From positions 124,001 through 188,000 of the forward strand of contig NZ_JACSNX010000003.1 in the NCBI RefSeq assembly GCF_016902445.1: DNA of 64,000 bases, read 5' to 3'. The notes beneath the pieces are model-generated. The model ran no database searches. It was not told where the DNA came from and was given only the letters and a program-made list of their open reading frames with translations. The stretch comes from Oscillibacter valericigenes. GTDB taxonomy: Bacteria; Bacillota; Clostridia; Oscillospirales; Oscillospiraceae. Position numbers and translations under genes: made by a program. Positions 1-64,000 of this stretch are shown one piece after another (position 1 is the stretch's first letter; the number at the start of each line of letters is the position of its first letter).

Positions 1-1314
1 AAAGAGGAATTGGGCCAGAAATACTCTTTGTATGAATTAGATATCAAATTGGCCAGTGAACGGTTTGATTATAGCTGTCATTATGGCAGCCCTGATTACG
101 GATTTCCTAGTAAATTGGATCTTTTGTTTTCCTATTTACAATTTGTCTATCGCACCAAAAATATTACCAGTATAACCAATCTTTCAAGGCTTTCCCCAGC
201 GCAGCAACGATTGCGGTTGAGTTTTATGGAAACGCTGGAAGAAGCAAAAACTTTGGATGAACTGGATGAGCCTGCACGAGTTCGTATTCGGGATTATGAA
301 AATCGCTTTTTCTCTGACATTGCCTTTGGCAATTACGGAAAGACAATTGAGTACTATCAGAATTTGGTGGATAGGCTTCGTAGTACATCAACTAATAATA
401 GCATCGGAGATTGGGAGATTTCTCTGAAAGGTCTCATCTACGCACGAATTGGCATGGCTCGTTCCAAGGTAAAAAAAGATCAGGAAGGTACACATAATAT
501 TCGCTCAATTTTCAGCGAGGTTAGCAATCCGCAGGCATTGCAGGATAATATCTCTGAACTACTGGATCAACCACAAAATGAATTGCGCTACAACCAATAC
601 ATGACTAGAAGCACCTTATATTATTATTGGATGCAACTAGCCAAGATTACCGATTGTCCTGTGGAAACAGCCTTAATACGTGCAAAGCAATGGATGGAAA
701 TGGAGGAATCATTCCAGCAAGGCGGAAATAAAAATCCGGATCCTTACTATTATTTGCGGTCACTATATTATTTGCAGGCCCGTGAAGGTTCTCAGCAAGC
801 ATTATTAGATGCTAAAGCTATGGATCGAAAAATCGACCAACTTGCCAGTGATTCTCGGTTTGACTTACGAAAAGGGAATATTCGCTTAATCCGAGATATT
901 TTTGTAGAAGGCAAGGGCATGTCCCAATTGTTTGATGTTTCATTTTGTCGAACTGAGGAAGACATGTTTTACGCTATGGCACATGCAAAGGTCCGGCCAA
1001 TTGAATTGCAAGGTCATATAGATACCTTTTTGAATCGTTCTAATGCGTCCGTTACAGTTTATTCTCCAGACTGTTGGAGTAGCATGGATGTTCGTGTAGA
1101 AATTGGTCGCGGAGTTCAAAATTCTTTAACCGAGAATCAACAAGGCCACAAGGTTATATTCTATGCTGGTTGTTCAACCACGCATGTATGCGCGTTGTCA
1201 AACACGCTAAAAGATCTTACATCAAAAGAAGTCTTTGATGCTGCAGAAAAACTAACCGCAATTTCTCATACACATTCATCCGGAAAAAAAGGCAAGTTAC
1301 ATTCTAGGTCATAA
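1..1314 (+). CDS. C-terminal part of a large unrecognised protein (5' end outside window)
   Basis: The reading frame is open to the first base of the window, so the N-terminus is missing and at least 437 residues remain. I do not recognise a family. The visible part is rich in Tyr, Leu and charged residues in regularly spaced helical stretches (for example the YYQNLVDRL and YYYWMQLAKI segments), which suggests TPR-like helical repeats; a globular tail from about residue 330 contains Cys residues. There is no signal peptide or membrane segment. Base composition is clearly AT-richer than the chromosome after 3945, which fits cargo of the mobile element whose recombinase lies downstream. A C-terminal sensor of a STAND-type or similar multidomain defence protein is one possibility, but this is a guess from its location and helical character. 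Confidence 0.6.
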   Translation, partial: KEELGQKYSLYELDIKLASERFDYSCHYGSPDYGFPSKLDLLFSYLQFVYRTKNITSITNLSRLSPAQQRLRLSFMETLEEAKTLDELDEPARVRIRDYENRFFSDIAFGNYGKTIEYYQNLVDRLRSTSTNNSIGDWEISLKGLIYARIGMARSKVKKDQEGTHNIRSIFSEVSNPQALQDNISELLDQPQNELRYNQYMTRSTLYYYWMQLAKITDCPVETALIRAKQWMEMEESFQQGGNKNPDPYYYLRSLYYLQAREGSQQALLDAKAMDRKIDQLASDSRFDLRKGNIRLIRDIFVEGKGMSQLFDVSFCRTEEDMFYAMAHAKVRPIELQGHIDTFLNRSNASVTVYSPDCWSSMDVRVEIGRGVQNSLTENQQGHKVIFYAGCSTTHVCALSNTLKDLTSKEVFDAAEKLTAISHTHSSGKKGKLHSRS

Positions 1315-1370
1315 GTTCTTCCTTATAGGAAGCTACTTTGGACATCTGCTGTGGCAAGGTGCTTTAACAG

Positions 1371-1530
1371 AAAAAGCGTTCGAAGAACGCGCAGCCGCAG
1401 AATGAAATTCTGCGTTTAAAAGGGGCTTGGGGGCATTGCCCTCAACAAGCAGACGGCAGGGAATGTGAGTGTGTATTAACACTCGCATTGCTTGCCAGTC
1501 TTGTGTGTGGCTATCCACACGCATTGCTTG
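1371..1530. repeat. Chain of five consecutive short hairpins (possible oriT remnant)
   Basis: Five inverted repeats follow one another in the 358-base gap between two genes. 1376-1390 has a 6-bp stem with a GAA loop. 1396-1414 has an 8-bp stem, also with a GAA loop. 1425-1450 is a bulged stem joining GCTTG and CAAGC. 1465-1486 pairs GAGTGT with ACACTC, and 1503-1522 pairs GTGTGG with CCACAC. Each of the last two is followed by the same 12-mer CGCATTGCTTGC. No open frame is supported here. Hairpin clusters of this kind are typical of relaxase nick regions of mobilisable elements, but no relaxase gene is visible. Confidence 0.55.
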
Positions 1531-1616
1531 CGCCTATATGTTTGACTTCCGGGACGGTATCGCATAGACCTGCGTTTCTTTCTGGTTTGACCCTATGATA
1601 TTATGTTGATATGGGG

Positions 1617-1645
1617 TTGAATATTATCCTCTTATCTGATAAAAT
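1617..1645 (+). promoter_or_regulatory. Sigma-A promoter of the XRE-recombinase operon
   Basis: TTGAAT at 1617-1622 and TAAAAT at 1640-1645 are separated by exactly 17 bases, and the gene starts 28 bases after the -10. Just upstream, TTGACCCTAT (about 1588-1597) and ATATGGGGTT (about 1610-1619) form an imperfect inverted repeat touching the -35, a plausible operator for the repressor encoded next. Confidence 0.65.
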
Positions 1646-1672
1646 CAAGTTATACAGACAGGGGGTGTACTC

Positions 1673-2029
1673 TTGAAAGAAGTGGCAGAAAGATTGCGGT
1701 CTCTGCGGGAAAGTGTTAAGCTGTCCCAGGTTAAAATGGCCGAGATCGTCGGTGTCAAGCAATCCAGCCTGAACCGCTATGAGCTCAATCAGGCTTCACC
1801 GACCTTTGAAACACTTACCCGATATGCGGATTACTTTGATGTATCTATGGACTATATCTTTGGACGTACGGACAATCCTCAGGGCAAGCTGTATGAGTAC
1901 AAGCCTAAAATTCAGCAGAACGACCCCCAGATGCAGAAGTTTGTGGAAATGTGCTTTGACCCCACATCTCCTATGAATGCGCGGCTCAAGGAAGCGCTAC
2001 TGCAAATGCTTGGGGAGGCGAAACAATGA
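1673..2029 (+). CDS. XRE-family helix-turn-helix regulator
   Basis: 118 residues beginning with TTG (ribosome binding site GGGGGTG about 6 bases upstream). An XRE/Cro-type helix-turn-helix covers roughly residues 5-62: LRSLRESVKLSQVKMAEIVGV is followed by QSSLNRYELNQASP and then LTRYADYFDVSMDYIFGR, the typical five-helix layout. The tail (about 65-118) is unassigned. The stop overlaps the ATG of the serine recombinase, so the two are co-translated. In integrative elements such a pair usually means a repressor controlling the integrase. It probably binds the imperfect inverted repeat over its own promoter. The family call is firm; the repressor role is inferred from context. Confidence 0.85.
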   Translation: MKEVAERLRSLRESVKLSQVKMAEIVGVKQSSLNRYELNQASPTFETLTRYADYFDVSMDYIFGRTDNPQGKLYEYKPKIQQNDPQMQKFVEMCFDPTSPMNARLKEALLQMLGEAKQ

Positions 2030-3540
2030 ATGTTGTTATCTACGCCCGCTACTCCAGTCATAGCCAGACCGAGCAATCCATTGAGGGACAGCTCCATACC
2101 TGTTATGAGTATGCTAAAAACAACGGCTATCTTGTTGTTGGAGAGTACATTGACCGTGCGCAAAGCGGAACCACCGATAGCCGCGCCGAGTTCCAGCGAA
2201 TGATTGCCGACAGTGACAAGCACACCTTTGAGGGCGTTCTTGTATATCAGCTTGACCGTTTTGCTCGCAACCGATATGACAGTGCCATCAACAAGGCAAA
2301 ACTGAAAAAGAACGGTGTACGGGTGATCTCCGCACGGGAAAACATCAGCGATGATGCCAGCGGCATTCTGGTGGAAGGTGTTCTGGAAAGTATGGCTGAA
2401 TACTACTCAGCGGAGCTTTCCCAAAAGATTCGCCGGGGCATGGAGATCAATGCACAAAAGTGTTTGGCCAATGGTAGCAATCCTGGTTTGGGCTATAAGG
2501 TGGATTCCGAACGTCGGTACTATGTGGATGAGGAAGAAGCAAAAATCGTTCGGGAGATTTTTGAACGGTATGCCAGTGGAGAAACAGTTGCAGACATTAT
2601 CCGTGATTTGAACCGCAGAAAGCTCACGACTTCTCTTGGCAAACCCTTTAATAAAAACAGCGTCCACCGCATTTTGAACAACCGGCGTTACATCGGGTAT
2701 TACCTCTACAAAGGACAGGAAACGCCGGGCGGTATGCCTCGTATCATTGAAGATGAGCTGTTTGAGCGTGTCCACTATATCCTTGATCGCAACAAAAAAG
2801 CACCTGCCCGAGCTAGAGGGCGGGAAGAGTATCTGCTCACCACAAAGCTGTTCTGTGGCTACTGCCGGGAGATGATGACCGGTTACGGTGGTACAGGAAA
2901 ATCCGGCAAGACCTATCACTACTATGCCTGCAATAATTTCAAACGGCGCAAATGTAAAAAGAAGGTTATCGGTAAAGAGAGAATTGAGGATCGTGTGGTG
3001 TTGGAGTGCCGCAAGTTGCTGACAGATAGCAACATTGAGCGGATCGCAGCTTCGGTATCCGAGGTCTGTGAATCCAACCGGGACACTGCATCCATCAAAC
3101 GCATCAGAGCTGCCATCCAGGAAGCAGACACCGCCATTGAAAATCTCTGGAAGGCGTTGGAGCGGGGACAGGCGGCCGACATGATTACTGAGCGGATTGA
3201 AAAACGCCAGCACGAAAAAGAGGAGCTGCAAGCACAGCTGGCTGTCGAGATGGCGAAGCAGGTGACTTTGACAGCACCCCAGGTTAGAGCCTATCTCTAC
3301 TCGCTCAGGCAAGGAGACAAGAACGACGAGAACATAAAGCGTGGGATCATCAATATCTTCCTCCGGGCGGTATATTTGTATGATGACCGGTTCACCTTGG
3401 TTTTGAACGGCAGCGACAAGACAATCACAATTGATGACATCCTGCTGGACGAGATTGAGGAGGGACTTGAGGGTGACCTGACCAGCTGCGAAGGGTGTTC
3501 ATCGTTGGTTGCGGACGCTCCACCAAAAAGAAAGACATGA
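2026..3540 (+). CDS. Large serine recombinase (integrase of a mobile element)
   Basis: 504 residues. An N-terminal resolvase catalytic domain (about 1-150) starts with IYARYSS, the predicted nucleophile being Ser10, and continues with YQLDRFARN and a long helix. A 'Recombinase' domain follows (about 160-265, including RRYIGYYLYKG). A zinc ribbon (about 278-330) carries CGYC and a later C-x7-C pair. A coiled coil rich in Glu/Lys/Ala (about 350-400) comes before the tail. This is the full layout of the large serine integrases that move phages, ICEs and transposons such as Tn4451-like elements. It lies at the AT-rich/GC-rich boundary, so the element end (attL or attR) should be close to 3540. 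The stop codon sits inside a long hairpin terminator. Confidence 0.93.
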   Translation: MNVVIYARYSSHSQTEQSIEGQLHTCYEYAKNNGYLVVGEYIDRAQSGTTDSRAEFQRMIADSDKHTFEGVLVYQLDRFARNRYDSAINKAKLKKNGVRVISARENISDDASGILVEGVLESMAEYYSAELSQKIRRGMEINAQKCLANGSNPGLGYKVDSERRYYVDEEEAKIVREIFERYASGETVADIIRDLNRRKLTTSLGKPFNKNSVHRILNNRRYIGYYLYKGQETPGGMPRIIEDELFERVHYILDRNKKAPARARGREEYLLTTKLFCGYCREMMTGYGGTGKSGKTYHYYACNNFKRRKCKKKVIGKERIEDRVVLECRKLLTDSNIERIAASVSEVCESNRDTASIKRIRAAIQEADTAIENLWKALERGQAADMITERIEKRQHEKEELQAQLAVEMAKQVTLTAPQVRAYLYSLRQGDKNDENIKRGIINIFLRAVYLYDDRFTLVLNGSDKTITIDDILLDEIEEGLEGDLTSCEGCSSLVADAPPKRKT

Positions 3541-3563
3541 CCTTTGGTCATGTCTTTCTTTTT
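3525..3563 (+). terminator. 18-bp hairpin terminator overlapping the recombinase stop codon
   Basis: An 18-bp perfect stem (3525-3542 pairing with 3546-3563) with loop TTT ends in a T tract. The last codons and stop of the recombinase lie within its left arm. The A-rich left arm makes it potentially bidirectional. Confidence 0.8.
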
Positions 3564-3564
3564 G

Positions 3565-3640
3565 GGTTCCAGCCGCCAAAGGCGGCTTCCACCCTTCGGT
3601 ATTTGAATGCTCGGGGTCGGCAAAGCCGCCCCTGCGCCAA
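3565..3640. repeat. Hairpin-associated intergenic repeat, copy 1
   Basis: Starts with GGTTCC right after the terminator stem and contains GCCAAAGGCGGC, CTTCGG and ATTTGAATGCTC. The same order is found at 3803-3878. Between the copies (3641-3760) I see G/C-rich sequence with short inverted repeats and no gene. Confidence 0.6.
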
Positions 3641-3760
3641 GGTTTTCCCCTGCGGTGAAAACGCTTGTGCGGCGCACTCGCGCCGCGGCCCAGAAGGGCC
3701 GTTTGGCGGTTCTTCTGCAATAGTCTCGTCCATCCAAAATATCGATTTCACCCCTCGCTT

Positions 3761-3804
3761 CCAAAAGCAAAAGGACATCCGGAAGGATGTCCTTTTGCTT
3801 TTGG
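3761..3804. terminator. 20-bp perfect hairpin, probable bidirectional terminator
   Basis: 3761-3780 pairs perfectly with 3785-3804 around the loop GGAA. A/T-rich stem ends give a T tract in either direction, so it could end transcription of the minus-strand ABC-F gene as well as read-through from the recombinase. Confidence 0.7.
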
Positions 3805-3878
3805 TTCCGCTGCCAAAAGGGCGGCTCCGTACTTCGGCATTTGAATGCTCAGAACGGAAGAGCCGGCCCTCCGCCGGT
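3803..3878. repeat. Hairpin-associated intergenic repeat, copy 2
   Basis: Second copy of the tail repeat, 238 bases after copy 1: GGTTCC, GCCAAAAGGGCGGC, CTTCGG, ATTTGAATGCTC in the same order, again directly after a long hairpin. The remaining sequence to 3944 shows no gene. Confidence 0.6.
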
Positions 3879-3944
3879 CCGGTGGGATGCGGCCTCTGGA
3901 GAACGTTTATGCGGGACAGAATACGGATCTCCCGGGAAAGATCC

Positions 3945-5726
3945 TCACCCATTCTGGGCATCGATCTGCTCCTTCAGCTCGTTGAGATACACCCACCGCT
4001 CCGTCTTCTCCTCCAGGGCGGCCTCCAGCTCCGCCTGCCGGGCCTGGAGCTCCTGGAGCTTCACGTAGTCGCTGCCGCAGGCCGCCTGCTCCGCCTGGCA
4101 GGCGGCCAGGTCCGCCTCCAGCTGGGCCAGGTCGTCGTCGATGGTCTCGAATTCCCGCTGCTCCTTGAAGGAGAATTTCAGTTTCCGCTCCCGGGGCCGC
4201 TCCTGTGCGGGCTTGGGCTTTTCCGCCTTGGGGGCGGGGGCCTCCGCCTCCCGGCGCTTGGCCTGCCAGTCGGACCAGTTGCCGGTGAAGCGGTCGATCT
4301 CCCCGTCTCCCCGGACCTCGAAGATGGACTCCGCCAGCTTGTCCAGGAAGAAGCGGTCGTGGGACACCGCCAGAATGGGGCCGGGGAAGCCCTGCAGATA
4401 GTCCTCCAGGATGGAGAGGGTGGTCACGTCCAGGTCGTTGGTGGGCTCGTCCAGCAGCAGCACGTTGGGGGCCTCCATCAGCACGGACAGCAGATACAGC
4501 CGCCGCCGCTCCCCGCCGGAGAGCCGCCCGATGGGCACGGACTGGAGATCCCCGGGGAAGAGGAACCGCTCCATCATCTGGTTGGCGGAGAAGGTGCCCT
4601 CGTCGGTCTTTACCTCGTCGGCGATGTCGTGGATGAAGTCGTAGACCCGCTGTTGGAGGTCCAGCTCCCGGCCCTCCTGGGAGAAGTGGCCGATCTTCAC
4701 CGTGGCGCCCACCTCCACCGTGCCGCTGTCCGGCGCCAGCTCCCCGGCGATCAGGTGGAGCAGGGTGGACTTGCCGGCGCCGTTGCGGCCCACGATGCCG
4801 ATGCGGTCGTTCCGCAGCAGGTTGTAGGAGAAGTGGCTGACGATGGGCCGCCCGTCAAAGGACTTGGACACGTCGTGGAGCTCGATGATCTTCTTCCCCA
4901 GGCGGCTGGAGGCCGCCGCCATCTGGACGGCTTCGTCCGTCTCCGGCGCGTCCTGGTCCAGCAGGGCCTCGTACCGCTGGATGCGCTCCTTGGACTTGGT
5001 GGTGCGGGCCTTGCAGCCCCGCATGATCCACTCCCGCTCCACCCGGAGGATGGACTGACGCTTGCGCTCACTGGCCTCCGCCATCTCCTGCCGCTGCTCC
5101 CGCAGCTCCAGGTACTTGGAATAGTTGGCCTCGTAGTGGTACAGCTTTCCCCGGGAGAGCTCCGTGATGTGGTTCACCACCCGCTCCAGGAAATACCGGT
5201 CGTGGGTCACCATGACGAGGCCGCCCTTGAACCGGCGGAGCCAGTCCTCCAGCCAGGATACCATCTCGCTGTCCAGGTGGTTGGTGGGCTCGTCCAAAAT
5301 CAGCACGTCCGCCGGGTGGATGAGGGCCGCCGCCAGGGCCACCCGCTTCCGCTGTCCGCCGGAGAGGGTGCCCACCTTCTGGGAGAAATCCGTGATGCCC
5401 AGCCGGTTCAGCATGGCCTTGGCCTCGTATTCGTTCAGTGCCCGGAACTCGGCGGGGAAGTGGAGAAAGACCTGCTCCAGCACGGTGGCGTCCTCATCCA
5501 TCACCGGGTTCTGGGAGAGGAGGCTGATCTGGACGTTGGGGTTCCGGGAGATGGTGCCGCCGTCCGGCTCCGTGACGCCGGAGAGCACCTTTAGAAAGGT
5601 GGACTTGCCGGTGCCGTTGATGCCGATGACGCCCACCTTGTCCCCCTCGTTGAGGTAGAAGTTCACATCGTCCAGCAGCTGGCGGCTGCCGAAGTTGATG
5701 GAGAGATGTTCCGCGGATAAGAGCAT
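3945..5726 (-). CDS. ABC-F family ATP-binding protein (ribosome-associated)
   Basis: 593 residues from the ATG at 5724-5726, which has AGGAGG 7 bases upstream; a longer in-frame extension to about 6551 is not used because it lacks a ribosome binding site and reads through a separate gene. Two ABC ATPase domains are visible: Walker A GINGTGKS (35-42), signature LSGGQ (121-125), Walker B LILDEPTNHLD, then a charged linker (about 190-275), a second Walker A GRNGAGKS (313-320) and LSGGE plus LLLDEPTNDLD. A Lys/Glu-rich coiled coil ends the protein (about 530-593), as in Uup/YfmR-type members. There are no membrane segments, so it is not a transporter. ABC-F proteins act on stalled ribosomes or protect against ribosome antibiotics; which role applies cannot be told. 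Confidence 0.93.
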   Translation of the reverse strand: MLLSAEHLSINFGSRQLLDDVNFYLNEGDKVGVIGINGTGKSTFLKVLSGVTEPDGGTISRNPNVQISLLSQNPVMDEDATVLEQVFLHFPAEFRALNEYEAKAMLNRLGITDFSQKVGTLSGGQRKRVALAAALIHPADVLILDEPTNHLDSEMVSWLEDWLRRFKGGLVMVTHDRYFLERVVNHITELSRGKLYHYEANYSKYLELREQRQEMAEASERKRQSILRVEREWIMRGCKARTTKSKERIQRYEALLDQDAPETDEAVQMAAASSRLGKKIIELHDVSKSFDGRPIVSHFSYNLLRNDRIGIVGRNGAGKSTLLHLIAGELAPDSGTVEVGATVKIGHFSQEGRELDLQQRVYDFIHDIADEVKTDEGTFSANQMMERFLFPGDLQSVPIGRLSGGERRRLYLLSVLMEAPNVLLLDEPTNDLDVTTLSILEDYLQGFPGPILAVSHDRFFLDKLAESIFEVRGDGEIDRFTGNWSDWQAKRREAEAPAPKAEKPKPAQERPRERKLKFSFKEQREFETIDDDLAQLEADLAACQAEQAACGSDYVKLQELQARQAELEAALEEKTERWVYLNELKEQIDAQNG

Positions 5727-5797
5727 GGAGGTTCCTCCTGAAAAAAAGCTGCATCCATTGTACCACGAAGAATGGTATTTGACCAGAGCCAAAACCC

Positions 5798-5826
5798 TTG
5801 CAAACAGGCCGGCGGCGGGGTACAAT
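5798..5826 (+). promoter_or_regulatory. Sigma-A promoter of the small membrane protein
   Basis: TTGCAA (5798-5803), 17-base spacer, TACAAT (5821-5826). On the other strand, TACAAT at 5757-5762 with a weak -35 could serve the divergent ABC-F gene. Confidence 0.65.
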
Positions 5827-5852
5827 ATCTGCAAAGCGGGAAGGAGGCCGTT

Positions 5853-6284
5853 ATGCGAGAGATCCGACCCTTTGAACCCTGGTTCTTCATCTTGTTCGGT
5901 CTGTTTCACCTCCACCGCGTCAGGGGCCTGTGGGACCGGGAGGGCTACGCCGTCTTCTGGCTGGGGGTCCTGATGGAGCGAGGTGCTTTTTACTGGGCCC
6001 TGATGGCAGTGCTGGGCGGGATGTGTCTCTGGGCACTGGCGATGTTCTTCCGGCGGTTCCGGGAGCGGTGCTGGTGGCGGTGGGCCTATCTGTTCGGTGG
6101 TGGATATGTGCTGTTTGACCTGTTCGCCATCGTGGCGGAGCTGTCCTTTTGGCAGCGCCTGCTGGCGGCCATGTTCGATACGGCGGCCTGGTACTGGAAT
6201 TGGCTCTGGGGCGCGTTCGCGGCCCTGGGCGCCGCCTGCCTGCTGTTCGGGATTTCTCTGCTGCGCAGAAGGAGAAGTGCCTGA
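5853..6284 (+). CDS. Small multi-spanning membrane protein of unknown function
   Basis: 143 residues from the ATG at 5853 (GGAAGGAGG upstream). Aromatic-rich hydrophobic stretches give about four membrane segments: around 12-30 weakly, 40-65 (FYWALMAVLGGMCLWALAMFF), 75-95 (YLFGGGYVLFDLFAIVAEL) and 110-137 (WNWLWGAFAALGAACLLFGISLL), followed by an RRRR cytoplasmic end that fits the positive-inside rule. There is no recognisable domain. It stands alone between the divergent ABC-F gene and the pseudouridine synthase, so context gives no function. Confidence 0.7.
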   Translation: MREIRPFEPWFFILFGLFHLHRVRGLWDREGYAVFWLGVLMERGAFYWALMAVLGGMCLWALAMFFRRFRERCWWRWAYLFGGGYVLFDLFAIVAELSFWQRLLAAMFDTAAWYWNWLWGAFAALGAACLLFGISLLRRRRSA

Positions 6285-6342
6285 TGGAAACGATTTCATA
6301 TACCCTGCCTCCAGAGTCCCCCATCCCCGCACCGCTTCCCCC

Positions 6343-6475
6343 GGGCGGCAGATTGCCGCCCCTACGGCGGGGAACGGGGCCGATCCGTCATCGATAAACG
6401 GGCCGACACACAGGCCGGCCCCTACGCTGTATTTTGGAAAAATTCCTAATTCCTCATTCCTAACTCCTAATTCCC
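6343..6475. repeat. Small intergenic repeats: two GC-rich palindromes and an ATTCCTA array
   Basis: Two GC-rich palindromic units, 6343-6366 and 6399-6426, each end in GCCCCTACG. They are followed by a run of ATTCCTAA-like repeats with drifting copies (6441-6475). This fills the gap before the pseudouridine synthase; no gene is seen. Confidence 0.5.
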
Positions 6476-6494
6476 ACAGGGGGGTGCTTCCCAG

Positions 6495-7448
6495 TTGCCC
6501 ACGATCCGCGCCATCGTCACGCCGGAACAGGACGGCGCCACCGTCCGCCACATCTTAAAAGCCGTCCTCCACGTCTCGTCCCACGCCATCTCCCGGCTGA
6601 CCCGGACGGAGAACGGCATCCGGGTGAACGGAAAACATGCCCGTACAGTGGATCTCCTTCACACCGGCGACGTGCTGGAGGTGGAGACCGGCGACCACCG
6701 GCCGCCCCGGGTGCGGCCCACGCCGGGCGACTGGCCCCTGCCCGTCGTCTGGGAGGACGGCCACCTGCTGGTGGTGAACAAGCCCGCCGGCATGACGGCC
6801 CACGCATCTAACTTCCTGCCGGACACCCCCACCGTGGCAGGGGCCCTGGCCTGGCAGCGGGGCACGGACTTTGTGTTCCACCCGGTGAACCGGCTGGACA
6901 AGGGCACCACCGGCCTGATGGTGATCGCCAAGAGTGGCTACATCCACGACCGGCTCCGGTACGCCCTCCACACGGAGAGCTTCTACCGGGAGTACCGGGC
7001 GGTGTGCGTGGGCTGCCCGGAGCCGGTGTCCGGCACCATCGACGCCCCCATCGGCCGGGACCCCAATTCCGTGGTGGGCCGGTGCGTCCGGCCCGACGGC
7101 GCCCGGGCCGTCACCCATTATGAGGTGCTGGGGACGGAGGATGGGTTGTCCCTCCTGCGGCTGCGGCCGGAGACGGGGCGGACCCACCAGCTCCGGGTCC
7201 ATATGGCGTCCATCGGCTGCCCTCTGGCCGGGGACTGGCTGTACGGAAGGGAGGACCCGGACCTGATCCCCCGGCCTGCCCTTCACGCTTACGCCCTGGA
7301 ACTGGACCACCCGGTGACTGGGAAGCATTTATCCTTGACAGCGCCTATCCCGTCGGATATGGCCCGGCTGGTGCCGGGACTTTTGGCCGAAACAGCGCGC
7401 GCCGGAGAAAAAACTGACCATAAAATAGGAGGAGGTAGTTTATGTTAA
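6495..7448 (+). CDS. RluA/RluD-family rRNA pseudouridine synthase
   Basis: 317 residues beginning with TTG (AGGGGGGTG upstream). An S4 RNA-binding domain (about 10-70) is followed by the RluA catalytic domain with HPVNRLDKGTTG, in which Asp135 is the catalytic residue, and RPETGRTHQLRVHM, the second family motif. It converts specific uridines to pseudouridine in structured RNA, most likely 23S rRNA. Length and domain order fit RluD/YlyB-type enzymes; the exact target site cannot be read from the sequence. It overlaps the next gene by 7 bases, so the two are translated together. Confidence 0.92.
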   Translation: MPTIRAIVTPEQDGATVRHILKAVLHVSSHAISRLTRTENGIRVNGKHARTVDLLHTGDVLEVETGDHRPPRVRPTPGDWPLPVVWEDGHLLVVNKPAGMTAHASNFLPDTPTVAGALAWQRGTDFVFHPVNRLDKGTTGLMVIAKSGYIHDRLRYALHTESFYREYRAVCVGCPEPVSGTIDAPIGRDPNSVVGRCVRPDGARAVTHYEVLGTEDGLSLLRLRPETGRTHQLRVHMASIGCPLAGDWLYGREDPDLIPRPALHAYALELDHPVTGKHLSLTAPIPSDMARLVPGLLAETARAGEKTDHKIGGGSLC

Positions 7449-7726
7449 CTTGGAATGTCACCTATCACTGCAAGCCCGGCCAGCGGGAGGCCTTCTATCA
7501 GGCCCTCTGCGACCTGGGCGTCCGGGCCAACTCCCTGCAGGAGGAGGGCAACCTGAAGTACGACTACTTCTTCGCCGCGGAGGCCCCGGACGACCTGCTG
7601 CTGGTGGAGAGCTGGACCACGCCGGAACTCCAGCAGACCCACTGCCAGACGGAGATCTTCGGAAAGCTCCAGGCGCTGAAGGCGGAGTTCTGCGACAGCG
7701 TCCACATCGACAAGTTCGATCACTGA
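7442..7726 (+). CDS. Antibiotic biosynthesis monooxygenase (ABM) domain protein
   Basis: 94 residues, a single ABM/dimeric alpha-beta barrel domain: an N-terminal strand (LTWNVTYHCKPGQREAFYQAL), a central EEGNLKYDYFFA strand and LLVESWTTPELQQTH, a typical YcnE/YgiN-like layout. Such small proteins dimerise and act as monooxygenase- or isomerase-like enzymes on small molecules, often quinones. It overlaps the end of the pseudouridine synthase gene and is the last gene of that unit, but no functional link to RNA modification is expected. Confidence 0.8.
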   Translation: MLTWNVTYHCKPGQREAFYQALCDLGVRANSLQEEGNLKYDYFFAAEAPDDLLLVESWTTPELQQTHCQTEIFGKLQALKAEFCDSVHIDKFDH

Positions 7727-7735
7727 GCAACGAAA

Positions 7736-7764
7736 AGCGGGAGGCATCCAACCTCCCGCTTCTT
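7736..7764. terminator. Bidirectional terminator between convergent genes
   Basis: 9-bp perfect stem AGCGGGAGG / CCTCCCGCT with a 7-base loop, then TTCTTT. It lies between the ABM gene and the oppositely oriented acetyltransferase gene. Confidence 0.85.
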
Positions 7765-7768
7765 TATG

Positions 7769-8434
7769 TTATGAGTGCTCTGCCGTGGTATCCAGCAGCT
7801 CCTGGAGCTCCAGGAAGAAGCGGGACAGGTGGAACCCGTCCGCCACGGCGTGGTGGATATTCAGGGAGACCGACAGGACCGTCCGCGCACCCTCCCGCTC
7901 ATACTTTCCCCAGGTGACCACCGGGGCCAGATAGGTGCCGCTGTCAAAGATGTGCATATCAAAGCTGCGGTACCGGACCCAGGGCAGGCAGGACACGTCG
8001 AAGGTGTTGGGCGGCACGTCCGTCAGGTCGAAGTGGTCCAGGGCGGCATACCGCCGGCGGTCCTCCAGAAAGCGGCGGTGGAAGGTCTCCAGGTCTGTGT
8101 CAAAGGGCGTCACCAGCTTCACGAAGGTCTCCCGGTCCGGGTGGAAGTGGGCGTAGTAGGGTTCGATCCGGTCCCAAAGGACCAGCCGCCCCCGCTTATC
8201 CCAGCCGTACCGGAACTCCGCATGGGCGTTGAGCACCTTGGATACCGCCCAGATCATGGCGGGATAGAAGGAAAAGCTGCCGGAGCGGAGCCGGCCCAGG
8301 AACCGGGACACCTCCATGTCCACGGTCAGGCTCATGACACAGCGCAGGTCGTCGATAAAGTGCCGGAACACGGGCCCCCGGTCCCAGGCGTCCAGGTCCA
8401 CCACTGTGTGGGTGGGGATCAAATTGTCGTTCAT
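7769..8434 (-). CDS. Type A chloramphenicol acetyltransferase-like protein
   Basis: 221 residues, the usual length of CatA enzymes. The active-site block NIHHAVADGFH places the catalytic histidine at about residue 195. In classical CATs the residue before DGFH is Cys, here Ala. Other family blocks visible are FSFYPAMIWAVSKVLN, EFRYGW and SCLPWVRYRSFD. The expected reaction is acetyl-CoA-dependent O-acetylation of chloramphenicol or a related hydroxylated compound in the cytoplasm. The upstream leader and hairpin copy the architecture of inducible cat genes, which strengthens the resistance call. Whether it inactivates chloramphenicol well is not proven by sequence, since the family includes many uncharacterised gut members. 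Confidence 0.85.
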   Translation of the reverse strand: MNDNLIPTHTVVDLDAWDRGPVFRHFIDDLRCVMSLTVDMEVSRFLGRLRSGSFSFYPAMIWAVSKVLNAHAEFRYGWDKRGRLVLWDRIEPYYAHFHPDRETFVKLVTPFDTDLETFHRRFLEDRRRYAALDHFDLTDVPPNTFDVSCLPWVRYRSFDMHIFDSGTYLAPVVTWGKYEREGARTVLSVSLNIHHAVADGFHLSRFFLELQELLDTTAEHS

Positions 8435-8438
8435 AAAA

Positions 8439-8471
8439 GCCTCCTAAAATCGATTTGGTATTTTAGGAGGC
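8439..8471 (-). promoter_or_regulatory. Hairpin sequestering the cat ribosome binding site (translational attenuator)
   Basis: 12-bp perfect inverted repeat, 8439-8450 against 8460-8471, with a 9-base loop. In the transcript the 3' arm contains AGGAGG and ends 4 bases before the cat ATG, so the ribosome binding site is buried. The 5' arm overlaps the last codons and stop of the leader peptide. Confidence 0.85.
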
Positions 8472-8492
8472 GTCATCCAGTCCACGCTTCAC
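8463..8492 (-). CDS. Nine-residue cat leader peptide MKRGLDDAS
   Basis: GTG start at 8492-8490 with AGGGGAGG 7 bases upstream, nine codons, and a TAA whose bases lie in the 5' arm of the attenuator hairpin. The cat-86 and pC194-type leaders are also nine codons ending inside the stem. The residues resemble those leaders loosely (MK-basic start, Asp in the middle, Ser at the end). A ribosome stalled in this leader would open the stem and expose the cat start. This is known for the family; here it is inferred from architecture. Confidence 0.75.
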   Translation of the reverse strand: MKRGLDDAS

Positions 8493-8522
8493 AGGGCATC
8501 CTCCCCTCTGAAAGATACCACC

Positions 8523-8551
8523 ATTTTATCCGGCATGGACCGGGAAGTCAA
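8523..8551 (-). promoter_or_regulatory. Sigma-A promoter of the leader-cat transcript
   Basis: On the minus strand TTGACT (8551-8546), 17-base spacer, TAAAAT (8528-8523). Transcription would start about 20 bases before the leader GTG. Confidence 0.75.
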
Positions 8552-8564
8552 CCAGAGGGACCTC

Positions 8565-8593
8565 TTGACAATTCCGCCCCGGCGCCCTATCCT
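8565..8593 (+). promoter_or_regulatory. Sigma-A promoter of the DnaQ-like exonuclease
   Basis: TTGACA (8565-8570), 17-base spacer, TATCCT (8588-8593), 31 bases before the ATG. It is back to back with the cat promoter, with only about 14 bases between the two -35 boxes. Confidence 0.7.
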
Positions 8594-8624
8594 GAAAAGG
8601 CAATATTCGACAGGAGGGACTGCC

Positions 8625-9314
8625 ATGGAGACAGGCCTTTGGAGACAGTTTGACCGGATCGTGGTATTCGACACGGAGACCACCGGCATTGAATTTGGAC
8701 AGGACGAGATCATCGAGCTGGGGGCCGCGGCCTTTTCCCCGGCGGGGGAGACCGGCAGCATGGACCTGCTGATCCGCCTGACCCCGGGGCGGACGCTGCC
8801 GCCTTTCATCACCCAGCTCACCGGCATCACGCCGGAGCAGCTGGAGCGGGAGGGCGTGGAGAAGACCGACGCCTGCACCGCCTTCTGCGATCTGCTGGGG
8901 GAGGGAGAGCGGACGCTGCTGGCGGCCTACAACGCCCAGTTCGATTTGAACTTCCTCTATCACTTCCTGCGGCCCTTCGGGCAGGTGGGGATCCTGCGGG
9001 CGCCCCGGTTCCTGGATGTCCTCACGGTGTACCGGGACCGGCGGGACTACCCCCACAAGCTCAGCGACGCCATCGCCGCATACGGCCTGGAGGACCAGGC
9101 GGTGAACAGCCACCGGGCGGTGGACGACGCCCGGGCGGCGGCGTTTCTGCTGGACGCCATGGCGGCGGAGCGGGACGACTTGGATCGATACATAGACCTG
9201 TTCGGCTACTCCCCCAAGTACGGCGTCTCCGGCCGCAGGATCGGCTCTGTGACCTACCGGCCCCAGTCCTACCAGCGGCTGCATCCCCTGTATGAAGTGA
9301 CAGAAACTGTGTGA
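8625..9314 (+). CDS. DnaQ-like DEDDh 3'-5' exonuclease
   Basis: 229 residues from the ATG at 8625, preceded by CAGGAGGGA; an in-frame ATG 90 bases upstream is rejected because the promoter lies between. DEDDh motifs: VVFDTETTGIEF (Asp16 and Glu18, exo I), NAQFDLNFL (exo II) and HRAVDDARAAA (exo III, His then Asp). This is the proofreading-type nuclease fold. The protein is free-standing, without a polymerase domain, so it may be a PolC-independent epsilon-like or RNase T-like nuclease acting in DNA repair or RNA trimming. No neighbour clarifies the role. Confidence 0.88.
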   Translation: METGLWRQFDRIVVFDTETTGIEFGQDEIIELGAAAFSPAGETGSMDLLIRLTPGRTLPPFITQLTGITPEQLEREGVEKTDACTAFCDLLGEGERTLLAAYNAQFDLNFLYHFLRPFGQVGILRAPRFLDVLTVYRDRRDYPHKLSDAIAAYGLEDQAVNSHRAVDDARAAAFLLDAMAAERDDLDRYIDLFGYSPKYGVSGRRIGSVTYRPQSYQRLHPLYEVTETV

Positions 9315-9342
9315 AATATTTGTGAATTTTTGCGGGGGCCCC

Positions 9343-9387
9343 TTGCAATATGACAACTTGTCAGCTATGATAGGCGACAGGTTGTCA
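9343..9387 (+). promoter_or_regulatory. Promoter with two TetR-type operators
   Basis: TTGCAA (9343-9348), 17-base spacer, TATGAT (9366-9371). The spacer holds the perfect palindrome TGACAACTTGTCA (9351-9363), and a near copy CGACAGGTTGTCA lies at 9375-9387, 24 bases on. The two also form a larger inverted repeat. They are the likely binding sites of the TetR protein encoded downstream. Confidence 0.75.
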
Positions 9388-9507
9388 TATTTCTTTTTTG
9401 CATTCGCCGGAAACCCCTTGACCTTCCCCCGGCGGGAAGGTGTAGGATGGGACGGCGGCGCTGAAGAAAACGGACCTTCCATTTCGTATGAGAAAGGATG
9501 AGGCGAC

Positions 9508-10161
9508 GTGCCGAGCAGCACCTTTTTAAATCTGCCGGCGGAAAAGCAGGAGAAGCTGTTGAAGGCGGCCACCCGGGAGTTCTCCCACCGGCCGTTCAAT
9601 GAGGCGTCCATCAATCAGATCATCAAGGAAGCAGGCATCCCCAGAGGCAGCTTCTACATGTATTTTCAGGATAAGGAGGACCTGTTCCGCTATCTGCTGA
9701 GAGGCTATGTGGATCAGCTCTTCATGCTGCTGGAGGAGTTTCTGCTGCAAAACGGCGGAGACATTTTCCAGGCGCTGCTGGCGCTGTATGACTATGTCCA
9801 GACAAGGACCGACCAGATGGACCTGGGCGAGATCGGCGCCATGATCGGGATCATCCGGTGCAACAGCGGGATGCAGAAAAACGGCCTGCTGGAAATGCTG
9901 GATCCGGAGGTGATCCTGCGGCGTCTGGGCAGTGCGGTGAACCAGGACCTGCTGGACCTGCGGAGGGACCGGGACTTGGGCGATATCCTGGGGGCGCTGC
10001 TGGTGGTGGCGGCTCCCATGATCTACACCGGCCTGCAGGCCGGTGGCGATCCCGCTCTGCGGGATCGCCTGGAGAATATCCTGAACATCTTCAGACGCGG
10101 CATGGGAAAGCAGCCCACCGCAGAAATCGAGAACAAGGAGACTACATACCATGGAAACTGA
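9508..10161 (+). CDS. TetR-family repressor of the export operon
   Basis: 217 residues with a GTG start (AAGGATGAGG upstream). The N-terminal helix-turn-helix (about 10-55) reads KLLKAATREFSHRPFNEASINQIIKEAGIPRGSFYMYFQDKEDLF without gaps relative to the family, followed by a helical ligand-binding domain. It overlaps the adaptor gene by 11 bases and is first in a four-gene operon with a MacAB-like exporter. The two palindromes at its promoter argue for autorepression, relieved by an exported compound. Confidence 0.9.
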   Translation: MPSSTFLNLPAEKQEKLLKAATREFSHRPFNEASINQIIKEAGIPRGSFYMYFQDKEDLFRYLLRGYVDQLFMLLEEFLLQNGGDIFQALLALYDYVQTRTDQMDLGEIGAMIGIIRCNSGMQKNGLLEMLDPEVILRRLGSAVNQDLLDLRRDRDLGDILGALLVVAAPMIYTGLQAGGDPALRDRLENILNIFRRGMGKQPTAEIENKETTYHGN

Positions 10162-11794
10162 ATGGATGAATGAGACCTCTGCGGAGCCGCAGAGCGCACC
10201 TGCGCCGGAAAAGCAGGAGAAAAAGAAGTTCTCTCTGAAAGGCCTTGGCGGAAAGAAAAAGAAACGCTGGCTGAAGATCCTCATCGTCCTGGTGGTCGTG
10301 GCGGCCGTCGTGGTGGGCTGCGTGTCGAATATGACGAAAAACGTCAATAACCAGCTCAGCAGCAGTTATCTGGTGGCCACTGCTGCCCGGCAGGATCTGA
10401 CGGTCAGCGTCTCCGGCACCGCCACACTGCAGCCAGCGGACTCCTACAACGTCACCACGCTGCTGTCCGGCGACATCGTCAGCGCCCCCTTTGAGGAGGG
10501 CGACCTGGTGGCGAAGGATACCCTGCTGTACACCATGGACAGCAGCGATGCCCAGGACTCCATGGACCGGGCCCAGATCTCTGTGCAGCAGGCCCAGCTG
10601 GCCTATCAGCAGGCACAGGAGGCCCTGCATCCCACTGCCACCATCTCCGGTACGGTGAGCGAGATCTACGTCCATAACGGTGAGAGCGTCAACGCGGGGG
10701 CCCAGCTGGCAAAGATCGTTGCCAACACAGAGCTGTCCATCGATTTTCTGTTCCCCTTCGCCGCTCCCAGCGATTTCTATGTGGGGCAGTCTGCCACGGT
10801 GTTCGTGGACGGATACGCCGGCTCTCAGATGGGCACGGTGACCTATGTGTCCAATTCCTCCACCATCACCAGCAACGGCAAGCAGGCCGTGTCGGTCCGG
10901 GTGCGGCTGAACAACCCCGGCGCGGTCTCTGACGCGGTCACTGCCTCCGCCGTCATCGGAAATTACAGCAGCTACGGGCAGTCCCCGGTATCCATGCCGG
11001 CATCCACCATCGTGTATGCGGCCGGCTCCGGCACGGTGAACGACTTTACCAAGCTGGCCGGCAGCACGGTGACGAAGGGCGAGGTGCTGTGCACCGTGGA
11101 GTCTGAGACCATCCGGGATCAGATCGAAAACGCCCGGCTGAGCCTGCAGTCCGCACAGCTCAGCGCCAGCACCGCTGCGGATTCCGTGGATGACTACAAT
11201 ATCAAGTCTCCCATTTCCGGCACGGTGATCGAAAAGAACTTCAAGGCCGGCGACAAGGTGGACGGCGCTTCCTCCGGCACCCTGGCCGTCATCTATGACC
11301 TGAGCTATCTGAAGCTGGAGATGGCCGTGGCTGAGCTGGACATCGGCAAAGTTGAGGTGGGCCAGAGAGTGGAGATCACGGCCGACGCTCTGGAGGGGCA
11401 GACCTTTGAGGGCGTGGTGGATAAGGTCAGCATCAACGGCACCACCACCAACGGCTTCACCAACTACCCGGTGACGATCATCATCGAAGACTACGGCGAC
11501 CTGAAGCCGGGCATGAACGTCTCCGCGGAGATCATCGGCGAGGAGATCCCCAACGCCCTCTGCATCCCTGTGGATGCGGTGGACCGGGGCAACACCGTGA
11601 CGGTGCCCGGCCCCGGCGCCCTGAATGAGGACGGCACTGCCGTGGTGGACATCACCAAGCTGGAGACCAAGGAGGTCACCCTGGGCCGCAGCGACGACGA
11701 GTACATCGAGGTCACCGGCGGCCTGGAGGCTGGCGATGTGGTCCTGATCAGGAACCAGGCCTCCACGTTGATGGATATGATGATGGGAGGCTGA
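10151..11794 (+). CDS. MacA/HlyD-like adaptor subunit of an ABC exporter
   Basis: 547 residues. A Lys-rich cytoplasmic head (about 1-38, with KKKKRWLK) precedes one membrane segment (ILIVLVVVAAVVVGCV, about 40-57), so it is anchored with the rest outside. Two biotinyl-lipoyl-like half motifs are visible, one near 75-130 and another near 280-400 (SPISGTVIEKNFKAGDKV). A Gln/Ala-rich helical hairpin (DRAQISVQQAQLAYQQAQEAL) sits between lipoyl halves, and beta-barrel segments follow. It links the MacB-type permease to an exit path or presents substrate. It is longer than usual because the hairpin/lipoyl unit appears partly duplicated. Confidence 0.88.
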   Translation: METEWMNETSAEPQSAPAPEKQEKKKFSLKGLGGKKKKRWLKILIVLVVVAAVVVGCVSNMTKNVNNQLSSSYLVATAARQDLTVSVSGTATLQPADSYNVTTLLSGDIVSAPFEEGDLVAKDTLLYTMDSSDAQDSMDRAQISVQQAQLAYQQAQEALHPTATISGTVSEIYVHNGESVNAGAQLAKIVANTELSIDFLFPFAAPSDFYVGQSATVFVDGYAGSQMGTVTYVSNSSTITSNGKQAVSVRVRLNNPGAVSDAVTASAVIGNYSSYGQSPVSMPASTIVYAAGSGTVNDFTKLAGSTVTKGEVLCTVESETIRDQIENARLSLQSAQLSASTAADSVDDYNIKSPISGTVIEKNFKAGDKVDGASSGTLAVIYDLSYLKLEMAVAELDIGKVEVGQRVEITADALEGQTFEGVVDKVSINGTTTNGFTNYPVTIIIEDYGDLKPGMNVSAEIIGEEIPNALCIPVDAVDRGNTVTVPGPGALNEDGTAVVDITKLETKEVTLGRSDDEYIEVTGGLEAGDVVLIRNQASTLMDMMMGG

Positions 11795-11798
11795 TCCC

Positions 11799-12542
11799 AT
11801 GGGCCATCTCATCGAGCTGAAAAATGTCTATAAGATCTACCAGATGGGAGAGGAGACCGTCCATGCCCTGGACGGCATCGACCTGACGGTGAATCAGGGA
11901 GAATTCGTGGCCATCGTGGGCTCCTCCGGCTCCGGCAAGTCCACAGCCATGAACATCATCGGCTGCCTGGATGTGCCGACTTCCGGAAGCTATCATCTGG
12001 GAGGGATCGATGTCTCCACCATGGAGGATGACCAGCAGGCCGAGATCCGCAACAAGATGCTGGGCTTCATTTTCCAGCAGTACAACCTGATCCCCAAGCT
12101 GACGGTGCAGGAGAATGTGGAGCTGCCGCTGCTGTATGCCGGCGTCTCCTCTGAGGAGCGCCATGAGCGGGCCATCCAGTCCCTGGAGCGGGTGGGTCTG
12201 GCCGACAAGCGGAAGAACCTGCCCAGCCAGCTCTCCGGCGGCCAGCAGCAGCGGGTGTCCATCGCCCGGGCCCTGGCGGGCAAGCCGTCGGTGATCCTGG
12301 CCGACGAGCCCACCGGCGCCCTGGACTCCCGGACGGGCCGGGAGGTGCTGCGATTCCTCCAGAAGCTGAATCAGGAGGGGGACACTGTGGTCCTCATCAC
12401 CCACGACAACTCCATCGCCGTCAGGGCCAAGCGCATCGTGCGCCTTCAGGACGGCCGGATCATCTACGACGGGGACGCCAGCGATCCCCAGGCAGTGGTC
12501 CAGCCCCAGGAGGACGACGCCGGAGAGGAGGTCCTGGCATGA
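11799..12542 (+). CDS. MacB/LolD-type ABC transporter ATP-binding protein
   Basis: 247 residues. Walker A GSSGSGKS (about 41-48), Q-loop [12 protein letters not shown], signature [15 protein letters not shown], Walker [13 protein letters not shown] and the H-loop THD are all present. [19 protein letters not shown] at the start is the hallmark of the MacB/LolD/FtsE-like group. It hydrolyses ATP for the permease encoded next (4-base overlap) together with the adaptor encoded before it. A Glu/Asp-rich tail of about 20 residues is added at the C-terminus. Confidence 0.93.
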
Positions 12543-13762
12543 ATTTCACCCAGTCCTTCAAGCTGGCCATCAAGTCCCTGATGCTCAGCAAGATGCGGGC
12601 CCTCTTGACCATGCTGGGCATCATCATCGGCGTGGCGGCCGTCATCATCATCACCAGCCTCGGCAACGGCATGCAGAACTACATGAACGCCCAGTTCGAG
12701 CAGCTGGGCTCCAACCTGATCCAGGTGATGGTCTATGGCCGGGGCGAGGAGAGCACCCGGGACGTGAGCCCGGATGACATGTACGCGCTGGTGGAGAAGT
12801 ACCCCCAGTATCTGTCCGGCGTCTCTCCCTATGTCACTGCCTCCGCCAATGTCCGGCAGGGGACGGAAGATTTTGAGCGCACCTCTGTCTACGGCGTCAG
12901 CGAGGCCTTTTACCGGGACGACACCCAGAAGACCATGCAGGGATCCACGTTGGAAGAGGGACGATTCCTCCGCTACATCGACGTGGAGCGGCAGCAGAAC
13001 GTATGCGTCATCGGCTCCTACATCGCGGAGAATGCCTTCCAGGGGGATCCGCTGGATCAGGAGATCTCTATCGGCGGCGTGCCCTACAAAGTTGTGGGCG
13101 TCCTGGCGGAGAGCGGCGACAGCAGCGAGGGCAGCGGAGATGATGTGATCTACATCCCCTATGCCAGAGCCCAGCGGATGGGCGGCGGATTCGGCGATAT
13201 GTACCTGATGACCAGCACCGACCGGGATACGGCGGCCACGGCCAAGGGCATCATCGAAAACCGGCTGCTGGATATCTACGAGTCCTCGGACGCCTATATG
13301 GTCATGACCTCTGCGGAGATGATGGATGCCATGGACTCCATGCTGAACACCCTGATGATGATCCTGATCCTCATCGCGGCCATCAGCCTGCTGGTGGGAG
13401 GCATCGGCATCATGAACATCATGCTGGTATCCGTCACGGAGCGGACCCGGGAGATCGGCATCCGGAAGTCCCTGGGCGCCAAGTGCCGGGATATCCGCAG
13501 CCAGTTCATCATCGAGGCCGGGACCACTTCCGCCATCGGCGGAGCCATCGGCATCGCGGTTGGCATCATCATGGCCAATGTGCTGACCAACGTCATCGCC
13601 CTGGTGCTGGGCACCGGGAACGACGGCTTTGTGGCTGTCCCGACGGCAGGCGGCATCGGCGTGGCCTTCGGCGTCTCTGTGGCGGTGGGCATCCTGTTCG
13701 GATACCTCCCCGCCAACAAGGCGGCAAAGCTGAATCCCATCGACGCGCTGCGCTACGACTGA
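12539..13762 (+). CDS. MacB-type ABC permease (FtsX-like)
   Basis: 407 residues. A first membrane helix (about 18-40, with MRALLTMLGIIIGVAAVIIITSLGNGM, the family start motif) is followed by a large external MacB periplasmic-like core domain (about 45-265) and three C-terminal helices in an FtsX/DUF214 domain (about 275-395). The coupling motif ERTREIGIRKSLGAK is intact. It forms the membrane part of the TetR-controlled exporter, the likely substrate being a peptide or macrolide-like compound. A terminator follows directly. Confidence 0.92.
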   Translation: MNFTQSFKLAIKSLMLSKMRALLTMLGIIIGVAAVIIITSLGNGMQNYMNAQFEQLGSNLIQVMVYGRGEESTRDVSPDDMYALVEKYPQYLSGVSPYVTASANVRQGTEDFERTSVYGVSEAFYRDDTQKTMQGSTLEEGRFLRYIDVERQQNVCVIGSYIAENAFQGDPLDQEISIGGVPYKVVGVLAESGDSSEGSGDDVIYIPYARAQRMGGGFGDMYLMTSTDRDTAATAKGIIENRLLDIYESSDAYMVMTSAEMMDAMDSMLNTLMMILILIAAISLLVGGIGIMNIMLVSVTERTREIGIRKSLGAKCRDIRSQFIIEAGTTSAIGGAIGIAVGIIMANVLTNVIALVLGTGNDGFVAVPTAGGIGVAFGVSVAVGILFGYLPANKAAKLNPIDALRYD

Positions 13763-13772
13763 ATCCAGAAAG

Positions 13773-13798
13773 AGAGACCGGGAGACCGGTCTCTTTTT
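13773..13798 (+). terminator. Terminator of the TetR-MacAB operon
   Basis: 9-bp stem AGAGACCGG / CCGGTCTCT with loop GAGA, then TTTT. Confidence 0.85.
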
Positions 13799-13833
13799 CG
13801 CGGTGCGGCAGCTGAAAAAAATTTTTGCTCCCT

Positions 13834-13860
13834 CCAAACTTTTCCCGCTCCAAAAGCGTC
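13834..13860 (+). promoter_or_regulatory. Putative ECF-type autoregulated promoter
   Basis: CCAAAC followed by TTTT (13834-13843), then 17 bases after CCAAAC comes CGTC (13857-13860). This resembles the AAAC/CGTC pattern of SigV/SigW-class promoters and lies about 35 bases before the ECF gene start, as expected for autoregulation. Confidence 0.55.
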
Positions 13861-13894
13861 TATAAGACAGAACGAACAGAAAGGACCATAAAAC

Positions 13895-14386
13895 GTGTCG
13901 CGTATCTTGGAAAAACAGCTGACCGACTATTTGGTGACGGATCAGGCGCGGTTCTACCGGCTGGCTTACAGCTATCTGAAGGACAGGGAAGAGGCCCTGG
14001 ACGCGGTGCAGACCGCCGTCTGCAGGGCACTGGAAAAGCAACATGAGCTGAAAGACTCGGAAGCACTCCGTGCGTGGTTCTATCACATCCTGGTCAACGT
14101 GTGCATGGACGTCCTTCGCAGACGCAAACGGGTGATGCTGGTCCCGCCGGAGGCTCTGGACACCGGCAGCTATGAGGATCCGATGCCCTCGGACGGGACA
14201 CTGGCCCAACGGGTGGATGCCCTGCCCCCGGAGGTGGGGACCATCATCAAGCTGCGGTTCTATGAGGACCTGTCCCTCAAAGAGATCAGCACGGTGACCG
14301 GCTGCAACCTGAACACTGTGAAGACGAGACTGTATGCGGGACTGAAAAAACTTCGCGTATCAATGGAAGGAGCAGAAGAACGATGA
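13895..14386 (+). CDS. ECF sigma factor, SigV-like
   Basis: 163 residues with a GTG start (AAAGGA upstream). Region 2 (about 15-80) includes FYRLAYSYLKDREEALDAVQTAVCRALEK and LRAWFYHILVNVCMDVLRRRKR. Region 4 (about 110-155) includes LPPEVGTIIKLRFYEDLSLKEISTVTG with a helix-turn-helix and NTVKTRLYAGLKKLR. Length and organisation fit ECF factors of the SigV group, supported by the RsiV-like partner with which it shares an ATGA overlap. It directs RNA polymerase to envelope-stress genes once released by the anti-sigma factor. Confidence 0.9.
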   Translation: MSRILEKQLTDYLVTDQARFYRLAYSYLKDREEALDAVQTAVCRALEKQHELKDSEALRAWFYHILVNVCMDVLRRRKRVMLVPPEALDTGSYEDPMPSDGTLAQRVDALPPEVGTIIKLRFYEDLSLKEISTVTGCNLNTVKTRLYAGLKKLRVSMEGAEER

Positions 14387-15219
14387 ACGAATTCAAGCAT
14401 GCAAGAGACGAGTACGAGTCCACCCCCATTCCGGAGGAGCTGGACAGCCGGGTCCGCGCCGGCATCCGGCAGGGCGAGATGGGCAGCCGCACCAAGCGGC
14501 ACGGCTTCCGCTGGGGCATCGGCGTGGCAGCTGCCTGCATGGTGATGGTCGGCGGCCTGAACGTGTCCCCCACCTTTGCGGCGGCGGCATCGGATGTTCC
14601 GGTGCTGGGCGGGCTGTTCCAGATCCTGACCGTGCGCAACTATGACGCGGAGGACGGCCAGGTGAACCAGCACGTCTCTGTGCCCGAAGTGGACGCCGAG
14701 GGCGACCTTGCCCAGCAGGTGAACGCGGAGATCCAGGAGCGGGTGGATGCCCACCTGGCCCAGGCTCAGCAGGTCTGGGAGGACTATCATGACGCCTTCA
14801 TCGCCACCGGCGGCACGGAGGACGAGTGGAGCCAGCGTGAGATGAACGTGGATGTCAATTATGAGATCAAGAGTCAGACGGACACCACCGTCTCCTTCGT
14901 GGTCACCATGACCCAGGACATGTTCGACGCCTACAATGAGCAGACCTACTACAACCTGGACATCGCCGCCGACAAGGACATCACCCTGGCGGACGTGCTG
15001 GGCGAGGACTGGGTGAACATCTGCAATGCCGCTGTCCAGACCTATATCGACCAGGATACCACCGGCCTGTTCTTCAGCGCAGACGAGGGCGGCTTCACGA
15101 CCGTGGATGAGGCCACTTCCTTCTACCTGAATGAGGACGGCTCTGTGACGCTGGTGTTCCCCGAGTACACCATCGCCGCCGGCGCTGCCGGGATCGTGGA
15201 GATCCCCGTGGCGGGCTGA
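14383..15219 (+). CDS. RsiV-like membrane anti-sigma factor
   Basis: 278 residues. The cytoplasmic N-terminus (about 1-42) would hold the sigma factor. One membrane segment (about 44-66, GIGVAAACMVMVGGLNVSPTFA) ends in a small-residue run AAAAS, a likely signal-peptidase site. The outside part matches the DUF4179/DUF3298 layout of RsiV: VPVLGGLFQILTVRNY, then VNAEIQERVDAHL and a C-terminal domain with YNLDIAADKDITLADVLG and a FYLNEDGSVTLVFPEYTIAAGAAG strand pair. In Bacillus subtilis RsiV binds lysozyme and is then cut, freeing SigV; the same trigger here is inference. Confidence 0.85.
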   Translation: MNEFKHARDEYESTPIPEELDSRVRAGIRQGEMGSRTKRHGFRWGIGVAAACMVMVGGLNVSPTFAAAASDVPVLGGLFQILTVRNYDAEDGQVNQHVSVPEVDAEGDLAQQVNAEIQERVDAHLAQAQQVWEDYHDAFIATGGTEDEWSQREMNVDVNYEIKSQTDTTVSFVVTMTQDMFDAYNEQTYYNLDIAADKDITLADVLGEDWVNICNAAVQTYIDQDTTGLFFSADEGGFTTVDEATSFYLNEDGSVTLVFPEYTIAAGAAGIVEIPVAG

Positions 15220-15235
15220 GCAGGATCAGAAACAG

Positions 15236-15266
15236 GCGGACCGCAGCGCTGCGGTCCGCTTGTTTT
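15236..15266 (+). terminator. Terminator of the sigV-rsiV unit
   Basis: GCGGACCGCA (15236-15245) pairs with TGCGGTCCGC (15250-15259), loop GCGC, followed by TTGTTTT. Confidence 0.85.
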
Positions 15267-15336
15267 CTGCCGTCGGGACGATGTCGGCCTGAAAAAGACG
15301 CCCGGGCCGGAGACGGCGCCTGCGGAGATTCTTCCG

Positions 15337-15365
15337 TTGCAAACCCCGCCGGAAGGGTGTATGAT
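15337..15365 (+). promoter_or_regulatory. Sigma-A promoter of cysteine synthase
   Basis: TTGCAA (15337-15342), 17-base spacer, TATGAT (15360-15365), 31 bases before the ATG. No T-box or S-box leader fits in this short 5' region. Confidence 0.75.
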
Positions 15366-15396
15366 GGTGGCATCAATCAGAACGGAGGGACTCCTG

Positions 15397-16326
15397 ATGC
15401 CTATTTATCGCAGTGTCACAGAGCTGATCGGCCGCACGCCCCTGCTGGAGCTGTGCAATTATGAGCGGAACCATGGCCTGCATGCCACCCTGCTGGCCAA
15501 GCTGGAGTGCATGAACCCTGCCGGCAGCGCCAAGGACCGGGTGGCCGCCAACATGATCGCCCGGGCGGAGGAGTCGGGGCAGCTGGCCCCCGGCGGCACC
15601 ATCATCGAGCCTACCTCCGGCAACACCGGCATCGGCCTGGCCGCCGCGGCCGCCGCCAAAGGGTATCACGTGATCCTCACCATGCCGGATACCATGAGCG
15701 TGGAACGCCGGGCCCTGATCGCCGCCTACGGCGCCGAGATCGTCCTGACGCCGGGGGCGGACGGCATGTCCGGCGCTGTGGCCAGGGCGGAGGAGCTCCA
15801 CCGGTCCATTCCCGGCAGCATCATCGCCGGGCAGTTTGAAAACCCCGCCAACCCGGAGGCCCATGAGAAGACCACCGGCCCGGAGATCTGGGCGGACACG
15901 GCGGGAACGGTGGACATCTTCGTGGCCGGCGCCGGCACCGGCGGCACCGTCAGCGGCGTGGGCCGCTACTTGAAGGCCCAGGATCCGAATATCAAGGTCG
16001 TGGCCTTTGAGCCCGCCTCCTCGCCCCTGTTGACGGAGGGCCGCGCGGGCCCCCACGGCCTCCAGGGCATCGGCGCCAACTTCGTGCCGGAGAACCTGGA
16101 CCGGACCGTCCTGGACGAGATCCTCACTGTCACCGACGCGGACGCCTACGCCGCCGGCCGGGAGCTGGCCCGGACAGAGGGCATCCTGGTGGGGATCACC
16201 TCCGGCGCTGCCGTGTGGGCGGCGGCCCAGCTGGCAATGCGGCCGGAGAACGCCGGCAAGACCATTGTGGCCCTGCTGCCGGACAGCGGCGAGCGGTATC
16301 TCTCCACCCCCATGTTCCGGGATTGA
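15397..16326 (+). CDS. cysK: Cysteine synthase (O-acetylserine sulfhydrylase)
   Basis: 309 residues from the ATG at 15397, preceded by GGAGGGA. PLP-dependent fold type II: NPAGSAKDRVA with the PLP lysine Lys46, PTSGNTGIGLA, GAGTGGTVSGVGRYLK (phosphate loop) and ITSGAA. It converts O-acetylserine and sulfide into cysteine and acetate in the cytoplasm. It is monocistronic with its own promoter and terminator. With the cysteine-degrading locus 6 kb away, the strain can both make and break cysteine. A cystathionine beta-synthase is less likely because there is no CBS-domain extension. Confidence 0.93.
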   Translation: MPIYRSVTELIGRTPLLELCNYERNHGLHATLLAKLECMNPAGSAKDRVAANMIARAEESGQLAPGGTIIEPTSGNTGIGLAAAAAAKGYHVILTMPDTMSVERRALIAAYGAEIVLTPGADGMSGAVARAEELHRSIPGSIIAGQFENPANPEAHEKTTGPEIWADTAGTVDIFVAGAGTGGTVSGVGRYLKAQDPNIKVVAFEPASSPLLTEGRAGPHGLQGIGANFVPENLDRTVLDEILTVTDADAYAAGRELARTEGILVGITSGAAVWAAAQLAMRPENAGKTIVALLPDSGERYLSTPMFRD

Positions 16327-16341
16327 ATCCAAAAAAAGAAG

Positions 16342-16378
16342 CCCGGGAGACGTCCTGTGATGTCTCCCGGGTTTCTTT
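16342..16378. terminator. Bidirectional terminator between cysK and the convergent gene
   Basis: CCCGGGAGAC (16342-16351) pairs with GTCTCCCGGG (16362-16371), flanked by A-rich and T-rich tracts. Confidence 0.85.
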
Positions 16379-16384
16379 TTGCGT

Positions 16385-17179
16385 TTACTCAGCATCCATG
16401 GCGTCCCGGAGCCGGTCAGTGATGGCTCCCTCAAAGAGGCGGGTGGAGTGCCCGTGAAGCGTCTCCAGCGCGCCGGCGGCCAGGGTGCAGGGGGTGTTGC
16501 CGTTCATGGACAGGTCCATGTCGAAGAGGAACTTTACCTCCGGGTCCTGAGGCGCCCCGGGGGCGTTCCGCTTCACCACGCCGGGGCCGGCGTGGATCTT
16601 GGCCCGGCAGCTGGAGTCCAGCTTCAGCGTCAGGTCACAGCCGCAGTTGAGGAAGCGGTCCTCCGCAATGGACGTGTCCTGCATGGGGGCGGTGTAGGCG
16701 GGGGCGAACAGCTCCGACCACCGGACGCCCTCCAGCCCCAGCCGGGACCGGGAGAAGACGTTCACATACCGCAGCCCCACCCGCAGGAAATAGGCGGGCT
16801 TGTACAGGCGGATGAAAGCCGCCAGGGGCTTGTCCAGATGAAGGGCGAATTCCTCCCACCCGGGATAGCGCAGGGTGGACAGGGCGATAAAGTCCTTGGT
16901 GAGATTCAGCTTCCACTGGTTGTCCTCAGAGACAAAGTTGTAGTTGGTCACCGGGGGCTGCTGCTCCACTTTGGGGTTTGGGCCGCCCAGCCCGGTGATC
17001 CGGGGCGGCGCAGCGTCCTGCCGCCGGGCGTACTGGGGAAATTCTGCGCGGATGGCCTCCTGAAAGTCGGCGGGCTCCACGGTGTTGATGGTGAGGATGG
17101 ACGGAAACCGCAGCTGGCAGATGACCTCGTGGGCCGGGGCATTGCGGTAGTGGGTCCGGGGATGATCGGAAAACAGCAT
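16385..17179 (-). CDS. TIGR04255-like protein of unknown function
   Basis: 264 residues from the ATG at 17179-17177 (AAAGGAGC upstream). The start YRNAPAHEVICQLRFPSILTI resembles the entry motif of TIGR04255 proteins. Further blocks are WKLNLTKDFIALSTLRYPGWEEF, VGLRYVNVF and a beta-rich C-terminal half with LFDMDLSMNG and HGHSTRLFEGAITDRLRDAM. There is no signal peptide, membrane segment or catalytic motif. Family members are found scattered in bacteria, sometimes near toxins or defence genes, but no activity is established. Here it is a single gene. Confidence 0.7.
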   Translation of the reverse strand: MLFSDHPRTHYRNAPAHEVICQLRFPSILTINTVEPADFQEAIRAEFPQYARRQDAAPPRITGLGGPNPKVEQQPPVTNYNFVSEDNQWKLNLTKDFIALSTLRYPGWEEFALHLDKPLAAFIRLYKPAYFLRVGLRYVNVFSRSRLGLEGVRWSELFAPAYTAPMQDTSIAEDRFLNCGCDLTLKLDSSCRAKIHAGPGVVKRNAPGAPQDPEVKFLFDMDLSMNGNTPCTLAAGALETLHGHSTRLFEGAITDRLRDAMDAE

Positions 17180-17239
17180 GTGGCTTGCTCCTTTATCACT
17201 TGATGGTCCCATTTTAGTCCCCCGGCGGAGAAATGTCAA

Positions 17240-18034
17240 TTACAGGTAGAACCGGTGGCAGCCGATGGTCATAAGATATGTCCGGTTGGCGTTGATCCAC
17301 ACGCCCTGGGACAGGGCGGGGGCGTAGAAGTACATGGCGCCTCCGGCGGTGCTCTCTCCGCTCAGGGCCCGTTTGGCCGCCTCCACGGACTGGGCCGTGG
17401 GAGGCAGATAGACCGTGCCGTTGGAGACGGGGGTAAACTGCACATCATGCTTGCGGTCAAAGATGACGGCGGGGATGGAGTTGGGGAACTCGGCGCTCTT
17501 CACCCGGTTCAGCACCACGTTGCCCACGGCGATCTGGCCGGTCAGGCTCTCGCCCTGGCTCTCGGCGCTGATGATGCGGCTGAGCCAGTAGAGGTCCATG
17601 GCGTCGTGCTCCGCGCCGGGGGAGGTGACCGCCGCGCCACCCAGGTAGGGGTCCCAGGCCACGCCGCCGCCCAGGGCGGTGACCAGGATCCGCAGGGGGA
17701 TGTAGGTGCGGCCCCGCTCCACAAAGACCTTGCCGCTGTATGTACGGCCATTGACCGTCACGGTGTTCCCGGCAGGGTCGGCGGTGACGGACTGGCTGCC
17801 GGAGGATGCCGCCGCCACCTTGCGGCTGCTGTCCCACCAGACGCTCCAGCCGCCGAAGGCGTTCAGCAGGCCCCGGAGGGGCACATAGGTCACGCCGCTC
17901 TCCAGGTAGTTGACGCCCTGACTCAGTACGGTGCCGTCCACCTGGACGGGGACCACCCGGCAGGGGGCCGCCTTGGCGGAGACACAGGTCAGGACAAGCG
18001 CGGCCAGCAGGCCGCAGAGAAGTTTTCGTTTCAT
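17240..18034 (-). CDS. Secreted cell wall hydrolase (SleB-like) with copper-amine-oxidase-like N domain
   Basis: 264 residues from the ATG at 18034-18032 (AAAGGA upstream). A signal peptide (about 1-23, MKRKLLCGLLAALVLTCVSAKA) is followed by a copper-amine-oxidase N-terminal-like stalk repeated twice (VTYVPLRGLLNAFGG and RTYIPLRILVTALGG, about 35-130). The Hydrolase_2/SleB domain (about 145-264) has LSRIISAESQGESLTGQIAVGNVVLNR with the predicted catalytic Glu. The stalk usually mediates surface attachment or self-association. The enzyme would cleave peptidoglycan, possibly spore cortex. It is monocistronic and has no linked germination genes. Confidence 0.88.
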   Translation of the reverse strand: MKRKLLCGLLAALVLTCVSAKAAPCRVVPVQVDGTVLSQGVNYLESGVTYVPLRGLLNAFGGWSVWWDSSRKVAAASSGSQSVTADPAGNTVTVNGRTYSGKVFVERGRTYIPLRILVTALGGGVAWDPYLGGAAVTSPGAEHDAMDLYWLSRIISAESQGESLTGQIAVGNVVLNRVKSAEFPNSIPAVIFDRKHDVQFTPVSNGTVYLPPTAQSVEAAKRALSGESTAGGAMYFYAPALSQGVWINANRTYLMTIGCHRFYL

Positions 18035-18142
18035 GGGGATGATCGTCCTTTCAGGTTTATCGCTGCTATGCAAAAGCATACAGGAGGGCGGGGCGGGCCG
18101 CAACCCTCAAAACCTTCCAGAGCTGGAAAACAGCCGCAGGTA

Positions 18143-18199
18143 TTGACAATATCGTGAAACGATATTATAGTGGGATCAAGGAATATCGTGTTTCGATAT
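18143..18199 (+). promoter_or_regulatory. PadR promoter with two palindromic operators
   Basis: TTGACA (18143-18148), a 17-base spacer that is itself a palindrome, and TATAGT (18166-18171). Operator 1 is ATATCG-TGAAA-CGATAT inside the spacer, extended by one A/T pair at each end (18148-18166). Operator 2 is ATATCG-TGTTT-CGATAT (18183-18199), 34 bases on. PadR binding here would block RNA polymerase. Confidence 0.85.
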
Positions 18200-18213
18200 C
18201 GGGGAGGGAGACC

Positions 18214-18570
18214 ATGGCCAGGGAACCGCTGAAAGTCCTGACAGAGAGCATGTTCTACGTGCTGCTGAGCCTGCTGCGGCAGGAGCGGTGCGGCACGGAG
18301 ATCGTCCAATATGTGGACGACGCCACCGCCGGCCGGGTGCCCCTGGGGCCGGGGACCCTGTACACCATCCTGGCCAAATTCCAGGAGGAAGGCTTGATTC
18401 GGGAGACGGCGGTGGAGGGCCGGAAGCGGACTTATGCCATCACGGACCGGGGGCGGGCGCTGTTCCGGCAGGAGCTGAGCCGCCTGCGGCTGTGTGTGGG
18501 CGACGGCGAGCGGGAGGAGCGGGCGGCGGAGAACCTGCTGCCCGGTGGGAGAGAGGAGGATCCGTCATGA
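18214..18570 (+). CDS. PadR-family transcriptional repressor
   Basis: 118 residues from the ATG at 18214, with GGGAGGGAG upstream; an earlier in-frame start would overlap the promoter. The winged helix spans about 8-85: LTESMFYVLLSLLRQERCGTEIVQYVDDATAGRVPLGPGTLYTILAKFQEEGLI then RKRTYAITDRGRALF. A short Arg/Glu-rich C-terminal helix would mediate dimerisation. The ATGA overlap with the next gene and the twin palindromes at the promoter point to autoregulation of the PadR-DUF2812 operon. The inducing signal is unknown. Confidence 0.92.
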   Translation: MAREPLKVLTESMFYVLLSLLRQERCGTEIVQYVDDATAGRVPLGPGTLYTILAKFQEEGLIRETAVEGRKRTYAITDRGRALFRQELSRLRLCVGDGEREERAAENLLPGGREEDPS

Positions 18571-19691
18571 AAGACCGCAGGCGGTTTCTGGCGCCCCGGG
18601 ACCTGTGGGACGCGGGCACCATCGAGGCGTGGCTGGAGGAAAAGGCCGCCCAGGGCTGGATCCTGGAGAAGTGGGGCATCTCAGCGCGGTTCGAACGGAT
18701 CGACCCCTGCCGGTGCCGGGTGCGGCTGGACCCGAAGGACCGGCGGAACAGACAGCAGCAGGCGGAGGCAGAGACCCTGTATCGGGACATGGGCTGGCGG
18801 TGGAACGGCACCCTGTGGTTCTATGACGTCTACTACTGCTTTGACCCCACGGCCTCGGACTTGTACACAGACCCGGAGACCCAGGCCTGGGCCTGGGGAA
18901 AGCTCCTGAAGCGGGCGCTGTGGCGGAGCGGGCTGTCCGGTCTGCTGCTGCTTCTTTGGGCTGCGCTGCAGTTTGACGGCCTTTGGAGCGGCCATGCGGT
19001 GCAGTTGTTTCTGATGGGCATGTGGGCCATCTGGCTCTTTGTGATTTTGTATGTGGTCCGGGAGGTGTGGGAGGCTGTCCGCACGGTGTGGGGCATCCGA
19101 AGGCTGAAGCGCCGCCTGGCGGCTGGAGTGCCTATGGAGCGGGGCGACCCGGCCAGGGCGGTGCGGCGGCAGCGGATTCGGCAGATCGCGGATTGGACGG
19201 CGATCGCCCTGCTTGCGGGGTGGATCCTGGTCATCGCCTGCGGAAGAGAGGAGATGCCCCTCTCCGACGCGCCGTCGCCTCTGCCCTGTGTGGCCCTGGA
19301 GGCGCTGGACCCGGAGGCCGCCGGACCGGAGCTGGATATTGCCCGGTATGAGACCTTCGACGGCCTGCTGATCCAGAGTCGGCGGGTCACCCAGTTCCGC
19401 TGGCAGCCCTCCGCCTCCGTACAGGCCGAGCTGGACCGAGTGGCGCTGGTCTCTTTTGCAGAGGCTCTGTACCGGGAGCGGGTCGGCGCGTTCCTGGATG
19501 CCTGGCCAAACGCGGAGGTCCGGGAGTTGACAGACGGCCGCTTTGACCAGGCCGTGGTGATCGGCGCAGGAAAGAACCAGCTCTTCGCCGCCCGGCTGGG
19601 GCGGATGGTTCTGACAGAGCGGGCGGAGACCGATACAGACCTGATGGACCACCTGGACGGCTTCGCCGCCGTGCTGGTGGAATTTCAGTAG
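18567..19691 (+). CDS. DUF2812 membrane protein, first of two
   Basis: 374 residues, ATGA overlap with padR. The N-terminal DUF2812 domain (about 10-110) includes IEAWLEEKAAQGWILEKWG, CRCRVRLDP, YRDMGWRW and ASDLYTDPETQAWAWGKLLK. Membrane segments lie at about 118-135, 148-168 and 212-232. The C-terminal domain of about 130 residues is probably outside and is paralogous in layout to that of the next protein. PadR plus DUF2812 operons are frequent in Clostridia and are suspected of envelope-stress roles, but no function is established. Confidence 0.82.
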   Translation: MKDRRRFLAPRDLWDAGTIEAWLEEKAAQGWILEKWGISARFERIDPCRCRVRLDPKDRRNRQQQAEAETLYRDMGWRWNGTLWFYDVYYCFDPTASDLYTDPETQAWAWGKLLKRALWRSGLSGLLLLLWAALQFDGLWSGHAVQLFLMGMWAIWLFVILYVVREVWEAVRTVWGIRRLKRRLAAGVPMERGDPARAVRRQRIRQIADWTAIALLAGWILVIACGREEMPLSDAPSPLPCVALEALDPEAAGPELDIARYETFDGLLIQSRRVTQFRWQPSASVQAELDRVALVSFAEALYRERVGAFLDAWPNAEVRELTDGRFDQAVVIGAGKNQLFAARLGRMVLTERAETDTDLMDHLDGFAAVLVEFQ

Positions 19692-19712
19692 AAAGAGAGA
19701 GGAGGACGCACC

Positions 19713-20846
19713 ATGATCAAGCTGATGCCGGGATATGTGGAGGATGTGGCCGCCTGGCAGGCCCGATTGGAGGATTTGGCAGCCAAGGGCTGGTTTTACG
19801 TCCCCAGCTGGATCCTGTTCCGGTTTGCCTCCTTTGAGCGGGGGAGGCCCAAGACCGTCCGCTACCGGCTGGAGCCTGCGGCCAAAAAGGAGGGGTGCCC
19901 GGACTGGGAGCGCCGGGAAACCTACCGGGCCCTGGGCTGGGAGTATGTGGACACCATCGGAAAGACCATGCACCTGTGGCGGTGCGACGACCCGGAGGCT
20001 CCGGAGCTCCACACGGATCCGGAGACGGAGGCACGGGCCTATGACCGCTTCTCCCGGCAGGAGCGGATCAGCAGGTATCTCAGCTGGGGGATTCTGGCGC
20101 TCTTCGCGGGGCTCCTTGCCTTCGCCCTGTATGTTTCCGGGGGGACGTACTTCGCGTATCTGGTGGGGAGCTGGCAGCCCCTGTGGTATCTGGCGGCGGG
20201 CGTCAGCTTCTTTGGAACGTCGTTTTTTATGGCCAGGTGGCAGACCCGCGTCCTGCGGCGGACCCTGCGGACCATGCGGGCCGGCGTGGAGGCCCCCCGC
20301 CGGCGGCCCTACCGGCTGGCCTGCGGGCTGGCGCTGGTGATGGACCTGCTGTGGGTGTTCTACGTCATCGCCCTGGGGTACAACGGCGTACACAGCAGCC
20401 GCCGGACATTTCGTCCGATCTCCTATTATCTCACCTATTATGATGAGTCGGTACCCTATGTGGAAGTGTCCCAGGACGGGGAGGTGGTGGCCAGCCCCCA
20501 GGAGAACTGGCTCACCAGCGAACAGTGGTGGACCATAGAGGACTATACAGAGGGGCGGCGGTACTACCGGTACAGTGAGGCCCTGTACTACCGCCTCCGC
20601 TTCCCGTCCCTGGCGGACGACCTGGCGGACAGTCTCCTGGCGCAGTACGGGGACGACTATGCTGTCACAGAAACCGAATACCCCGGCCTGGACGGGGTCT
20701 GGACCGGGGCGGCGGTGGACGGCGATCAGTATATGCTGCTCCGGCTGGGGGACCAGGTGTGGAGCGTGGAGGCGGACACGGACGCGCCGCTGGCAGACCT
20801 GCTGCCCCAATACGCCGCTGCCATGGCGGAGGCTCGGCAGGGGTGA
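19713..20846 (+). CDS. DUF2812 membrane protein, second of two
   Basis: 377 residues, 21 bases after its paralogue, with GAGAGGAGG upstream. DUF2812 (about 8-115) has WQARLEDLAAKGWFYVPSW, KTVRYRLEPA, YRALGWEYV and ELHTDPETEARAYDRFSRQER. Membrane segments lie near 125-142, 148-170 and 205-225. The external tail (about 228-377) carries several Tyr-rich strands. The protein looks like a tandem duplicate of the previous one with strong divergence outside the DUF2812 core, so the two may form a hetero-oligomer. Function unknown. Confidence 0.82.
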   Translation: MIKLMPGYVEDVAAWQARLEDLAAKGWFYVPSWILFRFASFERGRPKTVRYRLEPAAKKEGCPDWERRETYRALGWEYVDTIGKTMHLWRCDDPEAPELHTDPETEARAYDRFSRQERISRYLSWGILALFAGLLAFALYVSGGTYFAYLVGSWQPLWYLAAGVSFFGTSFFMARWQTRVLRRTLRTMRAGVEAPRRRPYRLACGLALVMDLLWVFYVIALGYNGVHSSRRTFRPISYYLTYYDESVPYVEVSQDGEVVASPQENWLTSEQWWTIEDYTEGRRYYRYSEALYYRLRFPSLADDLADSLLAQYGDDYAVTETEYPGLDGVWTGAAVDGDQYMLLRLGDQVWSVEADTDAPLADLLPQYAAAMAEARQG

Positions 20847-20914
20847 CGGCCTTCAGGCCCGGCAAGAAATCCTCCTCCGTCTCATACACTGTTCATCAGG
20901 GAGGGGGACAGGGG

Positions 20915-21097
20915 ATGGACGCCTATGACTGGAGCACGGGGATTTACGCTGCGGCGGTGGCCATGGCCAAGTGCATGACCACGGAGGAACTGTCCCGCGC
21001 GGCCATCCTGCTGACCCAGCTGGGCACCACCCTCGGCACGCTGGCCGCCCTGCGGCAGCTGGAGGAGGGCGGCGCGGAGACCATCACGGAGTTTTGA
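20915..21097 (+). CDS. Small protein of unknown function
   Basis: 60 residues from the ATG at 20915, with GGGAGGGGG upstream. MDAYDWSTGIYAAAVAMAKCMTTEEL opens the protein, followed by AAILLTQLGTTLGTLAALRQL, two amphipathic/hydrophobic helices separated by a short acidic turn, and an acidic end. It is not a clear membrane protein. It lies 68 bases after the second DUF2812 gene and ends at a shared terminator, so it may belong to the PadR operon. The strong ribosome binding site argues that it is real. Confidence 0.6.
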   Translation: MDAYDWSTGIYAAAVAMAKCMTTEELSRAAILLTQLGTTLGTLAALRQLEEGGAETITEF

Positions 21098-21110
21098 GCA
21101 GCAAAAGAGC

Positions 21111-21155
21111 CGCCCCGGCGGGAACCGTTCAGGTTTCCCGCCGGGGCGCTTTTGC
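21111..21155. terminator. Bidirectional terminator, PadR operon versus thiol operon
   Basis: 14-bp GC-rich stem (21111-21124 with 21135-21148) flanked by AAAAG and CTTTT, between convergent transcription units. Confidence 0.85.
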
Positions 21156-21161
21156 GTCTGC

Positions 21162-21413
21162 TTATTTCAGAACATCCGCCAGATCCAGAGTGACGGCGCC
21201 GTCCTCCAGGACAAAGGCCGGGATGCCGATGCCGCCGTTTTTCTTGACGGCGTCATACAGGGGGCTGCTGTCCCGCAGGGCCAGGTAGGCCTTCAGGTCC
21301 GGCAGGCTGGCGGAGAGATTCTTGAACTCGATCTCCGCCTTGGCCTCGCTGAGCTTGTTGAGGGCATACAGCGTGTCGGGGCACAGGTGGCTGCCGATGA
21401 CGGTGACTTTCAT
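21162..21413 (-). CDS. Glutaredoxin-like protein with one active-site cysteine
   Basis: 83 residues with a thioredoxin/glutaredoxin-like fold: VTVIGSHLCPDTLYALNKL, a helix, IEFKNLS, and a cis-proline region GIGIPAFVLEDG. The usual CxxC is reduced to LCPDT, with a single cysteine at about residue 11, so a dithiol mechanism is unlikely; monothiol or binding roles are more probable. It is the last gene of the sigma-54 controlled thiol operon, 13 bases after ridA, consistent with handling sulfide or persulfide products. Confidence 0.78.
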   Translation of the reverse strand: MKVTVIGSHLCPDTLYALNKLSEAKAEIEFKNLSASLPDLKAYLALRDSSPLYDAVKKNGGIGIPAFVLEDGAVTLDLADVLK

Positions 21414-21426
21414 GCTGTCCGCCTCC

Positions 21427-21795
21427 TTACTTCAGCGCGATGGCTTCGATCTCGCAGAGGACGCCCTTGGGCAGCTCCCGCACGGCCACGCAGCTGCGGG
21501 CGGGCTTGGAGGTGAAGTACTTGGCGTACACCTCGTTGAAGGCGGCGAAGTCGCCCATGTCCGCCAGGAAGCAGGTGGTCTTGACGACCTTGTCAAAGCC
21601 GGAGCCGGCGGCCTCCAGGATGGCGCCCACGTTCTTGCAGCTCTGCTCCGCCTGGGCGGCGATGCCCTCGGGAACGGTGCCGGCAGCGGGATCCACGGGG
21701 ATCTGGCCGGAGGTGATGATCAGGTCGCCGAAGGCGTAGCCCTGAGAATAGGGGCCGATGGCGCCGGGAGCGTTCTTGGTTTCAATAACAGTCAT
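21427..21795 (-). CDS. ridA: RidA-family enamine/imine deaminase
   Basis: 122 residues, single YjgF/RidA domain: IGPYSQGYAFGDLIITSGQIPVDPAAGTVP at the start, and the family active-site region with the conserved Arg in SKPARSCVAVRELPKG and CEIEAIALK at the end. It hydrolyses 2-aminoacrylate and related enamines to 2-keto acids in the cytoplasm. Cysteine C-S lyases release 2-aminoacrylate, so its location behind the lyase and symporter genes is a strong functional fit. Start supported by AAGGAG upstream. Confidence 0.93.
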   Translation of the reverse strand: MTVIETKNAPGAIGPYSQGYAFGDLIITSGQIPVDPAAGTVPEGIAAQAEQSCKNVGAILEAAGSGFDKVVKTTCFLADMGDFAAFNEVYAKYFTSKPARSCVAVRELPKGVLCEIEAIALK

Positions 21796-21853
21796 GGTTG
21801 GATACTCCTTTTCAGAAATCTGTTGATTGGGATAGCGGTCAGAGAGACGGCAG

Positions 21854-23116
21854 TCAGGCCTGTTCCGTTTTCTTGGCGGCCATGGCCTTCATCAGCCAGT
21901 CCTTGCCCTCCACGATCCGGGTGACCATCATGGAGGCGATGGTGTCGCCGGAGGAGTTCAGGCAGGTGGCGGCGGGGTCGAAGATGAAGCCCAGGGTGGC
22001 GATGATGGGGAAGGCCTCGGCGGGGAAGTTGAACATGGAGACGATCAGCATCTCGCCCACCAGGCCGCCGCCGGGAGCGCCGGACAGCACGAAGGCGGAC
22101 AGGATCGCCACGATGATGGCCATGGCATAGGTCTCCACACCGGTGAACTGCATATCGAAGATGCCGTACAGGAAGGCGATCTTCACGATGGAGCTGAGAA
22201 CGGAGCCATCCATGTGCATGGTGCAGCCCATGGGCAGCACCAGGTCGCTGACGTCCTCGGGCACGCCGATGGAGTCGCAGGCCTCCTTGTTCACCGGGAT
22301 GGTGGCGGCGGAGGACTGGGTGGCGAAGGCGGTGATGGCGGGCCGGAAGATGTGCTTGAACATGACCTTCACGCCCTGCTTGCCGCCGGCCAGGAAGGCG
22401 TACAGGGGGAAGAAGATGATGAAGTACAGGGCGCACAGGGGGTAGTACACCAGCATGGACCGGCCGTAGTCGCCCACGATCTCGGGGCCGTAGGTGGCCA
22501 CCAGGTTGGCGAAGTAGGCGCCCAGGCCCAGGGGAGCCACCAGCATGATGACGCCCACGAACTTCATGATGATGTCGTTCAGGTTGTTCAGCAGCTTGCC
22601 CATGGGGCTCTCGTCGCCGCCGCAGGCGGACACGCAGAAGCCGAAGATGATGGCGAAGATGATGAGGGGCAGCATGTTGGACTTGTCCCACAGGTCTGAG
22701 AAGTCAGACACCGTCAGAGAGCTCACCAGCAGCTCGGCGGCGGTCTTTGCCTCGCCGGCCTCGGTGACGGTCATGTCGATGTTGGTGCCGGCGGAGGGGC
22801 TGAACAGGTTGACCCAGATCAGCACGCAGGCCGCGGCGATGAGGCCGGTGAAGATGAAGGTGCCGATGGTGGAGCCCAGGATCTTGCCCAGGCGCTTCAT
22901 GTTGGCCATGCTGCCCACGGCGGAGGCGATGGACACAAACACCAGGGGCACCACGATGGTGAACAGCAGGTTCAAAAAGATGTCGCCGATGGGCTTGATG
23001 GTGGTGCCCACCGAGGGGGCGAAGGCGCCGATCAGTGCGCCGACGATGATGCCGCCCAGGATGAGGATCAGGCTTCCGTACTGCTGCCAGAAGCTCTTCT
23101 TTTCGATAGTAGCCAT
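21854..23116 (-). CDS. Dicarboxylate/amino acid:cation symporter (DAACS family)
   Basis: 420 residues with about eight membrane segments and two re-entrant loops. Family signatures: FLNLLFTIVVPLVFVSIASAV, the serine-rich loop FATQSSAATIPVN (HP1), and MGCTMHMDGSVLSSIVKIAFLYGI plus GAPGGGLVGEM (HP2). These proteins take up glutamate, aspartate, serine or cystine-type amino acids with Na+ or H+. Placed between the C-S lyase and ridA genes, the likely cargo is cystine, cysteine or another sulfur amino acid. The substrate is inferred only from context. Confidence 0.9.
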   Translation of the reverse strand: MATIEKKSFWQQYGSLILILGGIIVGALIGAFAPSVGTTIKPIGDIFLNLLFTIVVPLVFVSIASAVGSMANMKRLGKILGSTIGTFIFTGLIAAACVLIWVNLFSPSAGTNIDMTVTEAGEAKTAAELLVSSLTVSDFSDLWDKSNMLPLIIFAIIFGFCVSACGGDESPMGKLLNNLNDIIMKFVGVIMLVAPLGLGAYFANLVATYGPEIVGDYGRSMLVYYPLCALYFIIFFPLYAFLAGGKQGVKVMFKHIFRPAITAFATQSSAATIPVNKEACDSIGVPEDVSDLVLPMGCTMHMDGSVLSSIVKIAFLYGIFDMQFTGVETYAMAIIVAILSAFVLSGAPGGGLVGEMLIVSMFNFPAEAFPIIATLGFIFDPAATCLNSSGDTIASMMVTRIVEGKDWLMKAMAAKKTEQA

Positions 23117-23191
23117 ATCATTTCTCCTTTTTCCCTTATTCTCTCTACATTGCGTTTGGCTGGTATGGCATGGTGTGTCTGTCTGCTGGAG

Positions 23192-24361
23192 TTACAGGCT
23201 GTTGACAGCGGCCTCCAGCTGTGCCATCGCCTTTTCCAGGGTGGCCCGGGGGCAGGCGGCGTTGAGCCGCATATAGCCGTTGAGGCTCCGGCCGAAGGAA
23301 CAGCCGTCGTTCAGGCCCAGCTTGGCCTTCTGGATCATGAAGTCGTGGAGCTCCTCGTTGGTCATCCCCAGCTCCCGGCAGTCCAGCCACATGAGATAGG
23401 TGGCGTCGGGGGCGTAGGTCTTGATCTTCGGGATGTGCTTTTCGCAGTAGTCCACCACATAGTCGAAGTTGGCGGAGAGATAGGGCAGCAGCTGCTCCAG
23501 CCACTCCTCGCCATGGTTGAAGGCCGCCTCCATGGCGGTGAGGGAGAAGGCGTTGTTCCGGTGGATGTCCATGCACTGCCAGAAGTGGTCAAAGACCTCC
23601 TTCTTGTGGTGGTCGGGGAATACCACGGTGCTGGCCTGCAGACCCGCCAGGTTGAAGGTCTTGGTGCCGGAGATGCCGGTGATGACGTTGGCGGCGATCT
23701 CAGGGGACAGGGAGGCGGTGGGGATGTGCTTCTTGCCGTGGAAGATCAGGTCGGAGTGGATCTCGTCGGAGACCACCGGCACATGATACTGCAGGCACAG
23801 CTCCATCATCCGGCGCAGCTCCTCCTCCGTCCAGACGATGCCCAGGGGGTTGTGGGGAGAGCAGAGGATGAAGAGGTCCACCTCTTTCAGCTTCTCCTCA
23901 AAGTCGGCCCAGTCCACGGTCCACTTGCCGTCCTTTTCCACAAACTGGTTCTCCACCACCTTGCGGTTCCAGGCCTCAGTCATGTCGTAGAACTCGGAGT
24001 ACACCGGCGTCTGGATCAGGACGCTGCCGCCCTCCGGGGTGAACAGCCGCACACAGGCGGAGATGGTCTGCACCACGCCCAGGCTGAAGCTCATGAGGCT
24101 CTGGTCGATGTCCCAGCCGTTGCGGCGCTTCTGCCAGCCGCGGATGGCCTCGAAATAGCTGCCCGGCCGGGCGGTGTAGCCCCAGATACCCTCCTCGGCC
24201 CGGGCCTTCAGGGCGTCGATGACGGGCTGCGCGGTCTTGAAATCCATGTCTGCGATCCACAGCGGGATCACATCCTCCGTGCCGAATTTCTTCTTCCGTT
24301 CGTCGTACTTGGCGGAGCGGTTCTGAGAACGATCCACAACGGTGTCGAACTGATAAGTCAT
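23192..24361 (-). CDS. patB: PatB/MalY-type PLP C-S lyase (cysteine/cystathionine beta-lyase)
   Basis: 389 residues, fold type I aminotransferase-like. IPLWIADMDFKTAQPVIDAL is the PatB/MalY entry motif; SPHNPLGIVWTEEELRRM, VVSDEIHSDLIFHGKKH and SGTKTFNLAGLQ follow, with the PLP lysine at Lys234. This group cleaves the C-S bond of cystathionine, cysteine and S-conjugates, yielding pyruvate, ammonia and a thiol or sulfide. It is the first gene of a four-gene operon driven by a -24/-12 promoter about 50 bases upstream. The substrate range among sulfur amino acids cannot be decided. Confidence 0.9.
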   Translation of the reverse strand: MTYQFDTVVDRSQNRSAKYDERKKKFGTEDVIPLWIADMDFKTAQPVIDALKARAEEGIWGYTARPGSYFEAIRGWQKRRNGWDIDQSLMSFSLGVVQTISACVRLFTPEGGSVLIQTPVYSEFYDMTEAWNRKVVENQFVEKDGKWTVDWADFEEKLKEVDLFILCSPHNPLGIVWTEEELRRMMELCLQYHVPVVSDEIHSDLIFHGKKHIPTASLSPEIAANVITGISGTKTFNLAGLQASTVVFPDHHKKEVFDHFWQCMDIHRNNAFSLTAMEAAFNHGEEWLEQLLPYLSANFDYVVDYCEKHIPKIKTYAPDATYLMWLDCRELGMTNEELHDFMIQKAKLGLNDGCSFGRSLNGYMRLNAACPRATLEKAMAQLEAAVNSL

Positions 24362-24410
24362 AATCCTCCATCCTTTCTGCGGCAGTTTATGCGCTGATGC
24401 CTGTGTTATA

Positions 24411-24428
24411 AAGCAAAAATTGTGCCAA
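24411..24428 (-). promoter_or_regulatory. Sigma-54 (-24/-12) promoter of the C-S lyase operon
   Basis: On the minus strand TTGGCACA-N4-TTGCT: GG at 24426-24425 and GC at 24414-24413, exactly 10 bases between, matching the RpoN consensus. It lies about 50 bases before the lyase ATG. Confidence 0.85.
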
Positions 24429-24497
24429 AAACAGGAAAGCCTGTGATGAAGCCCGGAAAAGGATTAAAAAGCGGGACGACAATCGGAGTTCTCTACA

Positions 24498-24540
24498 AAA
24501 AAGAACCGGACAGTTTTAGCAAAACGCCGAGACTGTCCGG
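24498..24540 (-). terminator. Terminator of the sigma-54 activator gene
   Basis: In the minus transcript CCGGACAGT (24540-24532) pairs with ACTGTCCGG (24514-24506) around a 17-base loop, followed by TTCTTTTTT. Confidence 0.75.
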
Positions 24541-24593
24541 AACAAATTTTTTCGGGGAAAATGGATGTCCAAATTGTTAATTGGTTTTATTGG

Positions 24594-26657
24594 TCATTTG
24601 ATAGAATGAATATGACCATTTTCATACAGGCGGCGGCCATCGGCCGTCAGCTGGCTGCCGCCGCGGCCCCGGCTGATCCGGACCAGCCCCTGCTCCGCCA
24701 TCTGGGCCAGGACGCTTCGGATCTCCTGCTGGGAGGTGGGGAGAAAGGCTTCGCGGGCCAGCTGCAGCAGCCGCTCCCGGCCGATGGGCTGCCGGTCTTC
24801 TGATGCCCGGTACAGCTGCTCCAGCACGAAACGGAACACCTCGGAGGGCTCCGGCGGCACAGCCGGCGCCCCGGTCTGTTCGGAGATGGGTTTGCCCGCC
24901 CGATGGAACACCGTGGGCGGCAGATCCTCCATGGTGATGGGGTCATGGCCGGTGTAGAGGAAGTACTCCACCACGTTCCGCAGCTCCCGGATATTGCCCG
25001 GCCAGGCATAGGATCTCAGGAACTCCCGGACCTGGGGGGACAGGCGGAAGCAGGTCCCCAGCTCCTGCTGAAAATGCGCCAGGATCAGGAACAGGTCATT
25101 TCCCCGGGCGGACAGGGGCGGGATCTCAACAGGAAGGGTGCTGAGACGGTAATAGAGATCCCGGCGGAAGGTGCCCTCCGCCACCTTCTGCTCCAGAGAC
25201 TCGTTGGTGGCGGCCACGATCCGTACGTCGATGGGGATGATGGTGGTGCCGCCCACCCGCATGATCTCCCGTTCCTGCAGGACCCGCAGCAGCTTGATCT
25301 GCAATGCCGGACTCATGCCCTCCACCTCGTCTAGGAACAGCGTTCCCTGGTGGGAGATCTCCAGCAGGCCCAGCCGTCCGCCCTTTTTGGCGCCGGTGAA
25401 GGCACCCTCCTCATAGCCGAAGAGTTCGCTCTCCAGCAGGTTTTCCGGAAAGGCCGCCACGTTGATGGCCACAAAGGGCCCATCCTTCCGGCGGGAGGCC
25501 CGGTGGACCGCGTGGGCGAACAGCTCCTTGCCGGTGCCGGTCTGGCCGATCAGCAGGATGGGGCTCTCGCTGACGGCCATCCGCCGCAGCACATCCTTGG
25601 TCCGCTGGATGGCCTCCGACTCCCCGATGACATCCTCAAAGCCGTATTTGGCCCGATAGCCCTTGTGGAGCAGCTGGTTGCGCAGCTGGCTCTGGCGGGC
25701 CTCCACATCATTGAACCGCTGCAGGAGGGCGAAGGCACCGATGCAGGCGCTCTGCCGCATCACCGGCACCACCTCGACGCTGACGTTGACGCCGTTGAGC
25801 CGGGTGATCTTGGCTGGAAGCTGCTCCCGCTCCTGCAGGCATTTGGAAAAGGGAATGTAGGGGAACACCTGGGAGGCCGCCTTGCCCACCACCAGGTCGG
25901 CGCTGGTGCGGGTGATCTCCTCCGCGTGGCGGTTGCAGGCGAAGACCTCGCCCTTTTCGTTGACGCCTACCACGCCGTCCTCCAGCGTCTCCATTAAAAT
26001 ATGAAACTGGCTCTCCAGCCGGATGGACCGGGCGAACATCTGGTCAAAGCTGTAGTTGCTGGTGGCGATGGACTGGAAATAGGTCTGGAACTTCTCCGTC
26101 TCCAGCAGGTGCTCCAGCCCCAGCCGCAGGGCGATCTCGATCATCATGCCGGAGGTGCAGGCCCGCTGGCCCACATCGATCTTGGTCTCGATCTCCTCCG
26201 GCACGTACCGCATCTCATCCGGCGTGACGGCGATGTGGACGTCCGGCGGCAGCTCCGCCCCGGGATAGAAGGGGATCCAGTGGACCTGGGTGATGCCGAA
26301 CTGCTCCAGCTGGGCGATGGCCTCCCGGGCCATGGTCTCCGTCATGTTGACGAACAGCACCCGGCTGCCGGCAGGCAGCTCCTTCAGCCGCCGCAGCTCC
26401 TGCCAGCGGAAGGAGGCCTCCACCGCCATGGTCTGGCTGTCGATGGGCACGTGGCGGGCCAGCTCCTCCGGGGAGCCGAAGGCGTCCGTGGAGGCGGCGA
26501 ACAGGTCGGCATGGGGCAGCACGCCCATGGCGGTGCCGTCCATGACGGAGAAGACGGAGACGTCCGCCACATCGCCGAACAGGCTCTCCACATCCCGGCC
26601 GTAGGACTGCCCGGCCCTGGGGTCCAGAGCGATGATGGAGATCTTCTTTTTTTCCAT
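24594..26657 (-). CDS. Sigma-54-dependent transcriptional activator (CdsR-like)
   Basis: 687 residues from the ATG at 26657-26655 (GGAGGC upstream). An N-terminal sensor of about 200 residues, PrpR_N-like in character, is followed by a PAS domain (about 220-315) and the AAA+ domain (about 340-570) with Walker A GQTGTGKE (371-378), the sigma-54 contact motif GAFTGA (418-423), LFLDEVEGM and the arginine-finger region. Instead of a Fis-type helix-turn-helix the C-terminus shows a winged-helix-like stretch ([35 protein letters not shown]). It sits between two -24/-12 promoters of cysteine-catabolism genes and should activate both, as CdsR does for cdsB in Clostridioides. Confidence 0.9.
24613..24623. 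promoter_or_regulatory. Candidate activator binding site near the lyase operon
   Basis: TGACCATTTTC, identical to the 11-mer at 26686-26696, with an inverted TGGTCA 15 bases away at 24591-24596 and a CCAATTAAC (minus strand) nearby. It lies about 190 bases upstream of the lyase -24/-12 promoter, inside the end of the activator gene. Confidence 0.5.
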
Positions 26658-26685
26658 AAAGCTGCCTCCAATTAACCATTTACTT

Positions 26686-26696
26686 TGACCATTTTC
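26686..26696. promoter_or_regulatory. Candidate activator binding site near cyuA
   Basis: TGACCATTTTC, with the related TTAACCATTT and CCAATTAAC just before it. It sits about 70 bases upstream of the cyuA -24 element, a normal distance for an enhancer-type site, and also just ahead of the activator gene start. Confidence 0.5.
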
Positions 26697-26761
26697 CCAC
26701 ATTTCCATGGGGATTGCAAGAGGGGAAGCGGGATTTTGCAGGGTATCCCGGGGAAAAAGAG

Positions 26762-26779
26762 TTGGCACGCGGATTGCTT
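26762..26779 (+). promoter_or_regulatory. Sigma-54 (-24/-12) promoter of cyuA
   Basis: TTGGCACG-N4-TTGCT, a perfect match to the RpoN consensus, with GG at 26764-26765 and GC at 26776-26777. The gene starts about 70 bases downstream. Confidence 0.9.
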
Positions 26780-26845
26780 ATCTGTTAAAATGAACATGTT
26801 GCGGGCGATTGGAGATTTGTCTGGATACAGAAAGGAGCTTTCCAT

Positions 26846-28129
26846 ATGATCACGAAAGAAGAACTGCTGACCCTGCTGCGGCAGGAGGTCGTCCCCGCCC
26901 TGGGCTGCACGGAGCCGGTGTGCGTGGCTCTGGCCACGGCCGACGCCAGCCACGCCATCGGCGGTGAGATCGTCTCCATCAAGGTGGAGGTCAACCCCGG
27001 CATCTACAAGAACGGCATGAGCGTGGGCATCCCCGGCTTCCCCCGGGTGGGACTGAAGTACGCCGCCGCCCTGGGCGCCTGCCTGTCCAACCCGGAGAAG
27101 AGCCTCCAGCTGCTGGAGGACATCGACGAAGCCGTCACCGAGAAGGCCATCGGCCTGGTGGAGGACCGCCACGTGGTGGTGATGATCAAGCACGATGAGA
27201 CGGCGCTGTACGCCCGGGCGGAGGTCATCACCACTGCCGGTATCGGCATCAGCGAGATCCGGGGCACCCACTCCAACATCATCCTCACCATGCGGAACAA
27301 CGACGTGCTGGTGAAGAAGGCGTACGCGGCCGGCGGCCAGGACGAGCTCCACGAGCGGCTGGCCCCCATGACCGTGGCGGAGATCCGCCACCTGGTGGAC
27401 CAGTGCAGCGAGGAGGAGCTGGCCTTCATGCTGGACGGCATGGACATGAATGAGAAGCTGGCGGACTTCGGCCTGGAGCATACCCTGGGCGTGGGCATCG
27501 CCACCGCCCTGAAGACCGCGGACCTGCTGGGAGACGGCTTTGCCGCCCAGACTATGCTGCGGGTGGCCAGCAGCGCTGAGGGCCGCATGAGCGGCTGCCC
27601 CTACGCCGTCATGAGCAGCGCCGGCAGCGGCAACCACGGCATCACCGCCATCATCCCCGTGGTGGAGCTGGCCAAGCACCTGGGCTCCTCCAAGGAGCAG
27701 CTGGAAAAGGCCCTGGCCTTCTCCCACACCCTGAACGTGTACATCAAGATCTTCACCGGCAAGCTGTCCGCCACCTGCGGGTGCGGCGTCTCCGCCGCCA
27801 CCGCCTCCGCCGCCGCCATGGTGTGGCTGATGGGCGGCAGCGACGAGCAGATCGGCAAGGCCATCATCAACATGAGCGGCAACCTCACCGGCATGATCTG
27901 CGACGGCGGCAAGATCGGCTGCGCCCTGAAGCTGGCCACCGCCACCAACGCCGCCATCATGTGCGCCCAGCTGGCCATGAGCGACGTGGTCCTCCAGGCC
28001 ACCGACGGCATCTGCGGCGCCACGCCGGAGCAGGCCATCCGCAACATGGGCCTGGTCAGCACCCCCGGCATGGTGCAGACCGACAAGACCATCCTGGACA
28101 TCATGATGAAGAAGGACGCCCAGGCGTAA
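26846..28129 (+). CDS. cyuA: L-cysteine desulfidase, UPF0597 family (CyuA/CdsB)
   Basis: 427 residues, full-length UPF0597. The family start [17 protein letters not shown] includes Cys21; further conserved cysteines are at 251 ([20 protein letters not shown]), 311 and 313 ([11 protein letters not shown]), 352 and 359 ([15 protein letters not shown]), suited to bind a [4Fe-4S] cluster. The family degrades L-cysteine to pyruvate, ammonia and sulfide without PLP, and is oxygen-sensitive. It faces the activator and the C-S lyase operon and carries its own -24/-12 promoter. RBS GAAAGGAG. An L-serine dehydratase role is less likely given the context. Confidence 0.92.
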
Positions 28130-28157
28130 GCACGGAGAAAATCGAACAGACCTGCAA

Positions 28158-28192
28158 GCCGCCCGGCGGGAATTCCCGCCGGGCGGCTTTTT
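28158..28192 (+). terminator. Terminator of cyuA
   Basis: 13-bp perfect GC-rich stem (28158-28170 with 28175-28187) around loop AATT, then TTTTT. Confidence 0.9.
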
Positions 28193-28224
28193 GCGCTCCG
28201 CCGCCGTTTCCACAACATTACCGG

Positions 28225-28253
28225 TTGCCCCTGCGACGCCTTTGGGGTATCAT
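28225..28253 (+). promoter_or_regulatory. Probable promoter of the two-component operon
   Basis: TTGCCC (28225-28230), 17-base spacer, TATCAT (28248-28253). A second -10-like TATGAT at 28323-28328 without a good -35 follows CTTAAGGATTTTC and TGTTAA, which could be response-regulator sites; autoactivation is possible. Confidence 0.45.
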
Positions 28254-28349
28254 GGAGAAACGGCTGACGGCCTTCATAAAATCTTAAGGATTTTCCCGGT
28301 TTTTTGTTAAACCGCCATCCCCTATGATAGAAGCCAAGGAGGGAGCCCC

Positions 28350-29048
28350 ATGTACAACATTCTGATCTGCGACGACGAGCGGGACATCGTCAACGCCCTG
28401 AAGATCTATCTGGCAAACCCGGACTATCGTCTTCTGGAGGCCCACACCGGCCAGGAGGCCCTGGACATCCTGGACCGGGAGGACATCCACCTGGTGCTGC
28501 TGGACATCATGATGCCGGAGATGGACGGCATCACCGCCCTTTCGAAGCTCCGGCAGGTGAGCAATGTGCCGGTGATCCTGCTGACCGCCAAGAGCGAGGA
28601 CACGGACAAGATCCTGGGGCTGAACGTGGGGGCGGACGACTACGTCACCAAGCCCTTCAACCCGGTGGAGGTGGCGGCCCGGGTCCGCAGCCAGCTGCGG
28701 CGGTATTTCCAGCTGGGGGGCGGCGCCATCCGGCCGGAGGTGCTGACCCTGGGGGGCATCCAGATGGACGACCGGGAGAAGACCGTCACTCTGGACGGGG
28801 ACCCGGTGTCCCTGACCCCCACGGAGTACGACATTTTGAAGCTGCTGCTGGAGCACCCGGGACAGGTGTTCTCCCCCAGGGAGATCTACCGCAAGGTGTG
28901 GAAGGACGCCCCCTTCGGCAGCGAGAACACGGTGGCGGTCCACATCCGCCACCTGCGGGAGAAGCTGGAGATCGACCCCGCGGAGCCCCGGTACTTAAAG
29001 GTGGTCTGGGGACAGGGGTACAAACTGGAAAAGGGGATGGGAACATGA
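28350..29048 (+). CDS. OmpR-family response regulator
   Basis: 232 residues. The receiver domain (about 1-118) has ILICDDERDIV, the phospho-acceptor Asp52 in LVLLDIMMPEMDG, LLTAKS and GADDYVTKPFN. The winged helix (about 133-230) includes VSLTPTEYDILKLLLEHPGQVFSPREIYRKVW and NTVAVHIRHLREKLE with the terminal VWGQGYKLE. It shares an ATGA overlap with the kinase gene. It is probably phosphorylated by that kinase and controls envelope genes; targets are not evident in the window. VanR-like in general appearance. Confidence 0.95.
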   Translation: MYNILICDDERDIVNALKIYLANPDYRLLEAHTGQEALDILDREDIHLVLLDIMMPEMDGITALSKLRQVSNVPVILLTAKSEDTDKILGLNVGADDYVTKPFNPVEVAARVRSQLRRYFQLGGGAIRPEVLTLGGIQMDDREKTVTLDGDPVSLTPTEYDILKLLLEHPGQVFSPREIYRKVWKDAPFGSENTVAVHIRHLREKLEIDPAEPRYLKVVWGQGYKLEKGMGT

Positions 29049-31066
29049 AAGCGGTTTTCGTCAATGGAAATATGGAACAGGACATCAAGCAGGAGATCGC
29101 CCAGGCGGTGATGGGGGAGGACGCTCGGCCGGGCCCGGAGCCTCCCAGGCGGAAGACGAAGCTGACGGAGCGCACCGCCGCCAAGATCACGGCCTTTCTG
29201 CTGCTGATGGTGGTGGCCGCCGTCACCGCCGGCGGTGCGCTGGGGGCGGCGTTCCTGTACCACACCGACATCTATACCAGCAGTGAGACGGCGTTCAAGC
29301 AGGGATTGTTTGAGAGCATCGCCTGGGAAGACGCCTGGAACATTTTGGACGATGTGTCCTGGGACGGTGAGAACCGCGCCGCGCGGCTGGAGGGGGCGGA
29401 GCGGTACTGCGCGGAGCGGAACATCGCCTTTGCCGCGGTATATGACAAGTCCGACACGGAGATCTGGCGCTCCGGCACCAACACCGCCGCCGACAGTCCG
29501 TGGAAAATCTCCGTCACTTATGACTTGGATGTTTCGGAAGAGAATGTCTATACCGTAGAGCTGGTTCTGGACGACGCATTCCCGATAGATGACGACTACG
29601 CTTTTGCGAATTGGGTGGCGGACCTGGCCTACGCCCTCCGCTACTGGATCTACGCCATCATTGCCGCGGCGGCGCTGCTGACAGTGATCTGCTTCGCGTT
29701 CCTGCTGTGCGCCGCCGGGCACCATCCCGGCGTGGACGGCATCCGCCCCGGCTGGGGGACGAAGATCCCCCTGGACCTGCTGACGGCGGCCGTGGGGCTG
29801 GGGCTGTTCCTCGGCATCCAGCTGGTGGTGGAGGCCGGATTCTGGTCCGGCATTGCGGTGATCCTGGGGATCGTGCTGGGGAGCGCCGCCGGGGCGGGCG
29901 TCTTCACCGGCTGGTGCATGTCCCTGGCCCTGCGGATCAAGCTGGGGGGATGGTGGCGGAACACCGTCATCTATGTGGCCCTCCGCTGGGCCTGGAAGGT
30001 GCTGAAAAAGCTGGGCGGCGGACTGCGGGCCGCTGGCCGCGGGCTGGCGGGCCTGCTGGGCGGCATTCCCCTGGTGGGCAAGACAGTGCTGATCTTCCTG
30101 GGCCTCTGCGTCCTGGAAGGACTTGGGATTCTAGTCAGCTTGGGCTTCTTTTGGAGCTGGGGCGTCTTGGCGTTCCTGTGGGTCCTGGAGAAGATCCTGC
30201 TGTTCCTGGCGGTGCTGGCCGTGGCCCTCATGTGCCGGAAGCTGCTGCTGGGCGGCCGGGCCCTGGCCGCCGGGGACCTTGCCTATCAGGTGGACACCAG
30301 CCGCATGGTCCTGGACTTCAAATCCCACGGCGAGGACCTGAACCACATCGCCCAGGGCATGGCGGCGGCGGTGGACCAGCGGATGCGCAGCGAGCGGATG
30401 AAGACGGAGCTCATCACCAACGTGTCCCACGACATCAAGACGCCCCTGACCTCCATCATCAACTACGCGGACCTCATCGGCAAGGAACCCCGGGACAGTG
30501 AGAAGATCCCGGAGTACGCCGCCGTCCTCACCCGCCAGTCGGAGCGGCTGAAGCGGCTGATCGAGGACCTGGTGGAGGCGTCCAAGGCCTCCACCGGCAA
30601 CCTGGAGGTGGATCTGGCCCCCTGCCAGCCCGGCGTGCTGCTGACCCAGGCAGCGGGGGAGTACGAGCAGCGGCTGAAGGACGCAGGCCTGGACCTGGTG
30701 ACCCGGCAGCCGGAGACGGCGGTGACCATCCTGGCGGACGGCCGGCGGCTGTGGCGGGTGTTCGACAACCTGATGAACAACATCTGCAAGTACGCCCAGC
30801 GGGGCACCCGGGTCTACCTGACCCTGGAGGAGCGGGACGGCCAGGCGGTGATCTCCTTCAAGAACACCTCCCGGGCGCCCCTGGACATCCCGGCGGAGGA
30901 GCTGCTGGAGCGGTTCGTCCGGGGAGATGCCGCCCGGGGCGGTGAGGGCAACGGCCTGGGGCTCTCCATCGCCAGGAGCCTGACGGAGCTCCAGAAGGGC
31001 ACGCTGGATCTGACGGTGGACGGGGACCTGTTCAAGGTGGTCCTGCGGTTCGGGACCATCTCCTAA
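29045..31066 (+). CDS. Large multi-spanning sensor histidine kinase
   Basis: 673 residues from the ATG at 29045. The cytoplasmic start (about 1-45) is followed by a membrane helix (47-72), an external domain of about 110 residues (EWRSGTN-like and YDLDVSEENVYTVELVLDD stretches), then at least four to five further helices (about 195-420), unusually many. HisKA follows with VSHDIKTPLTSIINYADLIG (His462), then HATPase motifs DNLMNNICKYA (N box) and GNGLGLSIARSL (G box). The many helices suggest it senses a membrane signal such as lipid II or an antimicrobial peptide. It forms an operon with the preceding regulator. Confidence 0.92.
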   Translation: MKAVFVNGNMEQDIKQEIAQAVMGEDARPGPEPPRRKTKLTERTAAKITAFLLLMVVAAVTAGGALGAAFLYHTDIYTSSETAFKQGLFESIAWEDAWNILDDVSWDGENRAARLEGAERYCAERNIAFAAVYDKSDTEIWRSGTNTAADSPWKISVTYDLDVSEENVYTVELVLDDAFPIDDDYAFANWVADLAYALRYWIYAIIAAAALLTVICFAFLLCAAGHHPGVDGIRPGWGTKIPLDLLTAAVGLGLFLGIQLVVEAGFWSGIAVILGIVLGSAAGAGVFTGWCMSLALRIKLGGWWRNTVIYVALRWAWKVLKKLGGGLRAAGRGLAGLLGGIPLVGKTVLIFLGLCVLEGLGILVSLGFFWSWGVLAFLWVLEKILLFLAVLAVALMCRKLLLGGRALAAGDLAYQVDTSRMVLDFKSHGEDLNHIAQGMAAAVDQRMRSERMKTELITNVSHDIKTPLTSIINYADLIGKEPRDSEKIPEYAAVLTRQSERLKRLIEDLVEASKASTGNLEVDLAPCQPGVLLTQAAGEYEQRLKDAGLDLVTRQPETAVTILADGRRLWRVFDNLMNNICKYAQRGTRVYLTLEERDGQAVISFKNTSRAPLDIPAEELLERFVRGDAARGGEGNGLGLSIARSLTELQKGTLDLTVDGDLFKVVLRFGTIS

Positions 31067-31074
31067 AGAGGTGC

Positions 31075-31117
31075 GCGGGAGGCACCGGCCAAACCGGCCG
31101 GTGCCTCCCGCATTTTC
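31075..31117 (+). terminator. Terminator of the two-component operon
   Basis: 16-bp perfect stem (31075-31090 with 31096-31111), loop AAACC, then ATTTTCC. Confidence 0.88.
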
Positions 31118-31128
31118 CGTCGGACGCC

Positions 31129-31157
31129 TTGCGGACTGCTCCGCAATGGGATATACT
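31129..31157 (+). promoter_or_regulatory. Sigma-A promoter of pepD
   Basis: TTGCGG (31129-31134), 17-base spacer, TATACT (31152-31157). Confidence 0.65.
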
Positions 31158-31214
31158 ACAAGGCGGAAACAGACGGCGGCGCCGGAGATGCGGCCCGCCG
31201 GGAAAGGAGCAAGT

Positions 31215-32654
31215 ATGCGCGTGTTGGAACAGCTGGAACCCCAGGGGGTGTTCCGTTTTTTTGAGGAGCTGTGCGCCATTCCCCACGGCTCGAGGAACTG
31301 CCAGGCTGTCAGCGACTGGTGTGTGGCCTTCGCCAGGGAGCGGGGGCTGGAGCACTACCAGGACCAGGCGGGGAACGTCATCCTCATCCAGGAGGCAACT
31401 CCCGGCTATGAGGCGGCGGACCCCATCCTCATCCAGGGCCACCTGGACATGGTCTGTGAGAAAGAGCCCGGCTGCACCAAGGATATGGAGAAGGAGGGCC
31501 TGGACCTCTATGTGGAGGACGGCTGCGTCCGGGCCCGGGGCACCACCCTGGGCGGCGACGACGGCATCGCCGTGGCCATGGCCCTGGCCATCCTGGACGA
31601 CCCGTCGATCCCCCACCCCCGGCTGGAGGTGGTCTTCACCACAGAGGAGGAGATCGGCATGATGGGTGCCGTGGCGCTGGACGCGTCTCCCCTCCGGGGG
31701 CGGAAGCTGCTGAATCTGGACTCGGAGGCGGAGGGCGTCTTTACCGTCAGCTGCGCCGGCGGCAGCATGGCCCGGTGCGCCCTGCCGGTGACCCGGACGG
31801 CCTTTGCCGGCACGGCGCTGGCAGTGCGGGTCAGCGGCCTTGTGGGCGGCCACTCCGGCACGGAGATCCACAAGGGCCGGGCCAACGCCTGCATGGTGCT
31901 GGGCCGGGTGCTCCAGGCCATGGGAGCGGAGACGGAGCTGCGGCTGGTGACGGCGCGGGGCGGCGGCAAGGACAACGCCATCCCCATGGAATCATCCGCC
32001 CAGGTGGTGGCGTCTGACGAGGCCGCCGCCCGGCAGGCGGCGGAGCAAATGGCCGCGGCCCTGACCCGGGAATACGCCGTGGCGGATCCGGGCCTCCGGG
32101 TGGAGGTGACGGCCTGTGAAGTTTCGGAGACGCCCATGGACAGGGCGTCCACGGAGAAGGCCCTCTGTATGCTGACCTGCCTGCCCAACGGCATCCAGGC
32201 CATGAGCATGGACATCCCCGGGCTGGTGCAGACCTCCCTGAACCTGGGCATCCTCGCCACAGAGGCGGACAGCCTGACGGCCACCTTCTGCGTCCGCAGC
32301 TCGCTTGGCAGCCAGAAGGAGATGCTCCACCGCCGCCTCCGTGCCCTGATGGCGCAGCTGGGAGGCACGGTATCCATCTCCGGGGACTACCCCGCCTGGG
32401 AGTACCGGCAGGACTCTCCCCTCCGGGACCTGATGACGGAGATCTTCTGGGAGCAGTACGGCAGTGCGCCGCAGATCGAGGCCATCCACGCCGGTGTGGA
32501 GTGCGGCATCCTGGCGGGCAAGCTGCCGGGGCTGGACTGCGTCTCCGTGGGGCCGGACCTGCTGGACATCCACACCCCCAGAGAGCGGATGGACATCGCC
32601 TCCGTCCAGCGGGTGTGGCGATTCGTGCTGGAGGTCCTGAAGCGGTCCAAGTAA
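31215..32654 (+). CDS. pepD: Aminoacyl-histidine dipeptidase PepD (M20 family)
   Basis: 479 residues from the ATG at 31215 (GAAAGGAGC upstream). Two-zinc M20 motifs: ILIQGHLDMVCEK (His and Asp), GTTLGGDDGIAVAMALAIL (bridging Asp), FTTEEEIGMMGA (catalytic Glu and ligand Glu) and a late His in EAIHAGVECGILAGKLPGLD. The lid domain (about 200-390) includes RVSGLVGGHSGTEIHKGRANA. Length fits PepD, which hydrolyses carnosine-like and other dipeptides in the cytosol. It is monocistronic, with its own promoter and a terminator that overlaps the next promoter. Confidence 0.93.
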   Translation: MRVLEQLEPQGVFRFFEELCAIPHGSRNCQAVSDWCVAFARERGLEHYQDQAGNVILIQEATPGYEAADPILIQGHLDMVCEKEPGCTKDMEKEGLDLYVEDGCVRARGTTLGGDDGIAVAMALAILDDPSIPHPRLEVVFTTEEEIGMMGAVALDASPLRGRKLLNLDSEAEGVFTVSCAGGSMARCALPVTRTAFAGTALAVRVSGLVGGHSGTEIHKGRANACMVLGRVLQAMGAETELRLVTARGGGKDNAIPMESSAQVVASDEAAARQAAEQMAAALTREYAVADPGLRVEVTACEVSETPMDRASTEKALCMLTCLPNGIQAMSMDIPGLVQTSLNLGILATEADSLTATFCVRSSLGSQKEMLHRRLRALMAQLGGTVSISGDYPAWEYRQDSPLRDLMTEIFWEQYGSAPQIEAIHAGVECGILAGKLPGLDCVSVGPDLLDIHTPRERMDIASVQRVWRFVLEVLKRSK

Positions 32655-32659
32655 GGACA

Positions 32660-32690
32660 GGGGCGCGGCAGAGGCCGCGCCCCATTGTTT
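32660..32690 (+). terminator. Terminator of pepD
   Basis: 10-bp stem GGGGCGCGGC / GCCGCGCCCC (32660-32669 with 32674-32683), loop AGAG, then ATTGTTT, which is shared with the -35 of the next promoter. Confidence 0.8.
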
Positions 32691-32713
32691 TAAACGGGGA
32701 CCCATGGTATAAT
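32685..32713 (+). promoter_or_regulatory. Sigma-A promoter of the PPC-YfcE-AlkD-sortase series
   Basis: TTGTTT (32685-32690), 17-base spacer, consensus TATAAT (32708-32713), 30 bases before the ATG. Confidence 0.75.
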
Positions 32714-32743
32714 ATCCGCAAATCAGAAAGGGGAGGGAACGAA

Positions 32744-33175
32744 ATGTACCACTGTTTCCGCCTCCACCGGGGGCAGGATCTGTATGAGGCCGTCGAGACC
32801 TATGTGAACGACCATCACATCGCCGCCGGGGCCGTGGTCTCCGGCGTGGGGTGTGTCTTCCGCTGGCGGCTGCGGGACGCCACCGGCGTCCGGGTGCGCA
32901 GTGGGGAGGAGGACGTGGAGATCGTCTCCCTGATGGGCACCGTGTCGGAGCACGGCTGCCACCTCCACGCCAGCTTCAGCCGGGAGGACCTCACCACCTT
33001 CGGCGGCCACCTGCTGCCGGGGTGCATCGTGAACACCACGGCGGAAATCGTGCTGGCGGAGGTCCCGGACCGCGTCTTCACCCGCGCCCCGGACAGCGAG
33101 ACCGGCTATGACGAGCTGGTGATCGCCCCTGCACACGCAAAAGAGACCATGAAGGACAGGAGAGAACGACGATGA
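32744..33175 (+). CDS. PPC-domain (DUF296) DNA-binding-like protein
   Basis: 143 residues from the ATG at 32744 (GGGGAGGGA upstream). It is a single PPC/DUF296 domain: YHCFRLHRGQDLYEAVETYVNDHHIAAGAVVSGVGCV, then the GTVSEHGCHLHASFSRED block with the His residues that bind metal in bacterial members, and the GGHLLPGCIVNTTAEIVLAEV strand pair. In plants the domain joins AT-hooks; bacterial stand-alone forms are trimers of unknown role. It overlaps the phosphodiesterase gene by ATGA. Confidence 0.85.
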   Translation: MYHCFRLHRGQDLYEAVETYVNDHHIAAGAVVSGVGCVFRWRLRDATGVRVRSGEEDVEIVSLMGTVSEHGCHLHASFSREDLTTFGGHLLPGCIVNTTAEIVLAEVPDRVFTRAPDSETGYDELVIAPAHAKETMKDRRERR

Positions 33176-33720
33176 ACGTATGGATCGCATCAGACATCCA
33201 CGGCAGCGCCCTGTACTGCCGGAAGCTGCTGGACCTGGTGGAGCGGCAGGGAGGAGGCCGCTTGGTGCTGCTGGGCGACCTGCTGTACCACGGCCCCCGG
33301 AACGATCTGCCGGCGGGCTATGACCCGAAGGCCGTCTTCGCCATGCTGAATGAGCGGAAGGACCGGATCCTCTGCGTCCACGGCAACTGCGACGCGGAGG
33401 TGGATCAAATGGTGCTGGATTTTCCCATCGAGGCGGACTTCCGGGTGGAGGACCTGTGCGGCAGGCGGCTGTTCCTGACCCACGGCCACCACTGGAACGC
33501 GGACCAGCGGCCTGCTCCCGAAGCACTGGACGGGGCGGGCTATGTGGTCTACGGCCACTTCCACGTGCCCGTGAAGCGGCAGGAGGACGGGGTGTGGTAT
33601 CTGAACCCCGGCTCCGTCTCCATCCCAAAGGAGGGCAGCTGGCACGGCTGCATCCGGATGACGGAGGAGGCCATTCAGTGGCTGGATCTGGACGGCAGGG
33701 TAAGGGACGAACTGCGCTGA
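33172..33720 (+). CDS. yfcE: YfcE-type metallophosphodiesterase
   Basis: 182 residues, calcineurin-like fold: WIASDIHGSALYCRKLL (D-x-H), LVLLGDLLYHGPRND (GD), CVHGNCDAEVD (GNC/ND), LTHGHHW (GH) and YGHFHVP (GHxH), all metal ligands intact. LNPGSVSIPKEG is the YfcE signature. The family cleaves phosphodiesters with Mn2+ and acts on small substrates; the physiological one is unknown. Second gene of the series, ATGA-linked to the PPC gene. Confidence 0.9.
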   Translation: MNVWIASDIHGSALYCRKLLDLVERQGGGRLVLLGDLLYHGPRNDLPAGYDPKAVFAMLNERKDRILCVHGNCDAEVDQMVLDFPIEADFRVEDLCGRRLFLTHGHHWNADQRPAPEALDGAGYVVYGHFHVPVKRQEDGVWYLNPGSVSIPKEGSWHGCIRMTEEAIQWLDLDGRVRDELR

Positions 33721-33736
33721 AACGGGGGAACAGACG

Positions 33737-34420
33737 ATGACGGACATCCAGAAACTGCTGTTTGACCGGCAGGACCCGGCCTATCAGGCATTCCAGAGCA
33801 AGCTGATGCCCACCGTGGACCCGGAGACGGTCATCGGCGTCCGGACGCCGGCGCTGCGGAAGCTGGCGAAGGAGCTGGCCGGGACCCCGGCGGCGGAGGA
33901 GTTCCTCCGCCGGCTGCCCCACCGCTACTATGAGGAGAACAACCTCCACGGCCTGCTGATCTCGGCGTACCGGGACTATGGCGCCACTGTGGCGGCGCTG
34001 GAGACGTTCCTGCCCTATGTGGACAACTGGGCCACCTGCGACCTGCTGAGCCCCAGGGCCTTCCGCGCGCATCCGCCGGAGCTGCCGGACCAGATCCGCC
34101 GCTGGGCGGAGGACCGGCACCCCTACACGGTCCGCTTCGGCCTGGGGATGCTGCTGAGCTTCTATCTGGACGAGGCGTTCCGGCCGGAGTATCTGGAGCT
34201 GGCCGCCGGCGTCCGGCGGGAGGAATACTACGTGAGGATGATGGTGGCCTGGTATTTTGCCACCGCTCTGGCCAAGCAGTATGACGCATCCCTGCCCTAT
34301 CTGGAGCAGCGCCGCCTGGACCGCTGGATCCACAACAAGACCATCCAGAAGGCCGTGGAGAGCTACCGGATCACACCGGAGCAGAAGGGTTATCTCCGCA
34401 GCCTGCGGTGGAAGGACTGA
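33737..34420 (+). CDS. AlkD-like DNA alkylation repair protein (HEAT-like)
   Basis: 227 residues, all helical. The entry GVRTPALRKLAKEL and the blocks FLRRLPHRYYEENNLHGLLIS, FLPYVDNWATCDLLSP and IRRWAEDRHPYTVRFGLGMLLSFYLD match the AlkD/AlkC family, including the conserved WATCD. Members recognise alkylated bases by HEAT repeats and hydrolyse the glycosidic bond. It follows yfcE by 16 bases. The remote possibility is a HEAT-repeat protein without glycosylase activity; the Trp/Asp active-site pattern speaks for a real glycosylase. Confidence 0.88.
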   Translation: MTDIQKLLFDRQDPAYQAFQSKLMPTVDPETVIGVRTPALRKLAKELAGTPAAEEFLRRLPHRYYEENNLHGLLISAYRDYGATVAALETFLPYVDNWATCDLLSPRAFRAHPPELPDQIRRWAEDRHPYTVRFGLGMLLSFYLDEAFRPEYLELAAGVRREEYYVRMMVAWYFATALAKQYDASLPYLEQRRLDRWIHNKTIQKAVESYRITPEQKGYLRSLRWKD

Positions 34421-34437
34421 GCGGAAGGGGGAAGTAC

Positions 34438-35202
34438 ATGAGACGGCGGACGTTCTGGCTCCTGCTCTGCCTGTTTCTGGGCGTCGCCTGCTTCAGCGGA
34501 TATCAGGTGCTCCGGACCCTGGGGGAGTACCGGGCGGGGGAGACCGCCTATTCCGAGCTGGAGCAGTTCGTGACGCTGCCGTCCGCCCCGGATGAAACTG
34601 CGCCGGCGGAGATCGAGGAGACGCCGGCGGAGCCGGCCTGGCCGGAGGTGGACTTCGCGGAGCTGGCGGCGGTGAATCCGGACGTCGCGGCCTGGCTCTA
34701 CGGCCCGGACACCGGCATCTCCTATCCGGTGGTCCAGGGAGAGGACAATGACTATTATCTGGATCATCTCTTTGACGGCACCGCCAACGGCGCCGGCTGC
34801 CTCTTTGTGGATGCGGCATGCCAGCCGGATCTCTCCGGCCGCAATACGGTGATCTACGGCCACCGGATGAAAAACGGCACCATGTTCGCAGCGCTTGGCA
34901 ACTACCGGGAGCAGGCGTATTACGACGCGCACCCGTCGTTCCTGCTGCTGACACCGGAGCGGCGGTATGTGGTGGAGTGGTTCTCCGGCTATGTGGCGGA
35001 TACGGAGGAGAGCGCCTGGACGCTGGACTTTTCCGGCGAAGAGAGCTACCTGGCCTGGCTGGAGGAGGTGCGGGGGAAATCCGACTTTTCCTGCGGGGTG
35101 TCTCCCACAGAGGAGGACCGGGTGGTGACCCTCTCCACCTGCAGCTATGAATTTGAAAATGCCCGCTTTGTGCTCCACGGGATCTTGCGGGAAATCCGGT
35201 GA
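34438..35202 (+). CDS. srtB: Class B sortase
   Basis: 254 residues from the ATG at 34438 (GGAAGGGGG upstream). An uncleaved N-terminal anchor (about 5-23) is followed by a linker rich in Pro/Glu/Ala (45-70) and the sortase domain. Active site: His142 in VIYGHRMKNGTMF, Cys235 in VTLSTCSYEFENARFV and Arg243. The KNGTMF and STC-Y-E/F contexts are class B. It attaches proteins bearing an NPxTN- or similar signal to peptidoglycan or pilin. No sorting-signal protein is visible next to it. It is the last gene of the series; the tRNA promoter follows. Confidence 0.92.
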   Translation: MRRRTFWLLLCLFLGVACFSGYQVLRTLGEYRAGETAYSELEQFVTLPSAPDETAPAEIEETPAEPAWPEVDFAELAAVNPDVAAWLYGPDTGISYPVVQGEDNDYYLDHLFDGTANGAGCLFVDAACQPDLSGRNTVIYGHRMKNGTMFAALGNYREQAYYDAHPSFLLLTPERRYVVEWFSGYVADTEESAWTLDFSGEESYLAWLEEVRGKSDFSCGVSPTEEDRVVTLSTCSYEFENARFVLHGILREIR

Positions 35203-35246
35203 AATTCCTGCCTCAAAAAATTTTTTGAAAAAAGTAAAATTTAGTG

Positions 35247-35275
35247 TTGACATTTCCACTTCGGCTTGCTATACT
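35247..35275 (+). promoter_or_regulatory. Promoter of tRNA-Ala
   Basis: Consensus TTGACA (35247-35252), 17-base spacer, TATACT (35270-35275), 43 bases before the mature tRNA. Confidence 0.85.
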
Positions 35276-35318
35276 AATCACTGTTCCGAGCGCCGAACGC
35301 GCCTGAGACAAACGGTTC

Positions 35319-35394
35319 GGGGGTATAGCTCAGCTGGGAGAGCGCATGACTGGCAGTCATGAGGTCAGCGGTTCGATCCCGCTTATCTCCACCA
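35319..35394 (+). tRNA. tRNA-Ala (anticodon GGC)
   Basis: 76 bases folding as a cloverleaf. The acceptor stem GGGGGTA/TATCTCC uses two G-T pairs; the D arm is GCTCAGCTGGGAGAGC; the anticodon stem CATGA/TCATG frames the loop CTGGCAG with anticodon GGC; the T arm has GTTCGATCC; the 3' CCA is encoded. It reads GCC/GCU alanine codons. It is a single tRNA with its own promoter and terminator. Confidence 0.97.
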
Positions 35395-35397
35395 AAG

Positions 35398-35431
35398 ATC
35401 CGCTTTGCAGAAATGCAGAGCGGATTTTTTT
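35398..35431 (+). terminator. Terminator of tRNA-Ala
   Basis: 12-bp stem (35398-35409 with 35414-35425, one G-T pair), loop GAAA, then a T7 tract. Confidence 0.9.
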
Positions 35432-35610
35432 CGTTTTCGGCGGACAGAAATGTTGCCAGCGCGGCATACCCGTGTGGAGGATGGGGCTTCGCCGCCCACT
35501 GCATGTAGAGACCGGGAGGCTCTTGACAAACCGGCCGCCTGTGTAGGATATTAAAATTAAAACCAAAGGGGCAGCGGCCAATGGCGCTGCGCATGAAGGA
35601 GGTCATTGGG

Positions 35611-36495
35611 ATGGTACTGAGAAAGAGACTTCGGAAGCTGGTGGAGGCGGAGGAGATCCTGATCCTGCCCGGCGCCTATGACGCGCTCAGTGCGAAGCTG
35701 GTCCAGGCGGCAGGGTTCCAGGCGGTCTATCTCACCGGCTATGGCCAGTCTGCCAGCAAGCTGGGGGAGCCGGATGTGGGCTTGATGTGTATGAGCGAGA
35801 TGGCCGAGCGGACCCGGGACATCGCCATGGCGGTGGACATTCCGGTGGCCTGCGATGCGGACACCGGCTTCGGCGGTCCCGTGAATGTGATCCGGACCGT
35901 CCGGGAGTATGAACGGGCCGGCGCCGCAGCAATCCAGCTGGAGGATCAGACCATGCCGAAAAAATGCGGCCACATGCTGGGCCGGCAGGTGGTGCCTGCA
36001 GAGGAGATGGCGGAGAAGATCCGCGCGGCAGCGGCAGCCAGAGGGGACCCGGACTTCCTGATCATCGCCCGGACGGACGCCCGCACGGAGCACGGGATCG
36101 ACGAGGCCATCCGCCGGGGGAGGCTCTACGAGGAAGCGGGGGCGGATATCATCTTCATCGAATCCCTGGAAACGGTGGATGAGATGAAGCGTGTCAACCG
36201 GGAGATCCGAAAACCCACCATCGCCAACATGGTGGAAGGGGGCCGCACGCCGTTCCTCCCCGCCCGGGAGCTGCAGGAGATCGGCTACAGCGCGGTGATC
36301 TTCCCCATCACGACGCTGTACGCCGCCGCGAAGGCGGTCTATGATGTGCTGGCGGATCTGAGAGAAAACGGCACCAGCGCCGGCTCTTCTGACCGGATGC
36401 TGTGCTTCCGGGAATTCAACGAGCTGATCGGCCTTCCCGCTGTGCGGAAGATCGAAAGCGGCGACCTCAGCGCCGTCCGGCGGGATCTGCTCTGA
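35611..36495 (+). CDS. Isocitrate lyase/PEP mutase superfamily enzyme
   Basis: 294 residues from the ATG at 35611, chosen because AAGGAGG lies 8 bases upstream; an in-frame ATG 30 bases earlier has no such site. TIM-barrel motifs: LPGAYDALSAKLVQAAGFQAVYLTGYG, CDADTGFGGPVNV (metal-binding Asp), AAAIQLEDQTMPKKCGHM with the KKCGH catalytic-loop motif of methylisocitrate lyases, and IIARTDART. It may cleave 2-methylisocitrate or a related 2-alkylmalate, or act as a 2,3-dimethylmalate-lyase or oxaloacetate-decarboxylase relative. No prpC/prpD neighbours are present, so the substrate stays open. Confidence 0.85.
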   Translation: MVLRKRLRKLVEAEEILILPGAYDALSAKLVQAAGFQAVYLTGYGQSASKLGEPDVGLMCMSEMAERTRDIAMAVDIPVACDADTGFGGPVNVIRTVREYERAGAAAIQLEDQTMPKKCGHMLGRQVVPAEEMAEKIRAAAAARGDPDFLIIARTDARTEHGIDEAIRRGRLYEEAGADIIFIESLETVDEMKRVNREIRKPTIANMVEGGRTPFLPARELQEIGYSAVIFPITTLYAAAKAVYDVLADLRENGTSAGSSDRMLCFREFNELIGLPAVRKIESGDLSAVRRDLL

Positions 36496-36577
36496 GCGGA
36501 GCGGACACCCGGGAGGCTGTCCCCAAACGTACGGCGCCCGCAAGAGGGCGCGGTACCGATCAAAAGGAGCGTATCTG

Positions 36578-36913
36578 ATGAGCCTTTCCTGTATTCAGGA
36601 CGCCGATCTGGAGCAGACCGGCTTCCACTACACCATGTCCCTGATCCAGGGGAAGTACAAGATGTTCATTCTCTACACGCTGATGGACTTCGGCGTGGTC
36701 CGGTTCAATGAGATGAAGCGGTACATCCGGGGCATCTCCTTCAAGACCCTCAGCGCCACCCTGAAGGAGCTGGAGGCCGACGGCCTGGTCCATCGGGAGG
36801 AATACCCCCAGATCCCGCCGAAGGTGGAGTACAGCCTGACGGAGCGGGGCCGGTCCCTGATCCCCATCCTGGACCAGATGTGCACATGGGGCGAGGAACA
36901 CCGCCGGCCCTGA
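36578..36913 (+). CDS. HxlR-family winged-helix regulator
   Basis: 111 residues with a DUF24/HxlR winged helix: MSLIQGKYKMFILYTLMDFGVVRFNEMKRYIRGISFKTLSATLKELEADGLVHREEYPQIPPKVEYSLTERGRSLIPIL is the complete family core. A single Cys near residue 5 precedes it, the position used for thiol redox sensing in several HxlR-type proteins. It follows the isocitrate-lyase-like gene by 82 bases in the same direction and ends in a terminator shared with the subtilase, so it could regulate that enzyme. Confidence 0.9.
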   Translation: MSLSCIQDADLEQTGFHYTMSLIQGKYKMFILYTLMDFGVVRFNEMKRYIRGISFKTLSATLKELEADGLVHREEYPQIPPKVEYSLTERGRSLIPILDQMCTWGEEHRRP

Positions 36914-36932
36914 CGCCAGCGGAACGGTAAAG

Positions 36933-36970
36933 AACGCGGGCACCTTCTTCAGAGAGTGCCCGCGTTTTCC
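36933..36970. terminator. Bidirectional terminator between HxlR and subtilase genes
   Basis: 11-bp stem AACGCGGGCAC / GTGCCCGCGTT (36933-36943 with 36956-36966), then TTCC on the plus strand and TTCTT on the minus strand. Confidence 0.8.
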
Positions 36971-36973
36971 GCA

Positions 36974-38734
36974 TCAGAAGAAGCTGCGAAAGACATAGAC
37001 GGTCTGCACCGTCTCATTCCCAGCCTGGTCTGCCGCATAGAAGGTGTAGAGCCCGCTGCGGGCCACCCGGAACGCGGCGGTCCCTTCACTGTCCAAGGAG
37101 AATCGGGTGCCGGCTCCGCTTCGGAACTGCTCTGCGGACACCAGGCCGGAGGCATAGGCCGTGGCATCCAGATCGCCGTCGTCTGTGACCTGTACGACCA
37201 GATACGTCTCGCCGCTCTGGCTGGCGGATGTGATCTGGATCACCGGTGTGCTGGCGGGAGGCGCTGCGGTGCTGTTGTCCCAGCCCTGGCCGGAGAGCGT
37301 GCTGAGATCATAGGTCATGGCGGCGCCCAGGTCCAGCATCCCTCCGGTGGCGGTCAGACCCCGGAGCGTGTCCAGCGGCTGGACGGAGGACAGCAGGATC
37401 TCCTTCACATCGGCCAGGGTGATGTCCGGATAGTAGGAGTAGACCATGGCGGCCGCCGCCGTCACCATAGGCGCGGCCATGGAGGTGCCGGTCATGTAGC
37501 TGTACCCGTCCTCCGGCGTGGTGCTGAGGATATAGGAGCCGGGAGCCGCCAGGTCCACGGAAGCTGCACCGTAATTGGAGCTGTAGTGCAGGGTGCCGTC
37601 ATAGTTCAGGTTGGCCACGGAGATGATGTTGTCCAGGCCGTATGCGGCAGGATAGGAGGGGGAGGCATCGGAATCCGCTCCGTCATTGCCGGCCGCCACC
37701 ACAAACAGCATGGAGGAATCCGCCATGGTCTGGTACAGAGCCCGGTCGCTGACAGAGCTCCCCAGGCTCAGATTGCAGATGGAGGCGCCGTTGGCCTCGG
37801 CGTACTGGATGGCCTGGACGATGGAGGCGGTGGAGCCGCTGCCGTCAGTGCCGCCCAGCACCTTCAGCACCATGATCTTCACGTGCCCGCTCTGGACGAT
37901 GCCGGCGATGCCCACCCCGTTGTCCGCCTGGGCGGCGATGGTGCCGGCGCTGTGGGTGCCGTGGCTGTCATCGTCGCTGTCCACATAGATCTGGTTGTTC
38001 CCGTCGTAGAAGTTCCAGCCGTTCACGTCGTCCACATAGCCGTTGTTGTCATCGTCGATGCCGTTGCCGGGGATCTCGTCCTCGTTGACCCAGAAAGCGC
38101 CGGCGAGATCCTCGTGGGAGGTGTCCACACCGGTGTCAATCAGGGCGACCACCACGTCCCGGCTGCCGCCGTCATAGACGGACCAGGCGTCTTCCGCATT
38201 GATGTCGATCCCGGCCTTTGCAGTCACCTGGGCGTCAGAGGCCGCTGAAGCGGCGGACCACCCCCAGAAGAGCCCTGGCAGCCCGCCGGGGATCCCCCAG
38301 TACTGCGGCGGCGTCCACTGGCCGGGACCTGCCGGATCTGCAAAGGGATCCTCATAGACAGGGTATTCATTCTGCTGTTCCTCCATCTGGAACGTGCCGT
38401 CGTTGGACAGCGCCCACTGCTCGCCGCTCAGCGCGTCGTCAGTGGAGAGCACCGTGCTGCGGTAGGTGTAATTGGGCTGGACCAGGACCACTCCCTCGTC
38501 TGAGGACAGAGCCTTCAGACCGTCAGACAGGTCGGCACCGCTCTCATAGGAGAGAATGTCGAAGGTCCCGTCGTCGTACTGGACCAGAACCTCCCCCTGG
38601 AGATATGCGGAGAGCCCGCTGTCTGACGCCGGAAGATCCGCCCCCATGGCCTGTGCGCCCTCTGCCGCTCCGGCGGAGCCGCAGAGGGACAGCCCCATCG
38701 TACAGGCCAGCAGCAGTGCTGAAAATCGTCTCAT
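36974..38734 (-). CDS. Secreted subtilisin-like serine protease (S8)
   Basis: 586 residues from the ATG at 38734-38732 (GGGAGGA upstream). A signal peptide (about 1-23, ALLLACTMGLSLCGSAGA) is followed by a short propeptide (about 40-110), an Asp/Glu/Pro-rich stretch and the catalytic domain (about 175-480) with Asp200 (ALIDTGVD), His258 (DSHGTHSAGT), Asn350 (VAAGND) and Ser418 (GTSMAAPM). Acidic DDDN and DSDDDS runs near the active site suggest calcium binding. The C-terminal part of about 95 residues forms an Ig-like beta domain. There is no cell-wall anchor. It probably degrades proteins outside the cell. Confidence 0.93.
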   Translation of the reverse strand: MRRFSALLLACTMGLSLCGSAGAAEGAQAMGADLPASDSGLSAYLQGEVLVQYDDGTFDILSYESGADLSDGLKALSSDEGVVLVQPNYTYRSTVLSTDDALSGEQWALSNDGTFQMEEQQNEYPVYEDPFADPAGPGQWTPPQYWGIPGGLPGLFWGWSAASAASDAQVTAKAGIDINAEDAWSVYDGGSRDVVVALIDTGVDTSHEDLAGAFWVNEDEIPGNGIDDDNNGYVDDVNGWNFYDGNNQIYVDSDDDSHGTHSAGTIAAQADNGVGIAGIVQSGHVKIMVLKVLGGTDGSGSTASIVQAIQYAEANGASICNLSLGSSVSDRALYQTMADSSMLFVVAAGNDGADSDASPSYPAAYGLDNIISVANLNYDGTLHYSSNYGAASVDLAAPGSYILSTTPEDGYSYMTGTSMAAPMVTAAAAMVYSYYPDITLADVKEILLSSVQPLDTLRGLTATGGMLDLGAAMTYDLSTLSGQGWDNSTAAPPASTPVIQITSASQSGETYLVVQVTDDGDLDATAYASGLVSAEQFRSGAGTRFSLDSEGTAAFRVARSGLYTFYAADQAGNETVQTVYVFRSFF

Positions 38735-38903
38735 GGCAGATCCTCCCATACAATTGCTTCGGCCTCCGCCGCAGGAGCGTGCGGCGGAGCGCCCCGATGC
38801 TGCGATTCTACAGCGGAAAGCCTAAAAGAACCTGAAAAGAGGGACGGGGACCCGGCAGGCCCCGCCGCTTCAGGGGCAAGCGTCCGCCCGCCGATCCGGG
38901 GGC
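38735..38903. other. Intergenic region between divergent subtilase and yaaA genes
   Basis: Holds a strong hairpin (GCCTCCGCCGCA pairing with TGCGGCGGAGC around 38761-38790) in the 5' leader of the subtilase. A minus-strand -10-like TAGAAT (about 38814-38819) has no good -35. I see no gene. Confidence 0.4.
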
Positions 38904-38933
38904 TTGCAATGGGGGCCGGGGATCCCGTATAAT
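38904..38933 (+). promoter_or_regulatory. Sigma-A promoter of yaaA
   Basis: TTGCAA (38904-38909), 18-base spacer, consensus TATAAT (38928-38933). Confidence 0.7.
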
Positions 38934-38989
38934 CGGATCATCAGGATCACCAGCCGCCCGCGGGGCGGAAGAGAGGGGGAGCGGGAGAC

Positions 38990-39736
38990 TTGTACATCAT
39001 CATATCTCCGGCGAAAAGAATGCGGGAGGATCAGGACAGCCTGCCCTGGCGGGATCTGCCCCGGTTCCTGCCCAGAACGGAGCAGCTCCTGGCGGCCCTG
39101 CGTGGGATGTCTCCGGCGGAGCTGAAGGCGCTCTGGAAGTGCAATGACCGGATCGCCGCCTTAAATGTGCAACGCCTGCGGGAGATGGACCTGCGGCAGC
39201 GGCTGACGCCGGCTGTCCTGGCCTACGAAGGGCTGCAGTATCGGTATATGGCGCCGCAGGTATTCACGGACCGGGAGTTTGCCTATATCCAGGAACATCT
39301 GCGGATCCTCTCCGGCTTTTACGGGATCCTGCGGCCCTTTGACGGGGTGACGCCCTACCGGCTGGAGATGCAGGCCAGACTGGCGGCCGGTCCCTTCCGG
39401 GACCTCTATGAATTCTGGGGCGGAGACCTTGCGGAGGATCTGTCCCAGGGAACCGACTGCATTCTGGATCTTGCCTCCAAAGAGTACAGCATGTGTATCT
39501 CCCGCCATCTGCGGCCGGGGATCCGGCTCCTCACCTGCGTGTTTGGGGAGGAACAGGGGAACCGGGTCGTGGAAAAGGGGACACTCTGCAAAATGGCCCG
39601 GGGAGAGATGGTCCGCTTTCTGGCGGAGAATGGGATCCGGGATCCGAAGGAGATCCGGGATTTTGACAGGCTGGGCTACCGCTTTTCGCCGGAGCGGTCT
39701 GACGATGGGACCTGCGTGTTCCTTCGGCGGGGATGA
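38990..39736 (+). CDS. yaaA: YaaA-family peroxide stress protein (DUF328)
   Basis: 248 residues with a TTG start (GAGGGGGAGCGGGAG upstream). Family blocks: IIISPAKRMREDQD at the start, the helical LLAALRGMSPAELKALWKCND, PAVLAYEGLQYRYMAPQVF, LRILSGFYGILRPFDGVTPYRLEM and NLASKEYS-type LDLASKEYSMCI. YaaA lowers free iron during hydrogen peroxide stress in Escherichia coli and folds as a DNA-binding-like protein. The C-terminus RFSPERSDDGTCVFLRR matches other Firmicute members. It is a single gene ahead of an unrelated unit. Confidence 0.9.
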   Translation: MYIIISPAKRMREDQDSLPWRDLPRFLPRTEQLLAALRGMSPAELKALWKCNDRIAALNVQRLREMDLRQRLTPAVLAYEGLQYRYMAPQVFTDREFAYIQEHLRILSGFYGILRPFDGVTPYRLEMQARLAAGPFRDLYEFWGGDLAEDLSQGTDCILDLASKEYSMCISRHLRPGIRLLTCVFGEEQGNRVVEKGTLCKMARGEMVRFLAENGIRDPKEIRDFDRLGYRFSPERSDDGTCVFLRRG

Positions 39737-39794
39737 CGCGGAGGGGGGCAACGGGGAAGCCAGGCTTCTGCACGCATCCGGGACCTGTCGGATC

Positions 39795-39823
39795 TTGACA
39801 GAAACGGAAGGATCTGCTAGGAT
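39795..39823 (+). promoter_or_regulatory. Sigma-A promoter upstream of the attenuator-like leader
   Basis: Consensus TTGACA (39795-39800), 17-base spacer, TAGGAT (39818-39823). It is separated from the downstream ATG by a leader of about 145 bases. Confidence 0.7.
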
Positions 39824-39828
39824 CAAAG

Positions 39829-39945
39829 TACCCGCTGGACAGCGGGCGGAGTACAAGAAGCACCTGGACAGGTTCTGGAAATACGGTTTTATCCCTCGCT
39901 TTGTATTTTCACGGATCGACCTGGGTCGGTCCGTGTTTTGTTTCC
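39829..39945 (+). promoter_or_regulatory. Structured leader with an intrinsic terminator (probable attenuator)
   Basis: The leader contains a small hairpin CCCGCTG-GA-CAGCGGG (about 39831-39846) and then a 12-bp stem (39910-39921 with 39924-39935, one G-T pair) followed by TTTTGTTT. This is a clear intrinsic terminator between promoter and gene, leaving 30 bases to the ATG. The sequence before the stem, translated without a start codon, reads GFIPRFVFSRIDLGRSVFCF. I associate similar text with leaders upstream of ribosome-protection tetracycline genes, from memory and unverified. Confidence 0.65.
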
Positions 39946-39976
39946 GGAACGCTCCACACAGAAAAGGAGACTGCAC

Positions 39977-41374
39977 ATGGAACAGAAACACGAAAGCGTC
40001 ATCATCAAGTTCGACTTCCCCGGAGAGCAGACGGTGGGGGAGATCACCAAGGTCGTGGGTCTGGTGGCGGCCAAATACATGGTGCCCATCATCGACGCCC
40101 TGGATCTGGAGGCAAATCCCCGGTCTTCCAAGACCGGATCGGTGACCTCGGATATCCAGGAATCCATTGAGACGGACCCCATGATCTTTCCCTTCAAGAC
40201 GAAAGGGATCCTGCTTGCCGCCTCTCAATATGAGCGCCTGGAGCGGAACCGCTATAAGATCACCCCGGAGAACCGCTCCATCGAGGGGATCCTGGACGGC
40301 GGCCACAACACCCTGGCGATCGGCCTGTACATTCTGCAACGAGCGATGGAGGCCCGGGGGCTGGCGTTTCCCCGGGGGCAGAAGACCTGGGATGAGTTCA
40401 AGACCCTGTGGCGGCAGAACACAGACAGCGTCCACGCCTATCTTGAGGCGCTGAAAAAGGAGGCGAATGACCGCACGCTGGATTTTTACATCCCGGCAGA
40501 GCTTCTCGTGCCCAGGGACCCGGAGGATCTTGCCTGCGTGGAGGCGTTTCGGAGAGAACTGCTGGAGATCTGCGCCGCCAGAAACAACAACGTCCAGCTG
40601 CCGGTCTCCGACAAGGCCAACCAGATGGGCTACTTTGAGGATCTGAAGGAGCTTTTGGACGCCAGGAACCCGGCTGTGAGCGACCGGGTCGCCTGGAAGA
40701 CCAATGACGGCGGCGACATCAAGGCCCAGGACATTGTGGCTCTGGCCTGGATCCCGCTGAATCTGATCACCCCCGTGCGGGACGGCAACGGCAGGACTCT
40801 GGAGCCGGTGCTGGCACAGAACATCTATCGCAACAAGGGCGGCTGCCTGAAGCAGTTTGAAAAGCTGATGAGCTCTCCGGAGGTCACATCCGAGAGCGGT
40901 GAGGGCTACAAGCACCAGCTGAAAAACAGCGAGGTGAAATCCGCCTTCCAGATCGCCGCTGAGCTTCCGGAGCTGTACGACTACATCTATGAGATGTTTC
41001 CGGCCCTCTACAACGCCGCCGGGGGCCTGTATGGCCGGATCACCGCGGTGAAGACGCTGAACGAAAAGCGGAGGGACCTCCGCACCCCCTTCGGCGGCAA
41101 GGTGATCGAGACCGTGAGCCCGGATGGGTATATCATGCCGCTGGTGTATGGGCTCCAGGCCCTGATGGAAAACCGGATCGTCCGGGGGCGGCATGAGATC
41201 TGCTGGAACCGCCCGCCGATGGAGTTCCTGCACAGAAACCTGGGGAAGATCGTCCAATCCTATGCAGGCATCTTCAGCATGTGCGATTACGACCCGCAGA
41301 AGATCGGGAAAAACCCACAGAGCTATGTACAGGCCCTCTCCGGCTTTAAGATGGCCATGGCGGGGATCCTCTGA
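39977..41374 (+). CDS. Protein with GGHN (DGQHR/AIPR-like) motif, possible defence function
   Basis: 465 residues from the ATG at 39977 (AAAAGGAGA upstream). The N-terminal third contains RSIEGILDGGHNTLAIGLYIL, resembling the DGQHR/NGQQT core of DndB-like and AIPR (abortive infection) proteins. Later blocks are LDFYIPAELLVPRDPEDLACVEAFRRELLEICAARNNNVQLPVSDKANQ, which fits the AIPR pattern of a long helix then a short Asn run, and IPLNLITPV with GNGRTLEPV. There is no signal peptide or membrane segment. It stands alone behind an attenuator leader, between yaaA and a DeoR gene. A phage-defence or nucleic-acid role is inference from the motif. Confidence 0.65.
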   Translation: MEQKHESVIIKFDFPGEQTVGEITKVVGLVAAKYMVPIIDALDLEANPRSSKTGSVTSDIQESIETDPMIFPFKTKGILLAASQYERLERNRYKITPENRSIEGILDGGHNTLAIGLYILQRAMEARGLAFPRGQKTWDEFKTLWRQNTDSVHAYLEALKKEANDRTLDFYIPAELLVPRDPEDLACVEAFRRELLEICAARNNNVQLPVSDKANQMGYFEDLKELLDARNPAVSDRVAWKTNDGGDIKAQDIVALAWIPLNLITPVRDGNGRTLEPVLAQNIYRNKGGCLKQFEKLMSSPEVTSESGEGYKHQLKNSEVKSAFQIAAELPELYDYIYEMFPALYNAAGGLYGRITAVKTLNEKRRDLRTPFGGKVIETVSPDGYIMPLVYGLQALMENRIVRGRHEICWNRPPMEFLHRNLGKIVQSYAGIFSMCDYDPQKIGKNPQSYVQALSGFKMAMAGIL

Positions 41375-41404
41375 GCCCCGCCCGGCGCGGGGTGCCCGGA
41401 CAAA

Positions 41405-41435
41405 AACGCCCCTCGGAAGCGTTCCGAGGGGCGTT
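41405..41435. terminator. Bidirectional terminator between convergent genes
   Basis: 14-bp perfect stem (41405-41418 with 41422-41435), loop GCG, A/T-rich outer ends. Confidence 0.85.
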
Positions 41436-41496
41436 CGTGCGTATATTTGCGGCCAAACGGCCGGAGTATATCGGCTGCCAACGGGCGCCGGCGGCC

Positions 41497-42300
41497 TTAC
41501 AGGGGCCTTCTGCCGGATCTGCCGCCATCCTCCCGGCAGATCTCGATCCGCAGGTGGGATTTTGCCTTGACCGCCTCCCACTGGGCAGAGACCGGCTCGT
41601 CGGTGATGATCAGATCCACCAGGTCCAGGCTGCCGAACAGCACGTTGGCGCTGGGGCCGAATTTCGTGTGGTCCATCAGCAGGATCCGCTCCTGGGCGTG
41701 GGTCAGCATCGCCTCCCGGATCTTGGACTCCTCCAGCTGGTTGTCGGACAGGCCCTGCTCCGGCGTGATCTTGGGGCAGCTGATGAAGGCCTTGTCCGCA
41801 TGATAGCCGGACAGGATATCCGTGGTGTGATAACCGGTGAAGGAGGAGGTCCGGCGGCGGAAGGTGCCGCCCAGGCAAACCAGGTTCACACTGGAGAGCT
41901 GTTCGCTGCACAGATCACAGATCAGCAGGGAGTTTGAGATCACCGTCACATTGTACTTGGATTCCACCAGCAGCCGGGCCAGCTCCAGGCAGGTGGTGCT
42001 GGAGTCCAGCATCAGCACATCGTTGTCCCGGATATACTGCATGGCCTGCTTTGCCATACGGACCTTGATGTCCTGATAGTAGACCTTGCGGAGTTTCGTG
42101 GGGTAGCTTTTGTCGTATTTTTCCATCAGATAGGCGCCGCCGTGGGTCCGGGTCAGCCGGCCGCTGGCCTCCAGCTCCCGCAGGTCCCGCCGGATGGTCT
42201 CTTCGCTGCAGTGCAGCATCTCGCTGAGGGCGGGGATCAGGACGCTCCCGTTTTTTGCCAGCTCCTGCTGGATGATGGTCTGCCGGTCGATCTTCAGCAT
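41497..42300 (-). CDS. DeoR-family regulator of the methylthioribose/DHAP-shunt-like cluster
   Basis: 267 residues from the ATG at 42300-42298 (GGAGGCGAGG upstream). N-terminal DeoR helix-turn-helix (about 5-60): IIQQELAKNGSVLIPALSEMLHCSEETIRRDLRELEASGRLTRTHGGAY. The C-terminal sugar-phosphate isomerase-like sensor (about 75-245) has LDSSTTCLELARLL, VISNSLLICDLC and the DHTKFG motif. These regulators bind phosphorylated sugars as inducers. It is divergent from an NhaC-methylthioribose-kinase-aldolase run, so the inducer may be a ketose-1-phosphate of that pathway (inference). Confidence 0.9.
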   Translation of the reverse strand: MLKIDRQTIIQQELAKNGSVLIPALSEMLHCSEETIRRDLRELEASGRLTRTHGGAYLMEKYDKSYPTKLRKVYYQDIKVRMAKQAMQYIRDNDVLMLDSSTTCLELARLLVESKYNVTVISNSLLICDLCSEQLSSVNLVCLGGTFRRRTSSFTGYHTTDILSGYHADKAFISCPKITPEQGLSDNQLEESKIREAMLTHAQERILLMDHTKFGPSANVLFGSLDLVDLIITDEPVSAQWEAVKAKSHLRIEICREDGGRSGRRPL

Positions 42301-42339
42301 GGATGTGCCTCGCCTCCGTCCGTTTTTGGTACTGCCCTC

Positions 42340-42368
42340 AGTATAGATTACTTTTTTGGGCTGCGCAA
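42340..42368 (-). promoter_or_regulatory. Sigma-A promoter of the DeoR gene
   Basis: Minus strand TTGCGC (42368-42363), 17-base spacer, TATACT (42345-42340). Confidence 0.7.
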
Positions 42369-42390
42369 CAGATTTTTGAGTTGCTGCCAC

Positions 42391-42430
42391 AAATAACAAC
42401 AGTTTTCTGTGAATTATGTGAAAATAACAA
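42391..42430. repeat. Direct repeats AAATAACAA, candidate DeoR operators
   Basis: Identical 9-mers at 42391-42399 and 42422-42430, 31 bases apart (three helical turns), in a strikingly AT-rich stretch between the divergent promoters. TTTGTTTTAATTTGTGATAA inside the plus promoter spacer is a weaker related sequence. Confidence 0.45.
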
Positions 42431-42481
42431 GTATAAATCTAAGTAAACCTTTATAAATTATATAATTTGACTAATATAATG

Positions 42482-42510
42482 TTGAGATTTGTTTTAATTT
42501 GTGATAATAT
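42482..42510 (+). promoter_or_regulatory. Sigma-A promoter of the NhaC-led operon
   Basis: TTGAGA (42482-42487), 17-base AT-rich spacer, TAATAT (42505-42510), about 95 bases before the ATG. Confidence 0.65.
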
Positions 42511-42606
42511 TTGGTTAAGTTCTGATGGAGAAGGAGGCCGCACACGTGACAGAGGGGTCTGCCGGCGGAACGGTCCGGCGGATCGAGAATAAGAAGGGAG
42601 TTTATT

Positions 42607-43941
42607 ATGGGAAATAAAAAAGGCAGCTTTGTCGGATTATTGCCACTGATCATCTTCGTCATCCTGTACATCATTTCCACCATCCTGACCGGTAATGCCA
42701 GCACGATGCCGCTGAATACCGGTATCCTGATCGCCATCATCTGCGCGTTCGTCTTCTGCGCCATGCGGAAGAAGGATGAGAACACCATGAGCTTTGATGA
42801 CCTGGTCACCAGCTTCTGCAAGGGCGGCGGAGATGACACGCTGATCCTGATGTTCTTCATCTTCCTGGAAGCCGGCATCTTCTCCGGCGTGGCCAATGCC
42901 ATGGGCGCGGTGTCCTCCGCTTCCAATCTGGGCCTGAAGCTGCTGCCTGCCAGCATGGTCCTGCCCGGCATCTTCATCATCGGCTGCGTCCTGTCCTTTG
43001 CCATGGGTACCTCCATGGGCACGGTCTCCGCCCTGATGCCCATCGGCATCCAGATCGCCAACGTCACCGGCATGTCCATGCCCATGGTCTGCGGCGCCGT
43101 TGTGGGCGGTGCCATGTTCGGCGACAACCTGTCCTTCATCTCCGACACCACCATCGCCGCCACCCGCACCCAGGGCGTGGCCATGAAGGACAAGTTCAAG
43201 GCCAACTTCCTGATGGTCCTTCCAGCTGTGATCATCAATATCGTCCTGCTGTTCTTCAACTCCTCCTCCACGGCGCTGGATGAGAGCGCGCTGACCTGGG
43301 ACTTCATCCAGCTGATCCCCTACATCCTGGTCATCGTGCTGTCCCTGATCGGCATCAACGTGATCCTGGCCATGGGTGCCGGCATCGCGGCCGGCCTGAT
43401 CATCGGCATCGCCCAGGGCAGCTTCTCCCTGGCGGAGTCTCTGACCGTGGTGGGCAACGGCATCATCAGCATGGAGGATACCGCAGTCATCGCCGTCATG
43501 GTGGGCGGCCTGGTGGCCCTGATGCACTACCTGGGCGGCATCCAGTGGCTGCTGAACTCTCTGTCCAGAAGCGTGAAGAGCCGCAGCGGCGCCGAGCTGT
43601 CCATCGCAGCTCTGGTCACTCTGCTGGATCTGGCTACTACCAACAACACCATCTCCATCATCACCGCCGGCCCCATTGCCAAGGACATCTCCCAGAAGTA
43701 CGGCGTGTCCCCGGTCCGTGCGGCCAGCATCCTGGACCTGTTCTCCTCCGCGGGCAACGGCGTGTGCCCCTGGGCCGGCCAGATCCTGGCGGCCTCCGGT
43801 CTGGCTGGTGTGTCCACCCTGTCCATCGTGCCGTTCTGCTGGTACAGCATCATGATGTTCATCTTCGGCGTGATCTTCATTCTGATCGGCTGGCCCAAGG
43901 GCATTGTGAAAAACACCGAGCAGGCTCCGGCTGCAAAATGA
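42607..43941 (+). CDS. NhaC-family Na+/H+ antiporter-like transporter
   Basis: 444 residues with about 11 membrane segments. Family-typical blocks: ILMFFIFLEAGIFSGVANAMGAV, IIGCVLSFAMGTSMGTVSALMPIGIQIA, CGAVVGGAMFGDNLSFISDTTIAA (the NhaC GDNLSFISDTT signature) and the C-terminal SIVPFCWYSIMMFIFGVIFI. NhaC relatives exchange sodium for protons or for organic substrates such as lactate/malate. As first gene before methylthioribose kinase it may instead import a small sugar or thiol-sugar substrate, though that is inferred only from position. RBS AAGAAGGGAG. Confidence 0.88.
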   Translation: MGNKKGSFVGLLPLIIFVILYIISTILTGNASTMPLNTGILIAIICAFVFCAMRKKDENTMSFDDLVTSFCKGGGDDTLILMFFIFLEAGIFSGVANAMGAVSSASNLGLKLLPASMVLPGIFIIGCVLSFAMGTSMGTVSALMPIGIQIANVTGMSMPMVCGAVVGGAMFGDNLSFISDTTIAATRTQGVAMKDKFKANFLMVLPAVIINIVLLFFNSSSTALDESALTWDFIQLIPYILVIVLSLIGINVILAMGAGIAAGLIIGIAQGSFSLAESLTVVGNGIISMEDTAVIAVMVGGLVALMHYLGGIQWLLNSLSRSVKSRSGAELSIAALVTLLDLATTNNTISIITAGPIAKDISQKYGVSPVRAASILDLFSSAGNGVCPWAGQILAASGLAGVSTLSIVPFCWYSIMMFIFGVIFILIGWPKGIVKNTEQAPAAK

Positions 43942-43969
43942 TTGACACCGGCTTCGCCGTGACTACAAT
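43942..43969 (+). promoter_or_regulatory. Internal promoter before methylthioribose kinase
   Basis: TTGACA (43942-43947), 16-base spacer, TACAAT (43964-43969), starting directly after the transporter stop codon. Confidence 0.6.
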
Positions 43970-43978
43970 TTGAAATTG

Positions 43979-44041
43979 AGCGGGGGAGATCCCCCGCATG
44001 GGGTCAAAAAGGATAGGAGACTCGGCTCCTGTCCTTTTTGG
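43979..44041 (+). terminator. Two hairpins, the second an intrinsic terminator, in the mtnK leader
   Basis: GCGGGGG-AGAT-CCCCCGC (43980-43997) is followed by a 15-bp stem (44005-44019 with 44026-44040, one T-G pair) with a T5 tract in its right end. The terminator lies after the internal promoter and before mtnK, so it may end the nhaC message, attenuate the mtnK message, or both. It does not match a SAM-I or SAM-II riboswitch by eye. Confidence 0.6.
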
Positions 44042-44070
44042 CCTGAAATGAGAAGGGAGTCCATTGATCC

Positions 44071-45276
44071 ATGTCTGCATTCAGCGAATTTTTTCTTATG
44101 AAGCCGGACGACGTCAAGCGCTACGCTGTGGAGGTCCTGCACCGGTTTGACCCGGATGAGGAGACCGACTGCACAGAGATCGGCGACGGCAACATCAACT
44201 ACGTCTTTCAGGTCCGCTCCCGGCGGGACGGCCGCTCCGTCATCGTCAAGCAGGCGGACAAGCTGCTGCGTTCCTCCGGGCGGCCGCTGGACATCTACCG
44301 GAACAAGATCGAGGCCCAGACCCTGCAGCTGGAGTCCCGGCTGGCGCCGGACTACATCCCGGAGGTCTACCACTACGACGAGACCATGGCGGCCCTGTCC
44401 ATGGAGGACATCTCCGCCTACAAGAACCTCCGCAAGGAGCTGCTGGCGGGCCGGGTCTACGGCCACCTGGCGGAGAACATCTCCACCTTCCTGGCCCAGT
44501 CCCTGCTGCCCACCACGGACCTGGTGCTGGACCGCCAGGAGAAGAAGCGCCGGGTGCAGTTCTTCACCAATCCGGAGCTGTGCGACATCACGGAGGACCT
44601 GGTGCTGACAGAGCCCTACTGGAACTACAAGGACCGCAACATCATCACCGCCGGCAACGAGGACTTCGTCAGGACCTTCCTCTATGAGGACGAGGCCCTC
44701 CACGCCGAGGTGGGCAAGCTCCGCAACGCCTTTATGAACGACGCCCAGGCGCTGCTCCACGGCGATCTCCACTCCGGCTCCATCTTTGCCAACGAGCAGG
44801 GCGTGAAGATCATCGACCCGGAGTTTGCATTCTACGGCCCCATGGGATATGATATTGGCAACGTCATCGGGAACCTGTTCTTCTCCTGGGCCAACCGCCG
44901 CTTCGCCGCCCCGGAGGAGGCGGCCACCGCCCAGGCGCTGGAGGATACCATCCGCAGCCTGTGCGACCTGACGGCCCGGAAGCTTGCCGCCAAGTACGAC
45001 GAGCTGGTCACCTTCCCCCTGTACCGGACGGAGGGGTTCCGCCGCAGCTATCTGGACGGCGTCATGGCCGACTCCTACGGCTACGCCGGCACGGAGATCA
45101 TCCGCCGGGTGGTGGGCGACTCCAAGGTCATGGAGGTCACCTCTGTCACAGATCCGGCCGTCCGGATCCCCATGGAGCGGGCCCTCATCAAGATGGGCAT
45201 CTTCCTGATCAAGGAGCGGGAGAGCGGCCTGGACGGCGACACCGTCACCAGGGCCTTCCGCATGATTCTGGCATAA
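44071..45276 (+). CDS. mtnK: S-methyl-5-thioribose kinase
   Basis: 401 residues, APH-like kinase fold. Start blocks EIGDGNINYVFQVRSRRDGRSVIVKQADKLLR include the nucleotide-binding loop and ATP Lys. Catalytic loop LLHGDLHSGSIF (Asp as base) and the metal site IIDPEFAFYGPMGYDIGNVIGNLFF fit MtnK precisely. It phosphorylates 5-methylthioribose, and in some bacteria 5-deoxyribose, at O1. It is 16 bases before the isomerase gene that uses its product. MtnN/Pfs nucleosidase is not in this window. Confidence 0.95.
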   Translation: MSAFSEFFLMKPDDVKRYAVEVLHRFDPDEETDCTEIGDGNINYVFQVRSRRDGRSVIVKQADKLLRSSGRPLDIYRNKIEAQTLQLESRLAPDYIPEVYHYDETMAALSMEDISAYKNLRKELLAGRVYGHLAENISTFLAQSLLPTTDLVLDRQEKKRRVQFFTNPELCDITEDLVLTEPYWNYKDRNIITAGNEDFVRTFLYEDEALHAEVGKLRNAFMNDAQALLHGDLHSGSIFANEQGVKIIDPEFAFYGPMGYDIGNVIGNLFFSWANRRFAAPEEAATAQALEDTIRSLCDLTARKLAAKYDELVTFPLYRTEGFRRSYLDGVMADSYGYAGTEIIRRVVGDSKVMEVTSVTDPAVRIPMERALIKMGIFLIKERESGLDGDTVTRAFRMILA

Positions 45277-45292
45277 AGGAGGCAGCGACATT

Positions 45293-46345
45293 ATGGAACG
45301 TATGGACCAAGACATGCCGTTCCTGCTGCAGTACGAGCATGTGGCGTGGTTTGAAGACGGCAGAGTCCGCATCCTGGACCGCCGGGTCTATCCCACAGAA
45401 GTCCGGTTCGTGGAGTGCACGGACTACCATGAGGTGGTCCAGGCCATCGCGGACATGGTGACCCAGAGCGCGGGACCCTATACCGCCGTGGGCATGGGCA
45501 TGGCCCTGGCCGCCTGGCAGGCCCGGGACAAGGGCGCCCAGGAGCAGGAGGCGTTTTTGCAGCAGGCGGCCTATGACCTGGCCCACGCACGGCCCACCAC
45601 CGCCAACCGGTACGGCCAGATCACCTACCGCTGCGCCGACGTGGCGAAGGAGGCCCTGGCCGCCGGCCGGGACCCGGTGGAGGCCATCGTGGCGTCCACG
45701 GTGGAGTCCCTGAACCGCCGGTACAGCACCATGCAGGTGGTGGGGGACTACCTGGCGGATCTGATCCCCAACGGCGGCTCCATCCTGACACAGTGCTTCG
45801 GCGAGACCATCATCGGCACGGTGATCCGGGCCGCCAAGCGGCAGAACAAGACCTTCCGGGCCTACTGCGCGGAGACGCGGCCCTATCTGCAGGGCGCCCG
45901 GCTCACGTCCAGCTGCTTTGCCCAGATGGGCATCGAGACCACGGTCCTGACGGACAACATGATCGCCTACGCCATGGAGCGGGAGGGCATCGACCTCTTC
46001 ACCTCGGCGGCGGACTCCATCGCCTGGGACGGCCATATCGCCAATAAGATCGGCACCTTCCAGATCGCCATCCTGGCCAAGTATTTCGGCGTGCCCTACT
46101 ACGTCACCGGCATCCCGGACCGGGAGAAGCGGACGAAGGACGACATCGTCATCGAGATGCGGGATCCCGCCCAGGTGCTCTCTTACCGGGGCATCCCCAA
46201 TACGGTGCCGGAGGTGAAGGCCATCTACCCGTCCTTCGACGTGGTGCCGCCCCACCTGATCTCCGGTGTGGTGACCGACAAGGGCGTGTACGTGCCCTAC
46301 CTGCTGGGGAAGTATTTTGATTCCGAAGTCAAACAGTTCTATTGA
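45293..46345 (+). CDS. mtnA: S-methyl-5-thioribose-1-phosphate isomerase
   Basis: 350 residues, eIF2B-like fold. AVGMGMALAA, RPTTANRYGQI, ILTQCFGET, YCAETRPYLQGARLTSS (catalytic Cys) and SAADSIAWDGHIANKIGTFQIAILAKYF (catalytic Asp region) are diagnostic. It converts methylthioribose-1-P, or 5-deoxyribose-1-P, to the ribulose-1-P form. There is no mtnW/mtnX/mtnB/mtnD series next to it, so the universal methionine salvage does not follow; a class II aldolase three genes on suggests the DHAP shunt instead. Confidence 0.94.
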   Translation: MERMDQDMPFLLQYEHVAWFEDGRVRILDRRVYPTEVRFVECTDYHEVVQAIADMVTQSAGPYTAVGMGMALAAWQARDKGAQEQEAFLQQAAYDLAHARPTTANRYGQITYRCADVAKEALAAGRDPVEAIVASTVESLNRRYSTMQVVGDYLADLIPNGGSILTQCFGETIIGTVIRAAKRQNKTFRAYCAETRPYLQGARLTSSCFAQMGIETTVLTDNMIAYAMEREGIDLFTSAADSIAWDGHIANKIGTFQIAILAKYFGVPYYVTGIPDREKRTKDDIVIEMRDPAQVLSYRGIPNTVPEVKAIYPSFDVVPPHLISGVVTDKGVYVPYLLGKYFDSEVKQFY

Positions 46346-46365
46346 GTGCAAGGAGTGACTGCGAT

Positions 46366-47355
46366 ATGAAAGCCTATGTGCGTGCGCCCTATTCCGAGGA
46401 CTGCCTGCAGGAGCTGCGGCAGATGTTCGACGAGGTGGTCTACGAGCCCTGGACCGCCACCGGCGAGCGGTACTACGAGGACGAGATGCTGGAAAACCTG
46501 CGGCGGGTGCAGCCGGACGTGCTGATCACCGAGCTGGACCGGGTGACGGAGAAGGTCCTCAGCGGCTATGACGGACTGCGGGTCATCGGCGACTGCCGGG
46601 GGACCCCGGCGAATCTGGATGTGGAGGCCTGCACCCGCCACGGCGTGCCCATCCTCTGCACCCCCGGCCGCAACACCCAGGCGGTGGCCGAGATGGTGGT
46701 GGGGCTGATCCTCACCGTCATGCGGAAGACCATTCCCGCCACCCAGTGGGTGAAGGACGGCAAGTGGGTCACCGGAACCACGCCCTACTATCTGTGGATG
46801 GGCAACGAGCTCCAGGGCAAGAAGGTGGGCTTTGTGGGCTTCGGCGCCATCAGCCACGCCGTGGCCAAGATCCTGGACGGCTTTGACTGCCAGATCTCCT
46901 TCTACGATCCCTTCCTCCCCGGCGACCAGGGCCACTACCATAAGGCCTCTCTGGAGGACGTGTTCTCCCAGAGCGACATCGTGACGCTGCACCTGCCGGT
47001 GACGGACTCCACCCGGGGCATGATCACGGAGCCGCTGCTGCGGTCCATGAAGCCCACGGCGCTGTTCGTCAACGCCGCCCGGTCCGCCATCGTGGACTAC
47101 GACGCCCTGGAGCGGGTGCTGCGGGATGAGGCCATCGCCGGCGCCATCATCGACGTGCTGGACACGGAGCCCCCGGAGGAAAAGGACCTGGCCCTGCTGA
47201 AGTGCCCCAACGTGCTGCTGACGCCCCACATCTGCGGCGCCACCTATGAGGTGACGGACCACCAGTCCCGGATCCTGAACGACCGGCTGCACAAGTGGCT
47301 GGCGGGGGAGGACCTGGAGCACACGGTCTACAACCGGGACGTTCTGAAAGCGTGA
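46366..47355 (+). CDS. D-isomer-specific 2-hydroxyacid dehydrogenase (SerA-like)
   Basis: 329 residues from the ATG at 46366 (AAGGAGT upstream). Rossmann nucleotide site KKVGFVGFGAISHAVAKIL, catalytic Arg in NAARSAIVDYDAL, Glu in AIIDVLDTEPPEEKDLALL and His in NVLLTPHICGAT. The N-terminal catalytic half carries RVIGDCRGTPANLDVEACTRHGVPI. There is no ACT domain, so it is not a serine-pathway SerA. It reduces a 2-keto acid or oxidises a hydroxyacid. Located between methylthioribose isomerase and an FGGY kinase, its substrate may derive from the aldehyde or keto sugar of this route; unknown. Confidence 0.85.
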   Translation: MKAYVRAPYSEDCLQELRQMFDEVVYEPWTATGERYYEDEMLENLRRVQPDVLITELDRVTEKVLSGYDGLRVIGDCRGTPANLDVEACTRHGVPILCTPGRNTQAVAEMVVGLILTVMRKTIPATQWVKDGKWVTGTTPYYLWMGNELQGKKVGFVGFGAISHAVAKILDGFDCQISFYDPFLPGDQGHYHKASLEDVFSQSDIVTLHLPVTDSTRGMITEPLLRSMKPTALFVNAARSAIVDYDALERVLRDEAIAGAIIDVLDTEPPEEKDLALLKCPNVLLTPHICGATYEVTDHQSRILNDRLHKWLAGEDLEHTVYNRDVLKA

Positions 47356-47359
47356 GCCC

Positions 47360-48799
47360 ATGCGCCATGTACTCTTGGTAGACCTGGGCACGGGCAACAC
47401 CCGGGTGGCCCTGGCGGACTCCGCCGGCACCATTTCGGACATGCGCACCTATACAAATTCGTATTACCGGGACGATGCCTATGAGGACGCCCAGTACTTC
47501 CTGCCGGCGGAGTGGGAGGAGCGGATCCTCCGGGGATGCCGGGAGTTGTGTGAGGCCCATCCGGAGATCCGGGTGAGTGCCGTCTCGTCCGCCGGCGCCC
47601 GGCAGAGCTTCGTGCTGCTGGACCGGGAGGGCAAGGCCTTTTACGGCCTGCCCAACATCGATAACCGGGGCCGGTCCTTCATGGACCAGGTCCCGGACCC
47701 GGAGGAGGTCTACCGCCTCTCCGGCAAGTGGTGCACAGAGGACTTCGGCGCCGCCAAGCTGCTGGGCCTGCGCCAGCGCCGCCCGGAGCTGTATGAGAAG
47801 ATCAGCCAGGTCACCAGCATCAGCGAGTGGATCGGTCAGATCTTCACGGGCCGGACGGTGATGGAGCCCTCCCAGGCCTGTGAGTCCCAGCTCTACGACA
47901 TCCGGGAGCGGCGCTGGTCCGACAAACTCTGCCGGGCCTACGGCGTGGATCCTGCCATCCTGCCGCCCCTGGAGAACGCCGGGGCCGTGCTGGGACCGGT
48001 GCTCCCCAAATGGAGAGAGGCCCTGCACATGGCGGAGGACGCCGTCTTCATCGTGGGCGGGGCAGACACCCAGATCGCTCTGCGGCAGACGGAAATCCGG
48101 CCGGGGGACATCGCGGTGGTCTCCGGCACCACCTCGCCGGTGGTGACCCTGATGAAAGAGGCCTTCTATGATCCCCGGCAGCGGGTCTGGACGGATGCCA
48201 ACCTCCGGGGCGAAGGGTACCAGGTGGAGATGAACCCCGGCGTCACCGGCCTGAACTACCAGCGGGTCCGGGAGAACCTTTACGGCGACTGGACCTACGA
48301 GGAGCTGGAGGCCGCCTATGAACAGAAGACGGATTTTGCCTGCACGGCGTCGTTTTCCTCGCTGCTGTTCTACCAGCGGCGCTCCCTGCGGAAGGGCGGA
48401 TTTTTCCTGCCGTCCCCGCTGGGGGCTGGCGTGGACCGGGTGGATCTGATCTGGGCCGTGCTGGCGGACATCGCCTGCTCCATTTACGAGCAGTTTCAGA
48501 ATCTCTCCGACTTGACGGAAAATCGCGCCCCTGCTATTCTGGGATGTGGGGGAGGCTTTCAGTCCAGGGCGCTCTGTCAGATGCTGGCGGACCTCTCCGG
48601 AAGGGAGCTGGTGCTGCGGCCGGGCTTTGAGCAGGCCACGGTCCAGGGGCTGATCCAGCTGTGCGATGAGACGATGGGGGAGCCCTCTCTTCACGCGGAT
48701 GGGACTGCCATCCGCTATACCCCCAGAAAAGAACAGCTGATCCACCGGTATTACCCGGTGTGGCTGGAAAACCGGAACCATGCCAACGGCGTCTGCTGA
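47360..48799 (+). CDS. FGGY-family carbohydrate kinase
   Basis: 479 residues, 4 bases after the dehydrogenase. LLVDLGTGNTRVALAD (phosphate 1), SISEWIGQIFTG, VVSGTTSPVV (phosphate 2 region) and ILGCGGGFQSRALCQMLADLSGREL (adenosine motif) show an intact ATP fold. It resembles xylulo-, fuculo- and autoinducer-2 kinases; the substrate cannot be read from the sequence. With a fuculose-type aldolase following, it may make a ketose-1-phosphate that this aldolase also splits, a second entry into the pathway (inference). Confidence 0.88.
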   Translation: MRHVLLVDLGTGNTRVALADSAGTISDMRTYTNSYYRDDAYEDAQYFLPAEWEERILRGCRELCEAHPEIRVSAVSSAGARQSFVLLDREGKAFYGLPNIDNRGRSFMDQVPDPEEVYRLSGKWCTEDFGAAKLLGLRQRRPELYEKISQVTSISEWIGQIFTGRTVMEPSQACESQLYDIRERRWSDKLCRAYGVDPAILPPLENAGAVLGPVLPKWREALHMAEDAVFIVGGADTQIALRQTEIRPGDIAVVSGTTSPVVTLMKEAFYDPRQRVWTDANLRGEGYQVEMNPGVTGLNYQRVRENLYGDWTYEELEAAYEQKTDFACTASFSSLLFYQRRSLRKGGFFLPSPLGAGVDRVDLIWAVLADIACSIYEQFQNLSDLTENRAPAILGCGGGFQSRALCQMLADLSGRELVLRPGFEQATVQGLIQLCDETMGEPSLHADGTAIRYTPRKEQLIHRYYPVWLENRNHANGVC

Positions 48800-48856
48800 C
48801 GGCATTCTTCATAAGTGAACAGGAACTGAAAAAACAGAAACAGGAGGCATTTCACC

Positions 48857-49522
48857 ATGCTGATGCAAGAGGAAAGAGAACTGGTCGTCGAGTACGGCAA
48901 GAAAATGAGCGCCGATCGCCTGAGCACCGGTACCAGCGGCAATATCAGTATCTACAATGCCGAGAAGGGCCTGATGGCCATCAGCCCCTCCGGTATGGAC
49001 TACTTCTCCACCAAGCCGGAGGACGTGGTCATCACGGACCTGGATGCCAACATCGTGGACGGCAGCCGCAAGCCCTCCAGCGAGTGGGCCCTGCACACCA
49101 CCTTTTACAAGCATAAGCCCCACGCCAGAGCCGTGGTCCACACCCACTCCATGTACTGCACCACGTTCGCCGTACTGGGCCAGCCCATCCGGGCCGTCCA
49201 CTATGTGATCGGCGACGCCGGCGTGGACACGATCCCCTGCGCGCCCTACCGGCTGTTCGGCACGGTGGAGCTGGCGGAGGCCGCCATGGAGGTCTGCGGA
49301 GAGAGCGACGCCGTCCTGCTGGGCAACCACGGCCTGGTGGTCTGCGGCAAGGACATCAAGAGCGCCTACAGCCTGGCCTGCAACATGGAGTATATCGCGG
49401 AGCTGCAGTATCGGGCTATGTGCATCGGCACGCCCAATGTCCTGACGGACGAGCAGATGGCGCAGGTCATGGAGAAGTTCAAGTCCTACGGCCAGCCCAA
49501 CAGCGGCAAGAAGGGCTATTGA
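48857..49522 (+). CDS. Class II aldolase (fuculose-1-P/methylthioribulose-1-P aldolase-like)
   Basis: 221 residues. Zinc aldolase residues are complete: Glu76 (SSEWALH), His95 and His97 (VVHTHSMYC) and His158 (LGNHGLV), with GTSGNISIY and ISPSGMDY binding phosphate. It cleaves a ketose-1-phosphate into DHAP and an aldehyde. With MtnK and MtnA upstream, the predicted substrates are 5-methylthioribulose-1-P (giving methylthioacetaldehyde) or 5-deoxyribulose-1-P (giving acetaldehyde), as in the DHAP shunt. L-fuculose-1-P is the alternative. RBS AGGAGG. Confidence 0.9.
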   Translation: MLMQEERELVVEYGKKMSADRLSTGTSGNISIYNAEKGLMAISPSGMDYFSTKPEDVVITDLDANIVDGSRKPSSEWALHTTFYKHKPHARAVVHTHSMYCTTFAVLGQPIRAVHYVIGDAGVDTIPCAPYRLFGTVELAEAAMEVCGESDAVLLGNHGLVVCGKDIKSAYSLACNMEYIAELQYRAMCIGTPNVLTDEQMAQVMEKFKSYGQPNSGKKGY

Positions 49523-49535
49523 GAGGAAAGCGGCC

Positions 49536-50717
49536 ATGAACGATTTTGACTTTTACAGCCCCACATACTTTGTATTCGGCCGGGGCAGGGAAGCGGAGGC
49601 CGGGACGTATGTGAAGAAGTTCGGCGGCTCCCGGGTGCTGGTGCTCTACGGCGGCCAGTCCGCCAAGAAGTCCGGCCTGCTGGACCGGGTGCTTGCCTCG
49701 CTCACCGGCGCCGGGCTCCACACGGTGGAGCTGGGCGGCGTCAAGCCCAACCCCCGCAGCGGCCTGGTGTATGAGGGCATCGACCTGTGCCGGAAGGAGG
49801 GGATCGACTTCCTGCTGGCCGTGGGCGGCGGCAGCGTCATCGACACCGCCAAGGCCATCGCCATCGGTGTGCCCTACGAGGGCGACTTCTGGGACTTCTT
49901 CTCCGGCAAGGTGCCGGAAAAGGCCCTGCCGGTGGGCACGGTGCTGACCATTGCCGCCTCCGGCAGCGAGGGGTCTCCCGACTCCATCATCACCAATGAG
50001 AAGACCCTGGACAAGAACAGCGCCGAGGCGGACTGCCTGCGGCCCTGCTTCTCCATCCTGGATCCGGCCCTGACGGAGAGCCTGCCGCCCTATCAGACGG
50101 CATGCGGCGTCACGGACATCATGGCCCACGCCTTCGAGCGGTACTTCACCAACACGGAGGACGTGGAGGTGACGGACCGCCTGCTGGAGGGCGTGCTGCT
50201 CACCATGCTCCACGAGGGCCCCCGGGTGATGTCGGATCCCCACGACTACGGAGCCCGGGCCAACATCATGTGGGCGGGCATGGTCTGCCACAACGACATG
50301 ATGGGCGTGGGCCGCAAGCAGGACTGGAACAGCCACCATCTGGAGCATGTGCTCTCCGCCCTGTACGACTGCGCCCACGGCGCGGGCCTGGCGGTGATCA
50401 TGCCCGCCTGGATGCGCTACTGCGCGGACCATCACGACGGCCTCCGCATGGCACAGATGGCGGTGCGGGTGTTCGGCTGCCAGATGGACTTCGCCGATCC
50501 CCGGCGGACGGCGCTGGAGGGCATTGCGGCCTTCCGGGCGTTCCTGAAGTCCATGGGGATGCCCCTGACGTTTGCCGAAATCGGCGCCGATCCGGCGGAC
50601 ATCCCCAAGCTGGTGGAGATGAACCACGTGGGCAACGGCGTCACCGGCGGCTATGTGGGCCTGACCAGCGACGCCATCCGGGAGATCTACGAGATCGCCG
50701 CCGGACTGAGAGACTGA
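49536..50717 (+). CDS. Iron-containing alcohol dehydrogenase
   Basis: 393 residues, 13 bases after the aldolase. The N-terminal SPTYFVFGRGREAEAG and the dinucleotide loop LAVGGGSVIDTAKAIAIG, followed by the metal site with Asp/His in CGVTDIMAHAFERYF and His in SHHLEHVLSALYDCAHGAGLAVI, show a complete group III ADH. It most likely reduces the aldehyde released by the aldolase to the alcohol (2-methylthioethanol, ethanol or propanediol-like), regenerating NAD(P)+. YqhD/butanol-dehydrogenase-like proteins are the nearest type. Confidence 0.9.
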   Translation: MNDFDFYSPTYFVFGRGREAEAGTYVKKFGGSRVLVLYGGQSAKKSGLLDRVLASLTGAGLHTVELGGVKPNPRSGLVYEGIDLCRKEGIDFLLAVGGGSVIDTAKAIAIGVPYEGDFWDFFSGKVPEKALPVGTVLTIAASGSEGSPDSIITNEKTLDKNSAEADCLRPCFSILDPALTESLPPYQTACGVTDIMAHAFERYFTNTEDVEVTDRLLEGVLLTMLHEGPRVMSDPHDYGARANIMWAGMVCHNDMMGVGRKQDWNSHHLEHVLSALYDCAHGAGLAVIMPAWMRYCADHHDGLRMAQMAVRVFGCQMDFADPRRTALEGIAAFRAFLKSMGMPLTFAEIGADPADIPKLVEMNHVGNGVTGGYVGLTSDAIREIYEIAAGLRD

Positions 50718-50771
50718 GACAACAGAAGCAACGAGCGTATTGGAAACATTGGAAAGGCAGGAATCACTACC

Positions 50772-51968
50772 ATGAGCGAACAAAAGAAGCTGGGCTTTGC
50801 CACCCGTCAGATCCACGCCGGCAGGATCGAGAACGCCGCCGGCGCCCTGTGCGCGCCCATTTATCAGACGTCCACCTTCGCCTTCTCCTCCGTGGAGCAG
50901 GGCGGCGCCCGCTTTGCCGGGCAGGAGGATGGATATATCTACACCCGTCTGAGCAACCCCTCTCTGGCCGCGGTGGAGCTGAAGCTGGCTTCTCTGGAAA
51001 ACGGTGAGGCGGCCCTGGTCACCGCCTCCGGCATGGGCGCCATTGCCGCCGCCATCTGGACCTCCGTGGCGGCCGGCGACGAGGTGGTGGCCAGCGACAC
51101 GCTGTACGGCTGCACCTTCTCTCTGCTGAGCCACGGCGTGGCCAAGTTCGGCGTGAAGGCGAACTTTGTGGACATGACCGACATCGCCAACCTGAAGGCC
51201 GCCCTGACGGAGAAGACCAAGGTGGTCTATCTGGAGACCCCCTGCAACCCCACCATGAAGATCGTGGACATCGCCGCAGCGGCCAAGGCCGCCCACGACT
51301 ATAACCCCGACATCCGGGTCATCGTGGACAACACCTTCTGCACGCCGTATCTGCAGCGCCCGCTGGAGCTGGGGGCAGACGTGGTGGTCCACAGCGCCAC
51401 CAAGTATCTCAACGGCCACGGCGACGTGATCGCCGGCGTCATCGTGGGCGAAAAGGCGTTTATCGACGCGTGCCGGGGCTTCGGCCTGAAGGACATGACC
51501 GGTGCCGTCATGAGCCCCTTTGACGCCTTCCTGCTGGCCCGGGGCCTGAAGACCCTGGATATCCGGATGGAGCGCCACTGCGCCAACGCACAGAAGGTGG
51601 CGGCGTTCTTCCACGGCCATCCCGCGGTGGCAAAGGTCTACTATCCCGGCCTGGACGACTTTGAGGGCCATGAGATCGCGGCCAGGCAGATGAAGCTGCC
51701 CGGCGGCATGATGGCCATCGAGCTCAAGTCCGGCCGCGAGGCCACTGCCGCAGCCCTGAACAAGCTGCAGCTGTGCACCATCGCCGTCTCCCTGGGCGAT
51801 GCGGAGACCCTGGTAGAGCATCCCGCCACCATGACCCACTCCACCTACACCGCTGAAGAGCTGAAGGTGGCCGGCATCTCCGAGGGCCTGGTGCGCATCA
51901 GCATCGGCCTGGAGGACCCGGAGGACATCATCGCGGACTTCAAGTCCGTGCTGGATCCGCTGGTGTGA
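50772..51968 (+). CDS. megL: L-methionine gamma-lyase
   Basis: 398 residues, Cys/Met metabolism PLP family. The PLP lysine is Lys211 in VVHSATKYLNGHGDVIAG. The gamma-lyase hallmark cysteine is present at 114 in DTLYGCTFSLLSHG, which cystathionine synthases and sulfhydrylases lack, and Tyr112 stands next to it. The tail THSTYTAEELKVAGISEGLVRISIGLEDPED is as in Pseudomonas MGL. It splits methionine to methanethiol, 2-oxobutyrate and ammonia. As the last gene of the methylthioribose cluster it could reclaim or release methanethiol. O-acetylhomoserine sulfhydrylase is the less likely alternative. Confidence 0.9.
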   Translation: MSEQKKLGFATRQIHAGRIENAAGALCAPIYQTSTFAFSSVEQGGARFAGQEDGYIYTRLSNPSLAAVELKLASLENGEAALVTASGMGAIAAAIWTSVAAGDEVVASDTLYGCTFSLLSHGVAKFGVKANFVDMTDIANLKAALTEKTKVVYLETPCNPTMKIVDIAAAAKAAHDYNPDIRVIVDNTFCTPYLQRPLELGADVVVHSATKYLNGHGDVIAGVIVGEKAFIDACRGFGLKDMTGAVMSPFDAFLLARGLKTLDIRMERHCANAQKVAAFFHGHPAVAKVYYPGLDDFEGHEIAARQMKLPGGMMAIELKSGREATAAALNKLQLCTIAVSLGDAETLVEHPATMTHSTYTAEELKVAGISEGLVRISIGLEDPEDIIADFKSVLDPLV

Positions 51969-51994
51969 GCTGTCCGCCCAGGAAAAAGGAAAAG

Positions 51995-52026
51995 AGCCCC
52001 GCGCCGCAGGCGCGGGGCTTTTTTTT
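51995..52026 (+). terminator. Terminator of the methylthioribose/methionine operon
   Basis: 11-bp perfect stem AGCCCCGCGCC / GGCGCGGGGCT (51995-52005 with 52009-52019), loop GCA, then T7. Confidence 0.92.
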
Positions 52027-52055
52027 GCGGGTCTGAGGGGCTACGGCGGGCGCAG

Positions 52056-52388
52056 TCAGCCGGCGGAACCGGCCTTGTACGCCTCGCCCCAGCTCTGCAT
52101 GGCATCCAGAATGGGCTTGAGGCTGCGGCCCAGGTCCGTCAGGGTGTACTCCACCCGGGGCGGCACCTCCGGATAGACTGTGCGGATCAGCAGACCGCTC
52201 TGCTCCATCTCCCGGAGCTGAGAAGTCAGCACCTTCTGGGACACGTTCCCCACGGACTTTTTCAGCTCGCCGAAGCGTTTCGTCCCCGGCATCAGGTCCC
52301 GGAGGATCAGCACCTTCCACTTGTCGCTGATCAGCGTCAGCGTGGTCTCCACCGGGCAGGCCGGAAGCGTCTTTGCCGCTGCTGCCAT
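52056..52388 (-). CDS. HxlR-family winged-helix regulator
   Basis: 110 residues from the ATG at 52388-52386 (AGGAGGG upstream). DUF24 core: CPVETTLTLISDKWKVLILRDLMPGTKRFGELKKSVGNVSQKVLTSQLREMEQSGLLIRTVYPEVPPRVEYTLTDLGRSL, the complete family fold. Cys12 at the start of the core is the conserved thiol used by YodB/HypR-like members to sense electrophiles or disulfide stress. The divergent LysM-NTF2 gene and the next gene share a promoter layout with GGTAAC palindromes, the best candidate targets. Confidence 0.92.
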   Translation of the reverse strand: MAAAAKTLPACPVETTLTLISDKWKVLILRDLMPGTKRFGELKKSVGNVSQKVLTSQLREMEQSGLLIRTVYPEVPPRVEYTLTDLGRSLKPILDAMQSWGEAYKAGSAG

Positions 52389-52430
52389 CAAACATCCCTC
52401 CTGACGGTTTCTTTTTGGTAGTATATCCTG

Positions 52431-52460
52431 ATTTTACTGTACCGCCCTGTGGGGCGTCAA
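52431..52460 (-). promoter_or_regulatory. Promoter of the HxlR gene
   Basis: Minus strand TTGACG (52460-52455), 18-base spacer, TAAAAT (52436-52431). GGTAC and GGTAGTA half-sites flank the -10, possibly for autoregulation. Confidence 0.6.
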
Positions 52461-52543
52461 GTGCAAAGCGCAGCGATTTGAAAAAAATTCCGGGCAGGGG
52501 AAGGGGCCTCCAAAGCCTTGAAACGGCCCGATCGTTTCTTGCT

Positions 52544-52625
52544 GGTAACTGCCAAAAAGTTACCGGTCGGTACCTATCCTACAAAATTGTGCGTACTTTT
52601 CAAGAGGATTTATTTGGGCTATGAT
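52544..52625 (+). promoter_or_regulatory. Shared promoter-operator module, copy 1
   Basis: GGTAAC (52544-52549), the near-palindrome GTTACC-N4-GGTACC (52559-52574), then ATTGTGCGTACTTT (52586-52599) touching a -35 TTTTCA (52597-52602), 17-base spacer, TATGAT (52620-52625). The same elements at the same spacing lie before the PNPOx gene. Confidence 0.7.
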
Positions 52626-52682
52626 GCAGTCACAAGGACGGGGAACGCCCCGCCGAACAACATCTCAAAGGAGAAATGCATC

Positions 52683-53345
52683 ATGAAGCACACCAAGAAG
52701 ATCTGCGCCCTGTCCGTAACGGCTGCCCTGTCCCTGGCCCTGGCTGCTCCCGCCGCAGCGGCGGACTACACCGTCCAGCGGGGCGACTCATTGTGGAAGA
52801 TCGCCCGGGAACAGCTGGGAGACGGCACCCGCTGGGGCGAGCTCTATGCTGCCAACCGGGATACCGTCCGCGATCCCAGCCTGATCTACGCCGGCCAGGT
52901 GCTGAAGATCCCCGGCAGCGGGGAGGGGACCACCCCGTCCGCGCCTGCGGAGGAGACCATGCCCGCCGTGGAGTCCATGACCCGGACGGAAAAGGCTCTG
53001 GCCCTCATCCGTACCTTCGCCACCGGCGACACCGAGACCGCCGCCCGCCTGCTGGACGAGAACTACATCCAGCACAACACCGCCATCGCCGACGGCGTAT
53101 CCGGCCTGAACGCCGCCTTGTCCGCCCTGGCCCAGCAGGGCATCCAGATGGTCTACGACGAGACCCACCTGGTGCTGGCCCAGGGAAACTACGTCCTGGC
53201 GGTGAGCGAGGGCACCTACGGCGGCGCACCTACCAGCTACTACGACCTGTGGCGGGTGGAGAACGGCAAGATCGCCGAGCACTGGGACGTGATGGAGACC
53301 ATCGCCGACCCGTCCACCTGGCAGAACGACAACGGCAAGTTCTGA
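52683..53345 (+). CDS. Exported LysM protein with NTF2/SnoaL-like domain
   Basis: 220 residues from the ATG at 52683 (AAGGAGA upstream). A signal peptide (about 1-27, ending AAPAAAA) is followed by one LysM module (about 28-75: YTVQRGDSLWKIAREQLGDGTRWGELYAANRDTV with GQVLKIP), a Pro/Glu/Thr linker and a SnoaL/NTF2-like domain (about 88-218: ALALIRTFATGDTETAARLLDENYIQHNTAIADG, then YYDLWRVENGKIAEHWDVME). LysM would attach it to peptidoglycan; the SnoaL-like part binds or transforms a small hydrophobic molecule. This fusion is unusual. It lies under the HxlR-linked promoter. Confidence 0.85.
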   Translation: MKHTKKICALSVTAALSLALAAPAAAADYTVQRGDSLWKIAREQLGDGTRWGELYAANRDTVRDPSLIYAGQVLKIPGSGEGTTPSAPAEETMPAVESMTRTEKALALIRTFATGDTETAARLLDENYIQHNTAIADGVSGLNAALSALAQQGIQMVYDETHLVLAQGNYVLAVSEGTYGGAPTSYYDLWRVENGKIAEHWDVMETIADPSTWQNDNGKF

Positions 53346-53355
53346 CAGACCCACC

Positions 53356-53422
53356 GTTACCGGCAGGTAACTATACCACAGTATTGTGCGTACTTTACGG
53401 CAGACGCCGCCAGCGTTACCAT
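53356..53422 (+). promoter_or_regulatory. Shared promoter-operator module, copy 2
   Basis: Perfect palindrome GTTACC-N4-GGTAAC (53356-53371), then exactly as in copy 1 the 14-mer ATTGTGCGTACTTT (53383-53396) beginning 27 bases after the box start, a -35 TTTACG (53394-53399), 17-base spacer and TACCAT (53417-53422). Confidence 0.7.
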
Positions 53423-53459
53423 AGAGCCAGCAAAACGGAGTCACGAAAGGGTGTTTATC

Positions 53460-54071
53460 ATGAATGAAAAGGCAAAGAAGTACGTGGACCTGTTCCGCCA
53501 GGTGAAGATCGCCACCGCCGCCACGGTGGACGCAGAAGGCCATCCTCAGGCCCGGATCATCAACGTGATGCTGGCGGAGGACGACGGCATGTACATCGTC
53601 ACCGCCAAGGGCAAGCCCTTCTACAAGCAGCTGGTGGAGACCGGCGAGATCGCCCTGGCCGCCATGTGCCCGGACTGCCAGTCCCTGAAATTCACCGGCA
53701 GGCTGCGGGTAGCGGACAAGGCCTGGGTGGACAAGGTCTTTGAGCAGAACCCCGGCATGAATGAGGTCTATCCCGGCGAGAGCCGCTATATCCTGGACGC
53801 CTTTCACATCTACCAGGGCCACGGGGAGTGGTTCGATCTGCTCCACTATCCCATCTCCCGGGAGACCTTCGCCTATGGCGGAGACGAGGAGGAGCACAAC
53901 GGCTTCGAGATCACGGACAGCTGCATCGGCTGCGGCGCCTGCGCCCAGGCCTGCCCCCAGCAGTGCATCGTTCCGGGCTCGCCCTACCAGATCCACTGGG
54001 AGCACTGCCTCCAGTGCGGCCGGTGCGTGGAGCACTGCCCGGCGGACGCCATCCGCCGTCTGCATCCGTAA
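53460..54071 (+). CDS. PNPOx-like flavin protein fused to a 2x[4Fe-4S] ferredoxin
   Basis: 203 residues from the ATG at 53460 (AAAGGG upstream). The N-terminal split-barrel (about 5-120) has FRQVKIATAATVDAEGHPQARIINVMLAEDDGMYIVTAKGKPFYKQL, as in pyridoxamine-phosphate-oxidase-like FMN reductases. The C-terminus (about 150-200) carries CIGCGACAQACPQQC and CLQCGRCVEHCP, two complete 4Fe-4S motifs. It probably passes electrons between ferredoxin and an FMN-bound substrate. Its shared promoter with the LysM protein suggests a common stress regulon. Confidence 0.88.
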   Translation: MNEKAKKYVDLFRQVKIATAATVDAEGHPQARIINVMLAEDDGMYIVTAKGKPFYKQLVETGEIALAAMCPDCQSLKFTGRLRVADKAWVDKVFEQNPGMNEVYPGESRYILDAFHIYQGHGEWFDLLHYPISRETFAYGGDEEEHNGFEITDSCIGCGACAQACPQQCIVPGSPYQIHWEHCLQCGRCVEHCPADAIRRLHP

Positions 54072-54077
54072 CCCATA

Positions 54078-54719
54078 ATGGAACTTCTGCGGGAAATTTT
54101 CACCCTGTACGGGGAGCGGGCGGACTGGTTTGGAGAGCTGCTGCTGGCCCACATGGGCCTGGCCCTGGCCGCCATCGCCATGTCCGGCACCATCGGCCTG
54201 CTGGCGGGGATCTGGATCGCCCAGCATCCCCGCTTCGCCCCGCCGGTGATGGGGGTGTGCAATGTGCTCTACACCATCCCCGCCATCTCCCTGCTGGGGA
54301 TCCTGATCCCCTTCACCGGGATCGGCAACCGGACCGCCGTCATCGCCCTGACCCTCTACGGCATCATGCCCATGGTCCGCAACACCTATGTGGGCCTCAC
54401 CTCCCTGGACCCGGACATCCTGGAGGCCGCGGAGGGCATGGGCAGCACCCGGATGCAAGCCCTGTTCCGGGTGAAGCTGCCCATGGCCGCCGGGGTGATC
54501 CTGGCGGGCGTGCGGAACATGGTGGTCATGACCATCTCCGTGGCGGGCATCGCCTCCTTCGTGGGGGCGGGCGGCCTGGGGGTGGCCATCTACCGGGGCA
54601 TCACCATCTACAACCCGGCCATGACGGCGGCAGGCAGCATCCTGATCGCCCTGCTGGCCATCGTCTGCGACCTGGCGCTGGGGGCGCTGGAACGCTATTT
54701 CAAAAAGAGAGGATCCTGA
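54078..54719 (+). CDS. Opu-type ABC importer permease
   Basis: 213 residues, 6 bases after the PNPOx gene, with about five membrane segments. The EAA-loop motif LDPDILEAAEGMGSTRMQALFRVKLPMAAGVI and LYGIMPMVRNTYVGL match OpuCB/OpuBB/YehW permeases. A single permease acts as homodimer with the ATPase and binding protein encoded after it. Substrates of the family are quaternary amines such as glycine betaine, choline and carnitine. Close linkage to a redox protein gene is noted but unexplained. Confidence 0.9.
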   Translation: MELLREIFTLYGERADWFGELLLAHMGLALAAIAMSGTIGLLAGIWIAQHPRFAPPVMGVCNVLYTIPAISLLGILIPFTGIGNRTAVIALTLYGIMPMVRNTYVGLTSLDPDILEAAEGMGSTRMQALFRVKLPMAAGVILAGVRNMVVMTISVAGIASFVGAGGLGVAIYRGITIYNPAMTAAGSILIALLAIVCDLALGALERYFKKRGS

Positions 54720-54722
54720 ACC

Positions 54723-55661
54723 ATGAAATGTTTCAAACGGCTGCTCTCCGCCGGGCTGGCCCTGGCCATGACGCTGACCCTGGCCGCCTGCGGCACCACT
54801 TCTGGTGAGAACGCCGGCCAGGACACCGCCTCCAGCGAGCCGGTGCGCATCGCCACAAAACCCATGACCGAGCAGTACATCCTGGGGGAGATGCTGGGCC
54901 TTCTCATTGAGCAGGCCGGCTACGACGTGGAGATCACCAAGGGTGTGGGCGGCGGCACCAGCAACATCCAGCCCGCCATGGAGGCAGGGGAGTTTGACCT
55001 GTACCCGGAGTACACCTCCAGCGGCTGGGTGCTGGTGCTGGACCACCAGGCCGAGGGCGTGGACGATGAAGCGATGTTCACCCAGCTGCAAGAGGAGTAT
55101 GAGGAGAACTTCGGCATGACCTGGGTGGGCATGTACGGCTTCAACAACACCTTCACCGTGGCGGTCCGGGGCGACATCGCGGAGCAGTATGGCCTGGAGG
55201 ACACCAGCGACCTGGCGGCGGTAGCCGGGGAGCTGACCTTCGGCGGCAACCCGGACTACATCGAGCGGGAGGACGGCTTCGGCGCCCTGTGTCAGACCTA
55301 CGGCCTGGAGTTCGGCGACGTGGTGGACATCGACATCGGCCTGAAGTATCAGGCCCTGGCCGGCGGCGACATCGACGTGACCAACGCCTTCACCACCGAT
55401 GCCCAGCTGGCAAACCCCGACACAGACCTGGTGACCCTGGCGGACGACAAGCACCTGCAGGTGAACTACTTCTGCTCCACCGTGGTGCGGCAGGACGCCC
55501 TGGAGAAATTCCCCAGCCTGGAGGACGTGCTGCTGCAGATGGACGGCATTCTCACCGATCAGGAGATGGCCTCCCTGAACTACCAGGTGGAGGTGGAGGG
55601 CCTGGACGAGCAGGACGTGGCCCGGGACTTCCTGACCCAGAAGGGCCTGCTGGAGGCGTGA
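54723..55661 (+). CDS. Osmoprotectant-type substrate-binding lipoprotein (OpuAC-like)
   Basis: 312 residues. A lipoprotein signal with lipobox LAAC (Cys about residue 21) is followed by a Ser/Gly linker and the periplasmic-binding-like domain (about 38-310): RIATKPMTEQYILGEMLGLLIEQAGYDVEITKGVGGGTSNIQPAMEAGEFDLYPEYTSSGW, which is the start of the OpuCC/YehZ type with the TGT/GGTS and YPEYT blocks. Aromatic residues for a choline-type cage are likely in WVLVLD and YFCSTV. It captures a quaternary amine for the permease. RBS AGAGGAT. Confidence 0.9.
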   Translation: MKCFKRLLSAGLALAMTLTLAACGTTSGENAGQDTASSEPVRIATKPMTEQYILGEMLGLLIEQAGYDVEITKGVGGGTSNIQPAMEAGEFDLYPEYTSSGWVLVLDHQAEGVDDEAMFTQLQEEYEENFGMTWVGMYGFNNTFTVAVRGDIAEQYGLEDTSDLAAVAGELTFGGNPDYIEREDGFGALCQTYGLEFGDVVDIDIGLKYQALAGGDIDVTNAFTTDAQLANPDTDLVTLADDKHLQVNYFCSTVVRQDALEKFPSLEDVLLQMDGILTDQEMASLNYQVEVEGLDEQDVARDFLTQKGLLEA

Positions 55662-55662
55662 C

Positions 55663-56442
55663 ATGGCGGAGCCCATCATCCGGTTTGAAGGAGTCTCCAA
55701 GTCCTATGGAGGACAGCCGGCCTTAAAGAACTTCTCCCTAGACGTGCTGCCCGGCGAGCTCCTGACCATCATCGGCCGGTCCGGCTGCGGCAAGACCACG
55801 GCGCTGAAGCTGGTCAACAGCCTCATCACGCCGGATGCGGGCCGGGTCCTGGTCCAGGGGGAGGACGTGGCCAAGACGGACCCGGTGGCACTGCGCCGCC
55901 GCATCGGCTACGCCATCCAGAGCGTGGGCCTGTTTCCCCATATGACGGTGGAGAAGAACATCGCCTATGTGCCCGCCATTTCCCATCTGGAGGGGTGGAA
56001 GGGCCCGGCGCGGCGGGAGCGGGTGAGCGCCCTGCTGCGGCAGGTGGGGCTGGACCCGGCCCTGGCAGACCGGTACCCCCGGGCCCTCTCCGGCGGCCAG
56101 CGCCAGCGGGTGGGCATTGCCCGGGCCCTGGCGGCGGGGCCGGAGATCCTGCTAATGGACGAGCCCTTCGGCGCGGTGGACGAGATCACCCGGGGCCAGC
56201 TGCAGGAGGAGATCCTTCGGATCCACCGGGAGAGCGGCATCACCATCCTGTTCGTGACCCACGACATCGCCGAGGCCCTGAAGCTGGGCACCCACACCCT
56301 GGTCATCGACAAAGGAACCGTACAGCAGTGTGCCCAGCCGGAGGAGATCCTGCGCCATCCCGCCACGGACTTTGTGCGGGAGCTGGTGGAGCCCCAGCGG
56401 CGGAGAGACTCGATTCTACAGCGGCGACGTCTTCCGCTGTGA
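55663..56442 (+). CDS. Opu-type ABC importer ATP-binding protein
   Basis: 259 residues, 1 base after the binding-protein gene. Walker A GRSGCGKTT (about 37-45), Q-loop YAIQSVGLFPHMTVEKN, signature LSGGQRQRVGIARAL, Walker B ILLMDEPFGAVDEITR, and H-loop THD. The pattern QSVGLFPHMTV and DEPFGAVDEITRGQLQ is OpuCA/OpuBA/ProV-type. There is no CBS-domain tail, unlike the longest OpuCA forms, so osmotic gating through CBS pairs is unlikely. A terminator follows after about 100 bases. Confidence 0.92.
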   Translation: MAEPIIRFEGVSKSYGGQPALKNFSLDVLPGELLTIIGRSGCGKTTALKLVNSLITPDAGRVLVQGEDVAKTDPVALRRRIGYAIQSVGLFPHMTVEKNIAYVPAISHLEGWKGPARRERVSALLRQVGLDPALADRYPRALSGGQRQRVGIARALAAGPEILLMDEPFGAVDEITRGQLQEEILRIHRESGITILFVTHDIAEALKLGTHTLVIDKGTVQQCAQPEEILRHPATDFVRELVEPQRRRDSILQRRRLPL

Positions 56443-56540
56443 GCTGCGGCTGCCGTCCGCTCCGGCTGGGGCAGGCGGCGCGGCGTGAGAAACGATGCGG
56501 AGCGCAGATCCGCACATGCAGCGGCAGCCGTCAGCATGGA

Positions 56541-56578
56541 AAAAGCGTGGACATCCGGGGAGATGTCCACGCTTTTCC
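56541..56578. terminator. Bidirectional terminator after the Opu operon
   Basis: 15-bp perfect stem (56541-56555 with 56562-56576) with a six-base loop and A4/T4 outer ends, between convergent operons. Confidence 0.88.
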
Positions 56579-56602
56579 GCTGCCGGGGGTCCGGTATCTG
56601 CC

Positions 56603-57349
56603 TTATCGCCGGACAGCGCGGCGTGTGATGCTTCCACCGGGCGGCACCGCCGCTCTGAATGCGATCTGCAGCAGCAAAATGCCCGCGATCAGCAGCAGGA
56701 GCTGTGCGGCCAGGACTGCTGCCGGAAGGACGAAATCCGGGTCCAGAACGCCCAGGGTCAGGGGATGGGCCGTGAAGAAGCTGCCGTTCCACAGTCCAAA
56801 GGCCTCAGGCAGAGACAGGGCTGCCAGCAGGAAGGGCACCGCCATCCACACATACACCAGCCAGGGCCGCAGCCGCCCCAGCAGCCATCCGCTCCCCAGG
56901 GCAAATACCAGGGCCGGCAGAAGGGTCACCAGGGCCGGGAGCAGCAGGCTCCCCCAGCTGTACCAGCGGAACATGCGGCCGTAGAACACCGCTGCCTCTG
57001 CCATGCACAGCAGGCTCAGCAGTACACCTCCCGTCAGGGCCGCGGCGCACCGGACTAAAACGTACTGCTTGGGCGGCATGGGCGCGGCGTCCGTGAGGAT
57101 CGCCGTCCGCCGGGCCTGGGGAGAGGTGTAGAAGGTCAAAAAGAACAGCATCCCGATCCACAGCAGGGGCATCATCCGGGAGAGGTAGTCCCCAAAGCTC
57201 CAGGGGGAGAAGGGTGCGGTGTGAGCCACACCCAGAATGGTCACGGCATGCAGCACAAACGCCCCATATAAAAGCAGCACAACAGCCAATCCAATAAAAA
57301 ACTTGTTCCACAGCAGCCTGCGGCACTCGTATCGAAAAATCTTACCCAA
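56603..57349 (-). CDS. ABC exporter membrane subunit (third gene)
   Basis: 248 residues with about six membrane segments. The start MGKIFRYECRRLLWNKFF is a typical ABC-2-like permease entry, followed by helices near 17-40, 60-75, 108-128, 140-170, 180-195 and 212-235. No other motif. It overlaps the peptidase-permease gene by 8 bases, so it is co-translated and probably the partner transmembrane protein of the ATPase and that fusion protein. Substrate unknown; the operon resembles bacteriocin-immunity or peptide-processing exporters in layout. Confidence 0.8.
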   Translation of the reverse strand: MGKIFRYECRRLLWNKFFIGLAVVLLLYGAFVLHAVTILGVAHTAPFSPWSFGDYLSRMMPLLWIGMLFFLTFYTSPQARRTAILTDAAPMPPKQYVLVRCAAALTGGVLLSLLCMAEAAVFYGRMFRWYSWGSLLLPALVTLLPALVFALGSGWLLGRLRPWLVYVWMAVPFLLAALSLPEAFGLWNGSFFTAHPLTLGVLDPDFVLPAAVLAAQLLLLIAGILLLQIAFRAAVPPGGSITRRAVRR

Positions 57350-59525
57350 GGTTCAAATCCTCCTCCGTCAGATGGCAGGCATCCAAAAATTCCTGGTAGG
57401 TCAGATAGGGATACATGGGATCCAGCTCCCGGTTGAACAGGTCGTGGAGGATCTGGTCCATGGCCTCCTCGCCGCCCACCAGCTGCTCTGCTTTCAAAAT
57501 CTTCAGCGGCATCTCGTTGTACTGCCGCACCTGGGACAAGCTGTTGGAGATGGCCAACTGCTCATTCTCCGGCAGCATCTCCAGATACTCCGGATGACGG
57601 ACATAGTAGTTCAGGTAGTAGTCATCCACCGCTTGCTGCCACTGGTCCACATAGTGCTCCCGGGCATAGTCCTCGCCGTACAGTTCCTTGACGATGCGGT
57701 AGGTGGTGTAGACCGTCAGGCCCTCGGCGGACCAGGGGCTGGTAGAATCAACCGTATCGAACATATTGCCCAGGCCCCACCACTGATGGACCAGCTCGTG
57801 GATCATTACCTCGCCAGCGCCGCCGCCCTTTTGAACGTCGCCCAGATTGGCGGCAGTAAAGTCCGCCTCGTCCAGCAGGCTGGCACCGTCCACGGCGTAG
57901 CCGCCGCCGGCCACCCGGCTCTGAATCAGTTTCAGAGTATCCCCGGTGCCGTAGGACAACTTCCCATAGTGCTCCGTGCAGTAGTCCACCACGGCCTTCA
58001 CCGCGTCTACCGCCCCGGCCTCCGCCATGACGGCCTGGTGCTTGCGGCCGTAGTAGAATTCGATGGTCATGCCCCCGGCCTCGATCTGCTCGCAAATATA
58101 GTCACCGGCATACAGAATGCCGCCGGCGCTGTTGGCCTCATAGCGCCAGGTCCTGGTGCCGTCGGCGTTCTCTGAGATTACCTCCGCCTCGCTGGAACTG
58201 AAGGGAATGGCAATCATGGAGGCGGGCAGGGTGATCTCAATCGTCGTGGGATAGCCCGCCTCTCCGGGCATGACATTCATCACCCGGGGCGAGAGGGCGG
58301 AGTTTTCCAGGCAGAGGTATTCACTGCTCAGCTCCTTGCCGCCCTGCATGGTGGGCATACTCTCCTGAGGGAACCCGCTGTACTCCATAGTTAACTCTAC
58401 TTCCTCCTCAGCGGGAATGGTGACTTCCAGCAGGGCCTCATTGTACTCCTGGTAGTCGCTCACTGTGAAGGGCACGTCTGTACCGTTGGCCTGGACGTTG
58501 GAGATGGTGTAGCCCGGGTTGATGCCGAAGGAGATGCTCTGCTCCTGGCCGGAGGTGTTCTGGAACTGGTAGGAGGCCCGGCCTGTCACCGTACCGGCAT
58601 CAGTGTCCGGGAACACCTGGGCGCTTCGGCTAAGGAAAGTAACGCCCTCGGCGTAGGGGATCTCATAGAAGGACATGACCGTCAGGTCCGGGTTGCTGTT
58701 GTCGATGAAGGGCTGGGCGGCATACGCGGTACCGGAGCAGGCCAGCAGGGCCAGGGCAACGGCCGGGCGGTAGATCCGCCGCACGCTCCGGGCCAGGGAG
58801 CCGAAAATACCCTTTCCGTACTGCCGGATGCAGAGATAGGAGACTGTCCACACCCCGGCCAGGGCCGCCAGCCAGGTGAGGCGCATCCAGGCCACCGACC
58901 GGAACACCCGGAAGTTGGAGAAGTCGTCGGACAGGGCCCAGACACAGGGGTTGAGCCAGCACAGCTGCCATTCTGCCGACCACACCGTCAGGCTCAGGGC
59001 GCAGAAGGCGATAAACAGCACGATGGACAGGTCCGCCCGACGGGTGAACTGGTACGCGGCGGCCGCCGCCAGGATGCCCAGTGGTAGCGCCAGTCCCATG
59101 AGCAGCAGATAGGCCAGCAGAAAGTTTACGCCGGTGAACACGGAGCCGATCAGCCCTGCGCTGATGGGGAGCCAGACCAGCATGGTGAGGCCTGCGGTCA
59201 GCACCGCCGCGGTAAGCAGGGCCAGCAGGCGCGTCAGGGCCGTGGTCAGGGGAGACACTACCGCGTCGGTGAGGATGTCCACCCGGCTGCGGCGGGCCCG
59301 GTCCAGCTCAAAGATGGCCAGCAGGCCGAAGAGGATGGCCCCGGCCGCACCCCCTGCGATGGCAGGGTTGGCCAGATACATGGAGAGCATGGTGGTGGAT
59401 GTGGCGGGCTTGTAAAGCACCAGCCCCAACACCGGGGAGAGGACCGTCAGCGCCATGATCAGCCAGGTCAGGCGGCTCTGGAGCAGCCGCCGCAGTTCCA
59501 AAGGGAAAAGCCGCATCGTCTTCAT
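57342..59525 (-). CDS. ABC permease fused to an M1-family aminopeptidase-like domain
   Basis: 727 residues from the ATG at 59525-59523. The N-terminal half (about 1-260) has seven hydrophobic segments starting MRLFPLELRRLLQSRLTWLIMAL, an ABC-2-like permease. The outside C-terminal half (about 275-727) begins with beta-rich M1 N-domain-like strands and contains the gluzincin motif HELVHQWWGLGN (HExxH) with a third Glu in SAEGLTVYTTYR, 20 residues after the second His instead of the usual 18. Zinc peptidase activity is likely. It overlaps the ATPase gene by ATGA. Such permease/M1 fusions are known but uncharacterised. Confidence 0.9.
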   Translation of the reverse strand: MKTMRLFPLELRRLLQSRLTWLIMALTVLSPVLGLVLYKPATSTTMLSMYLANPAIAGGAAGAILFGLLAIFELDRARRSRVDILTDAVVSPLTTALTRLLALLTAAVLTAGLTMLVWLPISAGLIGSVFTGVNFLLAYLLLMGLALPLGILAAAAAYQFTRRADLSIVLFIAFCALSLTVWSAEWQLCWLNPCVWALSDDFSNFRVFRSVAWMRLTWLAALAGVWTVSYLCIRQYGKGIFGSLARSVRRIYRPAVALALLACSGTAYAAQPFIDNSNPDLTVMSFYEIPYAEGVTFLSRSAQVFPDTDAGTVTGRASYQFQNTSGQEQSISFGINPGYTISNVQANGTDVPFTVSDYQEYNEALLEVTIPAEEEVELTMEYSGFPQESMPTMQGGKELSSEYLCLENSALSPRVMNVMPGEAGYPTTIEITLPASMIAIPFSSSEAEVISENADGTRTWRYEANSAGGILYAGDYICEQIEAGGMTIEFYYGRKHQAVMAEAGAVDAVKAVVDYCTEHYGKLSYGTGDTLKLIQSRVAGGGYAVDGASLLDEADFTAANLGDVQKGGGAGEVMIHELVHQWWGLGNMFDTVDSTSPWSAEGLTVYTTYRIVKELYGEDYAREHYVDQWQQAVDDYYLNYYVRHPEYLEMLPENEQLAISNSLSQVRQYNEMPLKILKAEQLVGGEEAMDQILHDLFNRELDPMYPYLTYQEFLDACHLTEEDLNLG

Positions 59526-60382
59526 TGTGCCGCCTCCCGGGAGATCAGATAGAGGTAGGCGTCCTCCAGCGTGGGCTCCTCTGCCTGGACATAGGGCGGC
59601 AGCTGGTCCGCCACGGCCCGGCAGCGGACGCCCTGACTGGTATTCACCCGAGCGGTGATATGGAGACCCTGCTCCTGTGTCTCGTCCTTCTCCCAAAAGA
59701 CGCCCACATGGCCGGCGGCAGACGCGATCAGCTGCTCCGGCGTGCCGGTGAAGCGGATCTGCCCGTGGTGGATGACCACGATCTGGTCGCACACCGACTG
59801 CACATCCTCGATGATGTGGGTGCTGAGGAGCACCAGCCGGTCCTGGGCGGTGCGGGAGAACAGGTTGCGGAAGTGGATGCGCTCCTCCGGGTCCAGACCC
59901 ACCGTGGGCTCGTCAAAGATCAGAAAAGGCGGGTCCCCCAGCAGGGCCTGGGCGATGCCCACCCGCTGGCGCTGTCCGCCGGACAGGGTGCGGATGGGGA
60001 CCCTGGCCTTTACCTCCAGGTTGACGGCCTGAATCACCGCTCGAATGGCGGCCTTCGGCTGCTTCAGCCCCTTCAGGGCGGCCATGTAGTCCAGAAACTG
60101 CGTCACGGTGAGCTCGTCGAACAACCCGAAGTCCTGGGGCAGATACCCCAGCCGGGCTTTCAGCTGCCGCTCCGCCTTCTCCAGCGGCTGCCCATCCACC
60201 AGGATGGTCCCGGCGGTGGGGGTCAGAGCCGCCACCAGCAGCTTCATCAGGGTGGACTTGCCCGCCCCGTTTGGCCCCAGCAGGCCGATGAGGCTGGGGG
60301 ATCTCAGGTCCAGGCCCAGACCCTTCAGCGCCTGTTTTCCGTTGGGATAAGTCATACTGACGTTTTGAATGTTGAGTTCCAT
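59522..60382 (-). CDS. ABC exporter ATP-binding protein
   Basis: 286 residues from the ATG at 60382-60380 (AAAGGA upstream). Walker A GPNGAGKST, Q-loop YLPQDFGLFDELTV, signature LSGGQRQRVGIAQAL, Walker B FLIFDEPTVGLDPEERIHF and H-loop STHIIEDV. The C-terminal extension (about 215-286) ends in PTLEDAYLYLI, typical of the CcmA/NatA/BcrA group. It powers the two membrane proteins encoded downstream. An in-frame extension upstream lacks a ribosome binding site. Its promoter is weak by eye: TATCCT with a poor -35. Confidence 0.92.
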   Translation of the reverse strand: MELNIQNVSMTYPNGKQALKGLGLDLRSPSLIGLLGPNGAGKSTLMKLLVAALTPTAGTILVDGQPLEKAERQLKARLGYLPQDFGLFDELTVTQFLDYMAALKGLKQPKAAIRAVIQAVNLEVKARVPIRTLSGGQRQRVGIAQALLGDPPFLIFDEPTVGLDPEERIHFRNLFSRTAQDRLVLLSTHIIEDVQSVCDQIVVIHHGQIRFTGTPEQLIASAAGHVGVFWEKDETQEQGLHITARVNTSQGVRCRAVADQLPPYVQAEEPTLEDAYLYLISREAAQ

Positions 60383-60480
60383 GCTGCCTTGTTCCTTTCT
60401 GCTTGGGATGGAGAAAGGATACCAGGGCTGTGTGGAGAAGTCTTGGGAACTGTATGGAGTTTTCGTGGAGAAATTTCTGG

Positions 60481-60513
60481 AAAAAGGAGCCAGTTCTGTT
60501 TGAACTGACTCCT
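60481..60513 (-). terminator. Terminator of the VanZ gene
   Basis: In the minus transcript AGGAGTCAGTTC pairs with GAACTGGCTCCT (one mismatch) around a 5-base loop, followed by T5. Confidence 0.8.
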
Positions 60514-60578
60514 TTCCACGATTTAACGGCAGACTGATAGGACACCGCATATTTTATTTCACGTTTTGGCCTGATAAA

Positions 60579-61109
60579 TCAAGCACAAAACCTTGTATTC
60601 TCCCAGTGGAACAGGACCTTTATGATAAATGGCTTGCACACAACATATGCGGTATAGCCGATTATTCCGCCAATGGTATTTGTGATTACATCCGTTATAT
60701 CAGATGATCTTGCTCCATTGATCAATGGCTGTAAAATCTCTATGCAGATACTCAACAGGAGCGCATACAAAAGGGCTTTGAATGCCGTGATGGATCCTCT
60801 CTTTACGCATGGTAGCAAAAATCCAAAAGGAATCGTCATGACCACATTGAGAACAACCTGCTTTGTAAAGTCGCCCCTTCTCTCCAATATGTCAATAAAT
60901 GGAATAAGATTCATTGGCATATAAGGGTGATTAAAAATAAAAGGCAGAGAGGTTATAATTGGCATCAGCGTAAAGTACAACACAAATGACAAATATATAT
61001 ACATCGCAGTATTTACAAGCAATGCAATTTTTCCAGTTGCTTTCCATCTTTTGTAAAAACAAAATATATACAGTAAAATTAGAGCAACAAAATCTATCAC
61101 GATTCCCAT
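60579..61109 (-). CDS. VanZ-family membrane protein
   Basis: 176 residues with about five membrane segments. Family features: YLSFVLYFTLMPI, NHPYMPMNLIPFIDI (the MNLIPF block), NVVMTIPFGFLLPC and a C-terminal IEILQPLINGARSSDITDVITNTIGGIIGYTAY. VanZ proteins give low-level teicoplanin or lipoglycopeptide resistance in vanA clusters, but most free-standing relatives are uncharacterised. Its AT-rich base use differs sharply from the neighbours and it has a terminator of its own, so recent transfer is likely. RBS evidence is modest. Confidence 0.88.
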   Translation of the reverse strand: MGIVIDFVALILLYIFCFYKRWKATGKIALLVNTAMYIYLSFVLYFTLMPIITSLPFIFNHPYMPMNLIPFIDILERRGDFTKQVVLNVVMTIPFGFLLPCVKRGSITAFKALLYALLLSICIEILQPLINGARSSDITDVITNTIGGIIGYTAYVVCKPFIIKVLFHWENTRFCA

Positions 61110-61200
61110 GTAATAATTCCTTAATCATCAACAAGTATTGCCAATAGCATCTCAAAATTTGGCATACGCAGTGTACTATATTTATACGAGCTAGTCAAGG

Positions 61201-61344
61201 CAGAACCGCGCCGCTACCCGGACCCCGGTTGCCGGATTCTCGATAGTACACGCTGCCCGTGCCGGTCCAGGATCATCTGCACCAGATACAGCCCAAGGCC
61301 CATGCCGCCGGTGGCCCGACTCCGGGACCCCTCGGCCCGGAAGG
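61201..61344 (-). pseudogene. Decayed fragment of a histidine kinase C-terminus
   Basis: The minus strand encodes RAEGSRSRATGGMGLGLYL then VQMILDRHG, matching the end of the kinase at 62443-63930 (RAEGSRSRSTGGSGLGLYL), including a shared 20-base stretch GTGCCGGTCCAGGATCATCT. After DRHG a one-base shift leads to a different tail and an early stop. Only about 45 residues of the catalytic G-box region remain; no upstream kinase sequence precedes it. Confidence 0.85.
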
Positions 61345-61347
61345 CCG

Positions 61348-61977
61348 TCAGGGGTGCGCGGCATAAAAGGCGTTCAGCCGCTCCGCCAGCGCCTTCGGAG
61401 CTTCTTCATTCATCACATGGCCGGTATTTGTCAGGATCTGCAACTCCGCGCCCTGGATATTTTGGGCCAGGAAGCGGGCGGATTTGATGTTCGTACTGTC
61501 CTTTTCTCCGCAGAGGATCAGGGTCGGACACCGAATTTCATGCACGCTTCCGCTGAAGTCCAGATTTTTCATAGAATTTCCCAAGGCAAAGGTATCCCTT
61601 TTATCAAAGGCCATGGACGCAAACATGGACTTGGGAAGAAGGCGAAACACTATATTCTGAAGCGCAAAGGCTGCCCGGGGAACCTTGTGGGGGGTACCGA
61701 TCAGCACCAATGTTTTGACGGTTTCCGGGTGCTCCAGCGTGTAGTCCAGGGCCAGGATGCCGCCCAGAGAGAGCCCGCATAGGTTGACCGGACCGTCGGC
61801 TTGGGCACAGTATGCCGCAAAGGCGGTACGGAGGCTGGAGTAACTGGCCTCCCGCCCGTCCAGAATAGCGGACAGCTCCGGACACAGGATGTCCTCTCGG
61901 TGGTGCAGATAAGAGATGGTCTCTTTCCAACTGGCTGCCTTGTGGCCGGAGCCGTGAACTAAAATCGTCTTTTCCAT
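61348..61977 (-). CDS. Alpha/beta hydrolase
   Basis: 209 residues. ILVHGSGHKAASWKETISYL forms the oxyanion-hole strand, VNLCGLSLGGILALDYTL carries the nucleophilic Ser of GxSxG, LILCGEKDSTNI the acid region, and ILTNTGHVMNEEAP the catalytic His. A short cap of about 40 residues lies between. It is an esterase/lipase-like enzyme without signal peptide; substrate unknown. It lies between the kinase fragment and the lipoprotein gene and is composition-wise intermediate, suggesting it came with this inserted region. Confidence 0.88.
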   Translation of the reverse strand: MEKTILVHGSGHKAASWKETISYLHHREDILCPELSAILDGREASYSSLRTAFAAYCAQADGPVNLCGLSLGGILALDYTLEHPETVKTLVLIGTPHKVPRAAFALQNIVFRLLPKSMFASMAFDKRDTFALGNSMKNLDFSGSVHEIRCPTLILCGEKDSTNIKSARFLAQNIQGAELQILTNTGHVMNEEAPKALAERLNAFYAAHP

Positions 61978-62008
61978 GGGTGTCTCCCTCAGATTGATTT
62001 ATTCTCAG

Positions 62009-62377
62009 TCAGCTTTTTATAAAACTTACGCTCCCTTTGGCCCCGTGTCCTGTAACAGTAAATGTGTAAGTATCGTCTTGGGAAATCGGAATTTCAAACT
62101 CAGAAGTAGGGACATCTGTTTCTGAATAGATAGAATCACCCGCACTGTTTTCTACCTGAATGTCCACACTTCCAGCGTCGCTCACGATGGTTGTATCAAT
62201 GACATCTCCCGTCTTCAAAGACATCTCTCTATGATCGGAAGTATTTAAGATACTATATTCCATGATAAACTGGGTGTCATTCCCGGTGCTGCTGCCATTA
62301 AACGTGGCGTTGCCGCAAGCGTTCAACAGCACCAGAGAAAAGCATAAGATACAAGCGAAACCTAATTTTTTCATCAT
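62009..62377 (-). CDS. Small lipoprotein of unknown function
   Basis: 122 residues. Lipoprotein signal MMKKLGFACILCFSLVLLNAC with the lipobox LNAC (Cys about residue 21) and a Gly/Ser/Asn linker. The mature part is beta-rich (QFIMEYSILNTSDHREMSLKTGDVIDTTIVSDAGSVDIQVENSAGDSIYSETDVPTSEFEIPISQDDTYTFTVTGHGAKGSVSFIK), an Ig-like or prealbumin-like sandwich reminiscent of small exported adhesin or chaperone-like domains. AT-rich codons. GAGGAAA serves as ribosome binding site. No function is assigned. Confidence 0.8.
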   Translation of the reverse strand: MMKKLGFACILCFSLVLLNACGNATFNGSSTGNDTQFIMEYSILNTSDHREMSLKTGDVIDTTIVSDAGSVDIQVENSAGDSIYSETDVPTSEFEIPISQDDTYTFTVTGHGAKGSVSFIKS

Positions 62378-62442
62378 TTTTCCTCATTCGCAATGTAATC
62401 ATTACAGTTTAACATATCATGTCCATAAAATCCACCGTACCC

Positions 62443-63930
62443 TCAACCAGAAAACCGCACTGTGGCCCGCACCCCCTCCTCTGTATTCTCAATGGCACAC
62501 ACCGCCCCGTGCCGGTCCAGGATCATCTTCACCAGATAGAGTCCCAGGCCGCTGCCTCCGGTGCTCCGGCTTCGGGACCCCTCGGCCCGGTAAAAGGCAT
62601 CAAAGAGATGGGGCAGGGCTACCTCCGGGATCCGGGTCCCGGAGTTCTCCACCGTCAGGGCGGGACGGCCGTCCCGGAGACCGCACCACACCCGGATCTC
62701 CGCATTCTCCGGCGAGTAGAGGGAGGCGTTGGACAGCAGGTTCCCCACCGCCCTGCCCAGCAGGGCGGGATCCCCGGTGACCATGGTCCCTGTGTCCAGC
62801 TGAGGCAGCAGCACCTGCCCCCGCTGGCGGAACAGCTCTGCGTCCTGCGCCAGCCGCTCCGCTGTCAGGGCAGCCAGGTCCACCGGCTCCCGCTTCACCG
62901 GGACAGTGCCGGCCTCCATCCGGGAGATGGCCAGCATCTCCCGGATCAGATTTTCCATCCGCCCGGTGGTCTGGAGGGACCGCAGCAGGTACTTGTCCCG
63001 GTCCCGGTACACCCCCACCCCCTCCAGCATGCCGGAGAGCTGCCCCTTCAAAATGGTGACTGGGGTCTTCAGCTCATGGGAGGCGGCATTGAAAAAGGCC
63101 ATCCGCTGCCGGTCCAGCTCCCGCTCCCGCTCGACCTCTCCCAGCAGGGCCTGGTTGGCGCTCTCCAGCTCCGTCAGAGCTGCGGAGAGCTTTCCCGCCA
63201 TCTCGTCCAGGCTCCGGCCCAGCTGGCCGATCTCATCCGGCCGGGTCTCTCCGCACTTCCACTGGAAATCCAGCTCCGCCATCTTTCCGGCGATGGCGCT
63301 GATACGGACGATGGGCTTTGCCAGACAGCGGGAATACCCCACTGCGCACAGCAGCGAGAAGGCCAGCAGGGCCAGGGCCAGCCAGGGCGCCACCCGTCCC
63401 AGGGCTTCTACCGCCTGATTGGCCAGGCGGAGCTGGGGAGAGACCAGCAGCTGATAGATCCCCTCCTGGTCGGCGAAGGTGACCTGGGCAGTGAGGAGTC
63501 CCGTCTGTGTGGCGGTCACCACACGGTCGGCCCGGTCGATCTGCACCTGGTAGGTGTCGGCGTCATAGGTCTGGACCGAGTCATCCGCCCCGGACACGGT
63601 GACGGACACCTGCCAGTCCTCCGCCGGCAGGACCAGCAGGGAGCCGGTGTCCGCCTCCGCCCCGCCGGGGGCCGCCAATGCCGCCTCCGCTCCGCTCTCC
63701 CGGACAAAGGCGTCCAGAAGGGGGCCCGCGTCGGCCAGGTTGGTCTGCGCCAGCCGCTGGGTAAGGTCGTCCACCTGTGCCTGGAGCCGGTCACTGATCA
63801 CGGCAGTGTAGGTGATGGGGGTGGCCCAGGCGATCAGGGCAAAGGTGAGTCCCCCCGCTCCCAGCAGCAGCAGGAAGGTGAGCAGGAAGATACGGACCGC
63901 CAGACGCTCACGGATTTTCTTTCGCAGCAC
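62443..63930 (-). CDS. Sensor histidine kinase
   Basis: 495 residues, GTG start overlapping the response-regulator gene by 23 bases. Membrane helices at about 12-35 and 182-200 frame an external domain of about 145 residues. HAMP (about 200-255) is followed by HisKA with FFNAASHELKTPVTILKGQL (His285) and HATPase_c motifs NLLSNASLYSPENAEI (N box) and GGSGLGLYLVKMIL (G box). It is a standard OmpR-type partner kinase. The 3' end has a decayed duplicate 1.1 kb away. Confidence 0.93.
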   Translation of the reverse strand: MLRKKIRERLAVRIFLLTFLLLLGAGGLTFALIAWATPITYTAVISDRLQAQVDDLTQRLAQTNLADAGPLLDAFVRESGAEAALAAPGGAEADTGSLLVLPAEDWQVSVTVSGADDSVQTYDADTYQVQIDRADRVVTATQTGLLTAQVTFADQEGIYQLLVSPQLRLANQAVEALGRVAPWLALALLAFSLLCAVGYSRCLAKPIVRISAIAGKMAELDFQWKCGETRPDEIGQLGRSLDEMAGKLSAALTELESANQALLGEVERERELDRQRMAFFNAASHELKTPVTILKGQLSGMLEGVGVYRDRDKYLLRSLQTTGRMENLIREMLAISRMEAGTVPVKREPVDLAALTAERLAQDAELFRQRGQVLLPQLDTGTMVTGDPALLGRAVGNLLSNASLYSPENAEIRVWCGLRDGRPALTVENSGTRIPEVALPHLFDAFYRAEGSRSRSTGGSGLGLYLVKMILDRHGAVCAIENTEEGVRATVRFSG

Positions 63931-64000
63931 GGTAGCCCACCCCTCTCACGGTTTCAATGTAGTCTCCACCCAGCTTGTGGCGGAGATTTTTGATGTGGCT
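63908..64000 (-). CDS. C-terminal end of a response regulator (5' part outside window)
   Basis: Thirty codons and a stop at the window edge read SHIKNLRHKLGGDYIETVR then GVGYRAAKENP, the recognition helix and wing of an OmpR-type DNA-binding domain (HIxxLRxKLG and VRGVGYR). It precedes the kinase on the same strand and overlaps its start, the usual regulator-kinase order. Confidence 0.9.
   Translation of the reverse strand, partial: SHIKNLRHKLGGDYIETVRGVGYRAAKENP

Follow-up and report, generated by a model that had tools for sequence, protein, structure and literature searches.

A putative translational attenuator upstream of a CatA-like gene in Oscillibacter valericigenes and related leaders of Vat-like and Mef-like genes

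The stretch of Oscillibacter valericigenes DNA analysed here (64,000 nucleotides; "the window") carries on its minus strand a chloramphenicol acetyltransferase-like gene (cat) that is preceded by a short leader and a hairpin, which together very probably constitute a ribosome-operated translational attenuator. Comparison of sequences reveals the leader, the hairpin, the register between them, their conservation and covariation, and related leaders in front of Vat-like and Mef-like genes. Attenuators of this kind are known; on our best reading, what is new is the leader family, in which one type of leader, loosened in one branch, occurs with three unrelated resistance gene families and three RNA layouts. 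The elements of the window locus are:

8523..8551, minus strand: cat promoter, TTGACT-N17-TAAAAT, 10 of 12 consensus matches, the 17-nt spacing being the same in 5 of 5 loci (the window and four orthologues)
8500..8506, minus strand: leader Shine-Dalgarno (SD) sequence GGGGAGG, 7 nt 5' of the GTG
8463..8492, minus strand: leader open reading frame with GTG start, MKRGLDDAS (nine codons) plus TAA, reading GTG AAG CGT GGA CTG GAT GAC GCC TCC TAA
8475..8483, minus strand: leader codons 4-6 (Gly-Leu-Asp), where the ribosome is predicted to stall with its P site on codon 5, as suggested by truncation folding and conservation
8460..8471, minus strand: 5' arm of the sequestering stem, GCCTCCTAAAAT, comprising leader codons 8 and 9, the stop codon and 3 nt
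8439..8450, minus strand: 3' arm of the stem, ATTTTAGGAGGC, containing the cat SD AGGAGG (8445-8440)
7769..8434, minus strand: cat (ATG at 8434-8432), 221 aa, type A chloramphenicol-acetyltransferase-like, with the motif HHAVADG

The leader, with its own SD, lies directly 5' of cat, and a single promoter stands ahead of both. The promoter, the strong leader SD, the GTG followed by eight codons and the 12-bp stem had all been proposed in a first-pass annotation, and each was recovered on the minus strand. The stem (8471-8439) forms 12 of 12 pairs around a 9-nt loop; by folding, it overlaps the 3' end of the leader and sequesters the cat SD, and the coordinates place codons 8 and 9 and the stop within the 5' arm, as the annotation had described. 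The 101-nt region folds to -31.3 kcal/mol (z = -3.04), a value that 1 of 200 shuffles equalled, and a promoter scan of a 301-bp stretch returned 2 promoter-like sites, the second of which faces the divergent gene, versus 0.2 in shuffles. At Rfam gathering scores the window yielded only a tRNA, and 18 of the loci yielded one tRNA. In the minimum-energy fold, the leader's own SD lies inside a further predicted hairpin (GGUAUCUUUC/GGAGGAUGCC, 8519-8495, minus strand), a similar version of which was seen by eye in locus L038 but not in L036 or L037.

The cat product matches the Pfam CAT family (PF00302) at 186 bits and the NCBIfam CatA model NF000491 at 207 bits, below the equivalog cut-off of 270; its translation contains the CatA motif HHxxxDG, as HHAVADG, and the closest PDB sequences are solved CATs. 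A phage or plasmid origin of the gene was set aside: no DNA match was found among 50,697 phage records, no relative was encoded at the 5 stretches matched in a viral collection, and the 1644 plasmid records that match by protein are all below 60% identity, the best-placed at 51.9%. Adjoining the cat promoter but facing away from it, a promoter-like sequence, TTGACA-17-TATCCT (8565-8593, plus strand), precedes a gene for an RNase_T-type exonuclease, and a TetR regulator, an HlyD-like fusion protein, an ABC ATPase and a MacB/FtsX permease follow in a row nearby (9508-13762, plus strand). Elsewhere in the window are an open reading frame that resembles an ABC-F ATPase by eye (3945-5700, minus strand) and a large serine recombinase with Resolvase and Recombinase domains (2026-3540, plus strand), which suggests that an element has integrated close to where the window begins.

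Four Oscillibacter orthologues (L036-L039), with ~90% protein identity, keep the promoter, SD, GTG start, leader and stem. The first-pass annotation had named homologues without a conserved leader and stem as evidence against attenuation, and these orthologues retain both. The orthologous leaders read MKRGLDDAS (L037, L038), MKRGLDSAS (L039) and MKCGLDAAS (L036); those of L037 and L038 differ from the window by synonymous changes only, while L036 and L039 also carry replacements. The synonymous interchange of codons among the orthologues (CGT/CGC, CTG/CTT, GAT/GAC) is the signature of a translated peptide.

To place these leaders in a wider set, we used a motif, M[KRHE]x[GC][LIM], applied to short open reading frames with an SD no more than 170 nt upstream of the gene, and a stricter version in which residue 6 is D, E, V, A or G. 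From 115 cat loci, 108 were readable (L004 and L005 gave no usable hit; L040, L110, L112, L113 and L115 were dropped as partial or startless). The stricter motif occurred at 56 of the 108 loci and in 1 of 5350 dinucleotide-shuffled upstream regions; the looser motif found 56 cat loci and 4 shuffles. Among 670 other open reading frames in the fetched loci there were 3 motif hits, two of which were cat leaders met again, the other being L147. Counted by distinct gene, the window included, 47 of 94 cats have the leader, none of the 47 being below 48% identity to the query: 5 of 5 at 85% identity or above, 41 of 48 at 52-85%, 1 of 17 at 48-52% and 0 of 24 below that. Counting against attenuation, 7 of the 48 distinct cats at 52-85% and 16 of the 17 at 48-52% are without a leader. 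A longer leader, MKTQKSSKIGIAKTSLNI in our own reading, lies ~80 nt 5' of the cat of L088 (Gastranaerophilales) and falls outside the motif count; its K-I-G-I-A-K-T segment keeps the stem register, and its start codon is further upstream.

A pattern search also met MKxCI leaders 5' of a Vat-like acetyltransferase, a protein that scores 253 bits against NF000311 (cut-off 300) and 181 against CatB (cut-off 350). Homology searching placed one such leader, MKRCIVMAGIA, on another contig of the window's own genome (L003/L187) and another, MKLCIGYTGIVLKK, directly after a leader-bearing cat. The stricter motif was present at 26 of 45 vat-like loci versus 0 of 2250 shuffles, and the looser one at 28 loci versus 4 shuffles; one match, L193 (MEQGIAQLS), was excluded from the set as due to chance. 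By distinct gene, 21 of 38 vat-like genes have the leader. Tandem cat and vat-like genes with separate leaders were seen at eight fetched loci (seven distinct, L007 being the same as L041) and at L205. A related leader also precedes a Mef-like MFS pump, L202 (TIGR00900 163 bits, cut-off 320; MefC 117, cut-off 870), and all 12 of its homologues L248-L258 and L260, L252 having been read by eye and later confirmed. These Mef-like leaders are looser, 5 of 12 fitting the motif, with Cys at residue 4 in 7, Ala in 2 and Ser, Ile and Met in 1 each; codon 6 is GNN and codon 8 is GCT in all 12.

Searches with patterns that made no reference to the downstream gene returned the same gene families. In 291 genomes there were 5 places, 5 of 5 being leaders of vat-like or mef-like genes, and a pattern run on 200 genomes found 2 places, one cat and one mef-like. 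Four leaders (L116, L117, L134, L135) came from 20 places matched by a pattern that excluded GGA and GGG codons; among 29 places matched by another, L154 and the window's own were confirmed and the rest judged by eye; one further pattern demanded a pyrimidine as the first base of codon 8. A short pattern run on ten genomes matched 42 places in 9 of them, and the short open reading frames at the 30 places examined were cat and vat-like leaders except for L264, L274 and L287, which were judged chance. One of the remaining 12 places is the mef-like leader of G360. Patterns applied to viral collections (22 and 20 stretches) gave one true case, L233, an IMG/VR contig in which a Vat-like gene has the leader MKRCIVATDIAKHIK, and ten other short open reading frames judged chance; the pattern search of viral contigs found 0 of the type B layout described below. 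Searches of one PubMed Central library, by leader string and by topic, found no title or abstract that reports leaders of this kind.

Three RNA layouts accompany the leader, and in all three the pairing begins at leader codon 8. In layout A, that of the window, the cat SD is paired by the 3' end of the leader. In layout B, segment 1 (leader codons 8-12) pairs with segment 2 and segment 3 pairs with segment 4 (the SD region), and segment 1 can alternatively pair with segment 3; this layout was found in other cats and, by eye, at ten of twelve mef-like loci. In layout C, which is vat-like, leader codons 8-11 pair with the first five codons of the gene, the start codon included. Across 20 sequences of the type A stem, 97.5% of 240 cells were paired and 7 cells showed two-sided change, neither of which was reached in any of 500 shuffles; covariation was 0.203 versus 0.128, again with 0 of 500 shuffles as high, and the number of pairs with two-sided change, 3, was matched by 61 of 500 shuffles. 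When partners were swapped between loci, the number of 5000 permutations with energies as low as those of own partners was 0 for type A, 0 for type C (-19.9 kcal/mol for own partners versus -12.5 swapped) and, for type B, 1 for pairing 1:2, 0 for 3:4 and 0 for 1:3. Both the shuffle and swap controls leave kinship uncorrected, and L070 and L072 were omitted from the type B alignment, swap test and folding.

A quick tree of the cat proteins (midpoint-rooted, with 38 of 93 inner branches weak and L047 and L072 omitted for length) puts all 45 leader-bearing cats in one 70-row clade with support of 95, together with 24 rows that lack a leader and 1 that is ungrouped. On this tree, types A and B require 4 changes each, type B being nested. 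The Ala of HHAVADG, which the first-pass annotation had noted in place of the usual Cys, is the usual residue in this clade: within the tree set, 40 of the 45 cats with a leader have the motif, 17 of 22 in type A and 23 of 23 in type B, as do 20 of 48 leaderless cats. Two clade members come from bins labelled Synergistota (L052, with a type B leader) and Alphaproteobacteria (L093, leaderless), labels that would reflect either transfer or mis-binning.

Among known systems, the nearest to the window locus are the cat attenuators of the Staphylococcus plasmids pC221 and pC194, which likewise have a short leader and an anti-SD sequence, CCTCCTAAA, paired with the cat SD, and in all three the stem starts at leader nt 22. 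The enzymes of both plasmids fall outside the window's cat clade in the quick tree. The leader peptide of the window differs from either, as the first-pass annotation had stated; its further proposal of a nine-codon length shared with known genes holds for pC221 (MKKSEDYSS) but not for pC194, whose ATG-started leader, MKKADK, has six codons, although longer in-frame TTG-started readings exist. Residue 4 is Ser in pC221 and Ala in pC194, whereas it is Gly in the window. The attenuators of cat-86 (PMC4191407) and of cat and cmlA (PMC5418344) are similar to the window locus in that a stall-operated leader precedes a resistance gene of the chloramphenicol type. The ermC-type attenuators (PMC5418344, PMC4191407) are similar to type B in that the stalled ribosome decides between alternative pairings; type B differs from them in the rivalry of its segments 1 and 4 for segment 3, and the window is of the simpler type A.

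The leading edge of a ribosome lies ~15-17 nt past the first base of the P-site codon. The RNAs were refolded after stepwise trimming of the leader from its 5' end, to mimic covering by a ribosome, in predictions that take no account of the ribosome itself, tertiary contacts or folding order. At 16 of 16 type A loci, the predicted unpaired probability of the SD was at most 0.01 until nt 22 and then rose, to means of 0.35 (nt 25) and 0.46 (nt 28); L065, L084 and L191 were missed or mis-read in the type A and C folding (L065 and L084 were handled correctly in that of type B). Type C (19 loci) showed increased access to the start codon, from 0.23 to 0.63 at nt 31, and slightly decreased access to the SD, from 0.61 to 0.51, with L066 nearly unchanged. 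In type B, where segments 1 and 4 are rivals for segment 3, the most effective stall should be one that hides half of segment 1, and SD-to-start access in this type rose from a baseline of 0.36 to ~0.48 with nt 25-28 covered and fell back to 0.40 at late positions in cats, the corresponding values for mef-like loci being 0.33, 0.48-0.54 and 0.38 (L258 was left out). The mean over nt 25-30 exceeded baseline (p 0.001 cat, 0.003 mef-like), and a rise of at least 0.1, taken as the best of six positions, occurred at 13 of the 21 cat loci and 8 of the 11 mef-like ones, the predicted release being absent from part of the type B set; L009, L011, L050, L053, L062, L064, L084, L253 and L260 had no average rise. 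Together with the position of the leading edge, truncation folding thus points to a P site at codon 4 or codon 5.

Conservation of the leader codons is consistent with this position. Codon 6 starts with G in all 60 distinct cat and vat-like leaders and in all 12 mef-like ones (L116, L134, L135, L202/L248 and L260 were found by patterns that demanded this G; the loci found by homology were not), even though codon 6 in the cat and vat-like leaders encodes Asp, Val, Ala, Gly or Glu; a constraint on the nucleotide or in the A site may be at work. Residue 4 is Gly or Cys in all 60 motif-selected cat and vat-like leaders, a constancy of residues 4 and 5 that is partly selected since the motif fixes both positions. 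We infer from these data how the switch would operate. In the absence of drug, the 12-bp hairpin would lock the cat SD. With a drug of the peptidyl transferase centre present, a ribosome on the leader would stall early; in the likeliest arrangement, codon 5, a Leu or Ile codon that follows Gly or Cys, occupies the P site and the GNN of codon 6 the A site. The front of this ribosome would cover leader nt 22 to ~29 and open the 5' arm, and the cat SD, now free, would allow the enzyme to be made. On the folding models, an early stall close to codon 5 is somewhat more likely than not, with exceptions at some loci. According to PMC8987054, stalls caused by phenicols and linezolid favour Ala, then Ser or Thr, at the -1 position, which is residue 4 when codon 5 occupies the P site. 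The window has Gly there, and because Gly or Cys at residue 4 departs from this rule, the inducer need not be chloramphenicol. This mismatch bears on the inducer and not on the architecture, and a stall elsewhere in the leader would agree with the phenicol rule.

A stall of that kind, with codon 9 in the P site and Ala8 at -1, is a possible but doubtful alternative within the attenuator explanation. Of the 60 distinct cat and vat-like leaders, 41 encode Ala at codon 8, and all 12 mef-like leaders have GCT there, in keeping with the phenicol and linezolid rule (PMC8987054); types A and C would open, by folding, with a late stall too, and late covering of type B cats leaves access a little higher than its baseline (0.40 versus 0.36, Wilcoxon p 0.011). 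However, type B opens more with nt 25-30 covered than with nt 36-43 (p 0.004 cat, 0.005 mef-like), late covering of the mef-like RNAs is no different from baseline (p 0.21), codon 8 lies within the stem and is constrained by pairing, and pC221 and pC194 have Ser and Ala at residue 4 in the same register.

Two further explanations were weighed. It is very improbable that the hairpin, instead of hiding the SD, ends transcription (alone or together with the leader) or serves as a DNA operator. The repeat is a perfect 12-bp inverted repeat with a G+C-rich base, and TTTT directly follows it in the window and in L037, L038 and L039, but these make up the 4 of 20 type A loci with that feature, the different pairings of types B and C still bury the SD or start codon, and the leader changes are synonymous or conservative. 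Our terminator scan, which admits loops of 3-8 nt, is no test of the window hairpin because the 9-nt loop is beyond its reach, and because TTTT follows the stem there, termination in the window keeps a small probability. It is likewise improbable, if less so, that the hairpin is a constitutive brake on translation, behind a leader that is translated but senses no drug. The absence of the leader from many cat relatives fits such an arrangement, yet it makes little sense of the conserved residues ahead of the stem, the fixed register and the four-segment layout found in two gene families. The claim of the first-pass annotation that this is a cat translational attenuator is supported by a stem that covaries, by own partners that pair better than swapped ones and by an SD that is predicted to stay buried until ~25 nt are covered.

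A broader reading of the attenuator family, to which we give somewhat less than an even chance, is that a core M-K-x-[Gly/Cys]-[Leu/Ile]-(GNN) serves as a nascent-peptide sensor before the unrelated CatA-, Vat- and Mef-like genes, acting through three interchangeable switches and obeying a stall rule other than that for phenicols. The Mef-like leaders would be a relaxed form, the constant first G of codon 6 would sit in the A site, and the type B switch would be position-gated, answering best to a stall at one codon. The drug sensed would be one of the peptidyl transferase centre, the candidates being streptogramin A compounds, lincosamides and natural antibiotics of the gut.

Descriptions of resistance-gene leader peptides have usually taken one gene at a time. 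Here, relatives of phenicol acetyltransferases and of streptogramin acetyltransferases have one leader type in common, a looser version of which precedes an efflux pump, and most of the bins concerned are assigned to Clostridia. If the reading is correct, commensals would hold a set of inducible resistance genes that are silent without drug, the leaders would offer a clean test of how nascent chains containing Gly or Cys respond to drugs of the peptidyl transferase centre, and the leader would provide a sequence tag for finding further genes of this kind.
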